A DNA stretch of 47,592 bases, taken from positions 1 to 47,592 of IMG/VR virus record IMGVR_UViG_3300032046_000046; one strand, 5' to 3'. Shown piece after piece: positions 1 through 47,592 of the stretch. Position numbers and translations under genes: made by a program. The notes under the pieces were generated by a model. That model was not told where the DNA came from and did not search any database. It saw nothing but the letters and a program-made list of their open reading frames with translations. The number at the start of each line of letters is the position of its first letter. Position 1 is the stretch's first letter. Source of the stretch: a virus.

Positions 1-1
1 A

Positions 2-616
2 GGAGTGAATGTAGGATATTCGTTATATGAGACGATGGTGCTCAACTGGAACGCTGAGTCACGTCCATCCCCATCACGAGTATTGGGAGATAATGAATTT
101 ACGAGATTTCTCGAAGGTGCAAGTTTGGATGAGAAGAAACAATTCCTTAAAGAAGGATGTGACCTCAAGATGACTGGAATATCATCTCAGATTCAGCAGG
201 CGGAGCAGTCGAAATTGTTGATGGCACTCAAGGGATTTATGGACGATCCATTATTTCTACCTTACTTCAAACCAAAGGAATACATAGATGAGGTGGTTGG
301 GACATTAGGAATGTATAAAGCTCCGTTCGTTAAGACTGAGGAGGAATTAATGCAATCTCAAGTAGGACAACAGATTGCGGATGTGTTAGGGAAATTGGCA
401 ATGTCTGGTGGGCCAGAGATACAGGCTAAGATTCAAGAATTCCTAACATCGATAGGGGCACAAGTAAATCAACCAATTAACGTTGGGGGAGGCAATAGAG
501 GAGAAGGACAACCTGTTCCTGCCAAGGAAGAGTCTCCTGTTCCTGTTCCAAAGAGAGTTGTAAGATTCAATCGGGACGAAAATGGGAACTTGGCTGGTGC
601 AGAGATTGAAGGATAA
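2..616 (+). CDS. Portal (head-tail connector) protein, C-terminal part, cut by window edge
   Basis: The reading frame is open to the left edge of the window, so only the C-terminal ~204 residues are seen; the GTG at 5 is probably internal. The segment with LKMTGISSQI, a helical stretch ending near DPLFLPYFKP, and a following TLGMYKAP/TEEEL region resembles the C-terminal wing and crown of podovirus-type portals. Its tail is rich in Pro, Glu and Val. In this family the dodecameric portal sits at one capsid vertex, and the scaffold and capsid genes downstream fit that. The family call is from pattern recognition. An unrelated virion protein cannot be excluded. Confidence 0.55.
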   Translation, partial: GVNVGYSLYETMVLNWNAESRPSPSRVLGDNEFTRFLEGASLDEKKQFLKEGCDLKMTGISSQIQQAEQSKLLMALKGFMDDPLFLPYFKPKEYIDEVVGTLGMYKAPFVKTEEELMQSQVGQQIADVLGKLAMSGGPEIQAKIQEFLTSIGAQVNQPINVGGGNRGEGQPVPAKEESPVPVPKRVVRFNRDENGNLAGAEIEG

Positions 617-619
617 AAA

Positions 620-1042
620 ATGAGTATAACACAGGCACTTTGCAATTCCTACAAGATGGAAATACTACAGGGGATTCATCTATCTTCTGATACATATAAA
701 ATGGCTCTCTATACCAGTTCGGCAATTTTAAACAAAAATACGACAACCTATTCCTCAACAGGAGAGGTTGTTGGATTAAATTATACCGCAGGGGGAAAAT
801 CGCTTACTGGATTCTCCGTTACTCTTGGTGGGGATACTGCAATACTTGACTGGACAACTGACCCAAAGTGGGTAAAATCATCTATCACAGCGAGAGGTGC
901 ACTTATCTATAACAGTTCCCTTGTTGGGAAGAATGCGGTATGTGTATTGGATTTTGGGGTGGATAAAGCATCAATTCATGATGATTTCACTACCGAATTT
1001 CCTGAACCAAATAGTACAAATGGACTTATAAGGATTTTATAA
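620..1042 (+). CDS. Small phage virion protein, fibre/tail-region family
   Basis: A 140-residue protein starting ATG after GAAGGAT. The N-terminus (MSITQALCNSYKMEILQGIH) and the TYKMALYTSS stretch match a widespread phage family usually found among tail and fibre genes and normally annotated as hypothetical. The rest is Thr/Ser/Gly-rich and probably beta-stranded. The stop codon overlaps the next ATG (TAATG), so the two are translationally coupled. The exact role is unknown; a structural role is inferred from family context and position. Confidence 0.6.
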   Translation: MSITQALCNSYKMEILQGIHLSSDTYKMALYTSSAILNKNTTTYSSTGEVVGLNYTAGGKSLTGFSVTLGGDTAILDWTTDPKWVKSSITARGALIYNSSLVGKNAVCVLDFGVDKASIHDDFTTEFPEPNSTNGLIRIL

Positions 1043-2214
1043 TGCCTGATTTTCCTGTTGTCTTGACCAGTGCCATAGACGGAGTAACGGAGATAGTTGC
1101 CAAGCATATCAATAACCTTGAGGCCAAAGTGGGGATCGAGGGATCTACTGTGGCCACATCCCTTGATAAGAGAGTGAGTGTTGTTGAGGGATGGGGGAAT
1201 CATGCTGGACTATATTCACTTCTTGCCCATAATCATAGCGGGGTGTATGAACCCGTACTTGGAAACCCCGCTGGAGATGGGTATCTCCTCAAATCAACAG
1301 CACTTGGAGCACGATCCTGGCTTGATCCTGCAACGTATTCTCTGTCCGGTCACACGCATGACTATTCTGCTGTCTACCTCGGTATTGCTGCAATGGCGAC
1401 AGATTCGGATAAACTCGATGGGCAACATGGATCATATTATGCCGTGGCTGGGGCGGCTCCTGCCGCTCATCAGCTTGATGGCACATTGCATACGGTGAGT
1501 GGTCTCACGGCTGGTCATTTCCTCAAGGCTCTTACAGGAACTACTTTTGGTTTTGCGGCACATGGACTTTCTTACGGAGACGTAGGAGCAGCACCATTAA
1601 GCCATGCTCATGCTTGGGGTGACATTACGAGTGGGGTTCCGACAACCTGGACTCCTATCGTTCACGACCTTCTCTCCGCCTATCATGGGGATACTACCGC
1701 AGGTTCCGTAGTCCGTGGAGATTTAATCACGGGGCAAGGTGTAAGTCCGAATACGAAATGGGTTCGCCAGGCGAAAGGAACCTCTGGATATTTTTTCAAA
1801 GCAGGAGATGATGATGTTGGGTGGGCCGCTCATGGGTTGACCTATTCGGATGTAGGAGCAGATGTCGCTGGAGCAGCGGCGGCAGTAACCCCAACCACCC
1901 TCGGACTGGTGATAGGTACAAATACGCAAGCCTATCATGCCAATCTTACTTCCTTTGCTGGTCTTACTTTCGTCTCAGCCTCCTTTGTCAAAATGACAGG
2001 AGCGAACGCATTCACATTGGATACTTTAACCTATGAGAATACGGCAAATAAAGGAATATTGAATGGTTACTGTGATCTTGACGCATCTGTTCTTGTTCCC
2101 CTCGCTCGGATTCCAGCGACCTTGACAGGAAAAGATGCCGATACTTTAGATACTTATCATGCGGCTAATCTTCAAACATTTGCTTTAGTTAATGCTATGC
2201 TTTTTGGGGGATAG
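1042..2214 (+). CDS. Tail fibre-like virion protein
   Basis: A 390-residue protein rich in Gly, Ala, Thr and His, with the short His-containing motifs typical of phage fibres (HNHSGVYEP, GHTHDYSAVYLG, LSHAHAW). Two imperfect repeats are visible: FAAHGLSYGDVGA near residue 173 and WAAHGLTYSDVGA near residue 260. The N-terminus (about residues 10-50) is helical, like a coiled-coil trimerisation segment. It is coupled to its upstream neighbour and followed directly by another fibre-like gene. The receptor-binding or fibre-shaft role is inferred; no enzymatic domain is visible. Confidence 0.6.
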   Translation: MPDFPVVLTSAIDGVTEIVAKHINNLEAKVGIEGSTVATSLDKRVSVVEGWGNHAGLYSLLAHNHSGVYEPVLGNPAGDGYLLKSTALGARSWLDPATYSLSGHTHDYSAVYLGIAAMATDSDKLDGQHGSYYAVAGAAPAAHQLDGTLHTVSGLTAGHFLKALTGTTFGFAAHGLSYGDVGAAPLSHAHAWGDITSGVPTTWTPIVHDLLSAYHGDTTAGSVVRGDLITGQGVSPNTKWVRQAKGTSGYFFKAGDDDVGWAAHGLTYSDVGADVAGAAAAVTPTTLGLVIGTNTQAYHANLTSFAGLTFVSASFVKMTGANAFTLDTLTYENTANKGILNGYCDLDASVLVPLARIPATLTGKDADTLDTYHAANLQTFALVNAMLFGG

Positions 2215-3162
2215 ATGTTTGCCTTAAATTCAGGAGATAAGATTAGAGGAGATGCTTCAGTAGCGAGTAAGGTTGATTACTTAATACATGGTGCTGTTGG
2301 CATTGTCCATACACAACTTGCGAATGGACAGTTATCGGACTCTATAGGAGACCTTTATACAGCAGCCGCAGCGGTGGGTGTTGGATCTTTAACTCTTGTC
2401 AATACCCATACGGTTGCAATCACGGTCAACATATACCTTACTCCGAGCGGCGGGACAGCGAGGAGGATGATTCCCAAAGACCTCTCTCTGCAACCTGGAT
2501 ATGCCCTGATTTTTGATGGGCAAAAGATGACCATTCATGATACTAATGGTGGCCTTGTTTTGGGATCAAGTGTTTCTGATTTGGTTTACTCTGCTGGGTG
2601 GGATGGGGTGACGACGGTTGCACCATCGAAGAATGTTGTTTATGACGCCCTTTTGCAGACACTCTTAACTGCTCAGGGGGATACGGTTTATGCTTCCGCT
2701 GCCAACGTTCTTGCTCGCCTTGCCAAAGGTACCGCCGACACCAAACTATTCATGAAGGCTGATGGGACAATACCGGAGTGGGCGGCAGGGATTTTTTGCA
2801 AGAATGAAACCAGAGATATGACCGCAGTCGGCGCACCGACAGATGTTTCCTATACTGGATACGGATTTAAGCCGTCATTATTGATATTCTTTGTGGGACT
2901 GGACAATACATATGCGATGTCCGTCGGCATAGGAACTCCAGCGTTAACGGAATTCTGCGTTGTTACAAATAGACAAAATGCTGGTGCCGGCATTATCGAA
3001 CCCATAAATGGATATTGTATTATGATCTATCAAGGGGCAGCCGTATCATACCAAGCTGCTTCGTTGAAAACATTGGATGCAGATGGATTTACTCTAACCT
3101 GGAGCAAATTAGGAACGCCTGCCGCAGGAACCGCACAGATATACGTTGTGGCTATTAGATAA
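2215..3162 (+). CDS. Tail fibre/adhesin-like virion protein
   Basis: A 315-residue protein starting at the ATG immediately after the previous stop, with GGGGGAT as the nearest Shine-Dalgarno. Residues 1-125 look like a beta-rich domain (GSLTLVNTHTVAITVNIYL). A linker, ALLQTLLTAQGDTVYASAANVLARLAKG (about 142-170), is of a type common in phage fibres. The C-terminal ~110 residues, with FKPSLLIFFVG and ending AGTAQIYVVAIR, resemble a compact receptor-binding head. It probably acts with the preceding fibre-like protein. Specific receptor unknown. Confidence 0.55.
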   Translation: MFALNSGDKIRGDASVASKVDYLIHGAVGIVHTQLANGQLSDSIGDLYTAAAAVGVGSLTLVNTHTVAITVNIYLTPSGGTARRMIPKDLSLQPGYALIFDGQKMTIHDTNGGLVLGSSVSDLVYSAGWDGVTTVAPSKNVVYDALLQTLLTAQGDTVYASAANVLARLAKGTADTKLFMKADGTIPEWAAGIFCKNETRDMTAVGAPTDVSYTGYGFKPSLLIFFVGLDNTYAMSVGIGTPALTEFCVVTNRQNAGAGIIEPINGYCIMIYQGAAVSYQAASLKTLDADGFTLTWSKLGTPAAGTAQIYVVAIR

Positions 3163-3172
3163 GGAGAAAACA

Positions 3173-3472
3173 ATGAATAGGTTATGCTTAACGAAATCGG
3201 GGAAATGGATTGAAACGCAGACTGGTGGAGATGACCGTCCAGACCTTATGGAAATGCGTCTCAACACCCTCAAGCAGAATGCCCTCAATGCTGGATACAA
3301 AGAGGAAGAAATTGAAGTTAAATGGGTCACGGAGGAAGAATGGGGGGAATTATCAAAAGAACTTTCTAAACCAACTCCCGAACAAATAGAAGAGACTAAA
3401 ATTCAGGCAGAAATGCAACGCCTGTTGAGGGAGCAAGCGATTATTGGTTTGAAGATAAGAGGAGAATTATAA
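3173..3472 (+). CDS. Small charged protein, unknown function
   Basis: A 99-residue protein. The ATG at 3173 has AAGGAG seven bases upstream; a longer frame from 3146 lacks a comparable site and overlaps the previous gene. The first half (KSGKWIETQTGGDDRPDLMEM) is mixed and the second half is a charged helix with many Glu/Lys/Gln. Its place straight after fibre-like genes suggests a fibre-assembly or chaperone-like accessory role, but the sequence does not show one. Confidence 0.6.
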   Translation: MNRLCLTKSGKWIETQTGGDDRPDLMEMRLNTLKQNALNAGYKEEEIEVKWVTEEEWGELSKELSKPTPEQIEETKIQAEMQRLLREQAIIGLKIRGEL

Positions 3473-3988
3473 GTGTCCATAATCAAGTATGGAGAAGGCA
3501 GATTATACGGGGAAGGATACAAGTATGGAGAAGATGTCACTTCCGTCACTGTTGTAGTTATTGGGAATATTGCTGTTTCCTCGATAGGGAATACAACAAT
3601 AAGGGTAAGTTCAGTTGGGTATGTTACAGGCGAGAGAAGAAAGAGGCTCCAAAGGAGAGAATGGCAGGAACCTGTTGCAGTCAAGATTGACTATGGTGTT
3701 CAGGTAACAACGAGGACAGGAGATGTACAGGTTAGGGTTTCTTCTGTTCTGGTTGTTGAGTCATTACCTTTACTTAATACATACATTGGAGAGGTTATTG
3801 TCCCCCAACCTTGTATTGTTCACATTTCGGAAAATAAATATAAAGCGTTAATGGGAAATGTAAATATCCACATTGATAGTAAGGTAAGACAACGAGTGGA
3901 AGAACAACTCATCCTTGACTGGTTGATGAAGGAAGATTTCGGAAAAAGAGAAGAGGAATCACTGTTAGGTTTATTACTTGCTGCATAG
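3473..3988 (+). CDS. Hypothetical virion-region protein
   Basis: A 171-residue protein with a GTG start (AGGAGAATTATAA upstream) directly after the previous stop. The N-terminus has short repeats around YGEG (KYGEGRLYGEGYKYGED). The middle consists of alternating hydrophobic residues with many Val/Ser/Thr, suggesting beta strands; the last 40 residues are an acidic-basic helix. No family recognised. The tight spacing places it in the structural operon. Confidence 0.5.
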   Translation: MSIIKYGEGRLYGEGYKYGEDVTSVTVVVIGNIAVSSIGNTTIRVSSVGYVTGERRKRLQRREWQEPVAVKIDYGVQVTTRTGDVQVRVSSVLVVESLPLLNTYIGEVIVPQPCIVHISENKYKALMGNVNIHIDSKVRQRVEEQLILDWLMKEDFGKREEESLLGLLLAA

Positions 3989-4000
3989 GGAGGAAAGAAA

Positions 4001-4375
4001 ATGATACTGGAATATTTATCTGATGTGTTCAATACATGGACGGGAACTGATCACGCAGAAGTAAAAAAAACGGTATTGAGTTCAACTGCACAGGCTGTGA
4101 GTTCGGGCGAAATTATAGGAATTGAGTACATCATAGGAAATGCCACGGCAGCTATTACGATGACTTTCAACCTTTATGATACTCATAGTGTCCTTATTCA
4201 CACAAAGGCGACAATAGCAAAAAACACAACGACGGTGGAGAGAGTTAAATATATTGTCACTACAACAGCGACTATCCCAATATTCGGGGAAGGATTTGTG
4301 ATTGGCTTTGATCCATCGGACGATTCGGGAACCGTAAAAATCACTGGACAAGTCCGAATATATTATGAAGTATAA
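4001..4375 (+). CDS. Hypothetical beta-rich virion-region protein
   Basis: A 124-residue protein with GGGAGGAAAGAAA before the ATG. It is rich in Thr, Ile and Val in alternating patterns (AAITMTFNLYDTHSVLIHT), consistent with a small beta-sandwich such as a decoration or fibre-accessory domain. No catalytic motif, membrane segment or cysteine pair is visible. Function not recognised. Confidence 0.5.
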   Translation: MILEYLSDVFNTWTGTDHAEVKKTVLSSTAQAVSSGEIIGIEYIIGNATAAITMTFNLYDTHSVLIHTKATIAKNTTTVERVKYIVTTTATIPIFGEGFVIGFDPSDDSGTVKITGQVRIYYEV

Positions 4376-4393
4376 GTATAGGTATTGTTAAGT

Positions 4394-4501
4394 ATGGTAC
4401 AGAAACGTTCAGAGAAACCAAAGAAGGTGAAGATAAGTAAGAAGCAACAAGAGACATATGCACGATTAGGCATGTTGAAGAGTGGAGGAAAGAAGAAATG
4501 A
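4394..4501 (+). CDS. Lysine-rich 35-residue microprotein
   Basis: A short open frame with ATG at 4394, starting MVQKRSEKPKKVKISKKQQE and ending SGGKKK. About one third of its residues are basic. Its stop overlaps the next ATG as ATGA, the coupling used throughout this operon, which supports it being translated. No clear Shine-Dalgarno precedes it (GTTAAGT), so expression is less certain. A nucleic-acid- or capsid-binding role is only a guess from charge. Confidence 0.45.
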   Translation: MVQKRSEKPKKVKISKKQQETYARLGMLKSGGKKK

Positions 4502-4785
4502 GTGGAAAATGTGGGAAGAGTAAGAAACCCCATACCCCTTATACAAGTGGGGCACAGACGGTAGCTGGCAATATCGCATTAGCAGTAAGGGAAGGTAAGT
4601 TGCCTGTATCCAAGTTGCAAGGTGCATCAAAGGAAATGGCGAAAGGAATGACGTTGAAGGAACTCAAAAGTCATTCGGCAGAGGCTAAAGGGAAAGAGTT
4701 ACCACAATATGTGAAGAAGTCGGCGAGGGGAAGTGGAGAATTTACTCCTGCCGAAATTTCGCAAGGCTACAGAAAGGTTGGGTGA
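4498..4785 (+). CDS. Small basic phage protein, unknown function
   Basis: A 95-residue protein preceded by GGAGGAAAGAA and overlapping its upstream neighbour by four bases. It begins with a Lys/Cys-containing segment (MSGKCGKSKK) and continues as a predicted helical region with the motif LKELKSHSAEAKGKELPQYV. Strongly basic. No recognised domain. Position suggests a virion-associated or DNA-binding accessory protein. Confidence 0.5.
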   Translation: MSGKCGKSKKPHTPYTSGAQTVAGNIALAVREGKLPVSKLQGASKEMAKGMTLKELKSHSAEAKGKELPQYVKKSARGSGEFTPAEISQGYRKVG

Positions 4786-4786
4786 T

Positions 4787-5101
4787 ATGGCTGGTACTGA
4801 TGTTGATCCCGCAAGTGGGATGCCAAGAAGTGAAGTGGAGAAGCCAAGTAGTCAAGCAACACTTGACCGTTTAGGTGCGCAGAAGGCTAAGGCCGATCAA
4901 TTGATTAGTGATGTAAATAGTGAAAGGGGGCAAGAGATACTTAATAAGATCCACCTTCACCTAATGACGAGAATAAATAAGTTGATTGAAGAAGACGGGG
5001 AATGTAGATCCCTCAAACGACTACTGGTGGACTTGGGTGTGACTATTGATATGGGAAAGTTGGCAGCAGATAAACTTAGGAACATGGTGATAAAGAAGTG
5101 A
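4787..5101 (+). CDS. Small helical protein, unknown function
   Basis: A 104-residue protein read from the ATG at 4787, preceded at a distance by AAAGGTTGGGTGAT; a longer frame from 4733 would overlap the previous gene by 50 bases and is less likely. Residues 35-100 are heptad-like and mostly helical (RLGAQKAKADQLISDVNSER). Its last bases overlap the next GTG start. No domain recognised. Confidence 0.5.
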   Translation: MAGTDVDPASGMPRSEVEKPSSQATLDRLGAQKAKADQLISDVNSERGQEILNKIHLHLMTRINKLIEEDGECRSLKRLLVDLGVTIDMGKLAADKLRNMVIKK

Positions 5102-5289
5102 ACTCATCCACCGAAATAATAACAGCACCGCAATGTAAGAGTGATAACAATAAACATACGTTAGATGATTATCCATCTCCGTATATTGCGATATGTACAG
5201 TTTGTGGTGAGAAGTTTGTCTTGGTTGCAGGGTCAGTTCTTGAGAAATTAGGGATTGAAGTTATTCCAAGACAAGTGTTGAAGTCATAA
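5098..5289 (+). CDS. Small CxxC protein
   Basis: A 63-residue protein with a GTG start overlapping the previous stop as GTGA and AAAGAAG upstream. It carries one CxxCG knuckle (CTVCGEKF) plus a lone upstream Cys at position 13, so it may bind zinc as a half-ribbon or as a dimer. One of many small CxxC proteins in this window. Function unknown. Confidence 0.5.
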   Translation: MNSSTEIITAPQCKSDNNKHTLDDYPSPYIAICTVCGEKFVLVAGSVLEKLGIEVIPRQVLKS

Positions 5290-5391
5290 TAAAGTAGGCC
5301 CACTATGGATACCCTACTGTGGCTAAAGTGGCCCCCAAAAGGATACGCCGAGACAAGTAACAATTTATGAGTTGTAAAAGGAGACATTAAA

Positions 5392-7125
5392 ATGGGGACT
5401 GTAAATTACATTAAAGGTTTGTACGGCCCAGTAAGGGTCAGGTATCCCCTTGGGTTTAGTCCAACGTTACCTGAAGGATATGGGACATCAGGGGGACATG
5501 CACCTGCGTCTACATGCGTGATTATGGGGTCAGGGATAAGTGATACTTATCCTGAAACAAGTAGCCTCGCAAGTGGGAAGTTTTTGGAATATCACCTCAA
5601 GACTACCAACGTTGGTTCAGGTGAAGTCTACGGTGATTACATGTCGCTGCAATCGGCAGGGACTGGGACAGGGTATGTCTATACTAAAGGTGCATTGGCA
5701 AAGTCGGTTGCTGGTGGGTACGTGGCTGAGTTAGGGGCTTGTTATTACAAGACTCAGTTAACTGCGGGTACTGTCACAGGTCAGGCATACGTGGGATTCT
5801 TCGAGTATGTTGTGGATACTGGTGTGGCTAATATGCCTTCTGGTGGCATACTCCAACTTGACGACATCGTGAATGGGTCATTGAATGCTGTCCATGGGTA
5901 TATTGCCATCAGAACCTATGGTGGGACACCATTCTCTAATCTGTTCAATATTATGGATCACACATCGGGGACAGGGAAACTGTTCTACGAAAGTACATTA
6001 AAAATGCGAATCGGTAGCACATCCTACTACATTCCTCTGTCCACAACTGAACGTGGTCTCTCTCTGATTGGTGGAATAATCGTAGGAGTAAGTGGGGCTG
6101 GACATGATGTAACATTCTACGGAGATACCGCAGGGTGTAATTTCTTGTGGGATCAAGATGGGGATACAAACGGTTTGTTATCCATTGGAAGTTCGGGCGG
6201 AAGCAAAGGTTGTGATTTTCTTGCCTATGGTGCTACCAACGGGAATTATTTACATTGGGATCAGAGTGGAGATGATCTACTTCTGGTTGGTACTGCTACA
6301 CAGTTAGCGATAGCAGGCACAACTGCTTCGACAACCACGACTTCTGGTTCACTTAGGACTGCTGGAGGTTTAGGTGTAGTTGGGGCGGCTTTCTTCGGAG
6401 GATTAGTTACATCCAACAGCACAACGGGCTTTAGGTCATTACCAGTGTTCGTTCCTGATTCGACCAGAACGAATTATGCTATTGCAATTGGATCACGGAT
6501 AACAGAACTTGATGTCACAATGGCTGCTTCTACCAGTCAGCATCTCGATCCTGTTCAGATGAACCTCAACATTATAGGTTCTGCGCCTACGAGTACGAGT
6601 ACCGTTAATGGCTACTTCATGCAAATCACTCACGATACGACAGCCATGACAGGGTATCTCCGCTTGAAGGGTTGCGATTGGACAATGACAATCAACAAGA
6701 ACCTTCAGGATGCCTATATTTTCCAAGGTGAGATTGATTTTACTGGAAATACAACCGTTGGCGGGGAGGCTGCTGGTTTCGGTATAACCATGTCTACCGC
6801 AGCCACATCAGTAGTGACTGGGAATGTCTGGGGTGGGGTTATTATGTCCAGTTTTACCTCAGCAGTCAGCGTAAGTGCATCACTGTTCCTTAGTCATCGA
6901 GCAGGAACATTGACCCACGCTCTCTACGTAGAGCCTTTGGGTGGGACAACCATTACTGATTTATTCTATGTCAACCCTGTCGGCACTATAACCAACTTCC
7001 TTAACATTAGTGCGACTGGTGGTTGTTTTGATACAACTGCCTCAGTAGGGGCAGGAGTGGCTGGACGCTTATTGGTGAATTGGGCAGGAGTACAAAAGTG
7101 TATCGCTATACATGATCTGTCCTAA
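5392..7125 (+). CDS. Large beta-rich virion (fibre/shaft-like) protein
   Basis: A 577-residue protein with AAAGGAGACATTAAA before the ATG. It is very rich in Gly, Thr, Ser and Val and low in charge, like phage fibre shafts. Two copies of a phage-typical motif are visible: DVTFYGDTAGCNFLWDQDGD near residue 241 and the related CDFLAYGATNGNYLHWDQSG near 274. These are followed by a SGSLRTAGGLGVVGAAFFGG linker of a kind that joins domains in large phage structural proteins. No enzymatic motif. It stands alone between two hairpin-containing gaps, suggesting separate expression control. Confidence 0.55.
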   Translation: MGTVNYIKGLYGPVRVRYPLGFSPTLPEGYGTSGGHAPASTCVIMGSGISDTYPETSSLASGKFLEYHLKTTNVGSGEVYGDYMSLQSAGTGTGYVYTKGALAKSVAGGYVAELGACYYKTQLTAGTVTGQAYVGFFEYVVDTGVANMPSGGILQLDDIVNGSLNAVHGYIAIRTYGGTPFSNLFNIMDHTSGTGKLFYESTLKMRIGSTSYYIPLSTTERGLSLIGGIIVGVSGAGHDVTFYGDTAGCNFLWDQDGDTNGLLSIGSSGGSKGCDFLAYGATNGNYLHWDQSGDDLLLVGTATQLAIAGTTASTTTTSGSLRTAGGLGVVGAAFFGGLVTSNSTTGFRSLPVFVPDSTRTNYAIAIGSRITELDVTMAASTSQHLDPVQMNLNIIGSAPTSTSTVNGYFMQITHDTTAMTGYLRLKGCDWTMTINKNLQDAYIFQGEIDFTGNTTVGGEAAGFGITMSTAATSVVTGNVWGGVIMSSFTSAVSVSASLFLSHRAGTLTHALYVEPLGGTTITDLFYVNPVGTITNFLNISATGGCFDTTASVGAGVAGRLLVNWAGVQKCIAIHDLS

Positions 7126-7138
7126 ATTGTTAGGCTTC

Positions 7139-7163
7139 GTGGAGTGAGCCTTAATCACTCCAC
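7139..7163 (+). other. Intergenic hairpin
   Basis: GTGGAGTG (7139-7146) pairs exactly with CACTCCAC (7156-7163) around a 9-base loop. It lies in the 67-base gap after the 577-residue virion protein. No T-run follows, so it may act in RNA stability or partial termination. Confidence 0.5.
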
Positions 7164-7192
7164 AATCACAATTTGAAAGGAGACTAAATTTT

Positions 7193-7513
7193 ATGATTCT
7201 CTCTACAAAAGAACGTCTGGTACTTAGTATGATTATGGAACCCCAAGCTGGGAGGTTCGACGCTCTCAAACTCATTCGCAAGTTCAGAGAGGACTTGTCA
7301 TTCTCCCCCGATGAGATTAAAGAGATCAATCTCAGAGCGGAGGATAACGGTAGTTACAGGTGGGATAAAGAAGTCGCCAAGGATGTAGATATTGGTGAAG
7401 TAACAATGAACATCATCAAGAAGCAGTTTCAGAAACTTGATAGGGAAGAACGCCTGATGGAAGACCACATGGATTTGTACCTAAAATTTGTGGAGCCATC
7501 AGGAACAGCATAA
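7193..7513 (+). CDS. Conserved small phage protein, unknown function
   Basis: A 106-residue protein. The ATG at 7193 lies 12 bases after TGAAAGGAG. The pattern TKERLVLSMIM...FDALKLIRKFREDLSFSPDEIKEI resembles a recurrent phage family of about 100 residues with a helical N-terminal half, usually annotated hypothetical. Mostly charged helix, no cysteines. A hairpin precedes it and a terminator follows it, so it may be expressed with the 5392-7125 gene. Function not known. Confidence 0.55.
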   Translation: MILSTKERLVLSMIMEPQAGRFDALKLIRKFREDLSFSPDEIKEINLRAEDNGSYRWDKEVAKDVDIGEVTMNIIKKQFQKLDREERLMEDHMDLYLKFVEPSGTA

Positions 7514-7560
7514 GTAAACAATTTTGTATATTATTGTTTACTTAACATCATAGGGGATAA

Positions 7561-7581
7561 ATCTCGGAGAGCTACCGAGAT
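7561..7581 (+). other. Intergenic hairpin
   Basis: ATCTCGG (7561-7567) pairs with CCGAGAT (7575-7581). It is the first of several inverted repeats in the 270-base gap before the scaffold gene. Confidence 0.45.
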
Positions 7582-7596
7582 CCCGTATAAGTAGGA

Positions 7597-7634
7597 AGGC
7601 CACCCGTGGACACGGCCATAGGTGGCCTTTTTTA
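7597..7634 (+). terminator. Rho-independent terminator before scaffold gene
   Basis: AGGCCACC (7597-7604) pairs with GGTGGCCT (7621-7628), followed by a run of T. This is the clearest intrinsic terminator in the window. It separates the fibre/virion block from the scaffold-capsid block. Confidence 0.75.
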
Positions 7635-7651
7635 TTAACACTAAACGGAAC

Positions 7652-7669
7652 ACACCCAAATATGGGTGT
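7652..7669 (+). other. Hairpin in scaffold leader
   Basis: ACACCC and GGGTGT pair across AAATAT. A second, related GGGTGT follows at 7693 and could compete for pairing. It lies downstream of the terminator, within the presumed leader of the scaffold-capsid transcript. Confidence 0.4.
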
Positions 7670-7783
7670 AGGTGATAAACACACCTGATTAAGGGTGTGG
7701 AATTTAACCCAATTGACCCGATAGGGATACTCAGTTGGCAATGTCCCCCCAAGGATATGGGACACGGATAGGAGGAAAATCAC

Positions 7784-8683
7784 ATGACTGGAAAAGTATT
7801 GACGAAAGAAGATATTGAAAGTGGAGTAAGTCCTCACGATAAGGATACTTCTCCTGAACTCATTCCATCTGAACAGAAACTCGATCAAGATGGGAATGTG
7901 ATTGAGGAAGAACCCGAAAAGGAAGAAACTCTACCAAAGAAAGAAGGCGACGAAGAACCTCTACCTAAACCTTCAGATGAGTTCAAACCTAAGCATAAGA
8001 CTTGGGAAGAGACAGAGAAGGCGAGGGTTGAATCTGAGAGGAAGATGCACGAGGCTACGACTAAGGCATCCACCCTTGAAAGGGAACTTACTACTTATAA
8101 GAAACCCCCTGAGCCAAAGGTTCCATCTATTGACGACAAGATTGCTGAGATTGCTGATGATGCTATCAAACAGATTGGGGCACTCCCCATTGAATACGAC
8201 AGTGAAGGGAAACCAACTTCTGTTTCAATGACGAAGCGTGATAGGGATGCTGCAATCGTATGGGCTAAGGCACAACGTACTATTTCACGTTTGGAGATTG
8301 ATGCGAGTAGAAAAGAAGTAGAGGGGGAACGTAGCATTGTGAGTAAGACATACAAACGTGCACAGGATGAGGGACTCAAGACTGATGCCGAATTACGCAT
8401 TCTTGGATATGAGTTTTCACGTACCGATCCCAACTTGTCTGTGGATGACCGCATTAATGAGGCTATCACTAATACAAAGGGAATGTTGGGTCAAGTGCGA
8501 GAAGGTTTCGTACAGTCTCAGGAAAAGGACAAGAAGGATAAAGATGCTCTGAGGGTATTAGGTAGGGGTTCCAGTCGCACAGGTGAAAAGGAAGAAAAGG
8601 GTAGTGGCAAACCCACTACCATGTCGGATCAATTAGTGAAAGTCAAAGAGAGTCGAAGGGTCAAAAAGGATGACCTATTTTAA
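7784..8683 (+). CDS. Capsid scaffolding protein (putative)
   Basis: A 299-residue protein with ATAGGAGGAAAATCAC before the ATG. It is extremely charged: residues 1-75 are acidic and Pro-rich, then a long Lys/Glu coiled-coil-like stretch (ETEKARVESERKMHEATTKA). The C-terminus is basic (KVKESRRVKKDDLF), as expected for a scaffold that docks on capsid subunits. It ends 12 bases before the major capsid gene, the usual place for a scaffold. The role in directing procapsid assembly is known for the family; here it is inferred from composition and position. Confidence 0.75.
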   Translation: MTGKVLTKEDIESGVSPHDKDTSPELIPSEQKLDQDGNVIEEEPEKEETLPKKEGDEEPLPKPSDEFKPKHKTWEETEKARVESERKMHEATTKASTLERELTTYKKPPEPKVPSIDDKIAEIADDAIKQIGALPIEYDSEGKPTSVSMTKRDRDAAIVWAKAQRTISRLEIDASRKEVEGERSIVSKTYKRAQDEGLKTDAELRILGYEFSRTDPNLSVDDRINEAITNTKGMLGQVREGFVQSQEKDKKDKDALRVLGRGSSRTGEKEEKGSGKPTTMSDQLVKVKESRRVKKDDLF

Positions 8684-8695
8684 AGGAGGATAAAT

Positions 8696-9652
8696 ATGGG
8701 AACATTTACATGGACTGGATCACTCGCAACTGGCTACAGCGTTTGCGAGGAGATGTCAAAGGAGCTCAGGTACGCTGCGGTGGAGCAGTTTGAGATTGCT
8801 CAGTTTTGCCGTAAGGAGCCTGGGTTTGGAAGGAAGAAAGGGGATACTATCAACATTACCAAAATCAAGAATATTGCTATTCCAACATCTGCCCTTCTTG
8901 ATGAGCACACTGATATCCCTGTTGATACCTTGACGATTGGGACGACTCAGATCGTGGCACAGGAACTTGGTAGGGCTGTTGAGTACACAAGCCTTGCTCA
9001 AGATTTTGCACGATTTGATGTTGAAGTCCCCGTTCAGAGGAGACTCAGGGATCAGTTGGCGGCAGTCAATGATGGGTTGGCTGGCACGGCGTTTAAGACA
9101 ACCTATGTTCGTGCGGTTCCTACGTCTACAACGGCAGTCACATTTGACATACCAGCTTTTGCAAATGTGGCTACAAATAATGTCAATGTAGTTCACTGTG
9201 GGGCAATTAGAGATCAGATGAAGGCGGTATACAAAATCCCCTATTATGAAAGCGGGAACTACATTGGTCTTGGTTCAACCAAGTTACTCCGTGGTATCAA
9301 GAGTGATCCTGATTTTCAGGCATGGAGATACTGGCTGAGACCAGGGGATGTGTTGTTCAAGAGTGAAGTAGGGATTGTGGAGCAGATCAGATGGATCGAA
9401 GTTACCAATACCGATGTCCTCTCAGGATCAAAGGGTGCTGGATCGGTACTGGGTGAAGGACTTGTGTTTGGTGAGGATGGAGTGGCAATTGCGGAAGTTG
9501 AGACTCCTGAGTTACGAGCGGCTATCCCTGGTGGATATGGAAGATGGAAGGGAATGGCATGGTACGGCGTTCTCGGATACGGACTGATCTGGAATGCGAC
9601 AAGTTCCGCTGGAGAAGTCAGAGTTGTCTACATTACAGGAGAGGCTTCATAA
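8696..9652 (+). CDS. Major capsid protein, N4-gp56 family
   Basis: A 318-residue protein with AAAGGAGGATAAAT before the ATG. Family features are visible: an N-terminal segment leading to FCRKEPGFGRKKGDTINITK, then PTSALLDEHTDIP and IGTTQIVAQELGRAVEYT, a mid-region GNYIGLGSTKLLRGIKSD, and a C-terminal GYGRWKGMAWYGVLGYGLIW block. Members form HK97-fold shells of podovirus-like phages. It lies directly after the scaffold candidate and before a small probable decoration protein. This is the most securely identified structural gene in the window. Confidence 0.85.
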   Translation: MGTFTWTGSLATGYSVCEEMSKELRYAAVEQFEIAQFCRKEPGFGRKKGDTINITKIKNIAIPTSALLDEHTDIPVDTLTIGTTQIVAQELGRAVEYTSLAQDFARFDVEVPVQRRLRDQLAAVNDGLAGTAFKTTYVRAVPTSTTAVTFDIPAFANVATNNVNVVHCGAIRDQMKAVYKIPYYESGNYIGLGSTKLLRGIKSDPDFQAWRYWLRPGDVLFKSEVGIVEQIRWIEVTNTDVLSGSKGAGSVLGEGLVFGEDGVAIAEVETPELRAAIPGGYGRWKGMAWYGVLGYGLIWNATSSAGEVRVVYITGEAS

Positions 9653-9660
9653 CAAACAAC

Positions 9661-9686
9661 TAATACCTGATAAGTAACAGGTATTA
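9661..9686 (+). other. Hairpin after major capsid gene
   Basis: TAATACCTG (9661-9669) pairs exactly with CAGGTATTA (9678-9686), an 8-base loop between them. It lies between the capsid and decoration genes. No T-run; probably a stability or attenuation element. Confidence 0.55.
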
Positions 9687-9711
9687 ACTAATCAGTAAGG
9701 AGGATAAGTTT

Positions 9712-10161
9712 ATGATCGGAGGAAAACCTACATTTTATTACATTGGCGGAGGAGCTATTGGTGCGGCAGAGGATTTGAGAAGCAATAGTTCTGCAATTCA
9801 CACATTTACTATTACAGAGAAATGTAAACCTATTCGGGCTGGTGTGACTATTACAACCAGCAATGGAAGTAAATACACTGACGTCAAGTTCACTGGTCAG
9901 GCTGGAACTGCTGGGAACTGTGGATATGTTAGGATTCCAATTACGGCAGTTGCAGGCGAGTGTTACTACGAGGATACTGATTATGTGGATGCTGGTACAG
10001 GTGGATGGTTGGCATCTCTGGAAGAAGGAGACCAGGTTATCGTATCCGTGGTTATCGAGGGTGCTACCCCAACAGCATATGGAATTCCGTGGCTGAAGGT
10101 AGAACTTTCACCTGAGATGCCAGGGAATAACACAGGTATGGTGGAAGCTGGACAGAACTAA
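9712..10161 (+). CDS. Probable capsid decoration/minor head protein
   Basis: A 149-residue protein with AAGGAGGATAAGTTT before the ATG. It is beta-rich and Gly/Thr-rich (IHTFTITEKCKPIRAGVTIT) without catalytic motifs. Its location straight after the major capsid gene, in its own hairpin-flanked unit, is typical of head decoration proteins that cement the shell. The role is inferred mainly from position and size. Confidence 0.5.
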   Translation: MIGGKPTFYYIGGGAIGAAEDLRSNSSAIHTFTITEKCKPIRAGVTITTSNGSKYTDVKFTGQAGTAGNCGYVRIPITAVAGECYYEDTDYVDAGTGGWLASLEEGDQVIVSVVIEGATPTAYGIPWLKVELSPEMPGNNTGMVEAGQN

Positions 10162-10179
10162 AATTAACAATTTAACTGT

Positions 10180-10216
10180 GGGGGAGGAAAGTGTCATTGA
10201 CATTCATCCCTCCCCC
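10180..10216 (+). terminator. G/C-rich hairpin after decoration gene
   Basis: GGGGGAGG (10180-10187) pairs with CCTCCCCC (10209-10216). Only AAATTT follows, so it is at best a weak terminator. It is the first of two inverted repeats in the 143-base gap before the 216-residue gene. Confidence 0.45.
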
Positions 10217-10227
10217 AAATTTAACCC

Positions 10228-10291
10228 ATAGTGACTCGTGGATGATTATTCACTAATGATTAGTGTTTAATCCACTACGATCACTCACTAT
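10228..10291 (+). other. Extended dyad in leader of the 10305 gene
   Basis: Nested inverted repeats: TAGTGA/TCACTA (10229-10234 with 10285-10290), GTGGAT/ATCCAC (10238-10243 with 10270-10275) and CACTAAT/ATTAGTG (10251-10257 with 10259-10265). It would fold as a long stem ending just before the ribosome binding site at 10293. Confidence 0.5.
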
Positions 10292-10304
10292 GAAAGGAGA
10301 TATT

Positions 10305-10955
10305 ATGCCACAGGCACAAGAGAAAGGTAGGTTCCTTGGATACGGTATCATATACCCCGAAGGAACCAGTAAGGGATTGAAAGTAGTTAGGATGTGGACG
10401 GATGGTGGGAAGAAGGTACGAAATGCTGACGGTAGTGTAGAGTTTCTGCCTCCTATGCCCGCAATTTATGAGTTGGTAGGGGGAGCATTCTGTTACGCAT
10501 CAGGTGACACAATAAAGAAACGTGAACATTTGGAACCATTGCCTGAAGGAATGAAGGAAAGAGCATTGGTGTGGTTTGACAAGAGATCATTGGCGATCCC
10601 CAAGGATGCCATTGTTGATGCTCCTGAACCTACCAAGAAGGGTGAACCTGAACCGAATTGGATATTCTCGGATGAGAGAAAGGATTTACTTGATCTCGAT
10701 GGGAATAAGATTGAAGCGGCAAAGGAAAGTCCAGAAGTGGGTTCGATTGAGAAAAGTCTGAGTGCGATTATGGGAACACTCGAAGGTCTCGCTACGATTG
10801 TGAAGTCTCAGGGGGAGGATATTGTCAAACTCAAGACTGTACCTTCACCTCCTCCCATCAAAACGGGCCACAAGAAGCAGTCTGAAGCAATGAAGGCGAG
10901 ATGGGCTCTTCCTGAATATCGAGCAAAGATGCAAAGGGGCAAGAAGAATGACTGA
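10305..10955 (+). CDS. Hypothetical protein with basic NUMOD-like C-terminal tail
   Basis: A 216-residue protein read from the ATG at 10305 after GAAAGGAGATATT. Residues 5-85 look like a compact domain (GYGIIYPEGTSKGLKVVRMW). The middle is charged and helical. The last 30 residues (HKKQSEAMKARWALPEYRAK) resemble the short DNA-binding motifs attached to HNH-type phage proteins, but no nuclease domain is present. Its end overlaps the next small zinc-ribbon gene. A capsid-region accessory or DNA-binding role is possible; function not recognised. Confidence 0.5.
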   Translation: MPQAQEKGRFLGYGIIYPEGTSKGLKVVRMWTDGGKKVRNADGSVEFLPPMPAIYELVGGAFCYASGDTIKKREHLEPLPEGMKERALVWFDKRSLAIPKDAIVDAPEPTKKGEPEPNWIFSDERKDLLDLDGNKIEAAKESPEVGSIEKSLSAIMGTLEGLATIVKSQGEDIVKLKTVPSPPPIKTGHKKQSEAMKARWALPEYRAKMQRGKKND

Positions 10956-11052
10956 CCCGAAACCAGTGAAGCGGTGTAAGAAATGTAAGGTAATATACGT
11001 GGATGACAATATTTATCAAGGAAAGTGCCCTGTCTGTAAGGCAAAACGATAG
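10948..11052 (+). CDS. 34-residue zinc-ribbon microprotein
   Basis: A short frame with ATG at 10948 (AAGGGGCAAGAAG upstream) overlapping the previous gene by eight bases. It encodes two zinc knuckles, CKKC and CPVC, 18 residues apart, flanked by basic residues: a minimal zinc ribbon. The clean double CxxC pattern and coupled position argue that it is a real gene. It probably binds nucleic acid or protein; the partner is unknown. Confidence 0.6.
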   Translation: MTDPKPVKRCKKCKVIYVDDNIYQGKCPVCKAKR

Positions 11053-11063
11053 AGGTGAGTCGA

Positions 11064-11414
11064 ATGAAGATGATTGACTTGAAACTCCCAAAGAAATCCA
11101 CGGAAGAGGTAACTAAGCAACCCTCAATGGAGAGAGAGCAATGGCCTTATGGTATGCAACTCCGATTTGAGTCGGAGCAATGCGAGAAGATGCCTAACCT
11201 CAAGGAAATGAAGATTGGTGCAAAGATGGATGTGACGGGGGTAGGTGAAATCACCAGTATTCATATGCGAGAAGAGAAAGAAGGCAAGGAAAACTGGACT
11301 GTTGAAGTTCAGATGCAACAGATTGGGGTGGAAGGTAAGAATAAGTCACAGGAATCCATGATTGATGCCATGAAAAATCATCGCAAGAGTATGACGATGA
11401 AGGTGGGGAGTTGA
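11064..11414 (+). CDS. Capsid staple-like phage protein
   Basis: A 116-residue protein read from the ATG at 11064, six bases after AGAGGTGAG; a GTG at 11055 is the alternative. The start MKMIDLKLPKKSTEEV, the block EQWPYGMQLRFE, and an ending of alternating beta strands (NWTVEVQMQQIGVE) match a small family usually found between capsid and head-tail genes and often called capsid staple. In that family it lies on the capsid lattice. The assignment is from motif memory and location. Confidence 0.6.
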   Translation: MKMIDLKLPKKSTEEVTKQPSMEREQWPYGMQLRFESEQCEKMPNLKEMKIGAKMDVTGVGEITSIHMREEKEGKENWTVEVQMQQIGVEGKNKSQESMIDAMKNHRKSMTMKVGS

Positions 11415-11415
11415 T

Positions 11416-12327
11416 ATGGATGTAGGAACTCTCATAGGTAGATTGCGTAGCGAGATACTTGATGATACTGAAATCCCTTATGGGTGGAGTGATTCTGATC
11501 TCATTAGTGGTCTCAATCAATCATTACGCAAGATGTATAAAGCGTGCATGGTGAAGACTGACCAAGAGACAACTGCAATCACACAGATTAAATTATTGAG
11601 TAATCTCGGAATTTATGATCTCGATTCACGAGTACTCAAGATTAAAAATGCTCGTTTCTCTGTCCATGTCACCTATGCCCCACTTGAGATTGAGACTGAA
11701 ACTTACCTTGATCAAACGATAACAAATTGGAGAAACACGACAGGAGTGCCACGTAAATGTTGCCCTAATGCCGCATCAGGGAGATTAACTGTCTACCCTA
11801 AATTTGACGCTACTGGAGAGGTAACGGGGACATTCACCTTTGCTCAAGCAACCAAGACGATATCCAAGATTGGCGGAGATTTCTCTGCTTATGCTGTTGG
11901 GGACGTGATAAATATAGATGGGACTGCCTATAACGATAGTTATGTTACGGTGGCTACGGCAGGTACAACCTCATTTATTGTGACTGAAGCCCTTGTGAAC
12001 GAGACAATTAGCGCTACTCTCCGCAGGGTTGAGGACACCCTCATAATGACAGTTGTGAGGTTGCCAGTCACTACCTTCACTGTCAATGATATTGCTAACG
12101 CTACCGACATCTCTGACCTACGCTCCGATTACCATGAGGATTTGATGTATGGGATTGCGGAATTGGCATATCTCAAAGCGGATAGTCAGACCTTTGACCT
12201 CACACAATCCAAAATATGTGGGAGTGAGTTTGCACGGAGATTGAAGCAAGCAAGGGTTGACATGATTTTATTAAGTAAACCTGATAAGTCAATGAAGATA
12301 AGGTCAGGGACAGGAATTGGATATTAA
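11416..12327 (+). CDS. Head-tail adaptor-like protein with inserted domain
   Basis: A 303-residue protein with GGTGGGGAGTTGAT before the ATG. The N-terminus (LIGRLRSEILDDTEIPYGWSD) and C-terminus (YHEDLMYGIAELAYLKADSQ, then a helix) fit the helical adaptor proteins that dock below podovirus portals. Between them, residues ~135-205 (TFTFAQATKTISKIGGDFSA and following) form a Gly/Thr/Val-rich beta segment that looks like an inserted Ig-like or decoration domain. It lies between the capsid staple and propeller-like genes, the usual place for an adaptor. Confidence 0.6.
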   Translation: MDVGTLIGRLRSEILDDTEIPYGWSDSDLISGLNQSLRKMYKACMVKTDQETTAITQIKLLSNLGIYDLDSRVLKIKNARFSVHVTYAPLEIETETYLDQTITNWRNTTGVPRKCCPNAASGRLTVYPKFDATGEVTGTFTFAQATKTISKIGGDFSAYAVGDVINIDGTAYNDSYVTVATAGTTSFIVTEALVNETISATLRRVEDTLIMTVVRLPVTTFTVNDIANATDISDLRSDYHEDLMYGIAELAYLKADSQTFDLTQSKICGSEFARRLKQARVDMILLSKPDKSMKIRSGTGIGY

Positions 12328-12329
12328 CT

Positions 12330-13313
12330 ATGCCCGAACACGCATTAACTCTACAAGGGTGGGCAGGGATACATAATGCAGGGGATCAGTATGATATTCC
12401 CATTACGGATCGCCTGGCGTACCTCAAGACTGCCATCAATGTGGATATTGATGATAAAAGAATGCTCCATCGTAGGCAAGGAAGAAGTCGGGTCTATACA
12501 GGCACTCCTCGACAGATATGGCCTCAAACAGATGTGGGGATCACATATTCCATCATCCTTGAGGGGTCAAGCATGAAGCAACTCAATCCAGATTTCGGAA
12601 CCCCTATCACGCTTCTAACTGGACTTGATACAGTGTCCCTCATGGATTTCGTATATGTCGGTGGAAGAGTGTACTACACCAATGGAACAGTAATTGGATA
12701 CATCAAAAATGAGGTAGCAACACCATTTCCGGCTCCGAGTTCGGATAAGCAATTCAAACGCACACTAAAGGCTGGAACATATATTGAGTATTACAGGAAT
12801 CGTTTATATACAGCAAAGAGTAATGTGATGTCATTTAGTGATGCGGTAAGGTTCTACCGCATGGATTCACGCTACAACCATAAGCAGTTTGATGGTGAGA
12901 TTACCATGATGAGAATGGTGAATGATGGAATGTATGTGAGTGCAGGAAAATACACCTATTTCCTGCATGGTGCATCTCCAGAGAAGATGACACCTGTTAA
13001 GGTTACTGAATCCCCCGCATTTCATGGTAGTGGGGTGAGAGTAGAGGCACAGAAGTTACTTCCCAATGCAAAAGGATTTGCAGTTTATTGGGAATCGAAG
13101 GAAGGAATATTCGTAGGACTATCAGGGGGTGACGTGACGAACGTGACGTGGCACAAGTGGAGTCCGCCCATTATCCCCAATAGGACATCTGCCACAGTAA
13201 AGAATGATAGAGGGTATTGGCACTACGTGTGTGCATATGAGTATCCTGCATTGCCAGGATTTGAGATTTCAGGAAGATTCCCTGCTTGGTCAGGAGTCGT
13301 CACGGTATTATAA
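12330..13313 (+). CDS. Beta-propeller-like tail/stabilisation protein
   Basis: A 327-residue protein starting three bases after the previous stop. The pattern of repeated aromatic and Gly/Asn blocks (GGRVYYTNGTVIGYI, YYRNRLYTAKSNVMSFSDA, GKYTYFLHGASPEKMTPVKV) is that of phage propeller-type tail proteins placed after the adaptor gene. Its final 17 residues, FEISGRFPAWSGVVTVL, are one unit of a repeat found six times in the protein at 15628-16671. It may therefore be the front half of a protein whose repeat and C-terminal halves are encoded elsewhere. Confidence 0.55.
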   Translation: MPEHALTLQGWAGIHNAGDQYDIPITDRLAYLKTAINVDIDDKRMLHRRQGRSRVYTGTPRQIWPQTDVGITYSIILEGSSMKQLNPDFGTPITLLTGLDTVSLMDFVYVGGRVYYTNGTVIGYIKNEVATPFPAPSSDKQFKRTLKAGTYIEYYRNRLYTAKSNVMSFSDAVRFYRMDSRYNHKQFDGEITMMRMVNDGMYVSAGKYTYFLHGASPEKMTPVKVTESPAFHGSGVRVEAQKLLPNAKGFAVYWESKEGIFVGLSGGDVTNVTWHKWSPPIIPNRTSATVKNDRGYWHYVCAYEYPALPGFEISGRFPAWSGVVTVL

Positions 13314-13335
13314 TATTAAATAGGAGGTAACTACA

Positions 13336-14109
13336 ATGTCGTGGAAATGGAGTACAGGATTAAGGGATTATGTAATGGGAAAGGGGTCGTTCAGAGATGC
13401 TTTTACAGATTGTAAATTGATGTTATACACCAGCCCTATCCCTACGGAGGCAGATGATGTGCCAACTGGAACGTATCTCGGTACATTTACTAAGTCCAGT
13501 GATACTACGGCAGCAGAACTCTTACGTGGATGGGGGGAGATAGAAAGCGAAACGATAACAGATGCAACAGCAGGAAGAACCTATGGGTTTACTTGTACGG
13601 GTTCCCTCGATGGGGCAGTCACTACCGCCACATACATCGTAGGTGCTGCCTTAGCTGTTAAAGATGTGGCTGTTAGATGCGTTCGTCTGTTTACCGATAT
13701 TGGGTATAATGCTTGTGCCACAGGTTCGGATGGAATTATTTACATCATGGCCCCCAACAATCAATCAATGACAATTGCATTGGCCGCAGGTATGACAGGA
13801 GCTATTACTCCATCGGCTGGTATATATCCTACGGATGCAAATTCACTTCTCCGATTTGGTGCTCCTTCTCTGGCAAGCATCGCAAAGGATACAGGACAAA
13901 CGTGGTCTGGGGTAATGTTTGCATCAGGAACAGCAGCCTATGGGCGTATCGTAGACATCAACGACACTGGTGCGGATATCACTACTGAAAGACGACTACA
14001 GGGAACAGTAGGGGTAGGTACAGGAGATATTCAGATTACTAACGCCAATCTCACGGCACTTGCCACTGAAACTGTCACCACCTGTGCTTTTACATTCCCT
14101 GCTGAATAA
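13336..14109 (+). CDS. Hypothetical virion protein
   Basis: A 257-residue protein with TAGGAGGTAACTACA before the ATG. It begins with a motif typical of small phage virion proteins (RDYVMGKGSFRDAFTDCKLMLYTS), also recalling the 620-1042 protein (KMALYTSS). The remainder is Thr/Ala/Gly-rich with probable beta structure (RTYGFTCTGSLDGAVTTATY). No enzymatic motif. It is probably structural. Confidence 0.5.
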   Translation: MSWKWSTGLRDYVMGKGSFRDAFTDCKLMLYTSPIPTEADDVPTGTYLGTFTKSSDTTAAELLRGWGEIESETITDATAGRTYGFTCTGSLDGAVTTATYIVGAALAVKDVAVRCVRLFTDIGYNACATGSDGIIYIMAPNNQSMTIALAAGMTGAITPSAGIYPTDANSLLRFGAPSLASIAKDTGQTWSGVMFASGTAAYGRIVDINDTGADITTERRLQGTVGVGTGDIQITNANLTALATETVTTCAFTFPAE

Positions 14110-14121
14110 GGGTAATGTCTC

Positions 14122-14304
14122 GTGATTACTAAAGAGGCCAAAGAACTAAGGAATCTACTTAACAGAAAGTTTCGTGAGGTGGCTGTTGAACAAGATAAGT
14201 CTGTTGTCTCCATTCCACCTCCAGGGTATTGTCCTGTGAGTAATTTATATGTCGATCCAGAGACAGGGAAACTCGTAGTCATTTATGATGATGTTCCACG
14301 ATAG
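14122..14304 (+). CDS. Small phage protein, unknown function
   Basis: A 60-residue protein with a GTG start; an ATG at 14115 is out of frame. A basic helix (KEAKELRNLLNRKFREV) is followed by a compact end, YVDPETGKLVVIYDDVPR. That end resembles the C-terminus of the next gene product (AADGKLEADYDDVAV), so the two may share a domain. Function unknown. Confidence 0.5.
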   Translation: MITKEAKELRNLLNRKFREVAVEQDKSVVSIPPPGYCPVSNLYVDPETGKLVVIYDDVPR

Positions 14305-14315
14305 GAGAAAGTAAG

Positions 14316-14663
14316 ATGGCAATACAAACAATGGTATTAGATCCAAATGCACAAAGTTATACCGATGACCAAATTGTCGGAAAGGTCAATTCTGCATCGG
14401 CACAAATCACAAGGGCAAGTAGCGTGGCTGCGGCTGCAAGACCAATAGGTACAGGTGAGGTAGATGCAACGGCGTTGGCTACCGGAGCAGTCACAAGCAT
14501 TAAAGTTGCTTCTGGTGTTGCCAAGGCAAATCTTGATGCTATGGCTGCCACGGATAGAGGCTATATCAAGACCGATCCAGCAGCAACACAATTTAAAATC
14601 GTTGCAATTCAACGTGCGGCTGACGGAAAGCTCGAAGCCGATTATGATGATGTGGCGGTGTAA
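14316..14663 (+). CDS. Small phage virion-region protein
   Basis: A 115-residue protein with TAGGAGAAAGTAAG before the ATG. An Ala-rich segment of small residues (AQITRASSVAAAARPIGTGE) leads to a C-terminal end, GYIKTDPAATQFKIVAIQRA then GKLEADYDDVAV. This end recurs in small phage proteins and in the preceding gene. No catalytic or membrane features. Confidence 0.5.
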   Translation: MAIQTMVLDPNAQSYTDDQIVGKVNSASAQITRASSVAAAARPIGTGEVDATALATGAVTSIKVASGVAKANLDAMAATDRGYIKTDPAATQFKIVAIQRAADGKLEADYDDVAV

Positions 14664-14665
14664 AA

Positions 14666-15151
14666 ATGGCTGTGCAAGCAGAACAGGTTGGTCACTCTGA
14701 ACTCGTAGGTGGAGATTCGACCACGAAGCACTCTCATCCTGGTGGTGGAGGTGGATTGGGGTATGCTATCCAATTTGAGTGTCCTAACCAAGCCACAACC
14801 ACCGATGGTCAGACTGTTTATTGGGGGAGTAAGAACCTTGCCCAATCTACCACTGCTGATATTCAGCGAATCTATATTCCGAAGGCTGGAACCATTAAAG
14901 TCTGCTACATCCACGTCCACGCAGGTACAGCAGGAACGGCTGAAAACTGGAGCATGTATATAAGATTGAATAACACCACCGATACTCTCGTTCAAACTCT
15001 CGCATTAAGTAACGCACAAAGAGTTTGGTCTAATGCAAGTTTGAGTATTGCTGTTGCAGTAGGAAACTATATTGAAATCAAAGAAGTAGAACCAACATGG
15101 TCAACTAATCCCGCAAACATTAGACGAAGTGGGATTATTTACATTGAGTAA
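14666..15151 (+). CDS. Beta-rich virion protein with His/Gly linker
   Basis: A 161-residue protein starting three bases after the previous stop. A short N-terminal part ends in a Gly-rich linker (HSHPGGGGGLGY), followed by ~120 residues of beta-rich sequence (IYIPKAGTIKVCYIHVHAGT, then SMYIRLNNTTDTLVQ). This is the layout of small fibre or appendage proteins with a jelly-roll-type head. Function inferred; no receptor or enzyme motif recognised. Confidence 0.5.
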   Translation: MAVQAEQVGHSELVGGDSTTKHSHPGGGGGLGYAIQFECPNQATTTDGQTVYWGSKNLAQSTTADIQRIYIPKAGTIKVCYIHVHAGTAGTAENWSMYIRLNNTTDTLVQTLALSNAQRVWSNASLSIAVAVGNYIEIKEVEPTWSTNPANIRRSGIIYIE

Positions 15152-15162
15152 GGGAGGATAAT

Positions 15163-15594
15163 ATGGCAATCTACAGTCTATCACAAAGAACAATTGTCAC
15201 AGCGGCAGGTGGGGCTACATGGGAGATTATTCCTGGAGTAAGACGGCCACGTATTCTTGAGATTGGACTGTCTCAGGTTACGGCAGTAGCCGGAATATTC
15301 GGTATTGGTAGACCAGCAGCTATCGGTGTTGATCCCACTACGCCCGTACTGTTCCAAGCAGAATTGCAAGGAGATCAGGCGGCTACAAGTTCTGCCGTTG
15401 TTGCATGGACTACCACTGCTCCTACGGCTCCTACAGTATTTCTTCGTCGTGTAGCCTGTCCTGCAACTGTTGGGGCGGGTTTCATATTTACATTCCCAAG
15501 GGGACTATACTGTACGCCATCTACTACGAGCATTGTCATCTGGGTTATTGCTACGGCTCCAGTATGCGATGTTTGGGCTGTTCTTGACGAATAA
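15163..15594 (+). CDS. Conserved phage virion-region protein
   Basis: A 143-residue protein with AGGGAGGATAAT before the ATG. The pattern MAIYSLSQRT, RRPRILEIGLSQV, GIGRPAAIGVDP and a C-terminal PATVGAGFIFTFPRGLY matches a conserved family seen in tail regions of podovirus-like genomes. It is almost entirely beta-stranded and uncharged, consistent with a structural subunit. Exact location in the particle unknown. Confidence 0.6.
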   Translation: MAIYSLSQRTIVTAAGGATWEIIPGVRRPRILEIGLSQVTAVAGIFGIGRPAAIGVDPTTPVLFQAELQGDQAATSSAVVAWTTTAPTAPTVFLRRVACPATVGAGFIFTFPRGLYCTPSTTSIVIWVIATAPVCDVWAVLDE

Positions 15595-15627
15595 TATTCT
15601 CACCACAAAAAGGGGGATGGGTGCTGC

Positions 15628-16671
15628 ATGAGTATCCTTCTGAACTCAACCCACGAGGCTCAACCGTGGTGGGATTATGATAGGACAGTATGGGATGATA
15701 TTACTCCTCAACGACCCTTGCACCAAGATGAATATTTTGGTGGTAAGGGATGGGTGTACAGTTCTGCCGACGCCACCTGGCCCTCCAGTAAACTCATTAG
15801 GGGATTTGTAGGTTCATTCGGGGATTCAGAGACTCTCACTATTGAAGGTGAGTTCCCCATGTGGACTGCTGACGTAGAAATTGTCAGCAGGGCGTTAGAT
15901 TTATCTGGTAAATTTCCGACATGGACATCTGACGTACATATTCTTGTCGGAGAAGTAGTAACTATCGCAGGGGAAGTCCCGAAGTGGACAGGGACTATTG
16001 TAATCCCCAGCGAACACGTTATTATTGCAGGAACATTCCCCAAATGGAGTTCAAATGTACGTGTCCTATCTGGAGAAATAGCAACAATCAGTGGTAGTGT
16101 CCCACGATGGACATCATCCATCACCATAACTCCAAATGTAGGGGCATTTGTAATAGCTGGCACATTCCCTTCGTGGAGTGGGATAATAAATATACGTGGG
16201 ACAGTAAGCGTTTATGGTGCTACAGTAATGAATGCTTACAACTATGCTGTAACAGAATATGCGTCGTATCCGATTAAGTCCATAGGGTATATGAATGGTC
16301 ACTATTATGGAGTGTTATCGGATGGTGTCTATCTACTTGAAGGTGATGACGATAGTGGAACGGATATTGATTCTGAAATCGAGACTGGCCCAGTAAATTT
16401 TGCGGAGAAGGTTACGACATACCCACGTGAAGCGTGGATAGTTTATAGATCAGATGGTAAAGTAGTATTCCGTATACGGGAAGATGAGCAGACTGTATAT
16501 GAGAAGGAAATTGCGTTCACCAATGAGAGACTCCGAGAGGATAGGGCAAAGTTTGGACGTGGATTGCGAGATCAATTCTACGCATTTGGGTTTATAAATA
16601 AGGATGGAGCCGATTTTGACCTGGACTCCATTGCTATTGACGTGGACAGGGTAAGGGGCAGAGTCAGGTGA
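15628..16671 (+). CDS. Repeat-containing tail protein with propeller-associated C-terminal domain
   Basis: A 347-residue protein. Residues ~69-190 hold six consecutive repeats of about 20 residues with core [I/L]xGx[F/V]Px W[S/T] (EGEFPMWTADVEI, SGKFPTWTSDVHI, AGEVPKWTGTIVI, AGTFPKWSSNVRV, SGSVPRWTSSITI, AGTFPSWSGIINI). Residues ~198-347 (MNAYNYAVTEYASYP, YYGVLSDGVYLLEGDDD, RGLRDQFYAFGFINKDGADF) form a domain usually found at the end of propeller-type phage virion proteins. The 12330-13313 protein ends in one such repeat. The stop overlaps the next GTG start. Confidence 0.6.
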   Translation: MSILLNSTHEAQPWWDYDRTVWDDITPQRPLHQDEYFGGKGWVYSSADATWPSSKLIRGFVGSFGDSETLTIEGEFPMWTADVEIVSRALDLSGKFPTWTSDVHILVGEVVTIAGEVPKWTGTIVIPSEHVIIAGTFPKWSSNVRVLSGEIATISGSVPRWTSSITITPNVGAFVIAGTFPSWSGIINIRGTVSVYGATVMNAYNYAVTEYASYPIKSIGYMNGHYYGVLSDGVYLLEGDDDSGTDIDSEIETGPVNFAEKVTTYPREAWIVYRSDGKVVFRIREDEQTVYEKEIAFTNERLREDRAKFGRGLRDQFYAFGFINKDGADFDLDSIAIDVDRVRGRVR

Positions 16672-18680
16672 GTAAGAAAGAAGACGAGTGGCTATACCAG
16701 TACCCCTCCACGACAGTACAGTGGAAGATAGTACCTACAGGTGCTAATGCCACTCCGTATATTGGGGAGGCCAACAAACTCTTGTACCAAACCAAGAATA
16801 TGATGACATTCAATAAACTTGACCAATTGCGTTCAGTGAGATATTTATTTAGTGATATGGGTATAGTCGCCAAAATTATTGCTGCAAGTTCCTTCGGACA
16901 AGATTTTATTGAAATTCATGTGCCTTCTGGGGTTGTAATGCTAATGCCATCATGCAACATCATCCTCTATAATGTACCTGAATCAATTCCTCCAATGAAT
17001 TGGTATGCTCCAGGGACAGAAACCTTTACCAAAGTTGATGATGTATGGGTGATAAATAAGCCTGATGGGACACTTGAGGTTGAGGGTATTGATTTTATTA
17101 AGACATATTATTCATACGGAATTGATGATTGTCCAGATTGCAGTCCCTTAACCTTTACGGTTGCCGAAGGGGAGAATGCGTATATACTGACTGGAAGTTC
17201 TCCAAATCGACCTTTCTGGTATGAGGCGGAAACATATGAGGCAGATGGAATAACTGTTAAGGAGTTGATTTATACCTATGGTGGAATAATGGTTCCTCAC
17301 TATATGGGGGAGGACTGGAATACTCCTCCTGTTCCACCTAATCCACTAAAACATACAATCTATAGTCTCTGGGGGGGATGTCAGGCAGAGATTATTAAAT
17401 TTGATGGTGATAGTGGTGGAGCATATTTTTTGTGGAAAGCATACACGGAATGGAGTAATATAGGCCCCTATGCTGTGGAATTCTCCAAATCAGGTTTAGG
17501 CTATATGCTCATGCAAGGATTCATCACAAATCAAGGATTGACCTTGTGTGAAAACGATCCCACGATTATTAAGGTGGATTGCTGTCTAAAACCTGCAAGT
17601 GGGAGATTGGTGAGTTTGTGGTGGGAGTCCCTGACTGCGCTTCAAGCAGGTGGGCCAACATGCAGCGGGCAATCCTTTATATTTTACAAGACGATAAAGA
17701 TTTGTGAGGTTCCAAGTGAAGTGGCAGGCATATACGTACTACTTTGTGTGCCAACAACCCCAAAAATATTATATGCCATTCCTGAAATTCAAGGCGGGTG
17801 TCTTCCATTTGAATGGACAGTATCGAATGGGTTATTTAGAATAACTCCATCCCTTCCATCTGGGGAAACTGCGGCATTGGAGAAAGTAAATTGTTCTGAA
17901 GAGTTGACTTGTGATCAGGGATTTGAAGTAACGGTAGTGGACAGATGTGGAACGACGAATACAGTAAGGTTTATTTCGTGTTGCGAGGATGTAGGGGAAA
18001 ATCCGTCTTTATTTATCTCATATACTACATTGGCAATGGGGTGTGGTCAAACGCAAACATTGTCGGTAGGAGGTCAGGGGTGTGGTCCATATGCGTGGTC
18101 AAATACAGGAAGCGGGTCTCTGGATACAAATGTCGGAAATTCGGTTGTTTATACGGCCCCATTGGACAATCCTAACTGTGGGAATAATGACACCGTTACC
18201 TTGACGGATTGTTGTGGAAATACGACCACGATTACCCTTTATGTTAGTTGTTATACTGTTGAGGGTCTTGCTTGGAGGGTTTGTGCAAGCAAGATTTGTG
18301 AACACGCTTGTTTACACCCTACCCCAGGTGTGCCTGGTGATTTTTGTCACTTCCATGCAGTAGAAGGGATATGGGACTATAATTGCACTGGTGTTGCTTA
18401 TAGTAGTACCTTTCAGAACTACCCTGGTCATGCCGTGGCAACCTATGACTGCTACGACTCTGCTGATTTCAAGTGGGGTTGTGATGACACAGCAGCATAT
18501 GGTTGTGGTAATGATTGGTGGAAAGCATGTAATTCGGCCTGTGAATTAACCTGCAATTACAGTCCGCTTTGCCCAGGTGCCAGTGTGTGTGGCAATAATG
18601 ATCAGAGAACAGCCGATATGAAAACGGCAGGTTGTTGTCCAGTTGATCCAAATACCGGATTACCGTTTACACCTGGTTAA
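16668..18680 (+). CDS. Cysteine-rich large virion protein with Ig-like repeats
   Basis: A 670-residue protein with a GTG start overlapping the preceding stop (GTGA). It contains 37 cysteines, 16 of them in the last ~145 residues. Two successive Ig-like units are visible: GGCLPFEWTVSNG...VTVVDRCG...ISCC (about 375-450) and GQGCGPYAWSNTG...VTLTDCCG...YVSCY (about 465-525). The N-terminal ~130 residues lack this pattern. High Cys suggests an extracellular, disulphide-stabilised fibre or appendage, or metal-binding knuckles. No enzymatic motif. The structural role is inferred from length, composition and operon position. Confidence 0.55.
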   Translation: MSKKEDEWLYQYPSTTVQWKIVPTGANATPYIGEANKLLYQTKNMMTFNKLDQLRSVRYLFSDMGIVAKIIAASSFGQDFIEIHVPSGVVMLMPSCNIILYNVPESIPPMNWYAPGTETFTKVDDVWVINKPDGTLEVEGIDFIKTYYSYGIDDCPDCSPLTFTVAEGENAYILTGSSPNRPFWYEAETYEADGITVKELIYTYGGIMVPHYMGEDWNTPPVPPNPLKHTIYSLWGGCQAEIIKFDGDSGGAYFLWKAYTEWSNIGPYAVEFSKSGLGYMLMQGFITNQGLTLCENDPTIIKVDCCLKPASGRLVSLWWESLTALQAGGPTCSGQSFIFYKTIKICEVPSEVAGIYVLLCVPTTPKILYAIPEIQGGCLPFEWTVSNGLFRITPSLPSGETAALEKVNCSEELTCDQGFEVTVVDRCGTTNTVRFISCCEDVGENPSLFISYTTLAMGCGQTQTLSVGGQGCGPYAWSNTGSGSLDTNVGNSVVYTAPLDNPNCGNNDTVTLTDCCGNTTTITLYVSCYTVEGLAWRVCASKICEHACLHPTPGVPGDFCHFHAVEGIWDYNCTGVAYSSTFQNYPGHAVATYDCYDSADFKWGCDDTAAYGCGNDWWKACNSACELTCNYSPLCPGASVCGNNDQRTADMKTAGCCPVDPNTGLPFTPG

Positions 18681-18697
18681 AACATTTAGGAGGAGTC

Positions 18698-19201
18698 ATG
18701 GTTTTTGATCCATGTCCACATCAGATAACTCAAATTATATTGAAGGCAGGAGCCGTTATTAGACAACTCAGGGGATTGCCTGAAGAGAATAACATTACTA
18801 TCCTTTATAATGAGACTGCTCCCCTTCTGGGCATTGCTCCTAAATTAATGTCATCGAAAGATGCCGATCATTATCCTGCCCCACACGAGAGAAAAGATGA
18901 GCAGGGGAATTTCACTATTCCAAGAAAGGATTGTCCTCAATGTGGACGAAAGGATGGATTATCACTCAAATCTATATGTCCATCCTGTACTGACTCAGAG
19001 GGGGGCAAGTATCATACGATGTATTCATGTGAAGAAATAGGCCCAGAGAGAAAACCACTCGGATGTGGGTTTAAAACAGATAAGTCCGAGAAGTTTATGG
19101 CACAACAAATGTCCGAGATGAATCCTGATTGGGCAGGTGGAATGAAGAGAGATATAGGAATAGATACTATCACTGATGACAGATTAAAGTGGGAGGAGTA
19201 A
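18698..19201 (+). CDS. Zinc-ribbon protein, unknown function
   Basis: A 167-residue protein with TTAGGAGGAGTC before the ATG. Residues ~93-125 carry CPQCGRKDG and CPSC, with two more cysteines later (YSCEE, LGCGFK), a two-knuckle zinc ribbon. The N-terminal half is helical (PHQITQIILKAGAVIRQLRG). It may be an assembly factor or transcript-binding protein encoded among virion genes; the sequence does not decide. Confidence 0.55.
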   Translation: MVFDPCPHQITQIILKAGAVIRQLRGLPEENNITILYNETAPLLGIAPKLMSSKDADHYPAPHERKDEQGNFTIPRKDCPQCGRKDGLSLKSICPSCTDSEGGKYHTMYSCEEIGPERKPLGCGFKTDKSEKFMAQQMSEMNPDWAGGMKRDIGIDTITDDRLKWEE

Positions 19202-19202
19202 A

Positions 19203-20492
19203 ATGGCAGAAACAGTATTAACTGCATTACAGTTGGTAAATGAGAAGTTTAGCCAGTTGGATGCCAAAGCCGAGACTACCTATGATACGACCTTAGCCGC
19301 AATCAATGAACTAAAAAACCTTGCATCTGAACTTGAGATTATCAATGAGCAACTATCTCTCGATGAGACAGACATCACAATTAACGCAATCACCAACACT
19401 CCTCCGACTGTGGATACGACTCAACTTGAGATCACTATGCCATCCGACCCTGCAGAACCCGTTCTTGTGGATGATGAGACAGTATTGTCTGATCTTCCAG
19501 CCTATCCCGTGTCAAATACGAGTGACGTGAATCCAGGTGGCAATACTTATGTGTCCTCACTCCTTACATCATTAAAGACTAAACTCTATGATGACTTGGT
19601 ACAGGGAAGTAATGGCATTACGCAATCAGTAGAGGACGCTATCTTCATTAGGGATGAAGAAAGAGCACTACAGGTTCTTGAAGATGGATTGGATAGGAAG
19701 GCATCACTGTGGGCAGAGGTGGGATGGGACTTACCAGATGGGATGTTGTGCGCAATGATACAGGAAGAACAGTTAGCCTATACTAATTCACGTCTCACTA
19801 CCAGTCGTGATATATTAATTAAGTCCTTTGAACTGGCACTCAACAATGCTCATTTTGTCATTCAACAAGGGATAGCATACGAGGCTATGATTATTCGGTG
19901 GACTAATTGGGTAGCCCAGAGAGTGTATGAGGCATCAGTGGCAGTCATCAATAAAGAGTTATCCAAGTTCAAAGAGGATGTCAATGTCGTAAATTCGGAG
20001 AGGACAAGCATATTTGAATTTGCCAAGAATAGGATGCAGTATAATATAGGTAAAATTCAACTCTACACTTCTCAAATTGGTGCTTTCACAGCTAAACTTC
20101 AATCAGAGGATGTGAGGATTGGGGCGTACGCTAAAGCGAAGGCTGTAGAATCAGATGTGTTTAGGGCTACGTCAGAATGGTTAATTGGCAAGGCTGGATT
20201 GGATGAGAAGTTGCTTGACATACGACTTAGGCAATCTCTTGGTAATATTGATTTACTAATTAAGGATAAGGATATACGTCTTAGAAATCAGGAGGCACTC
20301 AATCAGCTTCGAGTGCAAGCGTTAGATGCACTTGGGAGAATAGCTGCTCAATTGGTGGCAGGTGCATGGTCGAGCGTGAGTGCGGGGGCTACTGCTTCAT
20401 CCCATTCACAATATAGCGAGAGCCACGAATATGATGAGCAAATAATTACTGCAAAGAAAGCTGATGAGACAATGGTAGTTACTCATGGGTAA
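19203..20492 (+). CDS. Long helical virion protein
   Basis: A 429-residue, mostly helical protein with GGGAGGAGTAAA before the ATG. It contains coiled-coil-like stretches at ~10-50 and ~195-390 and the motif AEVGWDLPDGMLCAMIQEEQ (about 169-188). This motif resembles a recurrent phage virion family in which a Trp/Pro-Gly segment precedes a long helix of Asn/Gln/Glu-rich repeats. It sits just before the ejection-type genes. It may form a tail needle, internal core or tail-channel component, but none is proven by sequence. Confidence 0.55.
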   Translation: MAETVLTALQLVNEKFSQLDAKAETTYDTTLAAINELKNLASELEIINEQLSLDETDITINAITNTPPTVDTTQLEITMPSDPAEPVLVDDETVLSDLPAYPVSNTSDVNPGGNTYVSSLLTSLKTKLYDDLVQGSNGITQSVEDAIFIRDEERALQVLEDGLDRKASLWAEVGWDLPDGMLCAMIQEEQLAYTNSRLTTSRDILIKSFELALNNAHFVIQQGIAYEAMIIRWTNWVAQRVYEASVAVINKELSKFKEDVNVVNSERTSIFEFAKNRMQYNIGKIQLYTSQIGAFTAKLQSEDVRIGAYAKAKAVESDVFRATSEWLIGKAGLDEKLLDIRLRQSLGNIDLLIKDKDIRLRNQEALNQLRVQALDALGRIAAQLVAGAWSSVSAGATASSHSQYSESHEYDEQIITAKKADETMVVTHG

Positions 20493-20507
20493 TGATGGGA
20501 GGATGTA

Positions 20508-22784
20508 ATGAGAACTGATTGGTATAAGGGGATTGATCCCAACTTGGAGCGATTAACTGAATTATTGAGTATGAGCAAGCCGTCACATGGATATACGATT
20601 GCGGAGAATGCACCAGAGATTGTGACTGCTCCTGGAGTGTATTTTCCTGCACGTAAAGGGGAAGTAATACCGTTGGAATCACGTCAAGAAGGAGGCAATG
20701 TCAATCCCGCAATGAATCCTACGTCCAATGACATGGTGAATAATACTGAAGATGGCAAGATGAAGATACTTGCTTCTGCCCTCAAGAGTATAGATAAAAT
20801 TGTCTCCTCTGTCTCACCTAAACCCATGCAACTTGAGTCGAGACAGGAGGGGGGTGGAGTAACTTCCCTACTTGACCGAATTGAAAGAGACCCCCGTGTG
20901 TTTACTGAGACATCATCTATGGGTGCACCTAATCCAGAAGGTGATATTCAAGCTGGTAAGGGCTTAGACGCATTGAGCAGTGCCATGCGTGAATCAAACT
21001 TGGCAATACTTACTCCTCCCCCAATTAGTTTAGAGCAAAAAGAAGCATCAATGGCTTCAGTTGCTTCATCCATACCTGGATTACCTTCTCCTCCTACATC
21101 ACGTAGTTACGGTATTCAACCAGAGGCTACAAAGTTAGGGGGAAGTGACCTCCTGTGGCAAGAACAAAATGAGAAAAGGAAGAAACGTATACCGTTATTC
21201 TCTGCTCAAGAAGGTGCGGTTACTATTCCTCCTATTGTTGAGGATGAGAGTGAGTTGGAGAAGAAGAGAAAGTTAATTGAGGCAATGAAGTCCTCCACAC
21301 CTAATGAAGCAGTTAAAGAAATCCTTCCTTCAGGTGAAATACGTTATACTCTACCAGAAGGTACATTGACTGCGAGTGCACCGAATCCCACTGATATATT
21401 TTATAACCAACAAGTTTCTGATAGATGGAAAAAAGAAGAAGATGCGAGTATTCAAAACCTATCCGATGCAATGAAGTATGATGAGCAAGTAGTGAAAGCA
21501 CGCAAGGAACAGGAAGAGTATGACCGTTACTTGGCAGATAAGGAATTGCGTGAAGCCGCAGGTATCTCTTCTCGTAGGGGTATGCCTGAATACGAATATA
21601 CTGCTGCACGGATGAGAATGACTCCTGGTGAAAAGTATGTTGCGGATATATCAAAGGGTAAACTTGCTGAACAGTATATTGCCCAAAAGGGTGCATTGGA
21701 TGTTGCAAAGGCGAAACCAACGACACCACCTGTTCCTCATTTAGTACAAAATGAGCGTGGTGAATATGTGTGGGCAACCCCTGGAGGTATATTGCCTGCT
21801 GGAATTATGGGAAAGACCACACCAAGAACTGTTTCCACCGAGGAGTTAGTACGTAGTGATCTTAGAAAAAGACTTGGGAGAGAGGCAAGTGAAGGCGAGA
21901 TTCTCAATGAGTTGGACAGAAGGAAATTGAATGTGCAGACGGGAGGTATCCCCCCCTTATCTCCTGATACACAAACTATACCAAAAATTAAGGGAGTCAA
22001 AAATGATGCTGCCTTAGAAGGATTAACTGAAGATCAAAAGGGAATCATCAAGGGTCTCACTAATTATAACTATCCTTGGCCTGGTTCATTCGCAATGAGA
22101 GATCCTAAATGGGTAGCCTTAATGGGAAGAGCGGAAAAATACGATCCAGAATTTAATGCTGCGGAGTATCAAGTCAGATACAATCTAAGAAAGAGTTTCA
22201 CTTCTGGTAAAGACAAGGATAACCTTCTTGCTCTCAATACTGCCATCGGGCACATTGATTCGCTGGTTAAAGCCAAAGACGAACTCGCAAATAGTAATTG
22301 GCCTACTGCCAATGCTGCCACAAACCTCCTTGCAAAGTATTTTCCTGTCTCAGAGGGACTTGTGAAGCGACTGGGAGTGATAACTGGAGTAAAGACAAAA
22401 TTCAATGCTGTTGCGGGAGAGATGGCGAATATCTTCAAAAGAAGTGGAGCAACCGACCAAGAAATAAAATCATGGAAAAGCACCATTACTGATCCAAGTA
22501 CAGCTACTCCTGCAATGTGGGATGCCTTCATTAATGGGTCACTCGAACTTATGGGATCGAGAATAAGTGCGTTAAAGGATAGGTATGAATCTGGGTTGGG
22601 TAAAGCCAAAGATTTTGGATTCTTGTCGAGTGCGTCTCGTGGAATATTGCAAGGTTTGGGTGTTGATGTAGATGCGATTGATCCTACACCCATTGGACAA
22701 AAGACAGTAGTAAAACAATTTGTTAGTCCAAGTACAGGCAAAACCAAATACATTTATTCCGATGGGACTGAGGAGATAAAGTAA
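20508..22784 (+). CDS. Internal virion/ejection-type protein
   Basis: A 758-residue protein with GGGAGGATGTA before the ATG. Residues ~25-55 (AENAPEIVTAPGVYFPARKG) resemble the short motif near the ends of phage tape-measure and ejection proteins. The middle (~170-470) is Pro/Glu/Lys-rich and low complexity. Residues ~510-720 form a helical domain (FAMRDPKWVALMGRAEKYDP, LNTAIGHIDSLVKAKDELAN, MANIFKRSGATDQEIKSWKS) that recurs in large internal virion proteins of podovirus-like phages. Its stop overlaps the next ATG. Probably ejected with DNA or lining the channel. Confidence 0.6.
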   Translation: MRTDWYKGIDPNLERLTELLSMSKPSHGYTIAENAPEIVTAPGVYFPARKGEVIPLESRQEGGNVNPAMNPTSNDMVNNTEDGKMKILASALKSIDKIVSSVSPKPMQLESRQEGGGVTSLLDRIERDPRVFTETSSMGAPNPEGDIQAGKGLDALSSAMRESNLAILTPPPISLEQKEASMASVASSIPGLPSPPTSRSYGIQPEATKLGGSDLLWQEQNEKRKKRIPLFSAQEGAVTIPPIVEDESELEKKRKLIEAMKSSTPNEAVKEILPSGEIRYTLPEGTLTASAPNPTDIFYNQQVSDRWKKEEDASIQNLSDAMKYDEQVVKARKEQEEYDRYLADKELREAAGISSRRGMPEYEYTAARMRMTPGEKYVADISKGKLAEQYIAQKGALDVAKAKPTTPPVPHLVQNERGEYVWATPGGILPAGIMGKTTPRTVSTEELVRSDLRKRLGREASEGEILNELDRRKLNVQTGGIPPLSPDTQTIPKIKGVKNDAALEGLTEDQKGIIKGLTNYNYPWPGSFAMRDPKWVALMGRAEKYDPEFNAAEYQVRYNLRKSFTSGKDKDNLLALNTAIGHIDSLVKAKDELANSNWPTANAATNLLAKYFPVSEGLVKRLGVITGVKTKFNAVAGEMANIFKRSGATDQEIKSWKSTITDPSTATPAMWDAFINGSLELMGSRISALKDRYESGLGKAKDFGFLSSASRGILQGLGVDVDAIDPTPIGQKTVVKQFVSPSTGKTKYIYSDGTEEIK

Positions 22785-24304
22785 TGCCAGAAATAACAGA
22801 TTGGAAGGAAGTTCCGATTGATGATTGGCAGGAAGTTCCTGTTGGAAAAGGATTAGTAGCCGGCAAGCCAAAACCTTCACCTTCTCTTGCTGTGAAAGAG
22901 CCTACATCGAGAGAGGTTACGGCAAATATCCCACCCCTGACTCCTCAACAAGAGTTATCCCCTGCCACATTAACACCAGAAGAGGAAGCGGGGGCAGGAA
23001 AGAGTGCCCTTGATTTTTTGTGGACAAACAAAGAAGAAGTTAAACGGCAATTTATCAAGGGAACCACGCCTGCACTCGGAATTGGTGGAGCAACAGTAGG
23101 ATCATTCTTCGGGCCGTGGGGGACTGCGTTGGGGTATGCCGCAGGTGAAAGGGCAGGTAGAGGAATTGAAACATTGACTGGGGTTAGTAAACCTGAGACT
23201 CCCACTGAATCAGCAGTTGCGACAGCAAAAGATGTGGGACTTGGTTTATTGCCCTATGGGATTGGAAAAGCAATGCGCATTCCAGGTGCTATAAAGGAAG
23301 TGGCTACTCGACCTTGGACGCAAAGAGGAAAGATTGGAGAAGTATTCAAAACTGTTGGTGGGAAGTTAGAACCATCACTTGCGGGAGAGTCTGGATTGAA
23401 AGGGGCGCAACAAAAGTACAAAGATGTTTCTAAACAAGGTAATCAATTATATGAAGGATGGAAGAAACTCTTCCCCAAAGAGACTAAAACACCACTAAAT
23501 AACCTATATTCGTCTGTTGATGATGTATTGCTCGATCCTGCTTCTACCGATGCAGAGAAGGCATTCGCCAATAAAGTCTATGGTAGAGTTTCATATGAGA
23601 CAAGAAGGAAGGCAGGTCTTACTGCTGAACAAGAAATAGATTTAATGCGGAGGGCAGAGGAAACAGGACAAACTGGAATTACATTACGTCCATCCACGAT
23701 TGAAGAGGCATATACAACAAGAAGTATTCTTAGCGAAGCATCCACAAAGGGAGGAAGAGTCGGATGGAGAGCGAGTCAAATGTTGGATGCGCTTCATAAG
23801 GACTTAAACGCAACGGCAGAAAAGTTGGGAAATCCAGAAATCGTCAAAGAAGGACAGAATGCGATAAATTTCTGGCGTAACCGAGTTGTTCCACAAAGAA
23901 GTGCAGTTGCTCTACTTCAAAAAAGAAGTGCAGAAAAACTACCCAGTTTGTTGACCACTGATTTGAAGACTATTCAAGAAGTTAAAAATGCTATGTCAGA
24001 AGAGAGTTTCCAAGACATGAAGAGAGGACTAATTACCGATGTTGCTACTAAAGTAGAGAATAATCCGTTGAAAACAGGAAAACAACTAAGGCGTTTAGTG
24101 GCGGGAAAGAAAGAAATAATGCAGACGGTGTTTAATAAGGAAGAATTGGATGCTATTAGATTGTCGTCTGATCCAACCAAACTTGGAAGATATTTTGAGG
24201 AACATCCGAAGACGAAGTGGTTGGCAAGATTTATCGGATATGGGATAATGTATGGTACATTGGGTTATGGTGCAATGAGACGTTTATTTCGCACGTCCCC
24301 ATAG
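22784..24304 (+). CDS. Internal virion/ejection protein with Gly-rich hydrophobic segments
   Basis: A 506-residue protein coupled to its upstream neighbour by TAATG. The N-terminus carries a doubled motif, TDWKEVPIDDWQEVPVGKG. Residues ~90-155 include hydrophobic Gly/Ala stretches (TTPALGIGGATVGSFFGPWG, GLGLLPYGIGKAMRIPGAIK) of a kind that can insert in membranes. The C-terminal 350 residues are helical, ending in a second hydrophobic patch (LARFIGYGIMYGTLGYGAMR). This layout suits a protein that crosses or docks to the cell envelope during DNA ejection. Inference from composition and position. Confidence 0.55.
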   Translation: MPEITDWKEVPIDDWQEVPVGKGLVAGKPKPSPSLAVKEPTSREVTANIPPLTPQQELSPATLTPEEEAGAGKSALDFLWTNKEEVKRQFIKGTTPALGIGGATVGSFFGPWGTALGYAAGERAGRGIETLTGVSKPETPTESAVATAKDVGLGLLPYGIGKAMRIPGAIKEVATRPWTQRGKIGEVFKTVGGKLEPSLAGESGLKGAQQKYKDVSKQGNQLYEGWKKLFPKETKTPLNNLYSSVDDVLLDPASTDAEKAFANKVYGRVSYETRRKAGLTAEQEIDLMRRAEETGQTGITLRPSTIEEAYTTRSILSEASTKGGRVGWRASQMLDALHKDLNATAEKLGNPEIVKEGQNAINFWRNRVVPQRSAVALLQKRSAEKLPSLLTTDLKTIQEVKNAMSEESFQDMKRGLITDVATKVENNPLKTGKQLRRLVAGKKEIMQTVFNKEELDAIRLSSDPTKLGRYFEEHPKTKWLARFIGYGIMYGTLGYGAMRRLFRTSP

Positions 24305-24319
24305 AGGTGTGAAGATTTA

Positions 24320-27300
24320 ATGTCGAACTCAGTTAAGTCTGAAGAAGAAAGATTATACGATCCCGCTATCGAGACGGCCAAGACCCTCGTGACTCAACCC
24401 TGGGGAGCGGTAGAGACGGGAGCCAACCTGTTCTCTCAAACCTACGGACTGCCTGCAATGGGACTCGCAGGAGTGGCTGGATTGCCCTTCGGGAAAAGTC
24501 GAGAATGGAGTGAGGCCGTGGGGAAGGGTCTCATTTATCAACCTCAGACAGAGGCAGGACGCAAAATCACTGAAGCAACATTTATGCCCTTTGAGTTACT
24601 TGGTAGAGCATCAGAGAAAGGGGCTGATATTGCAAGAGAGGCGAAGGGAGGCAGACCATCTTCATCTGAGTTCCCGTGGATGGCAGAGGCAATGCCATTT
24701 GGTGAACGTGAACCTACTGAGGAAGAGAGAGCAATGGCCGGTACTGTTGCGGGAACCGCCATAATGTCATTACCGCTTCTGCTAGGGTTAAGGCGACATG
24801 GTGCACCTACACAATACCCCAAAGTCCCATCTGATGTCATAACACGAATGCGAACAGGAGAGGGCACAGTCCCATCACCTAAACCCACAGCAATTTCACC
24901 AATTCCTCAATTACCTGCCGTTCCACGACCTGCTACTGAACCTGTGCCTACTCCATTACCTATTGGACTACGGCCTCCTATACCAGAAGTCAGTCCTTAT
25001 ATGCGAGAGGCTCCTGTGTCACCTGAAGTTAAGATTAGACGTGCAGAACTGTTTGGACTCAAAAAAGGTATTATACCTGAACTTGAATCTGCACGTAAGG
25101 CACTTGAACCTATCAAGGAGATGCGTAAAATTATAGATAGTGATTTAATTGGCGTACCAGAAATAAACCTTAAAAAAGGATATTCCTTCCACCAAGTACG
25201 CAAGTATCTGTCTACTGTTTCGTTAGATGACTTTGGGAAAATTGAAATCCCTGGCTTCCGGTTAATAGAAAAGAAACCCGATTATGCAAAGGAACACATT
25301 GCGTGGTTGGAGTCCAACGGGGATATTGCACTCTCTGTTGATTTTTTTGAGCATAGTGCAAAAGACAGAATGGATATTCTTAGCCACGAATTTGCACACA
25401 AGGTTGAATCTATTATACCTGCTGAAGAGAAAGTAAAACTATTCGACAACAAGAAACTGATGTCCTACAGGGGCAGAAATATAAATGAGAAACTTGCAAA
25501 TTGGATACAAGGTGGTAATGCTTTATGGGATATTGGTATTCCAGAACAATATAGATATTTAGCAATGCCAGATGTTGATGTTCCATTAAACATTGAAAAA
25601 TTTATAAAAAGTCATACATTTGCTGTTAGAGGAAAGTTACCAAAGGAGATGCGTAGGGTCGAAAGTGGAGTGGCACGTATACCCTATGAAGAATGGTCAA
25701 AGAATCCAGAATTGGTGTCTGAGGCCAAACTTGCAGCAGAGAAGGCAAAAGTGACACCTGACAATCTTGAATACGTAGGATTGCAGAAATTCACCCCTTA
25801 TTCCAACGATGCTATGCACTTGTGGAATGTGACTGACCCCAGTAGTCCTAAGTATCAATCTACGGTTGCAGGCCCCACATTTCAACTCACAGAGGGTCAA
25901 ACAAAGAGGTTACGTCCAATGGGGGTGTTGAAGGGGCAAAGAGGGAGTCTGGGAGAGACTAAACCTGTCCCAATGTGGTATTCCACTCTCCAACGCACTA
26001 TCGAGGATAAAATGCCTAACTCTGCCCCTGTGGAGCAGGTGAGAGCACTGCTGAATACGCCAGGGGTGAAAGTTGATGAGGTAAAGTGGACAGGGTTGGA
26101 TGATTTCTTAGCGAGTAAGACAGGGAAGGTGAGTAAGAATGATGTGATGCAACATTTGAGGGAGAATGAAGTGAAGGTGGAGGAGGTAGTGAAGGGTGGG
26201 CCTTCTGGGTTTAAAACTCATATGGGGCCATTGACAACGGACATTAAGTTTTTCCAATGGCAACTCCCAGGTGGAGAGAATTATAGGGAGTTGTTACTTA
26301 CATTGCCACAAAAAGAGTCTATACGATTACGAGAAGTACAAACCCGTTTGGATGAAATTTCAGCAAAACCTGCGCAATGGCATAAAGAGCATCCAGAGAT
26401 ATTGAAAGAATGGGATGCACTAATGATAGAAGGAAATAAACTAATTGCTGAACGACCTCCTACGTTCAAGGGTACTCACTTCGATGAACCCAACGTCCTC
26501 GCCCATGTTCGCTTCAATGACCGTGTAGATGCACAGGGGAAGAAGGTGCTGTTCATTGAGGAAGTGCAATCTGATTGGCATCAGGCGGGGAGGGAGAAAG
26601 GATATAAGGGAGAATGGGAGAAAATAAATAAGGAATTTGAAGATTTCTTAAAACAGAAAGGGGTTAAGGTTAGCGAAAAACCAGAAGAACGTATAACAGG
26701 GGCAATGTTGGAAAAAGCAGGTGCTCATCCTGAAATGATAAGCAGATGGTACGAACATTTGAAAAGCATTAAAGGTATTCCTGTACCCGCCGCTCCCTTC
26801 GCTAAAACTTGGCACGAACTCATGATGAGACGCATGGTCAGGTGGGCATCAGAGAATGGATACGACAAGGTTGCATGGACTACGGGGGAACAACAGGCGG
26901 CAAGGTATGATTTGAGTAAACATATTAATTCTATTGATTATGAATATAATGGTAGTACAAAAACAGGAAGATTGATTGCTTTCGGAAAGGCCAACGAACC
27001 TGTAATAGAACAAGGTGGAGTTAGACCTGAAGAAATTGAAAGATATGTCGGGAAAGAACCTGCTCAAAAGTTACTAAATCAGATTAAGGAACCAGATATT
27101 CCATTTAAGTTTGCAAGAATCGAGGGTGTTGACCTCAAGGTCGGCGGCGAAGGCATGAAGGGTTTCTATGACAAGATTATCCCTGAATATATGAATAAGT
27201 TTGGGAAGAAGTGGGGAGCAAAGGTGGGGGAGACACAATTTGAACAACCGTTTACGGGTGAGTTAAGGGGACTACCAGGAGAAAGTGCGATAGATGCTCT

Positions 27301-27511
27301 CAAGAGACAACGCAATGAAAAAAATATGGTGAAAGTTCATTCCCTCGACATCACCTCCTCCATGAAGAAATCCGTTCTCGAAGAAGGACTACCCTTATTC
27401 CAACTCCTTCCACCCGTCGCTGTAGGAGTAGGATTACTCACAGAACGTCTCACACGTGAAAAACGTAAATCACAACCGTCAAAACAGAACGTAATCAGGA
27501 GTCAGAAATGA
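24320..27511 (+). CDS. Giant ejection-type protein with HExxH motif and polyvalent-protein-like domain
   Basis: A 1063-residue protein, the longest in the window. Residues ~40-70 and ~135-155 are hydrophobic. HEFAH at 356-360, in the context DILSHEFAHKVE, is a zinc-metallopeptidase-like motif. From ~565 on there is a domain known from large polyvalent phage proteins: PVEQVRALLNTPGVKVDEVK, GGENYRELLLTLP (~650), FIEEVQSDWHQAGREKGY (~743), AWTTGEQQAARYDLSKH (~852), GGEGMKGFYDKIIPEYMNK (~943) and a short LDITSSM...LPLFQL end. Such proteins are injected with phage DNA. Peptidase activity is not shown; a third zinc ligand could not be assigned. Confidence 0.6.
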   Translation: MSNSVKSEEERLYDPAIETAKTLVTQPWGAVETGANLFSQTYGLPAMGLAGVAGLPFGKSREWSEAVGKGLIYQPQTEAGRKITEATFMPFELLGRASEKGADIAREAKGGRPSSSEFPWMAEAMPFGEREPTEEERAMAGTVAGTAIMSLPLLLGLRRHGAPTQYPKVPSDVITRMRTGEGTVPSPKPTAISPIPQLPAVPRPATEPVPTPLPIGLRPPIPEVSPYMREAPVSPEVKIRRAELFGLKKGIIPELESARKALEPIKEMRKIIDSDLIGVPEINLKKGYSFHQVRKYLSTVSLDDFGKIEIPGFRLIEKKPDYAKEHIAWLESNGDIALSVDFFEHSAKDRMDILSHEFAHKVESIIPAEEKVKLFDNKKLMSYRGRNINEKLANWIQGGNALWDIGIPEQYRYLAMPDVDVPLNIEKFIKSHTFAVRGKLPKEMRRVESGVARIPYEEWSKNPELVSEAKLAAEKAKVTPDNLEYVGLQKFTPYSNDAMHLWNVTDPSSPKYQSTVAGPTFQLTEGQTKRLRPMGVLKGQRGSLGETKPVPMWYSTLQRTIEDKMPNSAPVEQVRALLNTPGVKVDEVKWTGLDDFLASKTGKVSKNDVMQHLRENEVKVEEVVKGGPSGFKTHMGPLTTDIKFFQWQLPGGENYRELLLTLPQKESIRLREVQTRLDEISAKPAQWHKEHPEILKEWDALMIEGNKLIAERPPTFKGTHFDEPNVLAHVRFNDRVDAQGKKVLFIEEVQSDWHQAGREKGYKGEWEKINKEFEDFLKQKGVKVSEKPEERITGAMLEKAGAHPEMISRWYEHLKSIKGIPVPAAPFAKTWHELMMRRMVRWASENGYDKVAWTTGEQQAARYDLSKHINSIDYEYNGSTKTGRLIAFGKANEPVIEQGGVRPEEIERYVGKEPAQKLLNQIKEPDIPFKFARIEGVDLKVGGEGMKGFYDKIIPEYMNKFGKKWGAKVGETQFEQPFTGELRGLPGESAIDALKRQRNEKNMVKVHSLDITSSMKKSVLEEGLPLFQLLPPVAVGVGLLTERLTREKRKSQPSKQNVIRSQK

Positions 27512-27756
27512 ACGGATTCGAGATCAACATTACAGAAAAAGACTTCAAATCAAAAGAACCTTGTGAACAGAATTGGATACTATTTCAAGGTGTCTCATCC
27601 GTCAAGAAATGTGTGGACACCATCGATGAGACTGGATGCGAGTTCGCAAGGAAGCGACGAAAGACCAACGTGATAAAACTTGCATCGGCAATAAGTGGGG
27701 GTGCTGTATTTTCGTTAGGTGTGATTTATATAATTTACCAAATAGTGTGCCGATAG
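27508..27756 (+). CDS. Small membrane protein, possible holin-like
   Basis: An 82-residue protein overlapping the end of the 1063-residue gene by four bases. The soluble N-terminal ~55 residues (FEINITEKDFKSKEPCEQNW) include three Cys and a basic patch (RKRRK). Residues ~57-81 form one membrane helix (LASAISGGAVFSLGVIYIIY). It opens the probable lysis module. It could be a holin accessory or an entry protein anchored to membrane. Confidence 0.5.
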   Translation: MNGFEINITEKDFKSKEPCEQNWILFQGVSSVKKCVDTIDETGCEFARKRRKTNVIKLASAISGGAVFSLGVIYIIYQIVCR

Positions 27757-27765
27757 GAGGTAAGA

Positions 27766-28149
27766 ATGAAGAAATCACTAATCTGCATATTGTCCCTAAT
27801 TGTGGTACTTCTCACAGTTTTGGCATTTGCTCAGACTCCTGCCCCGTTTGAGAAGGCGAAGGAATTGGCCTTACGTGCTAAACCAGATAGCGACGGAGAC
27901 TTCATACTTGAGTTTAGTTGTTCTGTTAATGGACAAGATGGTTCATTTGGGTTCGCTTATCTCCTTGCACGGCAAATAATTATCGTTTGGGGATCAACCG
28001 AGAACGGGAGAATCTACTGGGGATACGACGAGGAAGAAAAGATATTTCTGTATGGATACAGGGGTCGTATATATAAAGTAAGCAAGAAAATTGCAACTGA
28101 AGGTGCATTTGGAATTTTTAGATTGCTGGTAGCGAAGAGTCTCATATGA
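27766..28149 (+). CDS. Exported protein with signal peptide, unknown function
   Basis: A 127-residue protein with ATAGGAGGTAAGA before the ATG. The N-terminus is a classical signal peptide: KK, a long hydrophobic core (SLICILSLIVVLLTVL), then AFAQ with likely cleavage after AFA at ~22. The mature part is a small beta-rich domain with one Cys. It lies in the lysis module and could act in the periplasm, but it has no recognised spanin or lysozyme motif. Confidence 0.55.
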   Translation: MKKSLICILSLIVVLLTVLAFAQTPAPFEKAKELALRAKPDSDGDFILEFSCSVNGQDGSFGFAYLLARQIIIVWGSTENGRIYWGYDEEEKIFLYGYRGRIYKVSKKIATEGAFGIFRLLVAKSLI

Positions 28150-28328
28150 CAAATACTATTCATAAAGAAGCCATTGCTGAAATCAAGAATGCCAATCTCT
28201 GTATGGTTGGAATTATACGTAAGTATATCAAGAAATTAATCAATGGTGAACAGGCATTAATTATGATTACTAAAGAACTTAAACGTCAGGGAGAGTACCT
28301 AAAGATATTGGAGAAAGGTGGTGTATGA
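28146..28328 (+). CDS. Small helical protein in lysis module
   Basis: A 60-residue protein that overlaps the previous stop (ATGA) and the next start (ATGA), so it is tightly coupled on both sides. Entirely helical with basic surfaces (IIRKYIKKLINGEQALIMIT). No membrane helix is long enough to be a holin. Function unknown. Confidence 0.5.
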   Translation: MTNTIHKEAIAEIKNANLCMVGIIRKYIKKLINGEQALIMITKELKRQGEYLKILEKGGV

Positions 28329-28726
28329 AAGAGTTTTGGCTTTGGAGATTTCCGAGTATGAAAGATGGCACATTTGGAGTAATGCTCGACGGAGATACCC
28401 CATTCTGTGTGACAGTTGAGAGGCCGTGGCTAAATAATATGAAGGAAGTAAGTTGCTACCCTAATGGGGACTACACTTGTAAACGTGTATCATCCATCAA
28501 ATTTGGTAATACATTTGAAATTACAAACATTCCCAATCGCACTCTCTGTTTATTTCACAAAGGTAATATCATGGATGACTCTCACGGATGTACGGTTTTG
28601 GGAGAACAATATGAACCCGTGATGGGAAAGAATGGAGTTATATCGAGTGGTAAGGCGTTTGATGAGTTCTTGCAAAGGACGCAAGATGTTGATGAATTTC
28701 TACTTCATGTAAGATGGGTAAAATAG
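28325..28726 (+). CDS. DUF5675-like protein, candidate cell-wall enzyme
   Basis: A 133-residue protein with GAAAGGTGGTGT before the ATG. Family features are visible: an N-terminal WLWRF...GTFGVML segment, VERPWLNN, YPNGDYTC, and the signature FHKGNIMDDSHGC at residues 77-89, with a conserved His and Cys that suggest an active site. DUF5675 proteins are common in phage lysis regions and have been proposed to act on peptidoglycan. Flanked by a signal-peptide protein and a 3-TM holin-like gene, it is the best endolysin candidate here. Confidence 0.7.
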   Translation: MKEFWLWRFPSMKDGTFGVMLDGDTPFCVTVERPWLNNMKEVSCYPNGDYTCKRVSSIKFGNTFEITNIPNRTLCLFHKGNIMDDSHGCTVLGEQYEPVMGKNGVISSGKAFDEFLQRTQDVDEFLLHVRWVK

Positions 28727-28735
28727 GAGGAATGT

Positions 28736-29188
28736 ATGGCAATACCAATTATAGGTGATATTATTCAAGCAGTAGCAAGTCTTGGCGGAAAAGTGATTGA
28801 CAAAGTTGCAGGGGATAAAATTGATGAAGCAACCAAACTCAAACTTCAAACAGAACTCACGTTAGAGTTAGAGAAAATGGACTTCTCTCGATTTGAGAAA
28901 TCTGTCGAGGATCAAGTTGATGCGAGGGCACTGGCAAAAATCGAGGCAGAGAAATCTCCCTGGCTCATACGAATGTTTAATGGTGTTGTCAGACCTTATG
29001 GGGGTATTGGTTCTCTAACTATCTTCTTCTATACAGTGGTCTATAAGCACTTGGGTAAACTACTCAAGATTGATTTTGAGGAACTGAAACTTGTGGACTG
29101 GCAATGGATAATTCTGTTATCCATTATTGGTTTCTTTTTTGGGTTGAGAGAAATCTCTAAGGCAAAGGGCATTCAGAACAAATTTTAG
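28736..29188 (+). CDS. 3TM-type phage/GTA holin
   Basis: A 150-residue protein with AATAGGAGGAATGT before the ATG. Residues 1-20 are a hydrophobic/amphipathic start (IPIIGDIIQAVASLGGKVID), 30-75 are a charged helix, and there are membrane segments at ~95-112 (GIGSLTIFFYTVVYK) and ~122-140 (WQWIILLSIIGFFFGL). The motif SPWLIRMFNGVVRPYGG matches 3-TM holins of phages and gene transfer agents. It would permeabilise the inner membrane at the end of infection. It closes the lysis module and is followed by a promoter region. Confidence 0.7.
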   Translation: MAIPIIGDIIQAVASLGGKVIDKVAGDKIDEATKLKLQTELTLELEKMDFSRFEKSVEDQVDARALAKIEAEKSPWLIRMFNGVVRPYGGIGSLTIFFYTVVYKHLGKLLKIDFEELKLVDWQWIILLSIIGFFFGLREISKAKGIQNKF

Positions 29189-29257
29189 AGTGGTCGTATA
29201 TTGGTAATATTGCGGATATTGTCCTACTTCTTGCATGTGTTTAGAACCGTGTCTAAT

Positions 29258-29285
29258 TTGACAAAATTCGTCACATAACTAATAT
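29258..29285 (+). promoter_or_regulatory. Sigma-70-like promoter, upstream copy
   Basis: A perfect TTGACA -35 box at 29258-29263 is followed after 16 bases by TAATAT at 29280-29285. It lies in the 161-bp gap after the holin gene and would start a transcript for the HTH-metallophosphoesterase and small genes to 31973. Confidence 0.5.
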
Positions 29286-29289
29286 AGCC

Positions 29290-29318
29290 TTGACATTATT
29301 GCGAAATTGTGTTACTAA
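29290..29318 (+). promoter_or_regulatory. Second sigma-70-like promoter, weak -10
   Basis: A second perfect TTGACA at 29290-29295, 32 bases after the first, with TACTAA at 29313-29318 after 17 bases. The -10 matches the consensus poorly (three of six), so it may need activation, or it may be a -35-like direct repeat. Confidence 0.35.
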
Positions 29319-29323
29319 CACAA
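29307..29323. promoter_or_regulatory. 17-bp palindrome, probable operator
   Basis: TTGTGTTACTAACACAA is a perfect inverted repeat with a single central base. It overlaps the putative -10 of the second promoter. The arms are 8 bp, typical for a homodimeric helix-turn-helix regulator. There is no T-run after it, so it is not a terminator. The downstream gene encodes an N-terminal HTH, raising the possibility of autoregulation. Confidence 0.5.
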
Positions 29324-29349
29324 AAAATCAATGAAAGGAAAAATACCCT

Positions 29350-30318
29350 ATGGATGAATGGTTGTCCGCACGGGAAATTGCCCAAAAATTAGGCATTAAC
29401 AGAGGTACTGTTGCAACAAACGCAAGTAAACACGATCTCGAAGTAAGAAAATCAAGTTATCACAATGTTCTATATAACCTTTCCGACGTCAAAAGAATCC
29501 TAACAACAGCACCTCCCAACCAGTTCAATAAGCACTATCTCGTCGCATCTGATACAAAACTTTATAACAAATATCTAAAGTTGAATTGGGACGAGTTTAT
29601 TTGTTGTAGTGATGTACACTCTCCATTCGTTAACGAAAAGATATTCAATCAAATGCTCGATATTGGGTTGAAGTATAAGATTAAGAACTTCATCCACGGA
29701 GGAGACTTCTGGGATCAGTTACAGTTTAGTAGGTTCGATACCGACCCAAGTGACATGACACGATTCGACATGGACGTGGACTATACTCGCAAGGTTGTGA
29801 AGTCACTATTGGAAGTGTTCACCAATGTATATTTCATCCTCGGTAGCCATGACGTAAGGTTCTGGATGATGATGTTGAGATTGAATAAGGCTACATCCTT
29901 TGATGAGATTTGGGGATTGCTCGATACCAACAAAGAGAAGCATGACATTACATCACGAATCCATGTAAACTCATATCGGTATTGCTACATTGGAGATGAG
30001 TGGGAGGTTATTCATCCCAAGAATGTCGTCAGAATCGGGGGAATCCCTGCGATTAGAATTGTAGCAAAGCGAGGTAGAAGTCTCATCATTGCCCACGGTC
30101 ACTGGTGGGGCATTGAACAAGACCCATCATCGAAGCATTATCTGATATATCCTGGGTGCATGGTAAACGGAGATAAAGTAGCATATAAAAGTGTATGGGA
30201 AACTTCCCATGCGGAGTGGAAGGCGGGATTCGTGGCAGTGTTTGATAAGACAACCCCGATACTATTTGATGACAAACTTGCTAAATTTCACTTAAAACAT
30301 AATACCAGCAAATGTTGA
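29350..30318 (+). CDS. HTH-fused calcineurin-like metallophosphoesterase
   Basis: A 322-residue protein with ATGAAAGGAAAAATACCCT before the ATG. Residues 4-50 (LSAREIAQKLGINRGTVATN...LSDVKRIL) are a winged/MerR-like helix-turn-helix. The rest has calcineurin-like motifs: D88xH90 (CSDVHSP), GGD119, GSHD 165-168 (GN/SHD type), His221 (IHP) and AHGH 248-251. Such enzymes cleave phosphodiesters with two metal ions. Fusion to a DNA-binding module suggests a substrate on DNA, or a regulator that is also an enzyme. It is the first gene after the promoter/operator region. Confidence 0.75.
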   Translation: MDEWLSAREIAQKLGINRGTVATNASKHDLEVRKSSYHNVLYNLSDVKRILTTAPPNQFNKHYLVASDTKLYNKYLKLNWDEFICCSDVHSPFVNEKIFNQMLDIGLKYKIKNFIHGGDFWDQLQFSRFDTDPSDMTRFDMDVDYTRKVVKSLLEVFTNVYFILGSHDVRFWMMMLRLNKATSFDEIWGLLDTNKEKHDITSRIHVNSYRYCYIGDEWEVIHPKNVVRIGGIPAIRIVAKRGRSLIIAHGHWWGIEQDPSSKHYLIYPGCMVNGDKVAYKSVWETSHAEWKAGFVAVFDKTTPILFDDKLAKFHLKHNTSKC

Positions 30319-30355
30319 AAAGTGTAGGTAATTTGATTCATAAATGAGTGGTAAG

Positions 30356-30373
30356 ACCACGCAATTGCGTGGT
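30356..30373. promoter_or_regulatory. 18-bp perfect palindrome
   Basis: ACCACGCAATTGCGTGGT equals its own reverse complement. It lies in the 66-base gap between the metallophosphoesterase and the next short gene. In RNA it would form a 7-bp stem with an AATT loop; no T-run follows. An operator or RNA-processing site is possible. Confidence 0.5.
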
Positions 30374-30384
30374 AGAGGCGTGCA

Positions 30385-30513
30385 ATGTGTGAAATAAACG
30401 AAAAACTCCTTATTGCTATTGCAAATCTGACCGAAACGATAAAAATCAACACTCAAACTATCATCAAGATCGCCGAGGCATTAGAACTCGATACGACGGA
30501 GGCTGAAGTATAA
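30385..30513 (+). CDS. 42-residue helical microprotein
   Basis: A short frame with ATG at 30385, nine bases after AGAGG. It encodes a heptad-like amphipathic helix (INEKLLIAIANLTETIKINT...IIKIAEALEL) typical of small coiled-coil phage proteins. It ends four bases before the next real gene. Function unknown. Confidence 0.5.
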   Translation: MCEINEKLLIAIANLTETIKINTQTIIKIAEALELDTTEAEV

Positions 30514-30516
30514 TGA

Positions 30517-30816
30517 ATGAAGATTCTGTTTTGGGTGGCGATAATCTTCCTAATAGAACTATTCCAAAGTTACTTTGCAGATCGAAGGACAGTGGCGATT
30601 GTAATCCGCAAGAAGTGGATGGCAACGATTTACGACATCGTAGCGGAAGGGTTGGGGTGGTTGGCACTTGTCCTTATTGTAATAAACCGACTCTACCCTC
30701 CATATATCCTTTCAGCTATTGCGGGGAATGCTCTCGGCACGTACTTAGTGTCGGGTAGAAAACGCAAGAAGAAGAAAACTATCTATAAGAAGAAGTTTCC
30801 CGTGAGTACGGCGTGA
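30517..30816 (+). CDS. Small integral membrane protein
   Basis: A 99-residue protein with GGAGGCTGAAGTATA upstream. Membrane helices lie at ~3-20 (ILFWVAIIFLIELFQSYF), ~45-62 (EGLGWLALVLIVINRL) and ~65-80 (YILSAIAGNALGTYLV), with a very basic tail (RKRKKKKTIYKKK) that should stay in the cytoplasm. The start resembles small phage membrane proteins of unknown role. An overlapping frame from 30513 is not credible because its hydrophobicity pattern is random. Confidence 0.6.
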   Translation: MKILFWVAIIFLIELFQSYFADRRTVAIVIRKKWMATIYDIVAEGLGWLALVLIVINRLYPPYILSAIAGNALGTYLVSGRKRKKKKTIYKKKFPVSTA

Positions 30817-30854
30817 ATCAATTTTACTGTCAATAATACTCACTGACAGAGTTT

Positions 30855-31097
30855 ATGATTTATATTTCATTTGTCGAAGAAATGATACTGAACCCTGATT
30901 ATACTGGATATATTGGAGGAAGGGTAGAGGTACATCATCCCGAAGACCGTGGGTATCATTCAGAAGAAATTAGATTTTTCACAAAGAACATTGAAGAGTT
31001 CAGTATATTCAGAGATGAGTGGGATATGAGAGATGTTACCAACGAAGAGTTAGATTTTATAAGATATATTGTGAAAGAGAGGTGGTACAATGTATAA
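30855..31097 (+). CDS. Small acidic protein, unknown function
   Basis: An 80-residue protein, acidic, with several aromatic residues (YTGYIGGRVEVHHPEDRGYH). No strong Shine-Dalgarno (GACAGAG) precedes the ATG; a 6-bp hairpin (CTGTCA/TGACAG, 30827-30849) lies just upstream and may affect translation. It overlaps the next gene by eight bases. No family recognised. Confidence 0.5.
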   Translation: MIYISFVEEMILNPDYTGYIGGRVEVHHPEDRGYHSEEIRFFTKNIEEFSIFRDEWDMRDVTNEELDFIRYIVKERWYNV

Positions 31098-31488
31098 GTC
31101 CAAATGTTGCAATGCTGATGTGAAATACGCTATATATCCCGATTTCATTGGCGATGATCCAAAGAAGATGCGGATAGGCACGTGTAGTTTTGAATGTGAG
31201 AAGTGTGGGAAACCCTGTGACGCAAACATTGATCTAACATCAATGAAGAATGGTGTTATACCAACAATACCAACTGATTGGTCGTTAAAGATCACGAGAG
31301 TAGATAATGGGTATACTCTCACAGGTAATAATAATGAAGCCTTACCGTGGGTGATTGAGGACGATGTGAAAGACGAACTGAAGTCCCATGAATCCCTGCT
31401 TTGGGAAACGATGAACTATTTCAACTTCGGTGGATCAAAGCATGATAAGGTCAGATTGCAAGTTAGAAGGATTAAACAGAAAGGATAA
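31090..31488 (+). CDS. Zinc-ribbon phage protein
   Basis: A 132-residue protein with AAAGAGAGGTGGTACA before the ATG. The N-terminus carries CC (YKSKCCNADV) and CEKCGKPC, a zinc-ribbon of the type that begins many small phage proteins. The C-terminal ~65 residues (DNGYTLTGNNNE, WVIEDDVKDELKSHESLLWE, YFNFGGSKHD) match a conserved phage family of unknown role. Probably binds zinc; function not known. Confidence 0.6.
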   Translation: MYKSKCCNADVKYAIYPDFIGDDPKKMRIGTCSFECEKCGKPCDANIDLTSMKNGVIPTIPTDWSLKITRVDNGYTLTGNNNEALPWVIEDDVKDELKSHESLLWETMNYFNFGGSKHDKVRLQVRRIKQKG

Positions 31489-31491
31489 CCC

Positions 31492-31800
31492 ATGTGGTTC
31501 ATAGGATCAGTCATAGGGTCTATTTCACTCGTTATTTTAAACACTCTATCAAAACTATTACACTTCAACACCATAAACTCAATAATGATGGGACTACTCT
31601 CTGTATTCACCACTTACTGTTTCTGGTACGCATGGCAGAATAGTCCCAAATCTTTCTTGTCCGTATGGTTTCTTCAATCAGGATTGGTAATGGGACTTGC
31701 ATTTGTTGCCAATGCCTATATCGGAGAACATGTATCAATCAAAGATTTAATCTATGTACTACTTATTGTTGGTGGGATTGTGGGGTTGAAATGGGGATAG
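31492..31800 (+). CDS. Four-helix small membrane protein
   Basis: A 102-residue protein three bases after the previous stop. Four hydrophobic segments are visible: ~3-22, ~28-47, ~55-75 and ~83-101 (YVLLIVGGIVGLKWG). The size and topology are like small multidrug-resistance or superinfection-exclusion-type proteins, but no family-defining residue is seen. Its end overlaps the next start by ten bases. Confidence 0.55.
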   Translation: MWFIGSVIGSISLVILNTLSKLLHFNTINSIMMGLLSVFTTYCFWYAWQNSPKSFLSVWFLQSGLVMGLAFVANAYIGEHVSIKDLIYVLLIVGGIVGLKWG

Positions 31801-31973
31801 AAGTTTTTGTAAGATCGAAATCTGAAGCCCAAGCTCTTACGGAATTTCTTGAGAAGGAGTTTCATAGACATTTAGAGGATATGTATAAAATCCTTAATGA
31901 TCAAAAGAAACTGAAAAGTAAATGGAAGGTTAGAGCAAGAGGTAAGTATGTCGGAAAATGGATTAAACCATGA
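31791..31973 (+). CDS. Small basic protein, unknown function
   Basis: A 60-residue protein from the ATG at 31791, inside the end of the membrane-protein gene (GTGGGGTTGAA upstream). It is helical and basic (SEAQALTEFLEKEFHRHLED, then KKLKSKWKVRARGKYVGKW). It is the last plus-strand gene; its stop is two bases from the end of the convergent minus-strand gene. Confidence 0.5.
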   Translation: MGIEVFVRSKSEAQALTEFLEKEFHRHLEDMYKILNDQKKLKSKWKVRARGKYVGKWIKP

Positions 31974-31975
31974 AA

Positions 31976-32251
31976 TTATTTTATTAGTCTCTCTATTGCA
32001 CTTACTGTTTTCTTCCATGCCTCGTGATCTACCCCATCTCCTAAGAAGCAACCCGAATTTTCAACAAGTTCCAATTCCTTCCTGATTTCCCCCACAATTT
32101 GAGTCAACTGATCCTTCGTGAGGTAATTTCTATATTTGATAACCAACTCACCAGCCAGACTCGACATATAAGTCCTACGTCCCATTGAGTAACGAATAGT
32201 TGACATTAAAAGAATCCACATGTCATTTTTATCTACAGCAAGTAACCTCAT
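31976..32251 (-). CDS. Conserved small phage protein
   Basis: A 91-residue protein with GAAAGGAGGATGAA before the ATG. The motif DMWILLMSTIRYSMGRRTYM followed by LVIKYRNYLTKDQLTQIVGE and a late DHEAWKKTVSAI belongs to a recurrent phage/bacterial small-protein family of unknown function, mainly helical. It is the last minus-strand gene, meeting the plus-strand operon end to end. Confidence 0.6.
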   Translation of the reverse strand: MRLLAVDKNDMWILLMSTIRYSMGRRTYMSSLAGELVIKYRNYLTKDQLTQIVGEIRKELELVENSGCFLGDGVDHEAWKKTVSAIERLIK

Positions 32252-32324
32252 TTCATCCTCCTTTCCTCATCCATTCAAATCCCCAACTGTGTTATCAGGG
32301 CAAATTGGCTTGTTAATAATATTG

Positions 32325-32687
32325 TTATGCCTCTAAATATCGAATCAGCTTTCCGTGGGCCTCCGCATATTCAATCTCACTTCGAGTCGATTCACCGATA
32401 TATCCTCCTACGTTCAAAATCAATACTTTGTTAGCAAGATCAATTTTCCGTTTATGGAGTTCATCAAGTCGTCTTTTTTGCAACTTCCCGTTTGGGCTAT
32501 TTGGATGGGCCAAGATTTTGGAATCAGGAGCACATATCCCAATCGACAAAACAATTTTCCCCTGGGGCGTCAACTTCAAGCCTATATCCCTGAATGTTTT
32601 CCAAAAGCGAGTGGAACCGCAAAGACAAACAATTTCCGGCATAACAACCGGCTGCACTTGAGCCGGAATAGCTCGTTTAGATTTCAT
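32325..32687 (-). CDS. Nucleoside 2-deoxyribosyltransferase-fold-like protein
   Basis: A 120-residue protein with GGAGGAATC before the ATG. The core MPEIVCLCGSTRFWKTF...VLSIGICAP...ELHKRKIDLANKVLILNVGGYIGESTRSEIEYAEAHGK has the CGSTRF and GGYIGESTRSEIEYA motifs of the nucleoside 2-deoxyribosyltransferase-like fold. Phages use related proteins in nucleotide salvage. Normal family members begin at the second Met (32642); here 15 extra residues are encoded by an attC-like hairpin that also supplies the ribosome binding site. Enzyme activity is not proven. Confidence 0.65.
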   Translation of the reverse strand: MKSKRAIPAQVQPVVMPEIVCLCGSTRFWKTFRDIGLKLTPQGKIVLSIGICAPDSKILAHPNSPNGKLQKRRLDELHKRKIDLANKVLILNVGGYIGESTRSEIEYAEAHGKLIRYLEA

Positions 32688-32724
32688 GATTCCTCCTTAC
32701 CGGCCAAGTGAGCCGGAGCGTTAT
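32641..32724 (+). repeat. attC-like recombination site 1
   Basis: The left arm 32641-32666 (ATAAC, CCGGCT, CACTTG, GCCGG blocks) pairs with the right arm 32700-32724, ending GTTAT. The left arm carries an extra G between CCGGCT and CACTTG and an extra A before GCCGG; the right arm lacks both. A 33-base loop contains the start codon and ribosome binding site of the minus-strand gene at 32687. This end-box plus extrahelical-base layout is diagnostic of integron attC sites. The core boxes match only the invariant AAC/GTT part of the consensus. Confidence 0.6.
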
Positions 32725-32892
32725 ATTTCCGCTAATAACTTTTGGTAAATTCGTGTAAGTGTAGCCTTATCTCCACAATCAGTTTCTTCGATCAACCAAC
32801 GTAAATGTATAATAAGTAAGTTGATCTGAAAAGTCGTTAATTTTATTATTTTCCATTTTTTCATTTTGATTGCATCCAAGCGGAAATATAAC
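32720..32892. repeat. 14-bp inverted repeat flanking the 32721-32864 gene
   Basis: GTTATATTTCCGCT at 32720-32733 and its exact reverse complement AGCGGAAATATAAC at 32879-32892 face each other. The outer ends coincide with the right end-box of attC-like site 1 and the left end-box of site 2, so this cassette is bounded by an inverted repeat longer than the core boxes alone. Confidence 0.6.
32721..32864 (-). CDS. Small cassette-borne protein, unknown function
   Basis: 47 residues from the ATG at 32864, or 60 from a TTG at 32903 that lies inside attC-like site 2. Neither start has a clear ribosome binding site. The body (TTFQINLLIIHLRWLIEETD, LTRIYQKLLAEI) is helical and looks like a genuine small phage protein. 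It is the only gene of a 243-bp block between attC-like sites 1 and 2, and it reads opposite to the orientation of those sites. Confidence 0.45.
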   Translation of the reverse strand: MKKWKIIKLTTFQINLLIIHLRWLIEETDCGDKATLTRIYQKLLAEI

Positions 32893-32967
32893 CATTCACT
32901 CAAGCCGACCGTGGATAGTTTGTTACGATTCAGTCCACGGCAGTCGGCGGCTTAGTTCAGTCGTTAT
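32888..32967 (+). repeat. attC-like recombination site 2
   Basis: The left part ATAACCATTCACTCAAGCCG (32888 on) and the right part GGCTTAGTTCAGTCGTTAT (ending 32967) pair as in classical attC sites. The left CTCAAGCC has an extra C relative to the right-hand strand (CTAAGCC). An inner stem, CCGTGGA/TCCACGG (32909-32915 with 32934-32940), closes an 18-base loop. Sequence and layout strongly resemble known cassette sites, and the orientation matches sites 1 and 3. Confidence 0.7.
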
Positions 32968-33015
32968 GTATAAAAATTATTCTCGTTCTTCAACACTGTA
33001 AATTTTAGTCCTGAA
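32962..33015. repeat. 54-bp direct repeat, copy 1
   Basis: Starts CGTTATGTATAAAAATTATT and ends AATTTTAGTCCTGAA. It matches 33615-33668 at 49 of 54 positions, and all five differences are transitions. It begins in the right end-box of attC-like site 2, exactly where copy 2 begins in site 3. Confidence 0.85.
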
Positions 33016-33020
33016 TATTA

Positions 33021-33239
33021 TTAATTAAATCCTCTTATAAACTTTCTCATCTTATCGGATGTATTTAAATTACCAATCATCATTAATCCCATTCCAAGTT
33101 CGATACCAATATGACCTGCTGTTTCAGAATGCTTACTTAGGTCTGAACACATTGAGGCAAATGCCTGTGGTAAATCTCCGGCATCCACATATTCCAATGC
33201 CCTATCCTTGCACCATTGCAAATGCTCATTTCTTGTCAT
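33021..33239 (-). CDS. Conserved small phage/bacterial protein
   Basis: A 72-residue protein with AAAGGAGAAAACT before the ATG. The pattern TRNEHLQWCKDRALEYVDAG, FASMCSDLSKHSET and LMMIGNLNTSDKMRKFIRGF matches a well-conserved family in phages and bacteria whose function is unknown. One of two genes in the 653-bp block between attC-like sites 2 and 3. Confidence 0.65.
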   Translation of the reverse strand: MTRNEHLQWCKDRALEYVDAGDLPQAFASMCSDLSKHSETAGHIGIELGMGLMMIGNLNTSDKMRKFIRGFN

Positions 33240-33282
33240 AGTTTTCTCCTTTTATCCTCCATTCAAATCCGTATATCTCTTG

Positions 33283-33558
33283 TTATCTGTATTTAAAGGC
33301 TCGTGGCTTCCATTCCTTTGATGATATTAATTTGGATATACGATGTTCTGCTTCTTTACTGTCTTTTTGATGTTTGAGCCTCAAGATACAATAATCCTGA
33401 TGCAGGTGCTCGATAAATATAGTATCAACTCTTTGATGATTGTGAGACCATAAATGCCGAGGACTTATGCTAATGATGTCGTTTTCTACTTTTACAAGGA
33501 ATTTACCAATCCAATATTCCCCATCTTCGATTGCGGGTGGCCTTATTATTTTTTTCAT
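33283..33558 (-). CDS. Small cassette-borne protein, unknown function
   Basis: A 91-residue protein with AAGGAGATTTT before the ATG. It is basic, with beta-like segments first (GEYWIGKFLVKVENDIISIS) and a His-rich middle (SHNHQRVDTIFIEHLHQD), ending in a basic helix. No family recognised. It is the first minus-strand gene of the block between attC-like sites 2 and 3; site 3 begins 12 bases upstream of its start. Confidence 0.5.
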   Translation of the reverse strand: MKKIIRPPAIEDGEYWIGKFLVKVENDIISISPRHLWSHNHQRVDTIFIEHLHQDYCILRLKHQKDSKEAEHRISKLISSKEWKPRAFKYR

Positions 33559-33569
33559 AAAATCTCCTT

Positions 33570-33620
33570 ATAACAAATCACTCCAGCGGACGCCAAAAGC
33601 GCCGCTGACCTTATCGTTAT
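33570..33620 (+). repeat. attC-like recombination site 3
   Basis: A compact 51-base site: the left arm starts ATAACAAATCACTCCAGCGG, the loop is CAAAA (33594-33598), and the right arm is GCGCCGCTGACCTTATC then GTTAT (33616-33620). The left arm has an extra C (CTCCAGCGG against GTCAGCGG) and an extra A at 33590 (AGCGG[A]CGC). Both extra bases sit on the left arm, as in sites 1 and 2 and as in the top strand of classical cassette sites. Confidence 0.7.
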
Positions 33621-33668
33621 GTATAAAAATTATTCTTGTTCTTCAATACTGTGAATTTTAGTTTTGAA
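33615..33668. repeat. 54-bp direct repeat, copy 2
   Basis: Starts in the right end-box of attC-like site 3, identical to copy 1 (32962-33015) apart from five transitions. The spacing of 653 bp between copies equals the length of the block between sites 2 and 3. It is non-coding: it lies between the 33558 gene start and the 33726 gene stop. Confidence 0.85.
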
Positions 33669-33725
33669 GTCATCTTCAACTTTTGGAGGTTGATTTCGGC
33701 CTGTTCTGCCCGTATCTGCCATCTT

Positions 33726-34508
33726 TTATATTGACAGTCTGTACGGATCAGCCAGAGCGTATTGTATTTTAAGCTTATTATATTCCTCCATCCAATTCTT
33801 ATTCACTTCTATAAGAGAAACTTCCAATTCATTTATCCTTATCTCCGAGTTGGTGATAATTTCATTTTGAATCTTTATGAGTTCTTCTAACTCCTTTATC
33901 CTCCCCCTCTCCTTTTGAGCTTCGGCTTCCTTCTCCCAAATCACAACCCTCTTCTTCTCCCTTTCAAGTTCATTTTTCAAATCAAAATAATGATTTAATA
34001 GACACATTTCTGCTTCTACTGCTTTTCCAACACCAAGGTGACTCCATTCTTCTATTGTCTTGAATTTACTTATTTCTATGGTTAATTTCTCTATTCTCTC
34101 CTTCTCCTTTTCGGTTTTCTCCACCAATTTCTGAAGGTGATCTTCAACGCCATCCCTCTGTTGCTCTACCAGTTGTTTCCCTAATAGCAAACTTTCAGAA
34201 AGAGCATTTAGTTGATAATTTTCATTCTCCAACTCCTTCACCCGTTCCTTCTCCTTTTCGAGAAGGGATTCAGCTTTCTTACAATTTTTGATACATGCTA
34301 TTGAGAAGGAGAGGATAATAGACTCTTCTATTTCATAATCTTTTTGCGATTTTTCGAGAAGGAAGAGAAGGGTTTGAATGTCTTTGTGGGCTTGTCTGTC
34401 TATTGGAAAAGCCGTATCCCATCTCTCTTTAATCTCCTCAATACTCACTTCTCTTTTCTCTATGGTATTTTCAGACCATATCTTAACCTCTCCATTAACC
34501 TTGCTCAT
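33726..34508 (-). CDS. Long coiled-coil protein
   Basis: A 260-residue protein read from the ATG at 34508 after GGAGGGGCAAA; its start overlaps the preceding nuclease gene's stop as ATGA. Residues ~80-235 are nearly continuous Glu/Lys/Leu coiled coil (EKEKERVKELENENYQLNAL and similar). The N-terminal ~75 residues look globular (VSIEEIKERWDTAFPIDRQA). Translational coupling suggests it works with the PD-(D/E)XK-type protein upstream. Function unknown. Confidence 0.6.
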   Translation of the reverse strand: MSKVNGEVKIWSENTIEKREVSIEEIKERWDTAFPIDRQAHKDIQTLLFLLEKSQKDYEIEESIILSFSIACIKNCKKAESLLEKEKERVKELENENYQLNALSESLLLGKQLVEQQRDGVEDHLQKLVEKTEKEKERIEKLTIEISKFKTIEEWSHLGVGKAVEAEMCLLNHYFDLKNELEREKKRVVIWEKEAEAQKERGRIKELEELIKIQNEIITNSEIRINELEVSLIEVNKNWMEEYNKLKIQYALADPYRLSI

Positions 34509-34921
34509 TTTGCCCCTCCATTTTTTAATAAATTCCAACAATTTTTAAATCTATATAAACCCTCATTATTTGTTTTAGTAAAACTTAGGGTTATTCCTAT
34601 ATTCTTAACAATATTTCGTGGAACGATAAAAAATTCATCCCAAGGTATAACCCAAATAATATAAAAATCTGCCCTAATATTTCTAACTTCGTGTATTCTA
34701 TCCCCCCTTACATAACGAGTGGTAGCAATACTTACGGTAGCATTATTCTTTCTTCTGGGATAATTTATTCTAAAAACAGTTTTTACTTGAATTGTTTTAC
34801 TATTATCTAAAACAAAATCAATTCCCTTATCAATACTTGCCATCATTGGATTAAATCCTCGTTGTAATAATTCAGATGCCACTCTATATTCTCCTGCCCT
34901 ACCAATTGCATTTTTATCCAT
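34505..34921 (-). CDS. PD-(D/E)XK nuclease-like protein
   Basis: A 138-residue protein read from the ATG at 34921 (GGAAGGAGGCAAAATA upstream); the start overlaps the previous stop. The signature is GRAGEYRVASELLQRGF (E11), then GIDFVLDN (D35) and IQVKT (Q45, K47), the E-D-QxK arrangement of PD-(D/E)XK endonucleases of the group I intron/restriction type. It should cut DNA with Mg2+. It is paired with a coiled-coil protein. It may be a homing nuclease, a Holliday-junction-type enzyme, or part of an accessory defence function. Confidence 0.65.
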   Translation of the reverse strand: MDKNAIGRAGEYRVASELLQRGFNPMMASIDKGIDFVLDNSKTIQVKTVFRINYPRRKNNATVSIATTRYVRGDRIHEVRNIRADFYIIWVIPWDEFFIVPRNIVKNIGITLSFTKTNNEGLYRFKNCWNLLKNGGAK

Positions 34922-35256
34922 TATTTTGCCTCCTTCCACTTAGGATCAGACAGAGGGTGTCCTTTAATTGCTAAGTCTAATGCTTCCTTTAACTTTTCAA
35001 TCTCCTCCTGCCTCTCCTTGGCCTCATCTCGTCTGCCTTGGAGATAGGCCTTTTTTGCAGTATAATATCTTATAGAGTATTCCTTACCTGCCTCTAAACT
35101 CATAGGAGGTTCAGGATAATTTTTTTTAATCCACTCCTCAAATTTCTCTTCCCCCTTCCCTTCTTCATCTGTCTCCGATGGATGAGGATCAAAAGTTTCT
35201 AATTCACCATTTTTAACTCTTAGCGCAGTATGTCCAACCTTACGTTCTTCTGTCAT
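34921..35256 (-). CDS. Small acidic/helical protein, unknown function
   Basis: A 111-residue protein with ATGAGGAGACAAA before the ATG. An N-terminal part (GHTALRVKNGELETFDPHPS) is followed by acidic and then helical segments (AYLQGRRDEAKERQEEIEKL). The helix resembles part of the next upstream gene product (GYLQACRKRQEEIERLKEEI), so the two are probably paralogous in this segment. Function unknown. Confidence 0.5.
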   Translation of the reverse strand: MTEERKVGHTALRVKNGELETFDPHPSETDEEGKGEEKFEEWIKKNYPEPPMSLEAGKEYSIRYYTAKKAYLQGRRDEAKERQEEIEKLKEALDLAIKGHPLSDPKWKEAK

Positions 35257-35465
35257 TTTGTCTCCTCATTGAACCACTCACAATTACTACAATTTTCCAA
35301 TATTTTAATCTCTTCTTTTAACCTCTCAATCTCCTCCTGCCTCTTTCGGCAGGCTTGGAGATATCCACGTCTGAAGCCATTTCGAGAATCATTATTTAAA
35401 AAAATGTAATATTTCTCTACCAATTCCGTTGCTTCATCTTCCCACTTCTTCTCTTCTTCATTCAT
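35253..35465 (-). CDS. Small helical protein, unknown function
   Basis: A 70-residue protein overlapping its neighbours on both sides by a few bases. Helical, with GYLQACRKRQEEIERLKEEI shared in pattern with the 111-residue protein downstream, and a C-terminal CSNC pair. Likely a duplicated small phage gene; function unknown. Confidence 0.5.
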   Translation of the reverse strand: MNEEEKKWEDEATELVEKYYIFLNNDSRNGFRRGYLQACRKRQEEIERLKEEIKILENCSNCEWFNEETK

Positions 35466-35814
35466 TGATTATCACTCCTATCCGCCAAATCAAATCACCA
35501 GTATTAGCATAGAAAATCAACTGACGTTTTCCGGTTTGAAAGTCGAGCAACCTTCCTACACTAATCCACCTCTTCTCTTCTGTCAATGGTTGCTCCTTAC
35601 TATCATTAATAATTTCATCTAACTTTTTCTTAGTTTCTGGAGTTCCTTCTTTTAAAGCTATATCAAGATTCTCACTTGGGAACCCATCAATACCCCCGCA
35701 CTTAGAGCAACGGAATACTATAAAAGAAGTATGACCACTCCCTTCTAATGGACAATGATCCCAACTTCCTATCTGCTTAACTTCTTTGGATTTAGATTCA
35801 CATTTACACCTCAT
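35458..35814 (-). CDS. Cys-containing small protein, unknown function
   Basis: A 118-residue protein read from the ATG at 35814, directly after AAGGAGGAGAAG; a longer frame from 35874 would bury this ribosome binding site. The N-terminal half has CKC, a lone Cys, and CSKCGG, a zinc-ribbon-like arrangement (RCKCESKSKE...FRCSKCGGIDGF). The C-terminal end (ISVGRLLDFQTGKRQLIFYA) looks like a separate beta-rich segment. Function unknown. Confidence 0.55.
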   Translation of the reverse strand: MRCKCESKSKEVKQIGSWDHCPLEGSGHTSFIVFRCSKCGGIDGFPSENLDIALKEGTPETKKKLDEIINDSKEQPLTEEKRWISVGRLLDFQTGKRQLIFYANTGDLIWRIGVIINE

Positions 35815-35837
35815 CTTCTCCTCCTTCGTGGGATGCT

Positions 35838-35957
35838 TTAAAGAATACAAAATATCTGTTTGCATCCTATACATATTTGAAAACTATTTGACACTGAATC
35901 GGCAGAAATATAAGGTACTACTAAATATCCACAATAAGGACATCTGTAAACAATCAT
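35838..35957 (-). CDS. 39-residue zinc-ribbon microprotein
   Basis: A short frame with ATG at 35957 and AGAAGGATAAAAT upstream. It encodes CPYCG and CIGC, 20 residues apart, plus a final Cys: a minimal zinc ribbon (VYRCPYCGYLVVPYI...ICIGCKQIFCIL). It lies 23 bases before the next minus-strand gene. Probably a real microprotein; function unknown. Confidence 0.5.
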   Translation of the reverse strand: MIVYRCPYCGYLVVPYISADSVSNSFQICIGCKQIFCIL

Positions 35958-36097
35958 ATTTTATCCTTCTCTAAATGGGATGCTCCCCTAAGTTAGTTCC
36001 CCCCACTTCTACAAACTTGTTATTGGTATTCCTTTATCGGCCATTGGGCATCACCTCACTTTCAAAGCAGGTTAGAGAGTGTCCAGGTTCGTTCATC

Positions 36098-36556
36098 CTA
36101 ACCACGTGCAAATTCACCAAATAGTTCTTTCGCTTTTTCATTGTAAATTTTTGATGCCATGACTGGATCAAAGAAATATCCGAGAGATTGTCTTTTACCA
36201 TTAATTTGTATTTGAACACGCCATTTTCGTTTTTTTGGATACCAATAAACTCCTTTAAATCCAGAAGTATTATTTTTATAGATTTCGGAATTGCCATTGT
36301 TTTGACTTCTGGTTGCAGATCTTAGATTATCCCTACGATTATCCAATCCATCCCCGTTCTTATGATCTACCTCAAAACCAGATATCGTTTTTAAAATCTC
36401 ATTGTGCATTCTGATGGTTCTTCCCTTTTCTCTTCTGACCGCATACCATTTACCAGAACCATTCTTTATTGCATGCCATCGGTATTTACTCAACCATTCA
36501 AAATCTTTGTCATCTACAAAGGTATTTAGATTTTTTGATAATAAGATTTCCTTCAT
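36098..36556 (-). CDS. HNH homing-type endonuclease with AP2 DNA-binding domain
   Basis: A 152-residue protein with GATAAGGAGATGAATGA before the ATG. Residues ~48-80 form the HNH motif (RMHNEIL, then VDHKNGDGLDNRRDNLR), and residues ~97-148 form an AP2-type domain (TSGFKGVYWYPKKRKWRVQI, LGYFFDPVMASKIYNEKAKE). This HNH-AP2 arrangement is the common free-standing homing endonuclease of phages, which cuts DNA and promotes its own spread. No adjacent intron is evident. The 140 bases downstream (35958-36097) hold no gene I can support. Confidence 0.85.
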   Translation of the reverse strand: MKEILLSKNLNTFVDDKDFEWLSKYRWHAIKNGSGKWYAVRREKGRTIRMHNEILKTISGFEVDHKNGDGLDNRRDNLRSATRSQNNGNSEIYKNNTSGFKGVYWYPKKRKWRVQIQINGKRQSLGYFFDPVMASKIYNEKAKELFGEFARG

Positions 36557-36573
36557 TCATTCATCTCCTTATC

Positions 36574-36799
36574 GATGCACTCCCTAACCCTTTTATTCGG
36601 TTTCCTTAAACTCTTTCAAAATCTTTAGGGTATTATCAATAGCAACTAACATATATCCATTTGCTATTAAGTATCTTCTTTTTTCTATCCTATCCTCAGC
36701 CAACTTCAATCCATTTTCCAGTTCTCTTATTGCCTCATCTATCCTTTCGCTCATTACTCTCCTTTCAAATTGGCAGATGCACTTTCTAACTCTTTATTC
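36574..36799. repeat. Two-copy direct repeat after small genes
   Basis: GATGCACTCCCTAACCCTTT followed by TATTC (36574-36598) recurs as GATGCACTTTCTAACTCTTT followed by ATTC (36776-36799). Each copy covers the last codon and stop of a minus-strand small gene and the bases after it. They look like duplicated gene ends, suggesting cassette-like duplication or insertion of the small genes. Confidence 0.6.
36593..36754 (-). CDS. 53-residue helical protein
   Basis: A short frame with ATG at 36754 and AATTTGAAAGGAGAGTA upstream. Fully helical (IDEAIRELENGLKLAEDRIE...RRYLIANGYMLVAIDNTLKI), resembling small helical phage proteins. Its 3' end carries one copy of the 24-25 bp repeat. Function unknown. 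Confidence 0.55.
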   Translation of the reverse strand: MSERIDEAIRELENGLKLAEDRIEKRRYLIANGYMLVAIDNTLKILKEFKETE

Positions 36800-36901
36800 T
36801 TTTGTAACAATGGTTGTACAGTCTAAACATCTATAAATCACATTTCCATAAACATCTTCATCTGGTATTAACTCACCACCACAATTAGGGCATTCTCTCA
36901 T
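36794..36901 (-). CDS. 35-residue zinc-ribbon microprotein
   Basis: ATG at 36901 after GATTTGAAAGGAGGAAA. It encodes CPNCGGELIPD...YRCLDC, two CxxC knuckles 18 residues apart: a minimal zinc ribbon. Strong ribosome binding site and clean pattern. Its 3' end carries the second copy of the repeat. Function unknown. Confidence 0.6.
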   Translation of the reverse strand: MRECPNCGGELIPDEDVYGNVIYRCLDCTTIVTKE

Positions 36902-36919
36902 TTTCCTCCTTTCAAATCA

Positions 36920-37019
36920 GCAGATCGGGCAGGATTGCGGATGACCAACCAACTTCGAGTCATCCCTCTTATTCCTGTTTCATTAGATATTGATTGCTCA
37001 GCTTTCGCCACCGATCTGC
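36920..37019. other. Long-range inverted repeat with inner hairpin
   Basis: GCAGATCGG (36920-36928) pairs with CCGATCTGC (37011-37019), enclosing an inner GGATGAC/GTCATCC hairpin (36939-36965 region). It fills the 119-base gap between two zinc-ribbon genes. It would fold in RNA between the two cistrons; function unknown. Confidence 0.4.
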
Positions 37020-37020
37020 C

Positions 37021-37164
37021 TCATTCAACAATAACCTCGGATAAATCTAAAGTTCCACAATTAGGACACTCCGCATAGTCATGTCCTAACCGAAGATCAT
37101 CTCCACAGTAATCCGACAAACGTATTATCACTTCTTCAGAATTGCATTTAAGACACTTTAACAT
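37021..37164 (-). CDS. 47-residue zinc-ribbon protein
   Basis: ATG at 37164 with TTAAGGAGTAATCTAA upstream. It encodes CLKC near the start (LKCLKCNSEEVI), a single Cys at 20, and CPNCG at 33-37: a zinc ribbon with an extended middle. It is the first small gene downstream of the polymerase. Function unknown. Confidence 0.6.
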   Translation of the reverse strand: MLKCLKCNSEEVIIRLSDYCGDDLRLGHDYAECPNCGTLDLSEVIVE

Positions 37165-37201
37165 TTAGATTACTCCTTAACCTAAAATTAAATGGAGTTG
37201 A

Positions 37202-37290
37202 CGGCCAATAGGCAGGAATACCAGAGCCTGCATATTCTGGTTAAATCTTGTCCAAGGTTACGGACTCAACTTCGAGGCCCCCATTGGCCG
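37202..37290 (-). ncRNA. Structured element after DNA polymerase gene
   Basis: CGGCCAAT (37202-37209) pairs exactly with ATTGGCCG (37283-37290). Inside lie CCAGA/TCTGG (37221-37225 with 37236-37240) and GTCC/GGAC (37250-37253 with 37262-37265). The result is a three-way-junction-like fold just downstream of the polymerase stop. There is no T-run, so it is not a classical terminator. It lacks tRNA features. It could be a processing or stability element, or a small RNA. Confidence 0.4.
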
Positions 37291-37294
37291 CCAC

Positions 37295-39655
37295 TCACTT
37301 TATTTTCTCTTGACTCCCCCACCTCTTCCCCACCTTCGGTTCAGCCTTGATGGGGATGGATAATTCCACTACATTCTCCATGATCGGCACAACTGCATCA
37401 ACATATTCACGAATAAAGTTGTCTCTAACCTCACTTGTAATGTCATCATGGATCTGGATTAAGGGATATACTAATCCTTCCTTGATCCATTCTTGCATCC
37501 CGCCGTCCCATATTTGTCTCATGGCTTCCTTGATGATTCCTTGTGCACCGGACTGCATAGGTACGTTAGTGGCCTTACGCAATCCCGCATCACGAATGGG
37601 GCGGAATATCGATTTAACTTCGGGGATAAGTTTCATCCTTCCCCACATGTCAGAAATCTGACCATAACGTTTCACATCTCGATCCGTGCGATTCCAGAAT
37701 TTTTCTACACCTAAATGTTCCCTTAACCACGAGTCAATCAACCACTGGCACTTCCCTTCATCCCACTCAGCCAATCCATCCCCCTGCAATTGTACACTCA
37801 ATCCTCGTGCAGTAATTCGATATATCACACCGAACCCTGTACGTTTGGATGGGTAGCGGTGCTTAACTTCATCCACGTTGTTAGGATTGGTGATATTGAA
37901 TGTTCTCATGGCTGTATCCGTATGGACATCACCATTGTTGCGATACACAGAGAGCAATACAGGATCTTGGCTAAAATGTGCCATTAGACGCATCTCAATT
38001 TGATTTAAGTCTATAGATACTATAGAATATCCCTCCTCCGCAATGAATCCATCCCTGATACGTCTACCGTCAGATGTACGTACTGGCTGTGCAAGGAGAT
38101 TAGGGTCTTTGCAAGCCAATCTACCAGATTGTGCTACACGCACCATAGATATTTTAGCGTGAACTCTACCATCGCCTTGAGTGAAGGTTGGAAGTACATC
38201 AATGTACTTATCCTTCAAATCCTTGCGTGATCTATATTCCTCGATCATTCCCACAACGGGATGTTCATCTTCAATTTTCTTGAGTGTCTTGGCTCCTGTC
38301 GTACCTCCGAATCTCGTTCGGTCAATCCTGTGTCCTCTTCCCAGTTTCAGGCATTCATATATTAACTTCGATACTTGCTGTGCCGATTTAGGATTGAACT
38401 CAAGACTCTTAGACTTTTCCTTCGGCTTCCATCCAGATTTAACTGCCATTTTATGAATGTCACCTAATAATGCAATGTTCTCAACCTCAAACTCTGTTCC
38501 CAATTCTTCCAGATATTTGACATCAACCTTCATCCCCCTCTGCATCATAGCGATAATCATGGGTTGAATATCCATGTCACGTTGCAACACTTCCCCCATA
38601 CGTTCATACCACAAAGGTAACATACGATTGTAGACACGCAAGGTAGCATCCGCATCAGCACACGCATATGCCAATCTCTCATCCTCTGGCACATCACTCA
38701 AATCACGATCAGGGAATAACTTCTCGGCTTCGGCTATTGGTATCCCCATTCCTCCCCACACCACATCATCATACTCTCCCATTTTCATTCTATCAAGGCG
38801 ATATGCAAGAGGTTTGAGTCCAAGTGGGAGAGTTTGAAGTAGAAACGCAATCTGCATTGTGTCGATCCAGTAATAAGGGTGGATGCCGAGTTTCCATAGT
38901 TGGGGGAGATCGTAGAGAGCATTGTGAAGAACTATAGTCATCTTGGGATTAGCAACTTTTTCTCTTGCAATAGTACACAACTCTAAATTATCGGCATAGA
39001 ATACGGATGCTCCTCCTTCACTGCCAGAAGATGTGACAATGTATGGCGTTCCGTCGAAAAGAGCTTCAGTATCTAAGGCACAAATATAACTTTTCTCAAA
39101 ACCCCTCCATACTTTAGTTGGTCGTGCGACTGATTGAACTTGTAATTTATCATCCATTACCAATCTCATATTCTGAAATGCCTCAATCACCCACGCCAAC
39201 AGATGACTACTACCCTCACGAAATGTTGCAGCAGGATGAATAGACGGCACTACTATTCTTCCTTCCCACATGTGAGGCATTCCGTTTAGTGCCTCCATGT
39301 CATATTCGTTTCCGAGGAACCAATGAGAAGAGATTGCACCGAGAGATAAAATAACATCGGGATTCACTTTCTCAATCTCCTCTCGCAACACACTTCCTTG
39401 CCACTCATACTCTGCCTGTGTAAATTCCTTCTTATTATTGAGGGGATAATGGAACAGATTTGTGACGTAGATTTCATCCCTCGTTAATCCAATGTAACGG
39501 TATAGAAGATTATTAAACTCATCCCCCGTCCGTCCAGTCAAGGGTATCCCTGTCTCACACTCTACTTTTGCAGGGGCCTCCGCTACTGCCATGTAGCGAC
39601 AGGGGATTGGGCCATGACCTTGAATGTAGTCGTATCTCAATTCACTCTCTCCCAA
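37295..39655 (-). CDS. DNA polymerase A with N-terminal uracil-DNA-glycosylase-like domain
   Basis: 786 residues. The N-terminal ~165 residues are UDG-like (AEAP 25-28, TGRTGDEF 40-47, VTNLFHYP 64-71, PSIHPAA 137-143). Then a 3'-5' exonuclease: D195xE197, NALYD 245-249, YACAD 330-334. The polymerase spans ~400-786: motif A SIDLNQIEMR (547-556), motif B RYPSKRTGFGVIY (600-612), motif C HDD (736-738). No 5'-3' exonuclease. This is the phage replicase. The start is TTG at 39655, or TTG at 39640, which has GGGAGAGAG upstream. UDG-PolA fusions are known in some phages. Motif C has HDD where HDE is usual. Confidence 0.9.
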   Translation of the reverse strand: MGESELRYDYIQGHGPIPCRYMAVAEAPAKVECETGIPLTGRTGDEFNNLLYRYIGLTRDEIYVTNLFHYPLNNKKEFTQAEYEWQGSVLREEIEKVNPDVILSLGAISSHWFLGNEYDMEALNGMPHMWEGRIVVPSIHPAATFREGSSHLLAWVIEAFQNMRLVMDDKLQVQSVARPTKVWRGFEKSYICALDTEALFDGTPYIVTSSGSEGGASVFYADNLELCTIAREKVANPKMTIVLHNALYDLPQLWKLGIHPYYWIDTMQIAFLLQTLPLGLKPLAYRLDRMKMGEYDDVVWGGMGIPIAEAEKLFPDRDLSDVPEDERLAYACADADATLRVYNRMLPLWYERMGEVLQRDMDIQPMIIAMMQRGMKVDVKYLEELGTEFEVENIALLGDIHKMAVKSGWKPKEKSKSLEFNPKSAQQVSKLIYECLKLGRGHRIDRTRFGGTTGAKTLKKIEDEHPVVGMIEEYRSRKDLKDKYIDVLPTFTQGDGRVHAKISMVRVAQSGRLACKDPNLLAQPVRTSDGRRIRDGFIAEEGYSIVSIDLNQIEMRLMAHFSQDPVLLSVYRNNGDVHTDTAMRTFNITNPNNVDEVKHRYPSKRTGFGVIYRITARGLSVQLQGDGLAEWDEGKCQWLIDSWLREHLGVEKFWNRTDRDVKRYGQISDMWGRMKLIPEVKSIFRPIRDAGLRKATNVPMQSGAQGIIKEAMRQIWDGGMQEWIKEGLVYPLIQIHDDITSEVRDNFIREYVDAVVPIMENVVELSIPIKAEPKVGKRWGSQEKIK

Positions 39656-39849
39656 TATATTTCACAAAACCCACACCAAATTTCTTTCCAAACAGCCCCA
39701 CAACGGATACACCGTTTGTATGTAATAGGTTTATTTTCTTGTAGCACACCTGAATATCCCATATATGTCTCTGTTTTATTAAAACCAACAGTATCATGAT
39801 CAAGAATTAAACAAACTATTTTTGGGGTTAAGCAAATTATTTTTTTCAT
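39637..39849 (-). CDS. Small zinc-ribbon protein
   Basis: 70 residues from the ATG at 39849, seven bases after GAGGAA; it overlaps the end of the radical SAM gene and the start of the polymerase gene. It carries CIRCG and CGFC knuckles 12 residues apart (YKRCIRCGAVWKEIWCGFCE). The placement between coupled genes suggests co-translation with the polymerase. Function unknown. Confidence 0.55.
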   Translation of the reverse strand: MKKIICLTPKIVCLILDHDTVGFNKTETYMGYSGVLQENKPITYKRCIRCGAVWKEIWCGFCEIYWERVN

Positions 39850-40660
39850 TGTAGAATTCCTCAAATGGAATAGGACTTGTGATTCTTAGATTAGACCAGT
39901 AACGCATGAATCGCTTTAATTCCCTATCCGTCCAGTTATCCCCAACAAAAGAGTTTTTGATTGGCGTATCAATTGGTTGATATCGCATTGGGAACGGAAA
40001 TACACCCAATGAGCGCACAGTTTGTAGACGATAAAGTGCATCATCTGGGTTGTCGTTAAAACCAATCAATATGTATACGCCAATCTTGCTCTTGGGAATA
40101 CCCGCTACCCGAAGTTTATCGAAGGATTCTATGAAGTGTTTCTCCGCTCCTACATCATCCCATGCAAGTCTAACTATTTTCATGTTGAGTTCAGCAATTC
40201 TGTTTGCATGATAAGATGTAAGTAATCTTGCATCGAGTCCTTGATTGAAGTCAATTCCATGAATAGGTTTTAATCTATCAACAACTAAATTAAAGTGTTT
40301 TTTGCTGCACGCTAATAGATTATTATCACAAACAACAGGTCTCGGTGTCCAGTGAAGTAATTCAACGAGATCACCTTCAATTACAGGTACAGCACAAAAC
40401 TTACACTTGCGTATGCACCCCCTACTTGTGAATGTGGCGTTAGGGTTATGACGAATCACAACTTCTTCAGAAAGATTGCCGTTGTTGATTGCTGGCCCAC
40501 CTATTTGAACATTGAATCCTTGGTCTTGCAATTCTGCCATTCGCTCGATTGCCTTACTTATGTGCCAAGAAAAGACAACAGACAAATAGACAGTATTCCC
40601 CATCTTCCATTCTACGAATTTATGTCTACTTTGTTTAGAGAGTATCCAGTCTGAACTCAT
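39800..40660 (-). CDS. Radical SAM protein with B12-binding-like N-terminus
   Basis: A 286-residue protein starting in the last codons of the DUF488 gene (ATGA-type overlap). The cluster motif C82xxxC86xxC89 (SRGCIRKCKFCAV) binds a 4Fe-4S cluster and S-adenosylmethionine. The first ~60 residues (VYLSVVFSWHISKAIERMAE, VQIGGPA) look like a shortened cobalamin-binding Rossmann fold. Later blocks (DNNLLACSKKHF, GIDFNQGLDARLL) match a phage-borne radical SAM family of unknown substrate. It probably modifies a nucleic acid or nucleotide. Confidence 0.75.
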   Translation of the reverse strand: MSSDWILSKQSRHKFVEWKMGNTVYLSVVFSWHISKAIERMAELQDQGFNVQIGGPAINNGNLSEEVVIRHNPNATFTSRGCIRKCKFCAVPVIEGDLVELLHWTPRPVVCDNNLLACSKKHFNLVVDRLKPIHGIDFNQGLDARLLTSYHANRIAELNMKIVRLAWDDVGAEKHFIESFDKLRVAGIPKSKIGVYILIGFNDNPDDALYRLQTVRSLGVFPFPMRYQPIDTPIKNSFVGDNWTDRELKRFMRYWSNLRITSPIPFEEFYNEKNNLLNPKNSLFNS

Positions 40661-40977
40661 TTTTCAATCAACTCTCCATTCAACCAATCCCTTGCGATTT
40701 GTCTATGACAAAATCCAGTGATCTCCCAACACAACAGCACTGCATCCTCTCCAATATCCTTAATTACTCTCCTCCGATCTAATTCAGATAACACATCCCT
40801 ATGATACAGGCGTATATAATCCTCTTCCTCAAGTTTACCTTCCTTCCACAGACTTAGCATTTCCCACGTAGGAGCCAAAGGAAGATACCTTCTTCCAACC
40901 CACCCCTTCGGTACAGTTCTACTTATTGCTACTCCTTTATCGCCATTATATGTGAAGAAACTACTTGTCGAAATCAT
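40657..40977 (-). CDS. DUF488 family protein
   Basis: A 106-residue protein read from the ATG at 40977 (GGAGGAATAAA upstream); longer frames ignore this site. Motifs MISTSSFFTYNGDKGVAISR, LAPTWEML, and the end AVLLCWEITGFCHRQIARDW, with CWE and CHR, are characteristic of DUF488. The conserved Cys/His suggest an enzymatic or metal-binding role, but the family's function is not established. It overlaps the radical SAM start, suggesting joint action. Confidence 0.75.
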   Translation of the reverse strand: MISTSSFFTYNGDKGVAISRTVPKGWVGRRYLPLAPTWEMLSLWKEGKLEEEDYIRLYHRDVLSELDRRRVIKDIGEDAVLLCWEITGFCHRQIARDWLNGELIEK

Positions 40978-40978
40978 T

Positions 40979-41182
40979 TTATTCCTCCGTCTCTTCTTGA
41001 TGCCTCTCATCTTCACAATACAGGCATAGCATCAACTCTCTATTCCCCAACATATCAAAGTCAGAGAACCATTCCCCACAATTACCACATTTCCAGCAAT
41101 CACACATTTTTCCTTCCGGCTCGAAGAAGGATTCACCACAGATATGACACTTGTTTTTGTGCCCTTCTAAGAAATCGGTCAT
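40979..41182 (-). CDS. Zinc-finger microprotein
   Basis: 67 residues from the ATG at 41182, eight bases after GAGGAGAG; a longer frame from 41200 has no better site. Eight cysteines: CHIC, CDC, CGNC, CLYC, forming two likely zinc sites (NKCHICGESFFEPEG...CWKCGNCGEWFS...LCLYCED). Its stop lies one base before the DUF488 start. It probably binds nucleic acid; no known partner. Confidence 0.6.
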   Translation of the reverse strand: MTDFLEGHKNKCHICGESFFEPEGKMCDCWKCGNCGEWFSDFDMLGNRELMLCLYCEDERHQEETEE

Positions 41183-41210
41183 ATAAACTTCTCTCCTCAT
41201 TGAACACGGG

Positions 41211-41855
41211 TTAAAAGTCTTTATATTTTAATTTTGTTATTATTCTATTCCCGTTTCTCGCAAATAATTCGATTTTAGGACGGAGCACTAAACCTTCGGC
41301 TTGAAAGTCTCCCCACTTCGACTTTAGTTCATTTTGGATAAGCGAAATTGCATCCGATATTTTTCCGTGACCGATGATGGGAACAATTTCCACTCCGAGC
41401 TTATTCGCAATATCCTCAACATCTTTTCTCTGCAACCACCATATATCAATCAACACATCAAACAAAACAAAACTAACTCCATCGGATTTGTAATTACCTC
41501 CTCCCTTCTGGATTTTTGCACCATAGCCTTCTCCATACACACACAATGAGGGAAGAGTTACAAATCGTTCAGCAAGAAATGTGTCTTGCAAAAAAGAGAA
41601 CAGAAAAGTCGGGATTTGAGCATTATTTGTCTTGCCTCCAAACCTAACGGTTTTATCCTCTGCACTCCACACTACTCGTATATTTGTGCCATCAACCTTT
41701 TCAGTAAATACCCATTCGTTATTTGCAAGATATTCAAATTCAGGTTGACTCCATTGTCCGATAAGAAACTTGTGTATAACTTCGTCTCGCTTGAAAATAG
41801 AGTTAATTTTAGGGTATTCCTTCACATTTTCTCCTCTAATGACATTCTGGTTCAT
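41211..41855 (-). CDS. RNA ligase (Rnl2/DRB0094-like)
   Basis: A 214-residue protein. Nucleotidyltransferase motif I is EKVDGTNIR, with the adenylated lysine K53; later come a FVLFDV block, motif IV EGLVLRPK (~187) and motif V IITKLKYKDF at the C-terminus (K208/K210). It is a core ligase domain without an extra C-terminal domain, as in the shorter RNA ligase family. It should join RNA ends using ATP, which phages use to repair host tRNA cleaved in defence. No polynucleotide kinase is seen in the window. Confidence 0.8.
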   Translation of the reverse strand: MNQNVIRGENVKEYPKINSIFKRDEVIHKFLIGQWSQPEFEYLANNEWVFTEKVDGTNIRVVWSAEDKTVRFGGKTNNAQIPTFLFSFLQDTFLAERFVTLPSLCVYGEGYGAKIQKGGGNYKSDGVSFVLFDVLIDIWWLQRKDVEDIANKLGVEIVPIIGHGKISDAISLIQNELKSKWGDFQAEGLVLRPKIELFARNGNRIITKLKYKDF

Positions 41856-41875
41856 CCACCTTTCTATTCGTCAAT

Positions 41876-42058
41876 TCACGCTACTCCGCCAAATGGTCTA
41901 TCCACGAACTTGAAACTCTCTATCGTAGCCCTCAGCATTAATCTCGACTTCTCATAGTTGGGGTAGAATTTATCCAGCACTTCTAACTGTTGTGACAATA
42001 TCAATCTTACCATCTCCAGTCTGTTTTTTGCTGTCCAACTTCGTCGTGGTTTCGACAC
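41876..42058 (-). CDS. Small basic helical protein
   Basis: A 60-residue protein with a GTG start four bases after AGGAGGAGCC. Helical (NRLEMVRLILSQQLEVLDKF, EKSRLMLRATIESFKFVD) with a basic start (SKPRRSWTAKNR). No domain recognised; probably a nucleic-acid-associated accessory protein. Confidence 0.5.
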   Translation of the reverse strand: MSKPRRSWTAKNRLEMVRLILSQQLEVLDKFYPNYEKSRLMLRATIESFKFVDRPFGGVA

Positions 42059-42069
42059 GGCTCCTCCTG

Positions 42070-42255
42070 TTAATGTGCTGTTCCATCCTTCATTCCATTA
42101 TCATATCCTTCACTCTCCGCCTCAGCTATGCAGTTGTCACAAGGTTCCACATATACTTGATAACCGCCCTTCTCATACTTAATATCCACATCAAGATTTT
42201 TACTACATACGGTACAGTATACATCAAACTCAACTTCTGTGTTTATCGTTGGCAT
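42070..42255 (-). CDS. Small zinc-ribbon protein
   Basis: 61 residues from the ATG at 42255 after GGAAGGAGGATTT; an upstream ATG at 42270 lies before that site. CTVC and CDNC knuckles ~25 residues apart form a probable zinc ribbon (VYCTVCSKNLDVDIKYEKGG...EPCDNCIAEAE). Overlaps the next upstream gene slightly. Function unknown. Confidence 0.6.
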   Translation of the reverse strand: MPTINTEVEFDVYCTVCSKNLDVDIKYEKGGYQVYVEPCDNCIAEAESEGYDNGMKDGTAH

Positions 42256-42545
42256 AAATCCTCCTTCCATTCCGTAAAATCGCTATAAACGTGACGTATT
42301 TTTCCACAAATCGGGCAAGGTTCTATCATATACGAGCCTGCCCACCTTGACATTGATTTAATAGCTTCTATGTGTTCGGCCATTTCACCTGTTTTGTCTC
42401 CTGCCCATCTCATTACCTCGTCGTGTCCGACAACTTTGTAGAGAAATTTTGTTTGTTTCCCAAACTCTCCGTGGTAATATTCTGGATCTCTTACGGGAAA
42501 CTCATACCAGAACTCAGTTCCAATAGGTCGTAATTCTTTACTCAT
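42243..42545 (-). CDS. Conserved phage protein with CxxC
   Basis: A 100-residue protein overlapping the ERCC4 nuclease end. The block GTEFWYEFPVRDPEYYHGEF...FLYKVVGHDEVMRWAGDKTG...EHIEAIK matches a recurrent phage family of unknown function with conserved aromatic residues. A C-terminal CPICGK pair is present. Position in the recombination operon suggests a nucleic-acid role. Confidence 0.6.
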   Translation of the reverse strand: MSKELRPIGTEFWYEFPVRDPEYYHGEFGKQTKFLYKVVGHDEVMRWAGDKTGEMAEHIEAIKSMSRWAGSYMIEPCPICGKIRHVYSDFTEWKEDLCQR

Positions 42546-43272
42546 GTAATGCCCTCCAAATATTCTTCGCTAATACTTTCCCAATCCCCCTCATTTCTCT
42601 CCACTCCTCCTCACTCGCTTCGATCATTTTCGGTACGCTTCCGAAGTGTTTCTCAATCGCTACTGCCTTCTGCCAACCCACCCGCACAGGCAAATTTACT
42701 GCAAACTGCACCGGCCAAGATGGTTTGGTGGGTCTCAGTAGTGCCGTCTGATTATTGACAAAGTGTTGCACATGACTTTTGTGTGACTCCCACGGTTCAC
42801 TCCACCATTCATGCAATACATCTATCATTCGTGCCGTCTCACCCATATCTGCCGTTATTCTAATCTCAATCCCCAACTTAGTCTCAAGCGTGATAAGGTG
42901 CTTCCATACGGCTTTATATGCAAATCTCTGTCTCGCCCTCTCCGATTCCGAATAATCCACCTTCTTCCACTTCCCATGCCTCCACTCCTCAATCACACCT
43001 GACTTTTTATTCTCCCTAATTATCCCTTCACAAATAAGATATACCTTTTGGTAATTCTCAAGCAGTCCAATTATCTGGTGTCCTACAAGTCTGCCTGAAC
43101 GGAAACTATTTATTAAGTCCCCCCAAGTTTTACGTTCGACTCCTATTTGTATCTTGCCATCCACACCATTTCCCTCGAAGGATACATCCCCATAATCAAG
43201 ATTCACGAGAATGCTATTATCAATAAGGTCTACGAGTTCCTTGCTACCTATGCGATCATCTATGTAGATGAT
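42538..43272 (-). CDS. ERCC4/XPF-type structure-specific nuclease with C-terminal HhH
   Basis: The nuclease motif GVERKTWGDLINSFRSGRL and a C-terminal helix-hairpin-helix (EEEWREMRGIGKVLAKNIWR) mark an XPF-family DNA nuclease. The first canonical start is GTG at 43206, but the family's first strand and acidic motif, IIYIDDRIGSKELVDLI, is encoded upstream in the same frame (to 43272), with no ATG, GTG or TTG before an in-frame TAG. AAGGAAGGTG precedes an ATC at 43272. I annotate from that ATC as a possible non-canonical start. It probably cuts flaps or branched DNA in recombination. Confidence 0.7.
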   Translation of the reverse strand: MIYIDDRIGSKELVDLIDNSILVNLDYGDVSFEGNGVDGKIQIGVERKTWGDLINSFRSGRLVGHQIIGLLENYQKVYLICEGIIRENKKSGVIEEWRHGKWKKVDYSESERARQRFAYKAVWKHLITLETKLGIEIRITADMGETARMIDVLHEWWSEPWESHKSHVQHFVNNQTALLRPTKPSWPVQFAVNLPVRVGWQKAVAIEKHFGSVPKMIEASEEEWREMRGIGKVLAKNIWRALHE

Positions 43273-43592
43273 TTTACACCTTCCTTTAGGTAGATTTGTG
43301 CAATCTTCCTAATATAACTATCCTGACTTTCCTTATAAATCCCTTTTGACTTCCATTCATGTTGCGGATTCTCCTCTCGTGAGATTCTCCCGTGCCATTC
43401 ACACAAATCCGATAACTTTGGATATATATTCCCAAATGCCCACACGAAAAACTTATCCATTTCGTGCTGACTGAGGAATAGTTTTATTACTGCTCCTGTA
43501 AAGAACCGAACATCAAAGAATCTAATGTGATTGTCGCAATACTTCCTGCCTGCAATTAAAATTGCACCCTCATCACAAAAGCTACATTCCAT
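43260..43592 (-). CDS. Small Cys/His zinc-binding-like protein
   Basis: A 110-residue protein with AGGAGGATACTCAA before the ATG. The N-terminus has CSFCDEG and CDNH, a CxxC/CxxH zinc knuckle pair (MECSFCDEGAILIAGRKYCD). The rest is aromatic-rich and helical (FFTGAVIKLFLSQHEMDKFF). Its stop overlaps the ERCC4 gene start region. Function unknown. Confidence 0.55.
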   Translation of the reverse strand: MECSFCDEGAILIAGRKYCDNHIRFFDVRFFTGAVIKLFLSQHEMDKFFVWAFGNIYPKLSDLCEWHGRISREENPQHEWKSKGIYKESQDSYIRKIAQIYLKEGVKSST

Positions 43593-43604
43593 TTGAGTAT
43601 CCTC

Positions 43605-44393
43605 CTATTCCCACTCATCCAAATCCGTGTTAGGAAAAATATTTGTAGCAAGCATGGGGAAAGTAGAAAAAGGTTCTTCCAACTCCAATCCTTCAATGTC
43701 CCTATTCGGACGACATTTATTTACAGTTAGTCCAAATATGCTTCCCGTCATCTTCCCATTTTCATTCTTCTCAATCCTCTTCCACAACGATACATCAACT
43801 TGAACAACAAACTCCATTTCCTTGTAGCCGGAACGTATCCGTTTCCCTGTTGATTTCTTATCAATATATTCATCCTGCATTTTGTGAGATACGATCACAA
43901 TCTTATCTGTTCGGAGTGCCTTTCTAAACATGTCCCTGAACTCTGTGTTGAGGGGACCATACGGATAAGGAAGGGCAGTTTTTCCTTCCATATTCACTTT
44001 GTTCAACTTTCCCCATCTTCCCATTTTTATAAGTTCATATCCTTCATCTCCCGTATCCCAACAGACGGAACGGATCTGTGGATGTGCAAGAGCATCGAGG
44101 AAAGCCTTTTTACACTTCTCCCACATTTCCTCCTGTTCCTTTTGGTCAGTGGCGTTACGGTAATCAAACTTTATGTGTTTAATTACTTTCTTCTTCGCCC
44201 ACTTTTCAATTACACCCTTTGTGCCAGTATCCATGTCCAAAAAGGCAATGGGGGCTGGGGCAGTCAACATAAATTCAGTTTTTCCTGCTCCCCATTCTGC
44301 TGTCAATGATATGAAGATACCTTTATCGAGACTTGTCGGAGCATCATCAAAACCAGGGATTATTATTTTGCTGTCTTTTTTCTGAATTGCCAT
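43605..44393 (-). CDS. Sak4-like AAA_24 RecA-fold ATPase
   Basis: A 262-residue protein with GAGAGGAGGCACTA before the ATG. Walker A is WGAGKTE (34-40); the Walker B-like strand is IRSVCWDTGDE (~107-117); IVIVSHKMQDE follows as a sensor-type strand. Size and motifs match Sak4-type single-RecA-domain ATPases, which promote strand annealing in phage recombination and are often encoded beside an SSB, as here. Together with the ERCC4 nuclease it forms a recombination module. Confidence 0.75.
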   Translation of the reverse strand: MAIQKKDSKIIIPGFDDAPTSLDKGIFISLTAEWGAGKTEFMLTAPAPIAFLDMDTGTKGVIEKWAKKKVIKHIKFDYRNATDQKEQEEMWEKCKKAFLDALAHPQIRSVCWDTGDEGYELIKMGRWGKLNKVNMEGKTALPYPYGPLNTEFRDMFRKALRTDKIVIVSHKMQDEYIDKKSTGKRIRSGYKEMEFVVQVDVSLWKRIEKNENGKMTGSIFGLTVNKCRPNRDIEGLELEEPFSTFPMLATNIFPNTDLDEWE

Positions 44394-44437
44394 TAGTGCC
44401 TCCTCTCAATCAAAATTAAGGTAGGGACAAGGTTTTC

Positions 44438-44575
44438 TCATCCGCAGTACATGTCTTGTGGGACACCCTGAACGAATGACCAGCATCTACGGCTACAGCA
44501 CCTTGCGAGTGGGGAGTTATCCATATCGGTACGTCGTATGCCTTTACCCAACACTTTGCCGTCCATCTCCGCCAT
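44438..44575 (-). CDS. 45-residue Cys-containing microprotein
   Basis: A short frame with ATG at 44575 and GGCAGGTAGGGCGACGT upstream. It ends in ARCCSRRCWSFVQGVPQDMY then CG, with four cysteines in a compact basic segment. It lies between the Sak4-like and Cys-rich small genes. Real expression is plausible but not certain; the same interval gives a superficially tRNA-like string that I rejected. Confidence 0.4.
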   Translation of the reverse strand: MAEMDGKVLGKGIRRTDMDNSPLARCCSRRCWSFVQGVPQDMYCG

Positions 44576-44606
44576 ACGTCGCCCTACCTGCCAATTGAGT
44601 TACGTT

Positions 44607-44759
44607 TCACTTATCTACCTTATTTGGACAATCATAGATTTCTGTGTCGTCATCCACTTCAGGACAGTCCCCTTCCCACTTGCATCCAATACAGTAGTCA
44701 GGCGAAGAATCCACAAATTGATTTGGCCACGGTTTTCCGTACTCCTCCCAATCTTCCAT
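44607..44759 (-). CDS. 50-residue Cys-containing small protein
   Basis: ATG at 44759 with TTGGAGGGTATAAT upstream. Acidic, with four cysteines as CxxC then two spaced Cys (DYCIGCKWEGDCPEV...IYDCPNK), reminiscent of a small zinc- or iron-binding knuckle. Good ribosome binding site. Function unknown. Confidence 0.55.
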   Translation of the reverse strand: MEDWEEYGKPWPNQFVDSSPDYCIGCKWEGDCPEVDDDTEIYDCPNKVDK

Positions 44760-44809
44760 ATTATACCCTCCAATATACCCTTCCTTGATGTTCTATGCCT
44801 ACTTTAACG

Positions 44810-44876
44810 AGACTTATTGGGGGAAGAAGGGGGGCAACCCCCCAACCTCCCCTCCTCCCCTCCCCCCCAACAGTCT
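44810..44876 (-). other. G-rich hairpin with quadruplex potential
   Basis: On the minus strand, runs of 7, 4, 4 and 6 G (complements of 44862-44868, 44857-44860, 44849-44852 and 44838-44843) are separated by 1 to 5 bases, fitting a G-quadruplex pattern. The last G run can instead pair with 44829-44834 in a 6-bp G/C stem with a CAA loop. An outer stem (AGACT/AGTCT and TTGGGGG/CCCCCAA) encloses all. It lies directly after the SSB-like gene stop, in a 130-base gap. Confidence 0.55.
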
Positions 44877-44889
44877 CTATGAACCAAGT

Positions 44890-45642
44890 TTACAGACTTA
44901 CTACTCCCTTTTCAAATGTCCATGGCCCAGATGACAAGAAACTCTCATCCTTACCTCCAACGATCTGCACAATAGCATTGATCTCGGTTTGAGCAACCTT
45001 CTGCGCCTTGAGACGTTTGAACACCTCTCCTGCCAGTTTCATCTTCTGAATCCCCTTGGGATTATCCCCAAGTATCTCCATGACGACCTCAGTAGCTTTC
45101 TCTGTCAGTGCGTTTGATTCTCCTACCTTCTCTCCACCTTTTCCCTTTTCCTCTGCCTCCCACGGAAAGGTGATGATTGAGTCTACGACAAGGATAGTCG
45201 GATCATACTTCCTCTCTTTCTGTTGCAACCCCTTCCTCTCCGGTGCAGGAACTCTCACCATATTACACTTCATCCCATCGTAGATGGATACATCGTCTTC
45301 CATCTTGTTTTCAGGGAATTTGGCTTCAACAAGAGAATTGAGGAGAATGTAAAAATTGGAACTCTTACTTAACTTAGTCGCCTTACCTGTAGCGATCAAC
45401 TTCTTACCATTCTTCGACGGTGTCCAGTCATCGGCATTTCCTGCCGACCAGAACTGCATAATCGTATCTCCTTCTTCTGGCTCCATGTCAACCATAAACC
45501 CTGGGGATGAATTGCTTCCGCCTTTATAATCAAATACTTCAAATCGGGGATTTCTCCAAGTCGCCTCTCCTTGAAACAATCCCCCACCCTCTGCAAAATC
45601 ATGTGGTCTTAAACTTGCTCCTTTCTCTTCCTTTGTTGCCAT
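44890..45642 (-). CDS. Single-stranded DNA-binding-like protein
   Basis: 250 residues from the ATG at 45642, which has AAAAGGAGGAAGTAAAT upstream. The body (HDFAEGGGLFQGEATWRNPR...FMVDMEPEEGDTIMQFWSAG...LIATGKATKLSKSSNFYILL) looks like the OB-fold SSB-like proteins that accompany Sak4-type ATPases in phages. An acidic/charged linker (EAEEKGKGGEKVGESNALTE) and a C-terminal helical domain follow. The same frame continues open upstream for 60 codons to a GTG at 45822. The SSB call rests on context and general pattern. Confidence 0.6.
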   Translation of the reverse strand: MATKEEKGASLRPHDFAEGGGLFQGEATWRNPRFEVFDYKGGSNSSPGFMVDMEPEEGDTIMQFWSAGNADDWTPSKNGKKLIATGKATKLSKSSNFYILLNSLVEAKFPENKMEDDVSIYDGMKCNMVRVPAPERKGLQQKERKYDPTILVVDSIITFPWEAEEKGKGGEKVGESNALTEKATEVVMEILGDNPKGIQKMKLAGEVFKRLKAQKVAQTEINAIVQIVGGKDESFLSSGPWTFEKGVVSL

Positions 45643-45822
45643 ATTTACTTCCTCCTTTTGATTGATTAATTGTGAATAACTCAATCCAACTTTTCCACAT
45701 ACATCACATTCTGCTCTCCACTTCCTCCTTTCTGGTTGCCTCCTCCACATTCGTAATTGCCAAATGCGTCCATGACATTCCCATTCCATGAAACCTTTAT
45801 CACATCTAAATGTTGACTGCAC
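45643..45822 (-). other. In-frame zinc-finger-like N-terminal extension of the SSB-like gene
   Basis: This segment is in frame with the SSB-like gene and has no stop between. It encodes FRCDKGFMEWECHGR...WRAECDVCGKVGLSYSQL, with Cys/His spacing of a zinc finger. A GTG at 45822 overlaps the preceding stop, and an ATG at 45789 has AAAGG upstream. It could give a longer zinc-finger SSB isoform, or be a separate gene whose stop has been lost. Confidence 0.4.
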
Positions 45823-46088
45823 TACTTCACTTTTTCCAAAACATAGTACGGAAAAGTATATCCGGTGGGGTCCACTTTGGACTTTATTGGTCTAAATCTG
45901 AGTTCAAATCCATATTTCCCATTCTTCCCAATAACCACCCCAATTCTCCCCACGGCGGAATCCATATCACTAACCCAAGAATCACTCCACCCCGCCTCCA
46001 AATCTTCGGCTTTGCGTTTGACTTTTACCTTATCCCCAACATTTATCCCACACTTCTTGTATCCATCTAAATACGATACTTTTTTCAT
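45822..46088 (-). CDS. Small SH3/KOW-like phage protein
   Basis: An 88-residue protein with AAAGGAGGTGAAAACAA before the ATG. The sequence INVGDKVKVKRKAEDLEAGW, VSDMDSAVGRIGVVIG and the end YTFPYYVLEKVK fits a small beta-barrel (SH3/KOW-like) family that recurs in phage replication regions. Its stop overlaps the GTG of the SSB extension. Function not established. Confidence 0.55.
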   Translation of the reverse strand: MKKVSYLDGYKKCGINVGDKVKVKRKAEDLEAGWSDSWVSDMDSAVGRIGVVIGKNGKYGFELRFRPIKSKVDPTGYTFPYYVLEKVK

Positions 46089-46107
46089 TTGTTTTCACCT
46101 CCTTTCC

Positions 46108-46272
46108 ACAACCGCACAATCTCCATTACAACTAACCTCAGTTGTAGGCTTAAACTGGTTGTATTACAACCACGCTACAACTGCTTTACAACACTTTACT
46201 CTTTTTGGGTCATCCCCTATCACAACTACAACCACCCCCTAAGAAGGGGGGGGGGTGGTTGTTAAACGTTGT
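46108..46272. other. ACAAC/GTTGT repeat cluster, candidate replication origin
   Basis: Eleven copies of ACAAC or its complement GTTGT lie within 165 bp (ACAAC at 46108, 46128, 46166, 46177, 46188, 46222, 46228; GTTGT at 46141, 46158, 46258, 46268). Several are arranged as palindromes, such as GGTTGTATTACAACC (46157-46171 region). The gap (46089-46315) is between the RepA-like ATPase gene and the replication operon and is otherwise non-coding. Iteron-like clusters of this kind serve as replication origins or regulator arrays. Confidence 0.5.
46228..46262. repeat. 12-bp perfect inverted repeat with G10 run
   Basis: ACAACCACCCCC (46228-46239) pairs exactly with GGGGGTGGTTGT (46251-46262), with an 11-base loop. 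Ten consecutive G occupy 46246-46255. No T-run follows on either strand, so it is not a simple terminator. It is part of the repeat cluster. Confidence 0.7.
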
Positions 46273-46315
46273 GATTTGGGGGCTTTTGACCAAATTTCAT
46301 TTTCTAATATCATTT

Positions 46316-47245
46316 TTACGCCTTACATTCACTTTCTACAACTACCAAACCCAAACTTTTTAACTTATTCACCCGTTTTGAGATGGCTTGTTGAGAAATA
46401 CCGAAAATCTCGGCTATTTCAGTTTGAGTCATTCCATTTTTGATATATTCGATAGTTTGTAGAAGTTCTTCATCGGGAGTAGCCGTATCCAGTTTTCCAT
46501 CATCCCTTAAAGTAAGGTAAAGAGGATGTTCAATTATGGGAGTGTCAAACCGATGTTTGCCCCCAATTCCCAATCTCCTTACCTTGCTTCGAGTGTGGAT
46601 AGGGCTAATTTCCTTTTCACTTCCGAACTCTTCTACACATCCATACATTAGAATCTGATCACACAAGTCAGTCAGCGACGTACTCCCCCTAAAATCTCCT
46701 CCCTTATTCTCATTGTGAATAAGGACAATGGTGGAGTCATTACCTCTGATGAACTTTAATCTCTCCATAAGGGATGAAATATCTTGCGAACTGTTCTCGT
46801 CAAGGTGGTGGGCACTTCTTAAACTATCCACGATGAGTAACCCAGGCTCGAATGCTTTATAAATTTCCCAATTGATGGTATCGAGTCGGTAGGGCGGAGG
46901 ATTATTATCAAGATGCCATACTTTCAAGTTGGATGATCCCCCTATCTTCTTCACTCTATCCACGACAATGCTCAATGGGTTCTCAAAATCGATGTAGGTC
47001 ACAGGCATTTGCTCCACATCAAGTCCGAATATCCCCTCTCCATTTGCTACGGCAGTCGCAATTTGAAGCATCAATAAACTCTTCCCCACTCCCCCTTCGG
47101 AATAAATCATGGTATTGGCATGTTTAGGGATAACGCTATCCAGTACCCATTCAATATTGATGTCGAAGGTTGAAAGTTTTTTGGATGTAGGTAAGTATAG
47201 CTCATCCACATCCTTCTTGGTGAATATTCGTTTCTTCTGCACCAC
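46316..47245 (-). CDS. RepA-like AAA_25 helicase/ATPase with C-terminal HTH
   Basis: About 309 residues from a GTG at 47245 preceded by TAGGGGGCCAT; a TTG at 47260 is the alternative (numbering below from it). Walker A EGGVGKS (55-61), strand YIDFE (89-93), Walker B LLIVDS (141-146), and IHNENKGGDFRGST (181-194) are those of RepA/DnaB-type RecA-fold ATPases. The last ~50 residues (MTQTEIAEIFGISQQAISKR) are a helix-turn-helix. It probably opens or loads at the adjacent ACAAC/GTTGT cluster. Confidence 0.75.
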   Translation of the reverse strand: MVQKKRIFTKKDVDELYLPTSKKLSTFDINIEWVLDSVIPKHANTMIYSEGGVGKSLLMLQIATAVANGEGIFGLDVEQMPVTYIDFENPLSIVVDRVKKIGGSSNLKVWHLDNNPPPYRLDTINWEIYKAFEPGLLIVDSLRSAHHLDENSSQDISSLMERLKFIRGNDSTIVLIHNENKGGDFRGSTSLTDLCDQILMYGCVEEFGSEKEISPIHTRSKVRRLGIGGKHRFDTPIIEHPLYLTLRDDGKLDTATPDEELLQTIEYIKNGMTQTEIAEIFGISQQAISKRVNKLKSLGLVVVESECKA

Positions 47246-47284
47246 ATGGCCCCCTACCAATAAATAATACCTATTAAGTAGTGT

Positions 47285-47592
47285 CTATTTGATGAAGCAG
47301 ATTACATCCTCCCAATAAATTATCCTATCATCATCCCAATCACGTACATCACCAGAGTATTCGGAAAGGGCAGTTAACTGCCCTGACGACACAACTCTGG
47401 ATTTAGTTGGAAAGATGGGGGGATGATCTGGGTCGTTTAAGGCAACGGCAAAATAATAAGATTCCCATGCGAGTTTTTTGGACTTGCGGAGATAATCAGC
47501 TTGAACGATGCGGGAGAGCGTTACCCAATGATTCTTTGCTCTAATCTTCGTCTCACCTGTCCTGCGAAAGAAACTCTTCCTCTCGACAATTT
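47285..47592 (-). CDS. Hypothetical protein, partial at right edge
   Basis: The frame is open to the window edge; about 102 residues to the stop are visible and the start lies outside. The visible part begins VERKSFFRRTGETKIRAKNH and includes WESYYFAVALNDPDHPPIFP and the acidic end RDWDDDRIIYWEDVICFIK. It is encoded upstream of the RepA-like gene on the same strand. No domain recognised. Confidence 0.55.
   Translation of the reverse strand, partial: IVERKSFFRRTGETKIRAKNHWVTLSRIVQADYLRKSKKLAWESYYFAVALNDPDHPPIFPTKSRVVSSGQLTALSEYSGDVRDWDDDRIIYWEDVICFIK

Follow-up and report, generated by a model that had tools for sequence, protein, structure and literature searches.

Arrays of integron attC sites are already known from phages. 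The accessible portion of Qi et al. 2023 (PMC9892861) reports 17 clusters of attC sites lacking integrases (CALINs), with functional sites, in 10,705 phage genomes, including those of Tetrasphaera phage TJE1, Polaribacter phage P12002L and Pseudoalteromonas phage PH101 (H101), and states that five of six tested phage attCs recombined with IntI1, as do the attCs tested from PH101. Like the locus described here, these clusters comprise at least two attC sites and small accessory genes and have no integrase; their cargo includes DNA methyltransferases, and the phages that carry them are virulent or uncharacterized. The same portion of the paper describes the cassettes of PH101 and TJE1 as running in the same direction, like typical arrays, and contains no remark on reversed gene polarity, on starts encoded by attC, on an attI-like boundary in virulent phages or on turnover between near-identical strains. 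Nor did we find, in the open-access literature, any report of reversed phage cassettes, start codons within attC, a phage attI-like element or strain-level cassette turnover.

The other close comparison is with the sedentary chromosomal integrons of environmental bacteria, which have attC sites of the TCCAGCGGACG type. These share attC sequence, fold and extrahelical bases with the locus analysed here, and their cassettes are likewise cut at G|TT and complementary at their own ends. Such an integron is, however, defined by an integrase gene and a promoter, neither of which is present here, and its genes precede attC; the classical gene cassette similarly consists of one ORF with attC downstream (3'), whereas here attC lies 5' of every ORF.

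The DNA under study (hereafter the window) is the whole of a 47,592-nucleotide stretch of a viral contig, IMG/VR record IMGVR_UViG_3300032046_000046. The original prediction placed three imperfect palindromes at 32641-32724, 32888-32967 and 33570-33620, each beginning with ATAAC, ending with GTTAT and having paired arms, and inspection of the sequence confirmed all of this for all three. To score them we built covariance models trained only on bacterial chromosomal attC sites. Scanning 84,980 species genomes of bacteria and archaea with a pattern from the left arm of site 3 yielded 112 stretches from many phyla; 43 clean bacterial attCs were aligned to give model R1, with 20 base pairs modelled, and 150 sites found by R1 in bacterial loci gave model R2, which was run with filters off. 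R1 matched sites 3 and 2 and nothing else across the window, while R2 matched all three sites on the plus strand, in agreement with the single orientation that had been proposed, and its next-best match in the 47.6 kb reached 10.7 bits. The expectation that an attC covariance model would recognize the sites was therefore borne out, strongly for two of them and significantly for the third. The features of the locus are as follows.

31976-32251, minus strand: ORF of 91 aa, PHROG 11947 (unknown function), for which the boundary element is the 5' leader
32292-32324, plus strand: boundary element TTATCAGGGCAAATTGGCTTGTTAATaatattG|TTA at the left end of the array, inferred to be attI-like, with a 26-bp match in other phages
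32325-32720, plus strand: cassette A, 396 bp, with its start GTTATGCC complementary to its own end GGCATAAC (R'' of site 1)
32325-32687, minus strand: gene of cassette A, deoxyribosyltransferase-like, 120 aa, the first 15 aa (MKSKRAIPAQVQPVV) encoded by attC site 1
32640-32726, plus strand: attC site 1 (R2, 23.4 bits, E 2.5e-4)
32721-32963, plus strand: cassette B, 243 bp, with ends that pair over at least 14 nt (GTTATATTTCCGCT)
32721-32903, minus strand: small ORF of cassette B, 60 aa from TTG or 47 aa from an internal ATG
32887-32969, plus strand: attC site 2 (R1, 35 bits, E 3e-7; R2, 47.8 bits, E 7.6e-12)
32964-33616, plus strand: cassette C, 653 bp, with two ORFs, bounded by G|TT
33021-33239, minus strand: ORF C2 of cassette C, 72 aa
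33283-33558, minus strand: ORF C1, 91 aa, with an SD, AAGGAG, that starts inside the R'' flank of site 3 (GTTATAAGGAGATTTTATG)
33569-33622, plus strand: attC site 3, of textbook bacterial type (R1, 53.9 bits, E 1.1e-12; R2, 50.8 bits, E 8.5e-13)

These results, together with the structural features of the sites, confirm that the three are real integron attC sites. Two attC sites of PH101, which served as a positive control, score 31.5 and 30.3 bits with R2, below window sites 2 and 3; the attC sites of TJE1 and P12002L are missed by R2, indicating that attC types differ and that the model is not exhaustive. Folded as single-stranded DNA, the window sites are stable (z from -2.1 to -4.5), with both R boxes paired in the bottom-strand fold of each site and the R boxes of sites 2 and 3 unpaired with each other in the top-strand fold. 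Extrahelical bases lie on the left arm only in all three sites, as had been noted, although the model alignment gives site 2 a second one (A) that had not been listed. Across 88 phage attCs, 84.8% of alignment cells are paired compared to 72.1% in shuffles, and double changes occur in 17 of the 20 pairs. The window sites fit the full RYYYAAC/GTTRRRY consensus only approximately, which is also true of many bacterial training sites. Site 1 departs from the usual type, scoring only 23 bits and having little of the unpaired central spacer that is present in sites 2 and 3. Rfam at gathering scores gave no match in the window.

The window contig contains no match to TIGR02249 or PF00589, as expected from the proposal of a CALIN-like array with no integrase in view. 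With three attC sites within 980 bp and no integron integrase, the locus qualifies as a CALIN; it does not qualify as a complete integron (intI, attI and promoter Pc), having no integrase and an attI-like element that is hypothetical. The window and its three array-bearing relatives (together G000-G003, including the relative called G3 below) yielded neither an integron integrase nor a tyrosine recombinase, but because the window contig is probably incomplete, an integrase elsewhere in this phage cannot be excluded. Among 30 other viral records, the sole clear integron-integrase-like match (G026; 364-366 aa, low score) reads as an ordinary phage integrase and was set aside.

The cut point G|TT divides the array into the three units A, B and C. 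The 243- and 653-bp cassette-like blocks of the original prediction proved exact (32721-32963 and 32964-33616), but there are three cassettes and not two, because the gene at 32325-32687 belongs to site 1, in a unit that starts from the G|TT at 32324. In bacterial integrons the start of a cassette complements its own end, since both meet in the excised circle. Using consecutive sites, we compared each cassette start with its own R'' and with the R'' that it abuts in situ. The own end matched better in bacterial arrays, with a mean of 8.2 bases versus 5.4 for the abutting attC (75 better, 8 worse, p=1e-12), and also in viral arrays, with 7.4 versus 4.8 (41 better, 3 worse, p=9e-8). Cassettes A and B clearly have the G|TT borders and complementary ends of a mobile unit; in cassette C the complementarity is limited to GTTAT. 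A 55-bp direct repeat, 91% identical, is found at 32961-33015 (directly after site 2, at the start of cassette C) and 33614-33668 (directly after site 3), which suggests that a duplication of the right flank either gave rise to cassette C or was caused by it; taken together, the repeat and the poor end match suggest duplication or a lost partner. The repeated flank, GTTATGTATAAAAATTATTC, has no exact match in the viral contigs. The units are genuine mobile cassettes, with turnover itself observed in another phage lineage (L041, below).

Phage cassettes are reversed in gene polarity relative to bacterial ones. The original prediction had small phage genes lying between the attC sites, and ORFs are indeed present, but it was silent on their orientation: all array ORFs in the window are on the minus strand, antiparallel to the sites, placing attC at the 5' end of the genes. 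For comparison, the longest ORF between each two consecutive sites was used to call orientation in bacterial loci and in viral contigs, the latter being metagenome assemblies; most loci of both sets had been selected by one and the same pattern. The longest ORF was parallel to attC in 98 bacterial cases and antiparallel in 12 (98/110), whereas in viral contigs 12 were parallel and 47 antiparallel (47/59; p=2e-19). When each locus was given one vote, with L021, L028 and L037 left out as strains of L041, the parallel:antiparallel ratio was 35:4 for bacterial and 1:15 for viral loci (p=5e-9). A test independent of ORF length looked for translation signals, an SD-like motif with a start codon, next to the R boxes. 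Within 70 nt on the outer side of R'', viral sites had them in 50 of 78 cases and bacterial sites in 15 of 138; on the outer side of R' the counts were 4 of 78 (viral) and 46 of 138 (bacterial). By GenBank annotation, the cassettes of the isolated phage PH101 are antiparallel as well. This polarity sets phage cassettes apart as a pool distinct from bacterial ones and hints that attC is a source of translation signals. No near-identical cassettes common to viral and bacterial loci were found; the only likeness was similarity within methyltransferase families, plus one 53% match (L040 with L140).

Site 1 provides a start codon directly, which the original prediction had not noted. Its loop carries AAGGAGG and ATG on the minus strand, reading AAGGAGGAATCATG, and from there the frame crosses the arm and the R'' box and enters gene A, such that the 15-aa leader MKSKRAIPAQVQPVV precedes the protein. 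Sites of this type also occur in the window's sister phage L003 (two), in the more distant relatives G2 and G3 and in L014, with a partial copy in L036. In L003, G2, G3 and L036 the same leader stands at the head of unrelated proteins, and in L014 it opens a short ORF; the tails that follow it in these five are mutually unmatched. A second ORF of L003 begins MKKRVVKTQVQPVV, and in G2 another leader, MTKENSGLSNVRSN(D/E)LL, opens three different ORFs. How new cassettes originate is an open question on which such in-frame leaders, fused to unrelated proteins, have a bearing. Without its leader, gene A has phage homologues that align over 95-98% of the query length, among them LR756501 (48%) and a 'deoxyribosyltransferase' of Anabaena phage A-1(L). 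The small ORF of cassette B and ORF C2 have no family match and ORF C1 has no match in phages; overall, Pfam, PHROGs, NCBIfam and PDB yielded almost nothing on the functions of cassette proteins, only gene A having (deoxyribosyltransferase-like) relatives. Separately, cassette genes of L041 at 8092-8844 and 8945-9706 encode a PAPS-reductase-family protein and a DNA methyltransferase, for which a role as counter-defence cargo is plausible.

The boundary element at the left end of the array, likewise absent from the original prediction, is shared with other phages. Its 26 bp at 32292-32317 recur exactly in G3 and in L041 with its strains, which are two further phage lineages, always at an array or cassette boundary; in these and in the window the left end of the array reads TTATCAGGGCAAANTGGYTTGTTAAT, then 4-6 bases, then G|TTA. 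Even with up to 5 mismatches allowed, the element does not appear in the 740 kb of bacterial attC loci. The left flanks of near-identical phages end at this element, with different cassettes directly after it. We infer, as a hypothesis, that it is an attI-like docking site: like the attI sites of integrons, it stands at the left end of the array beside the first G|TTA and cassettes change after it, but unlike them it has no integrase beside it, and it presumably has no clear sequence identity with attI1. A variant attC remains possible instead, because L041 has two tandem copies of the element, one of them ending a cassette.

Related phages with different genes between such sites, which would be expected of mobile cassettes, were found and include near-identical strains. 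L003, whose DNA polymerase is 72% identical to that of the window phage, has its array between nuclease and polymerase genes, and the small genes that its sites enclose are different; G2 and G3 have longer arrays. Cassette turnover with exact G|TT junctions is seen in the L041 lineage. The left flanks of L041, L021 and L028 are 99.9-100% identical over more than 6 kb, and the cassettes that follow are a-b-c-d-e-f in L041, g-h in L021, where the right flank is 100% identical to that of L041, and g-h-b-i in L028; L037 has a-j-c with the right flank of L028. Cassettes common to these four contigs are 97.7-99.6% identical, and every junction falls at G|TT, whole blocks having been exchanged. Cassette h of L028, however, differs from that of L021 in the attC arm itself. 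One cassette is also common to L003 and L030 (87% over 220 bp), with no other similarity found between the two. Strain-level exchange was thus seen in the L041 lineage and not in strains of the window phage, for which only L003 (~72%) was found; a clade search with DNA polymerase, nuclease and capsid queries returned only L003, G3, L158, G2, L160 and L161, among which the short contigs L158, L160 and L161 lack attC. Phage genomes are mosaic, but few mechanisms are known for exchanging single genes at defined sites; here, integron sites appear to be where phages of virulent type exchange individual accessory genes, and there is evidence of turnover at the strain level.

Our preferred reading, to which we assign a probability of about 0.8, is that the window contains an array of integron cassettes that is borne by the phage and has no integrase of its own, composed of an attI-like left boundary and cassettes A-C, each ending in a functional-type attC, and served in trans; recombination at the sites and the attI role are inferred. 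The proposed catalyst is an integron integrase acting in trans, whose most likely source is a host that bears an integron. It would cut attC at G|TT on the folded bottom strand, and cassettes would thereby be inserted, excised and reordered within the accessory region of the phage, drawn from a phage-specific pool with attC at the gene 5' end. Transcription of the minus strand would pass attC first, and attC or its R'' flank would supply the ribosome-binding site and sometimes the start codon, such that an incoming cassette could be translated within the phage's own transcript with no integron promoter needed. The host integrase as catalyst is an inference made without a host, an excised circle or an assay for these sites, and an expression advantage of ribosome-binding sites close to attC is also inferred. 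The catalyst could be an unrecognized recombinase, and some exchange may reflect homologous recombination between similar attC arms, because a shared cassette can differ in its attC arm. A broader proposal, that phages own an integron-like system separate from bacterial integrons, with a pool of reversed-polarity cassettes, attC as a portable 5' leader, a phage-specific attI-like dock and a recombinase in trans, is put forward tentatively and at slightly less than even odds; if it is true, the system lets virulent phages exchange their accessory genes singly.

Since hairpins are abundant in phage genomes and a reader without tools can be misled by them, we considered whether the palindromes resemble attC only by chance or convergence, as terminators or other phage hairpins might. 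This is extremely improbable and, for sites 2 and 3, refuted, given E values of 1e-12 and 8e-12 from models trained on bacterial attCs, a next match in 47.6 kb of just 10.7 bits, and sites that lie on one strand with one layout and cassette structure in between. Real attC sites could still be inert relics, fragments that illegitimate recombination took from a host integron and that have since lost their mobility. The lack of an integrase on the contigs, the degenerate or truncated state of some sites (the cassette shared with L030; the site-1 copy in L036) and the absence of extended end complementarity in cassette C would all fit such an origin. Nevertheless, compensatory changes preserve the fold across phage attCs, complementarity to the own end persists, near-identical phages differ by whole cassettes with exact junctions, and a captured bacterial array would not show reversed polarity, making decay to relics improbable.

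The sites might instead be maintained mainly as 5'-leader elements that provide a ribosome-binding site, a start codon or mRNA stability, with the variation produced by homologous recombination between hairpin arms and no integrase involved. The position of the SD and start next to R'', the start codon and leader encoded by site 1, the likeness of attC arms within an array and the location of some exchange points inside attC arms (cassette h, L028 versus L021) are all compatible with this explanation, and it keeps some weight. We nonetheless regard it as unlikely: complementarity to the own end is a product of circularization at G|TT that homologous recombination would not be expected to leave, a leader has no need of the R boxes and extrahelical bases that have been retained, and cassette starts diverge immediately after G|TT.

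Several additional observations were made on these genomes. In L006/L007 (IMGVR_UViG_3300020171_000022) there are two separate attC arrays, at ~16.2-19.4 kb (plus) and 25.4-27.5 kb (minus), in opposite orientations within a single phage genome and with genes mostly antiparallel in both. The attC-bearing G3 (L010/L013, IMGVR_UViG_3300031885_000010; 66.4 kb) is probably a complete genome, although IMG/VR classes it as linear, because a 121-bp repeat (120/121 identical) is found at both ends. Positions 26063-27243 of the window, inside the gene at 24320-27511, match L010 at 12995-14139, including 370 bp at 95% identity and shorter blocks at 88%; a block of this identity within one large gene of otherwise distant phages is a sign of recent recombination. 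Finally, the polymerase ORF at 37295-39655 (minus strand; 786 aa) encodes a family A polymerase fused to an initial region that resembles a uracil-DNA-glycosylase-like domain, judging from motifs of the GEAPA...GRTG type.
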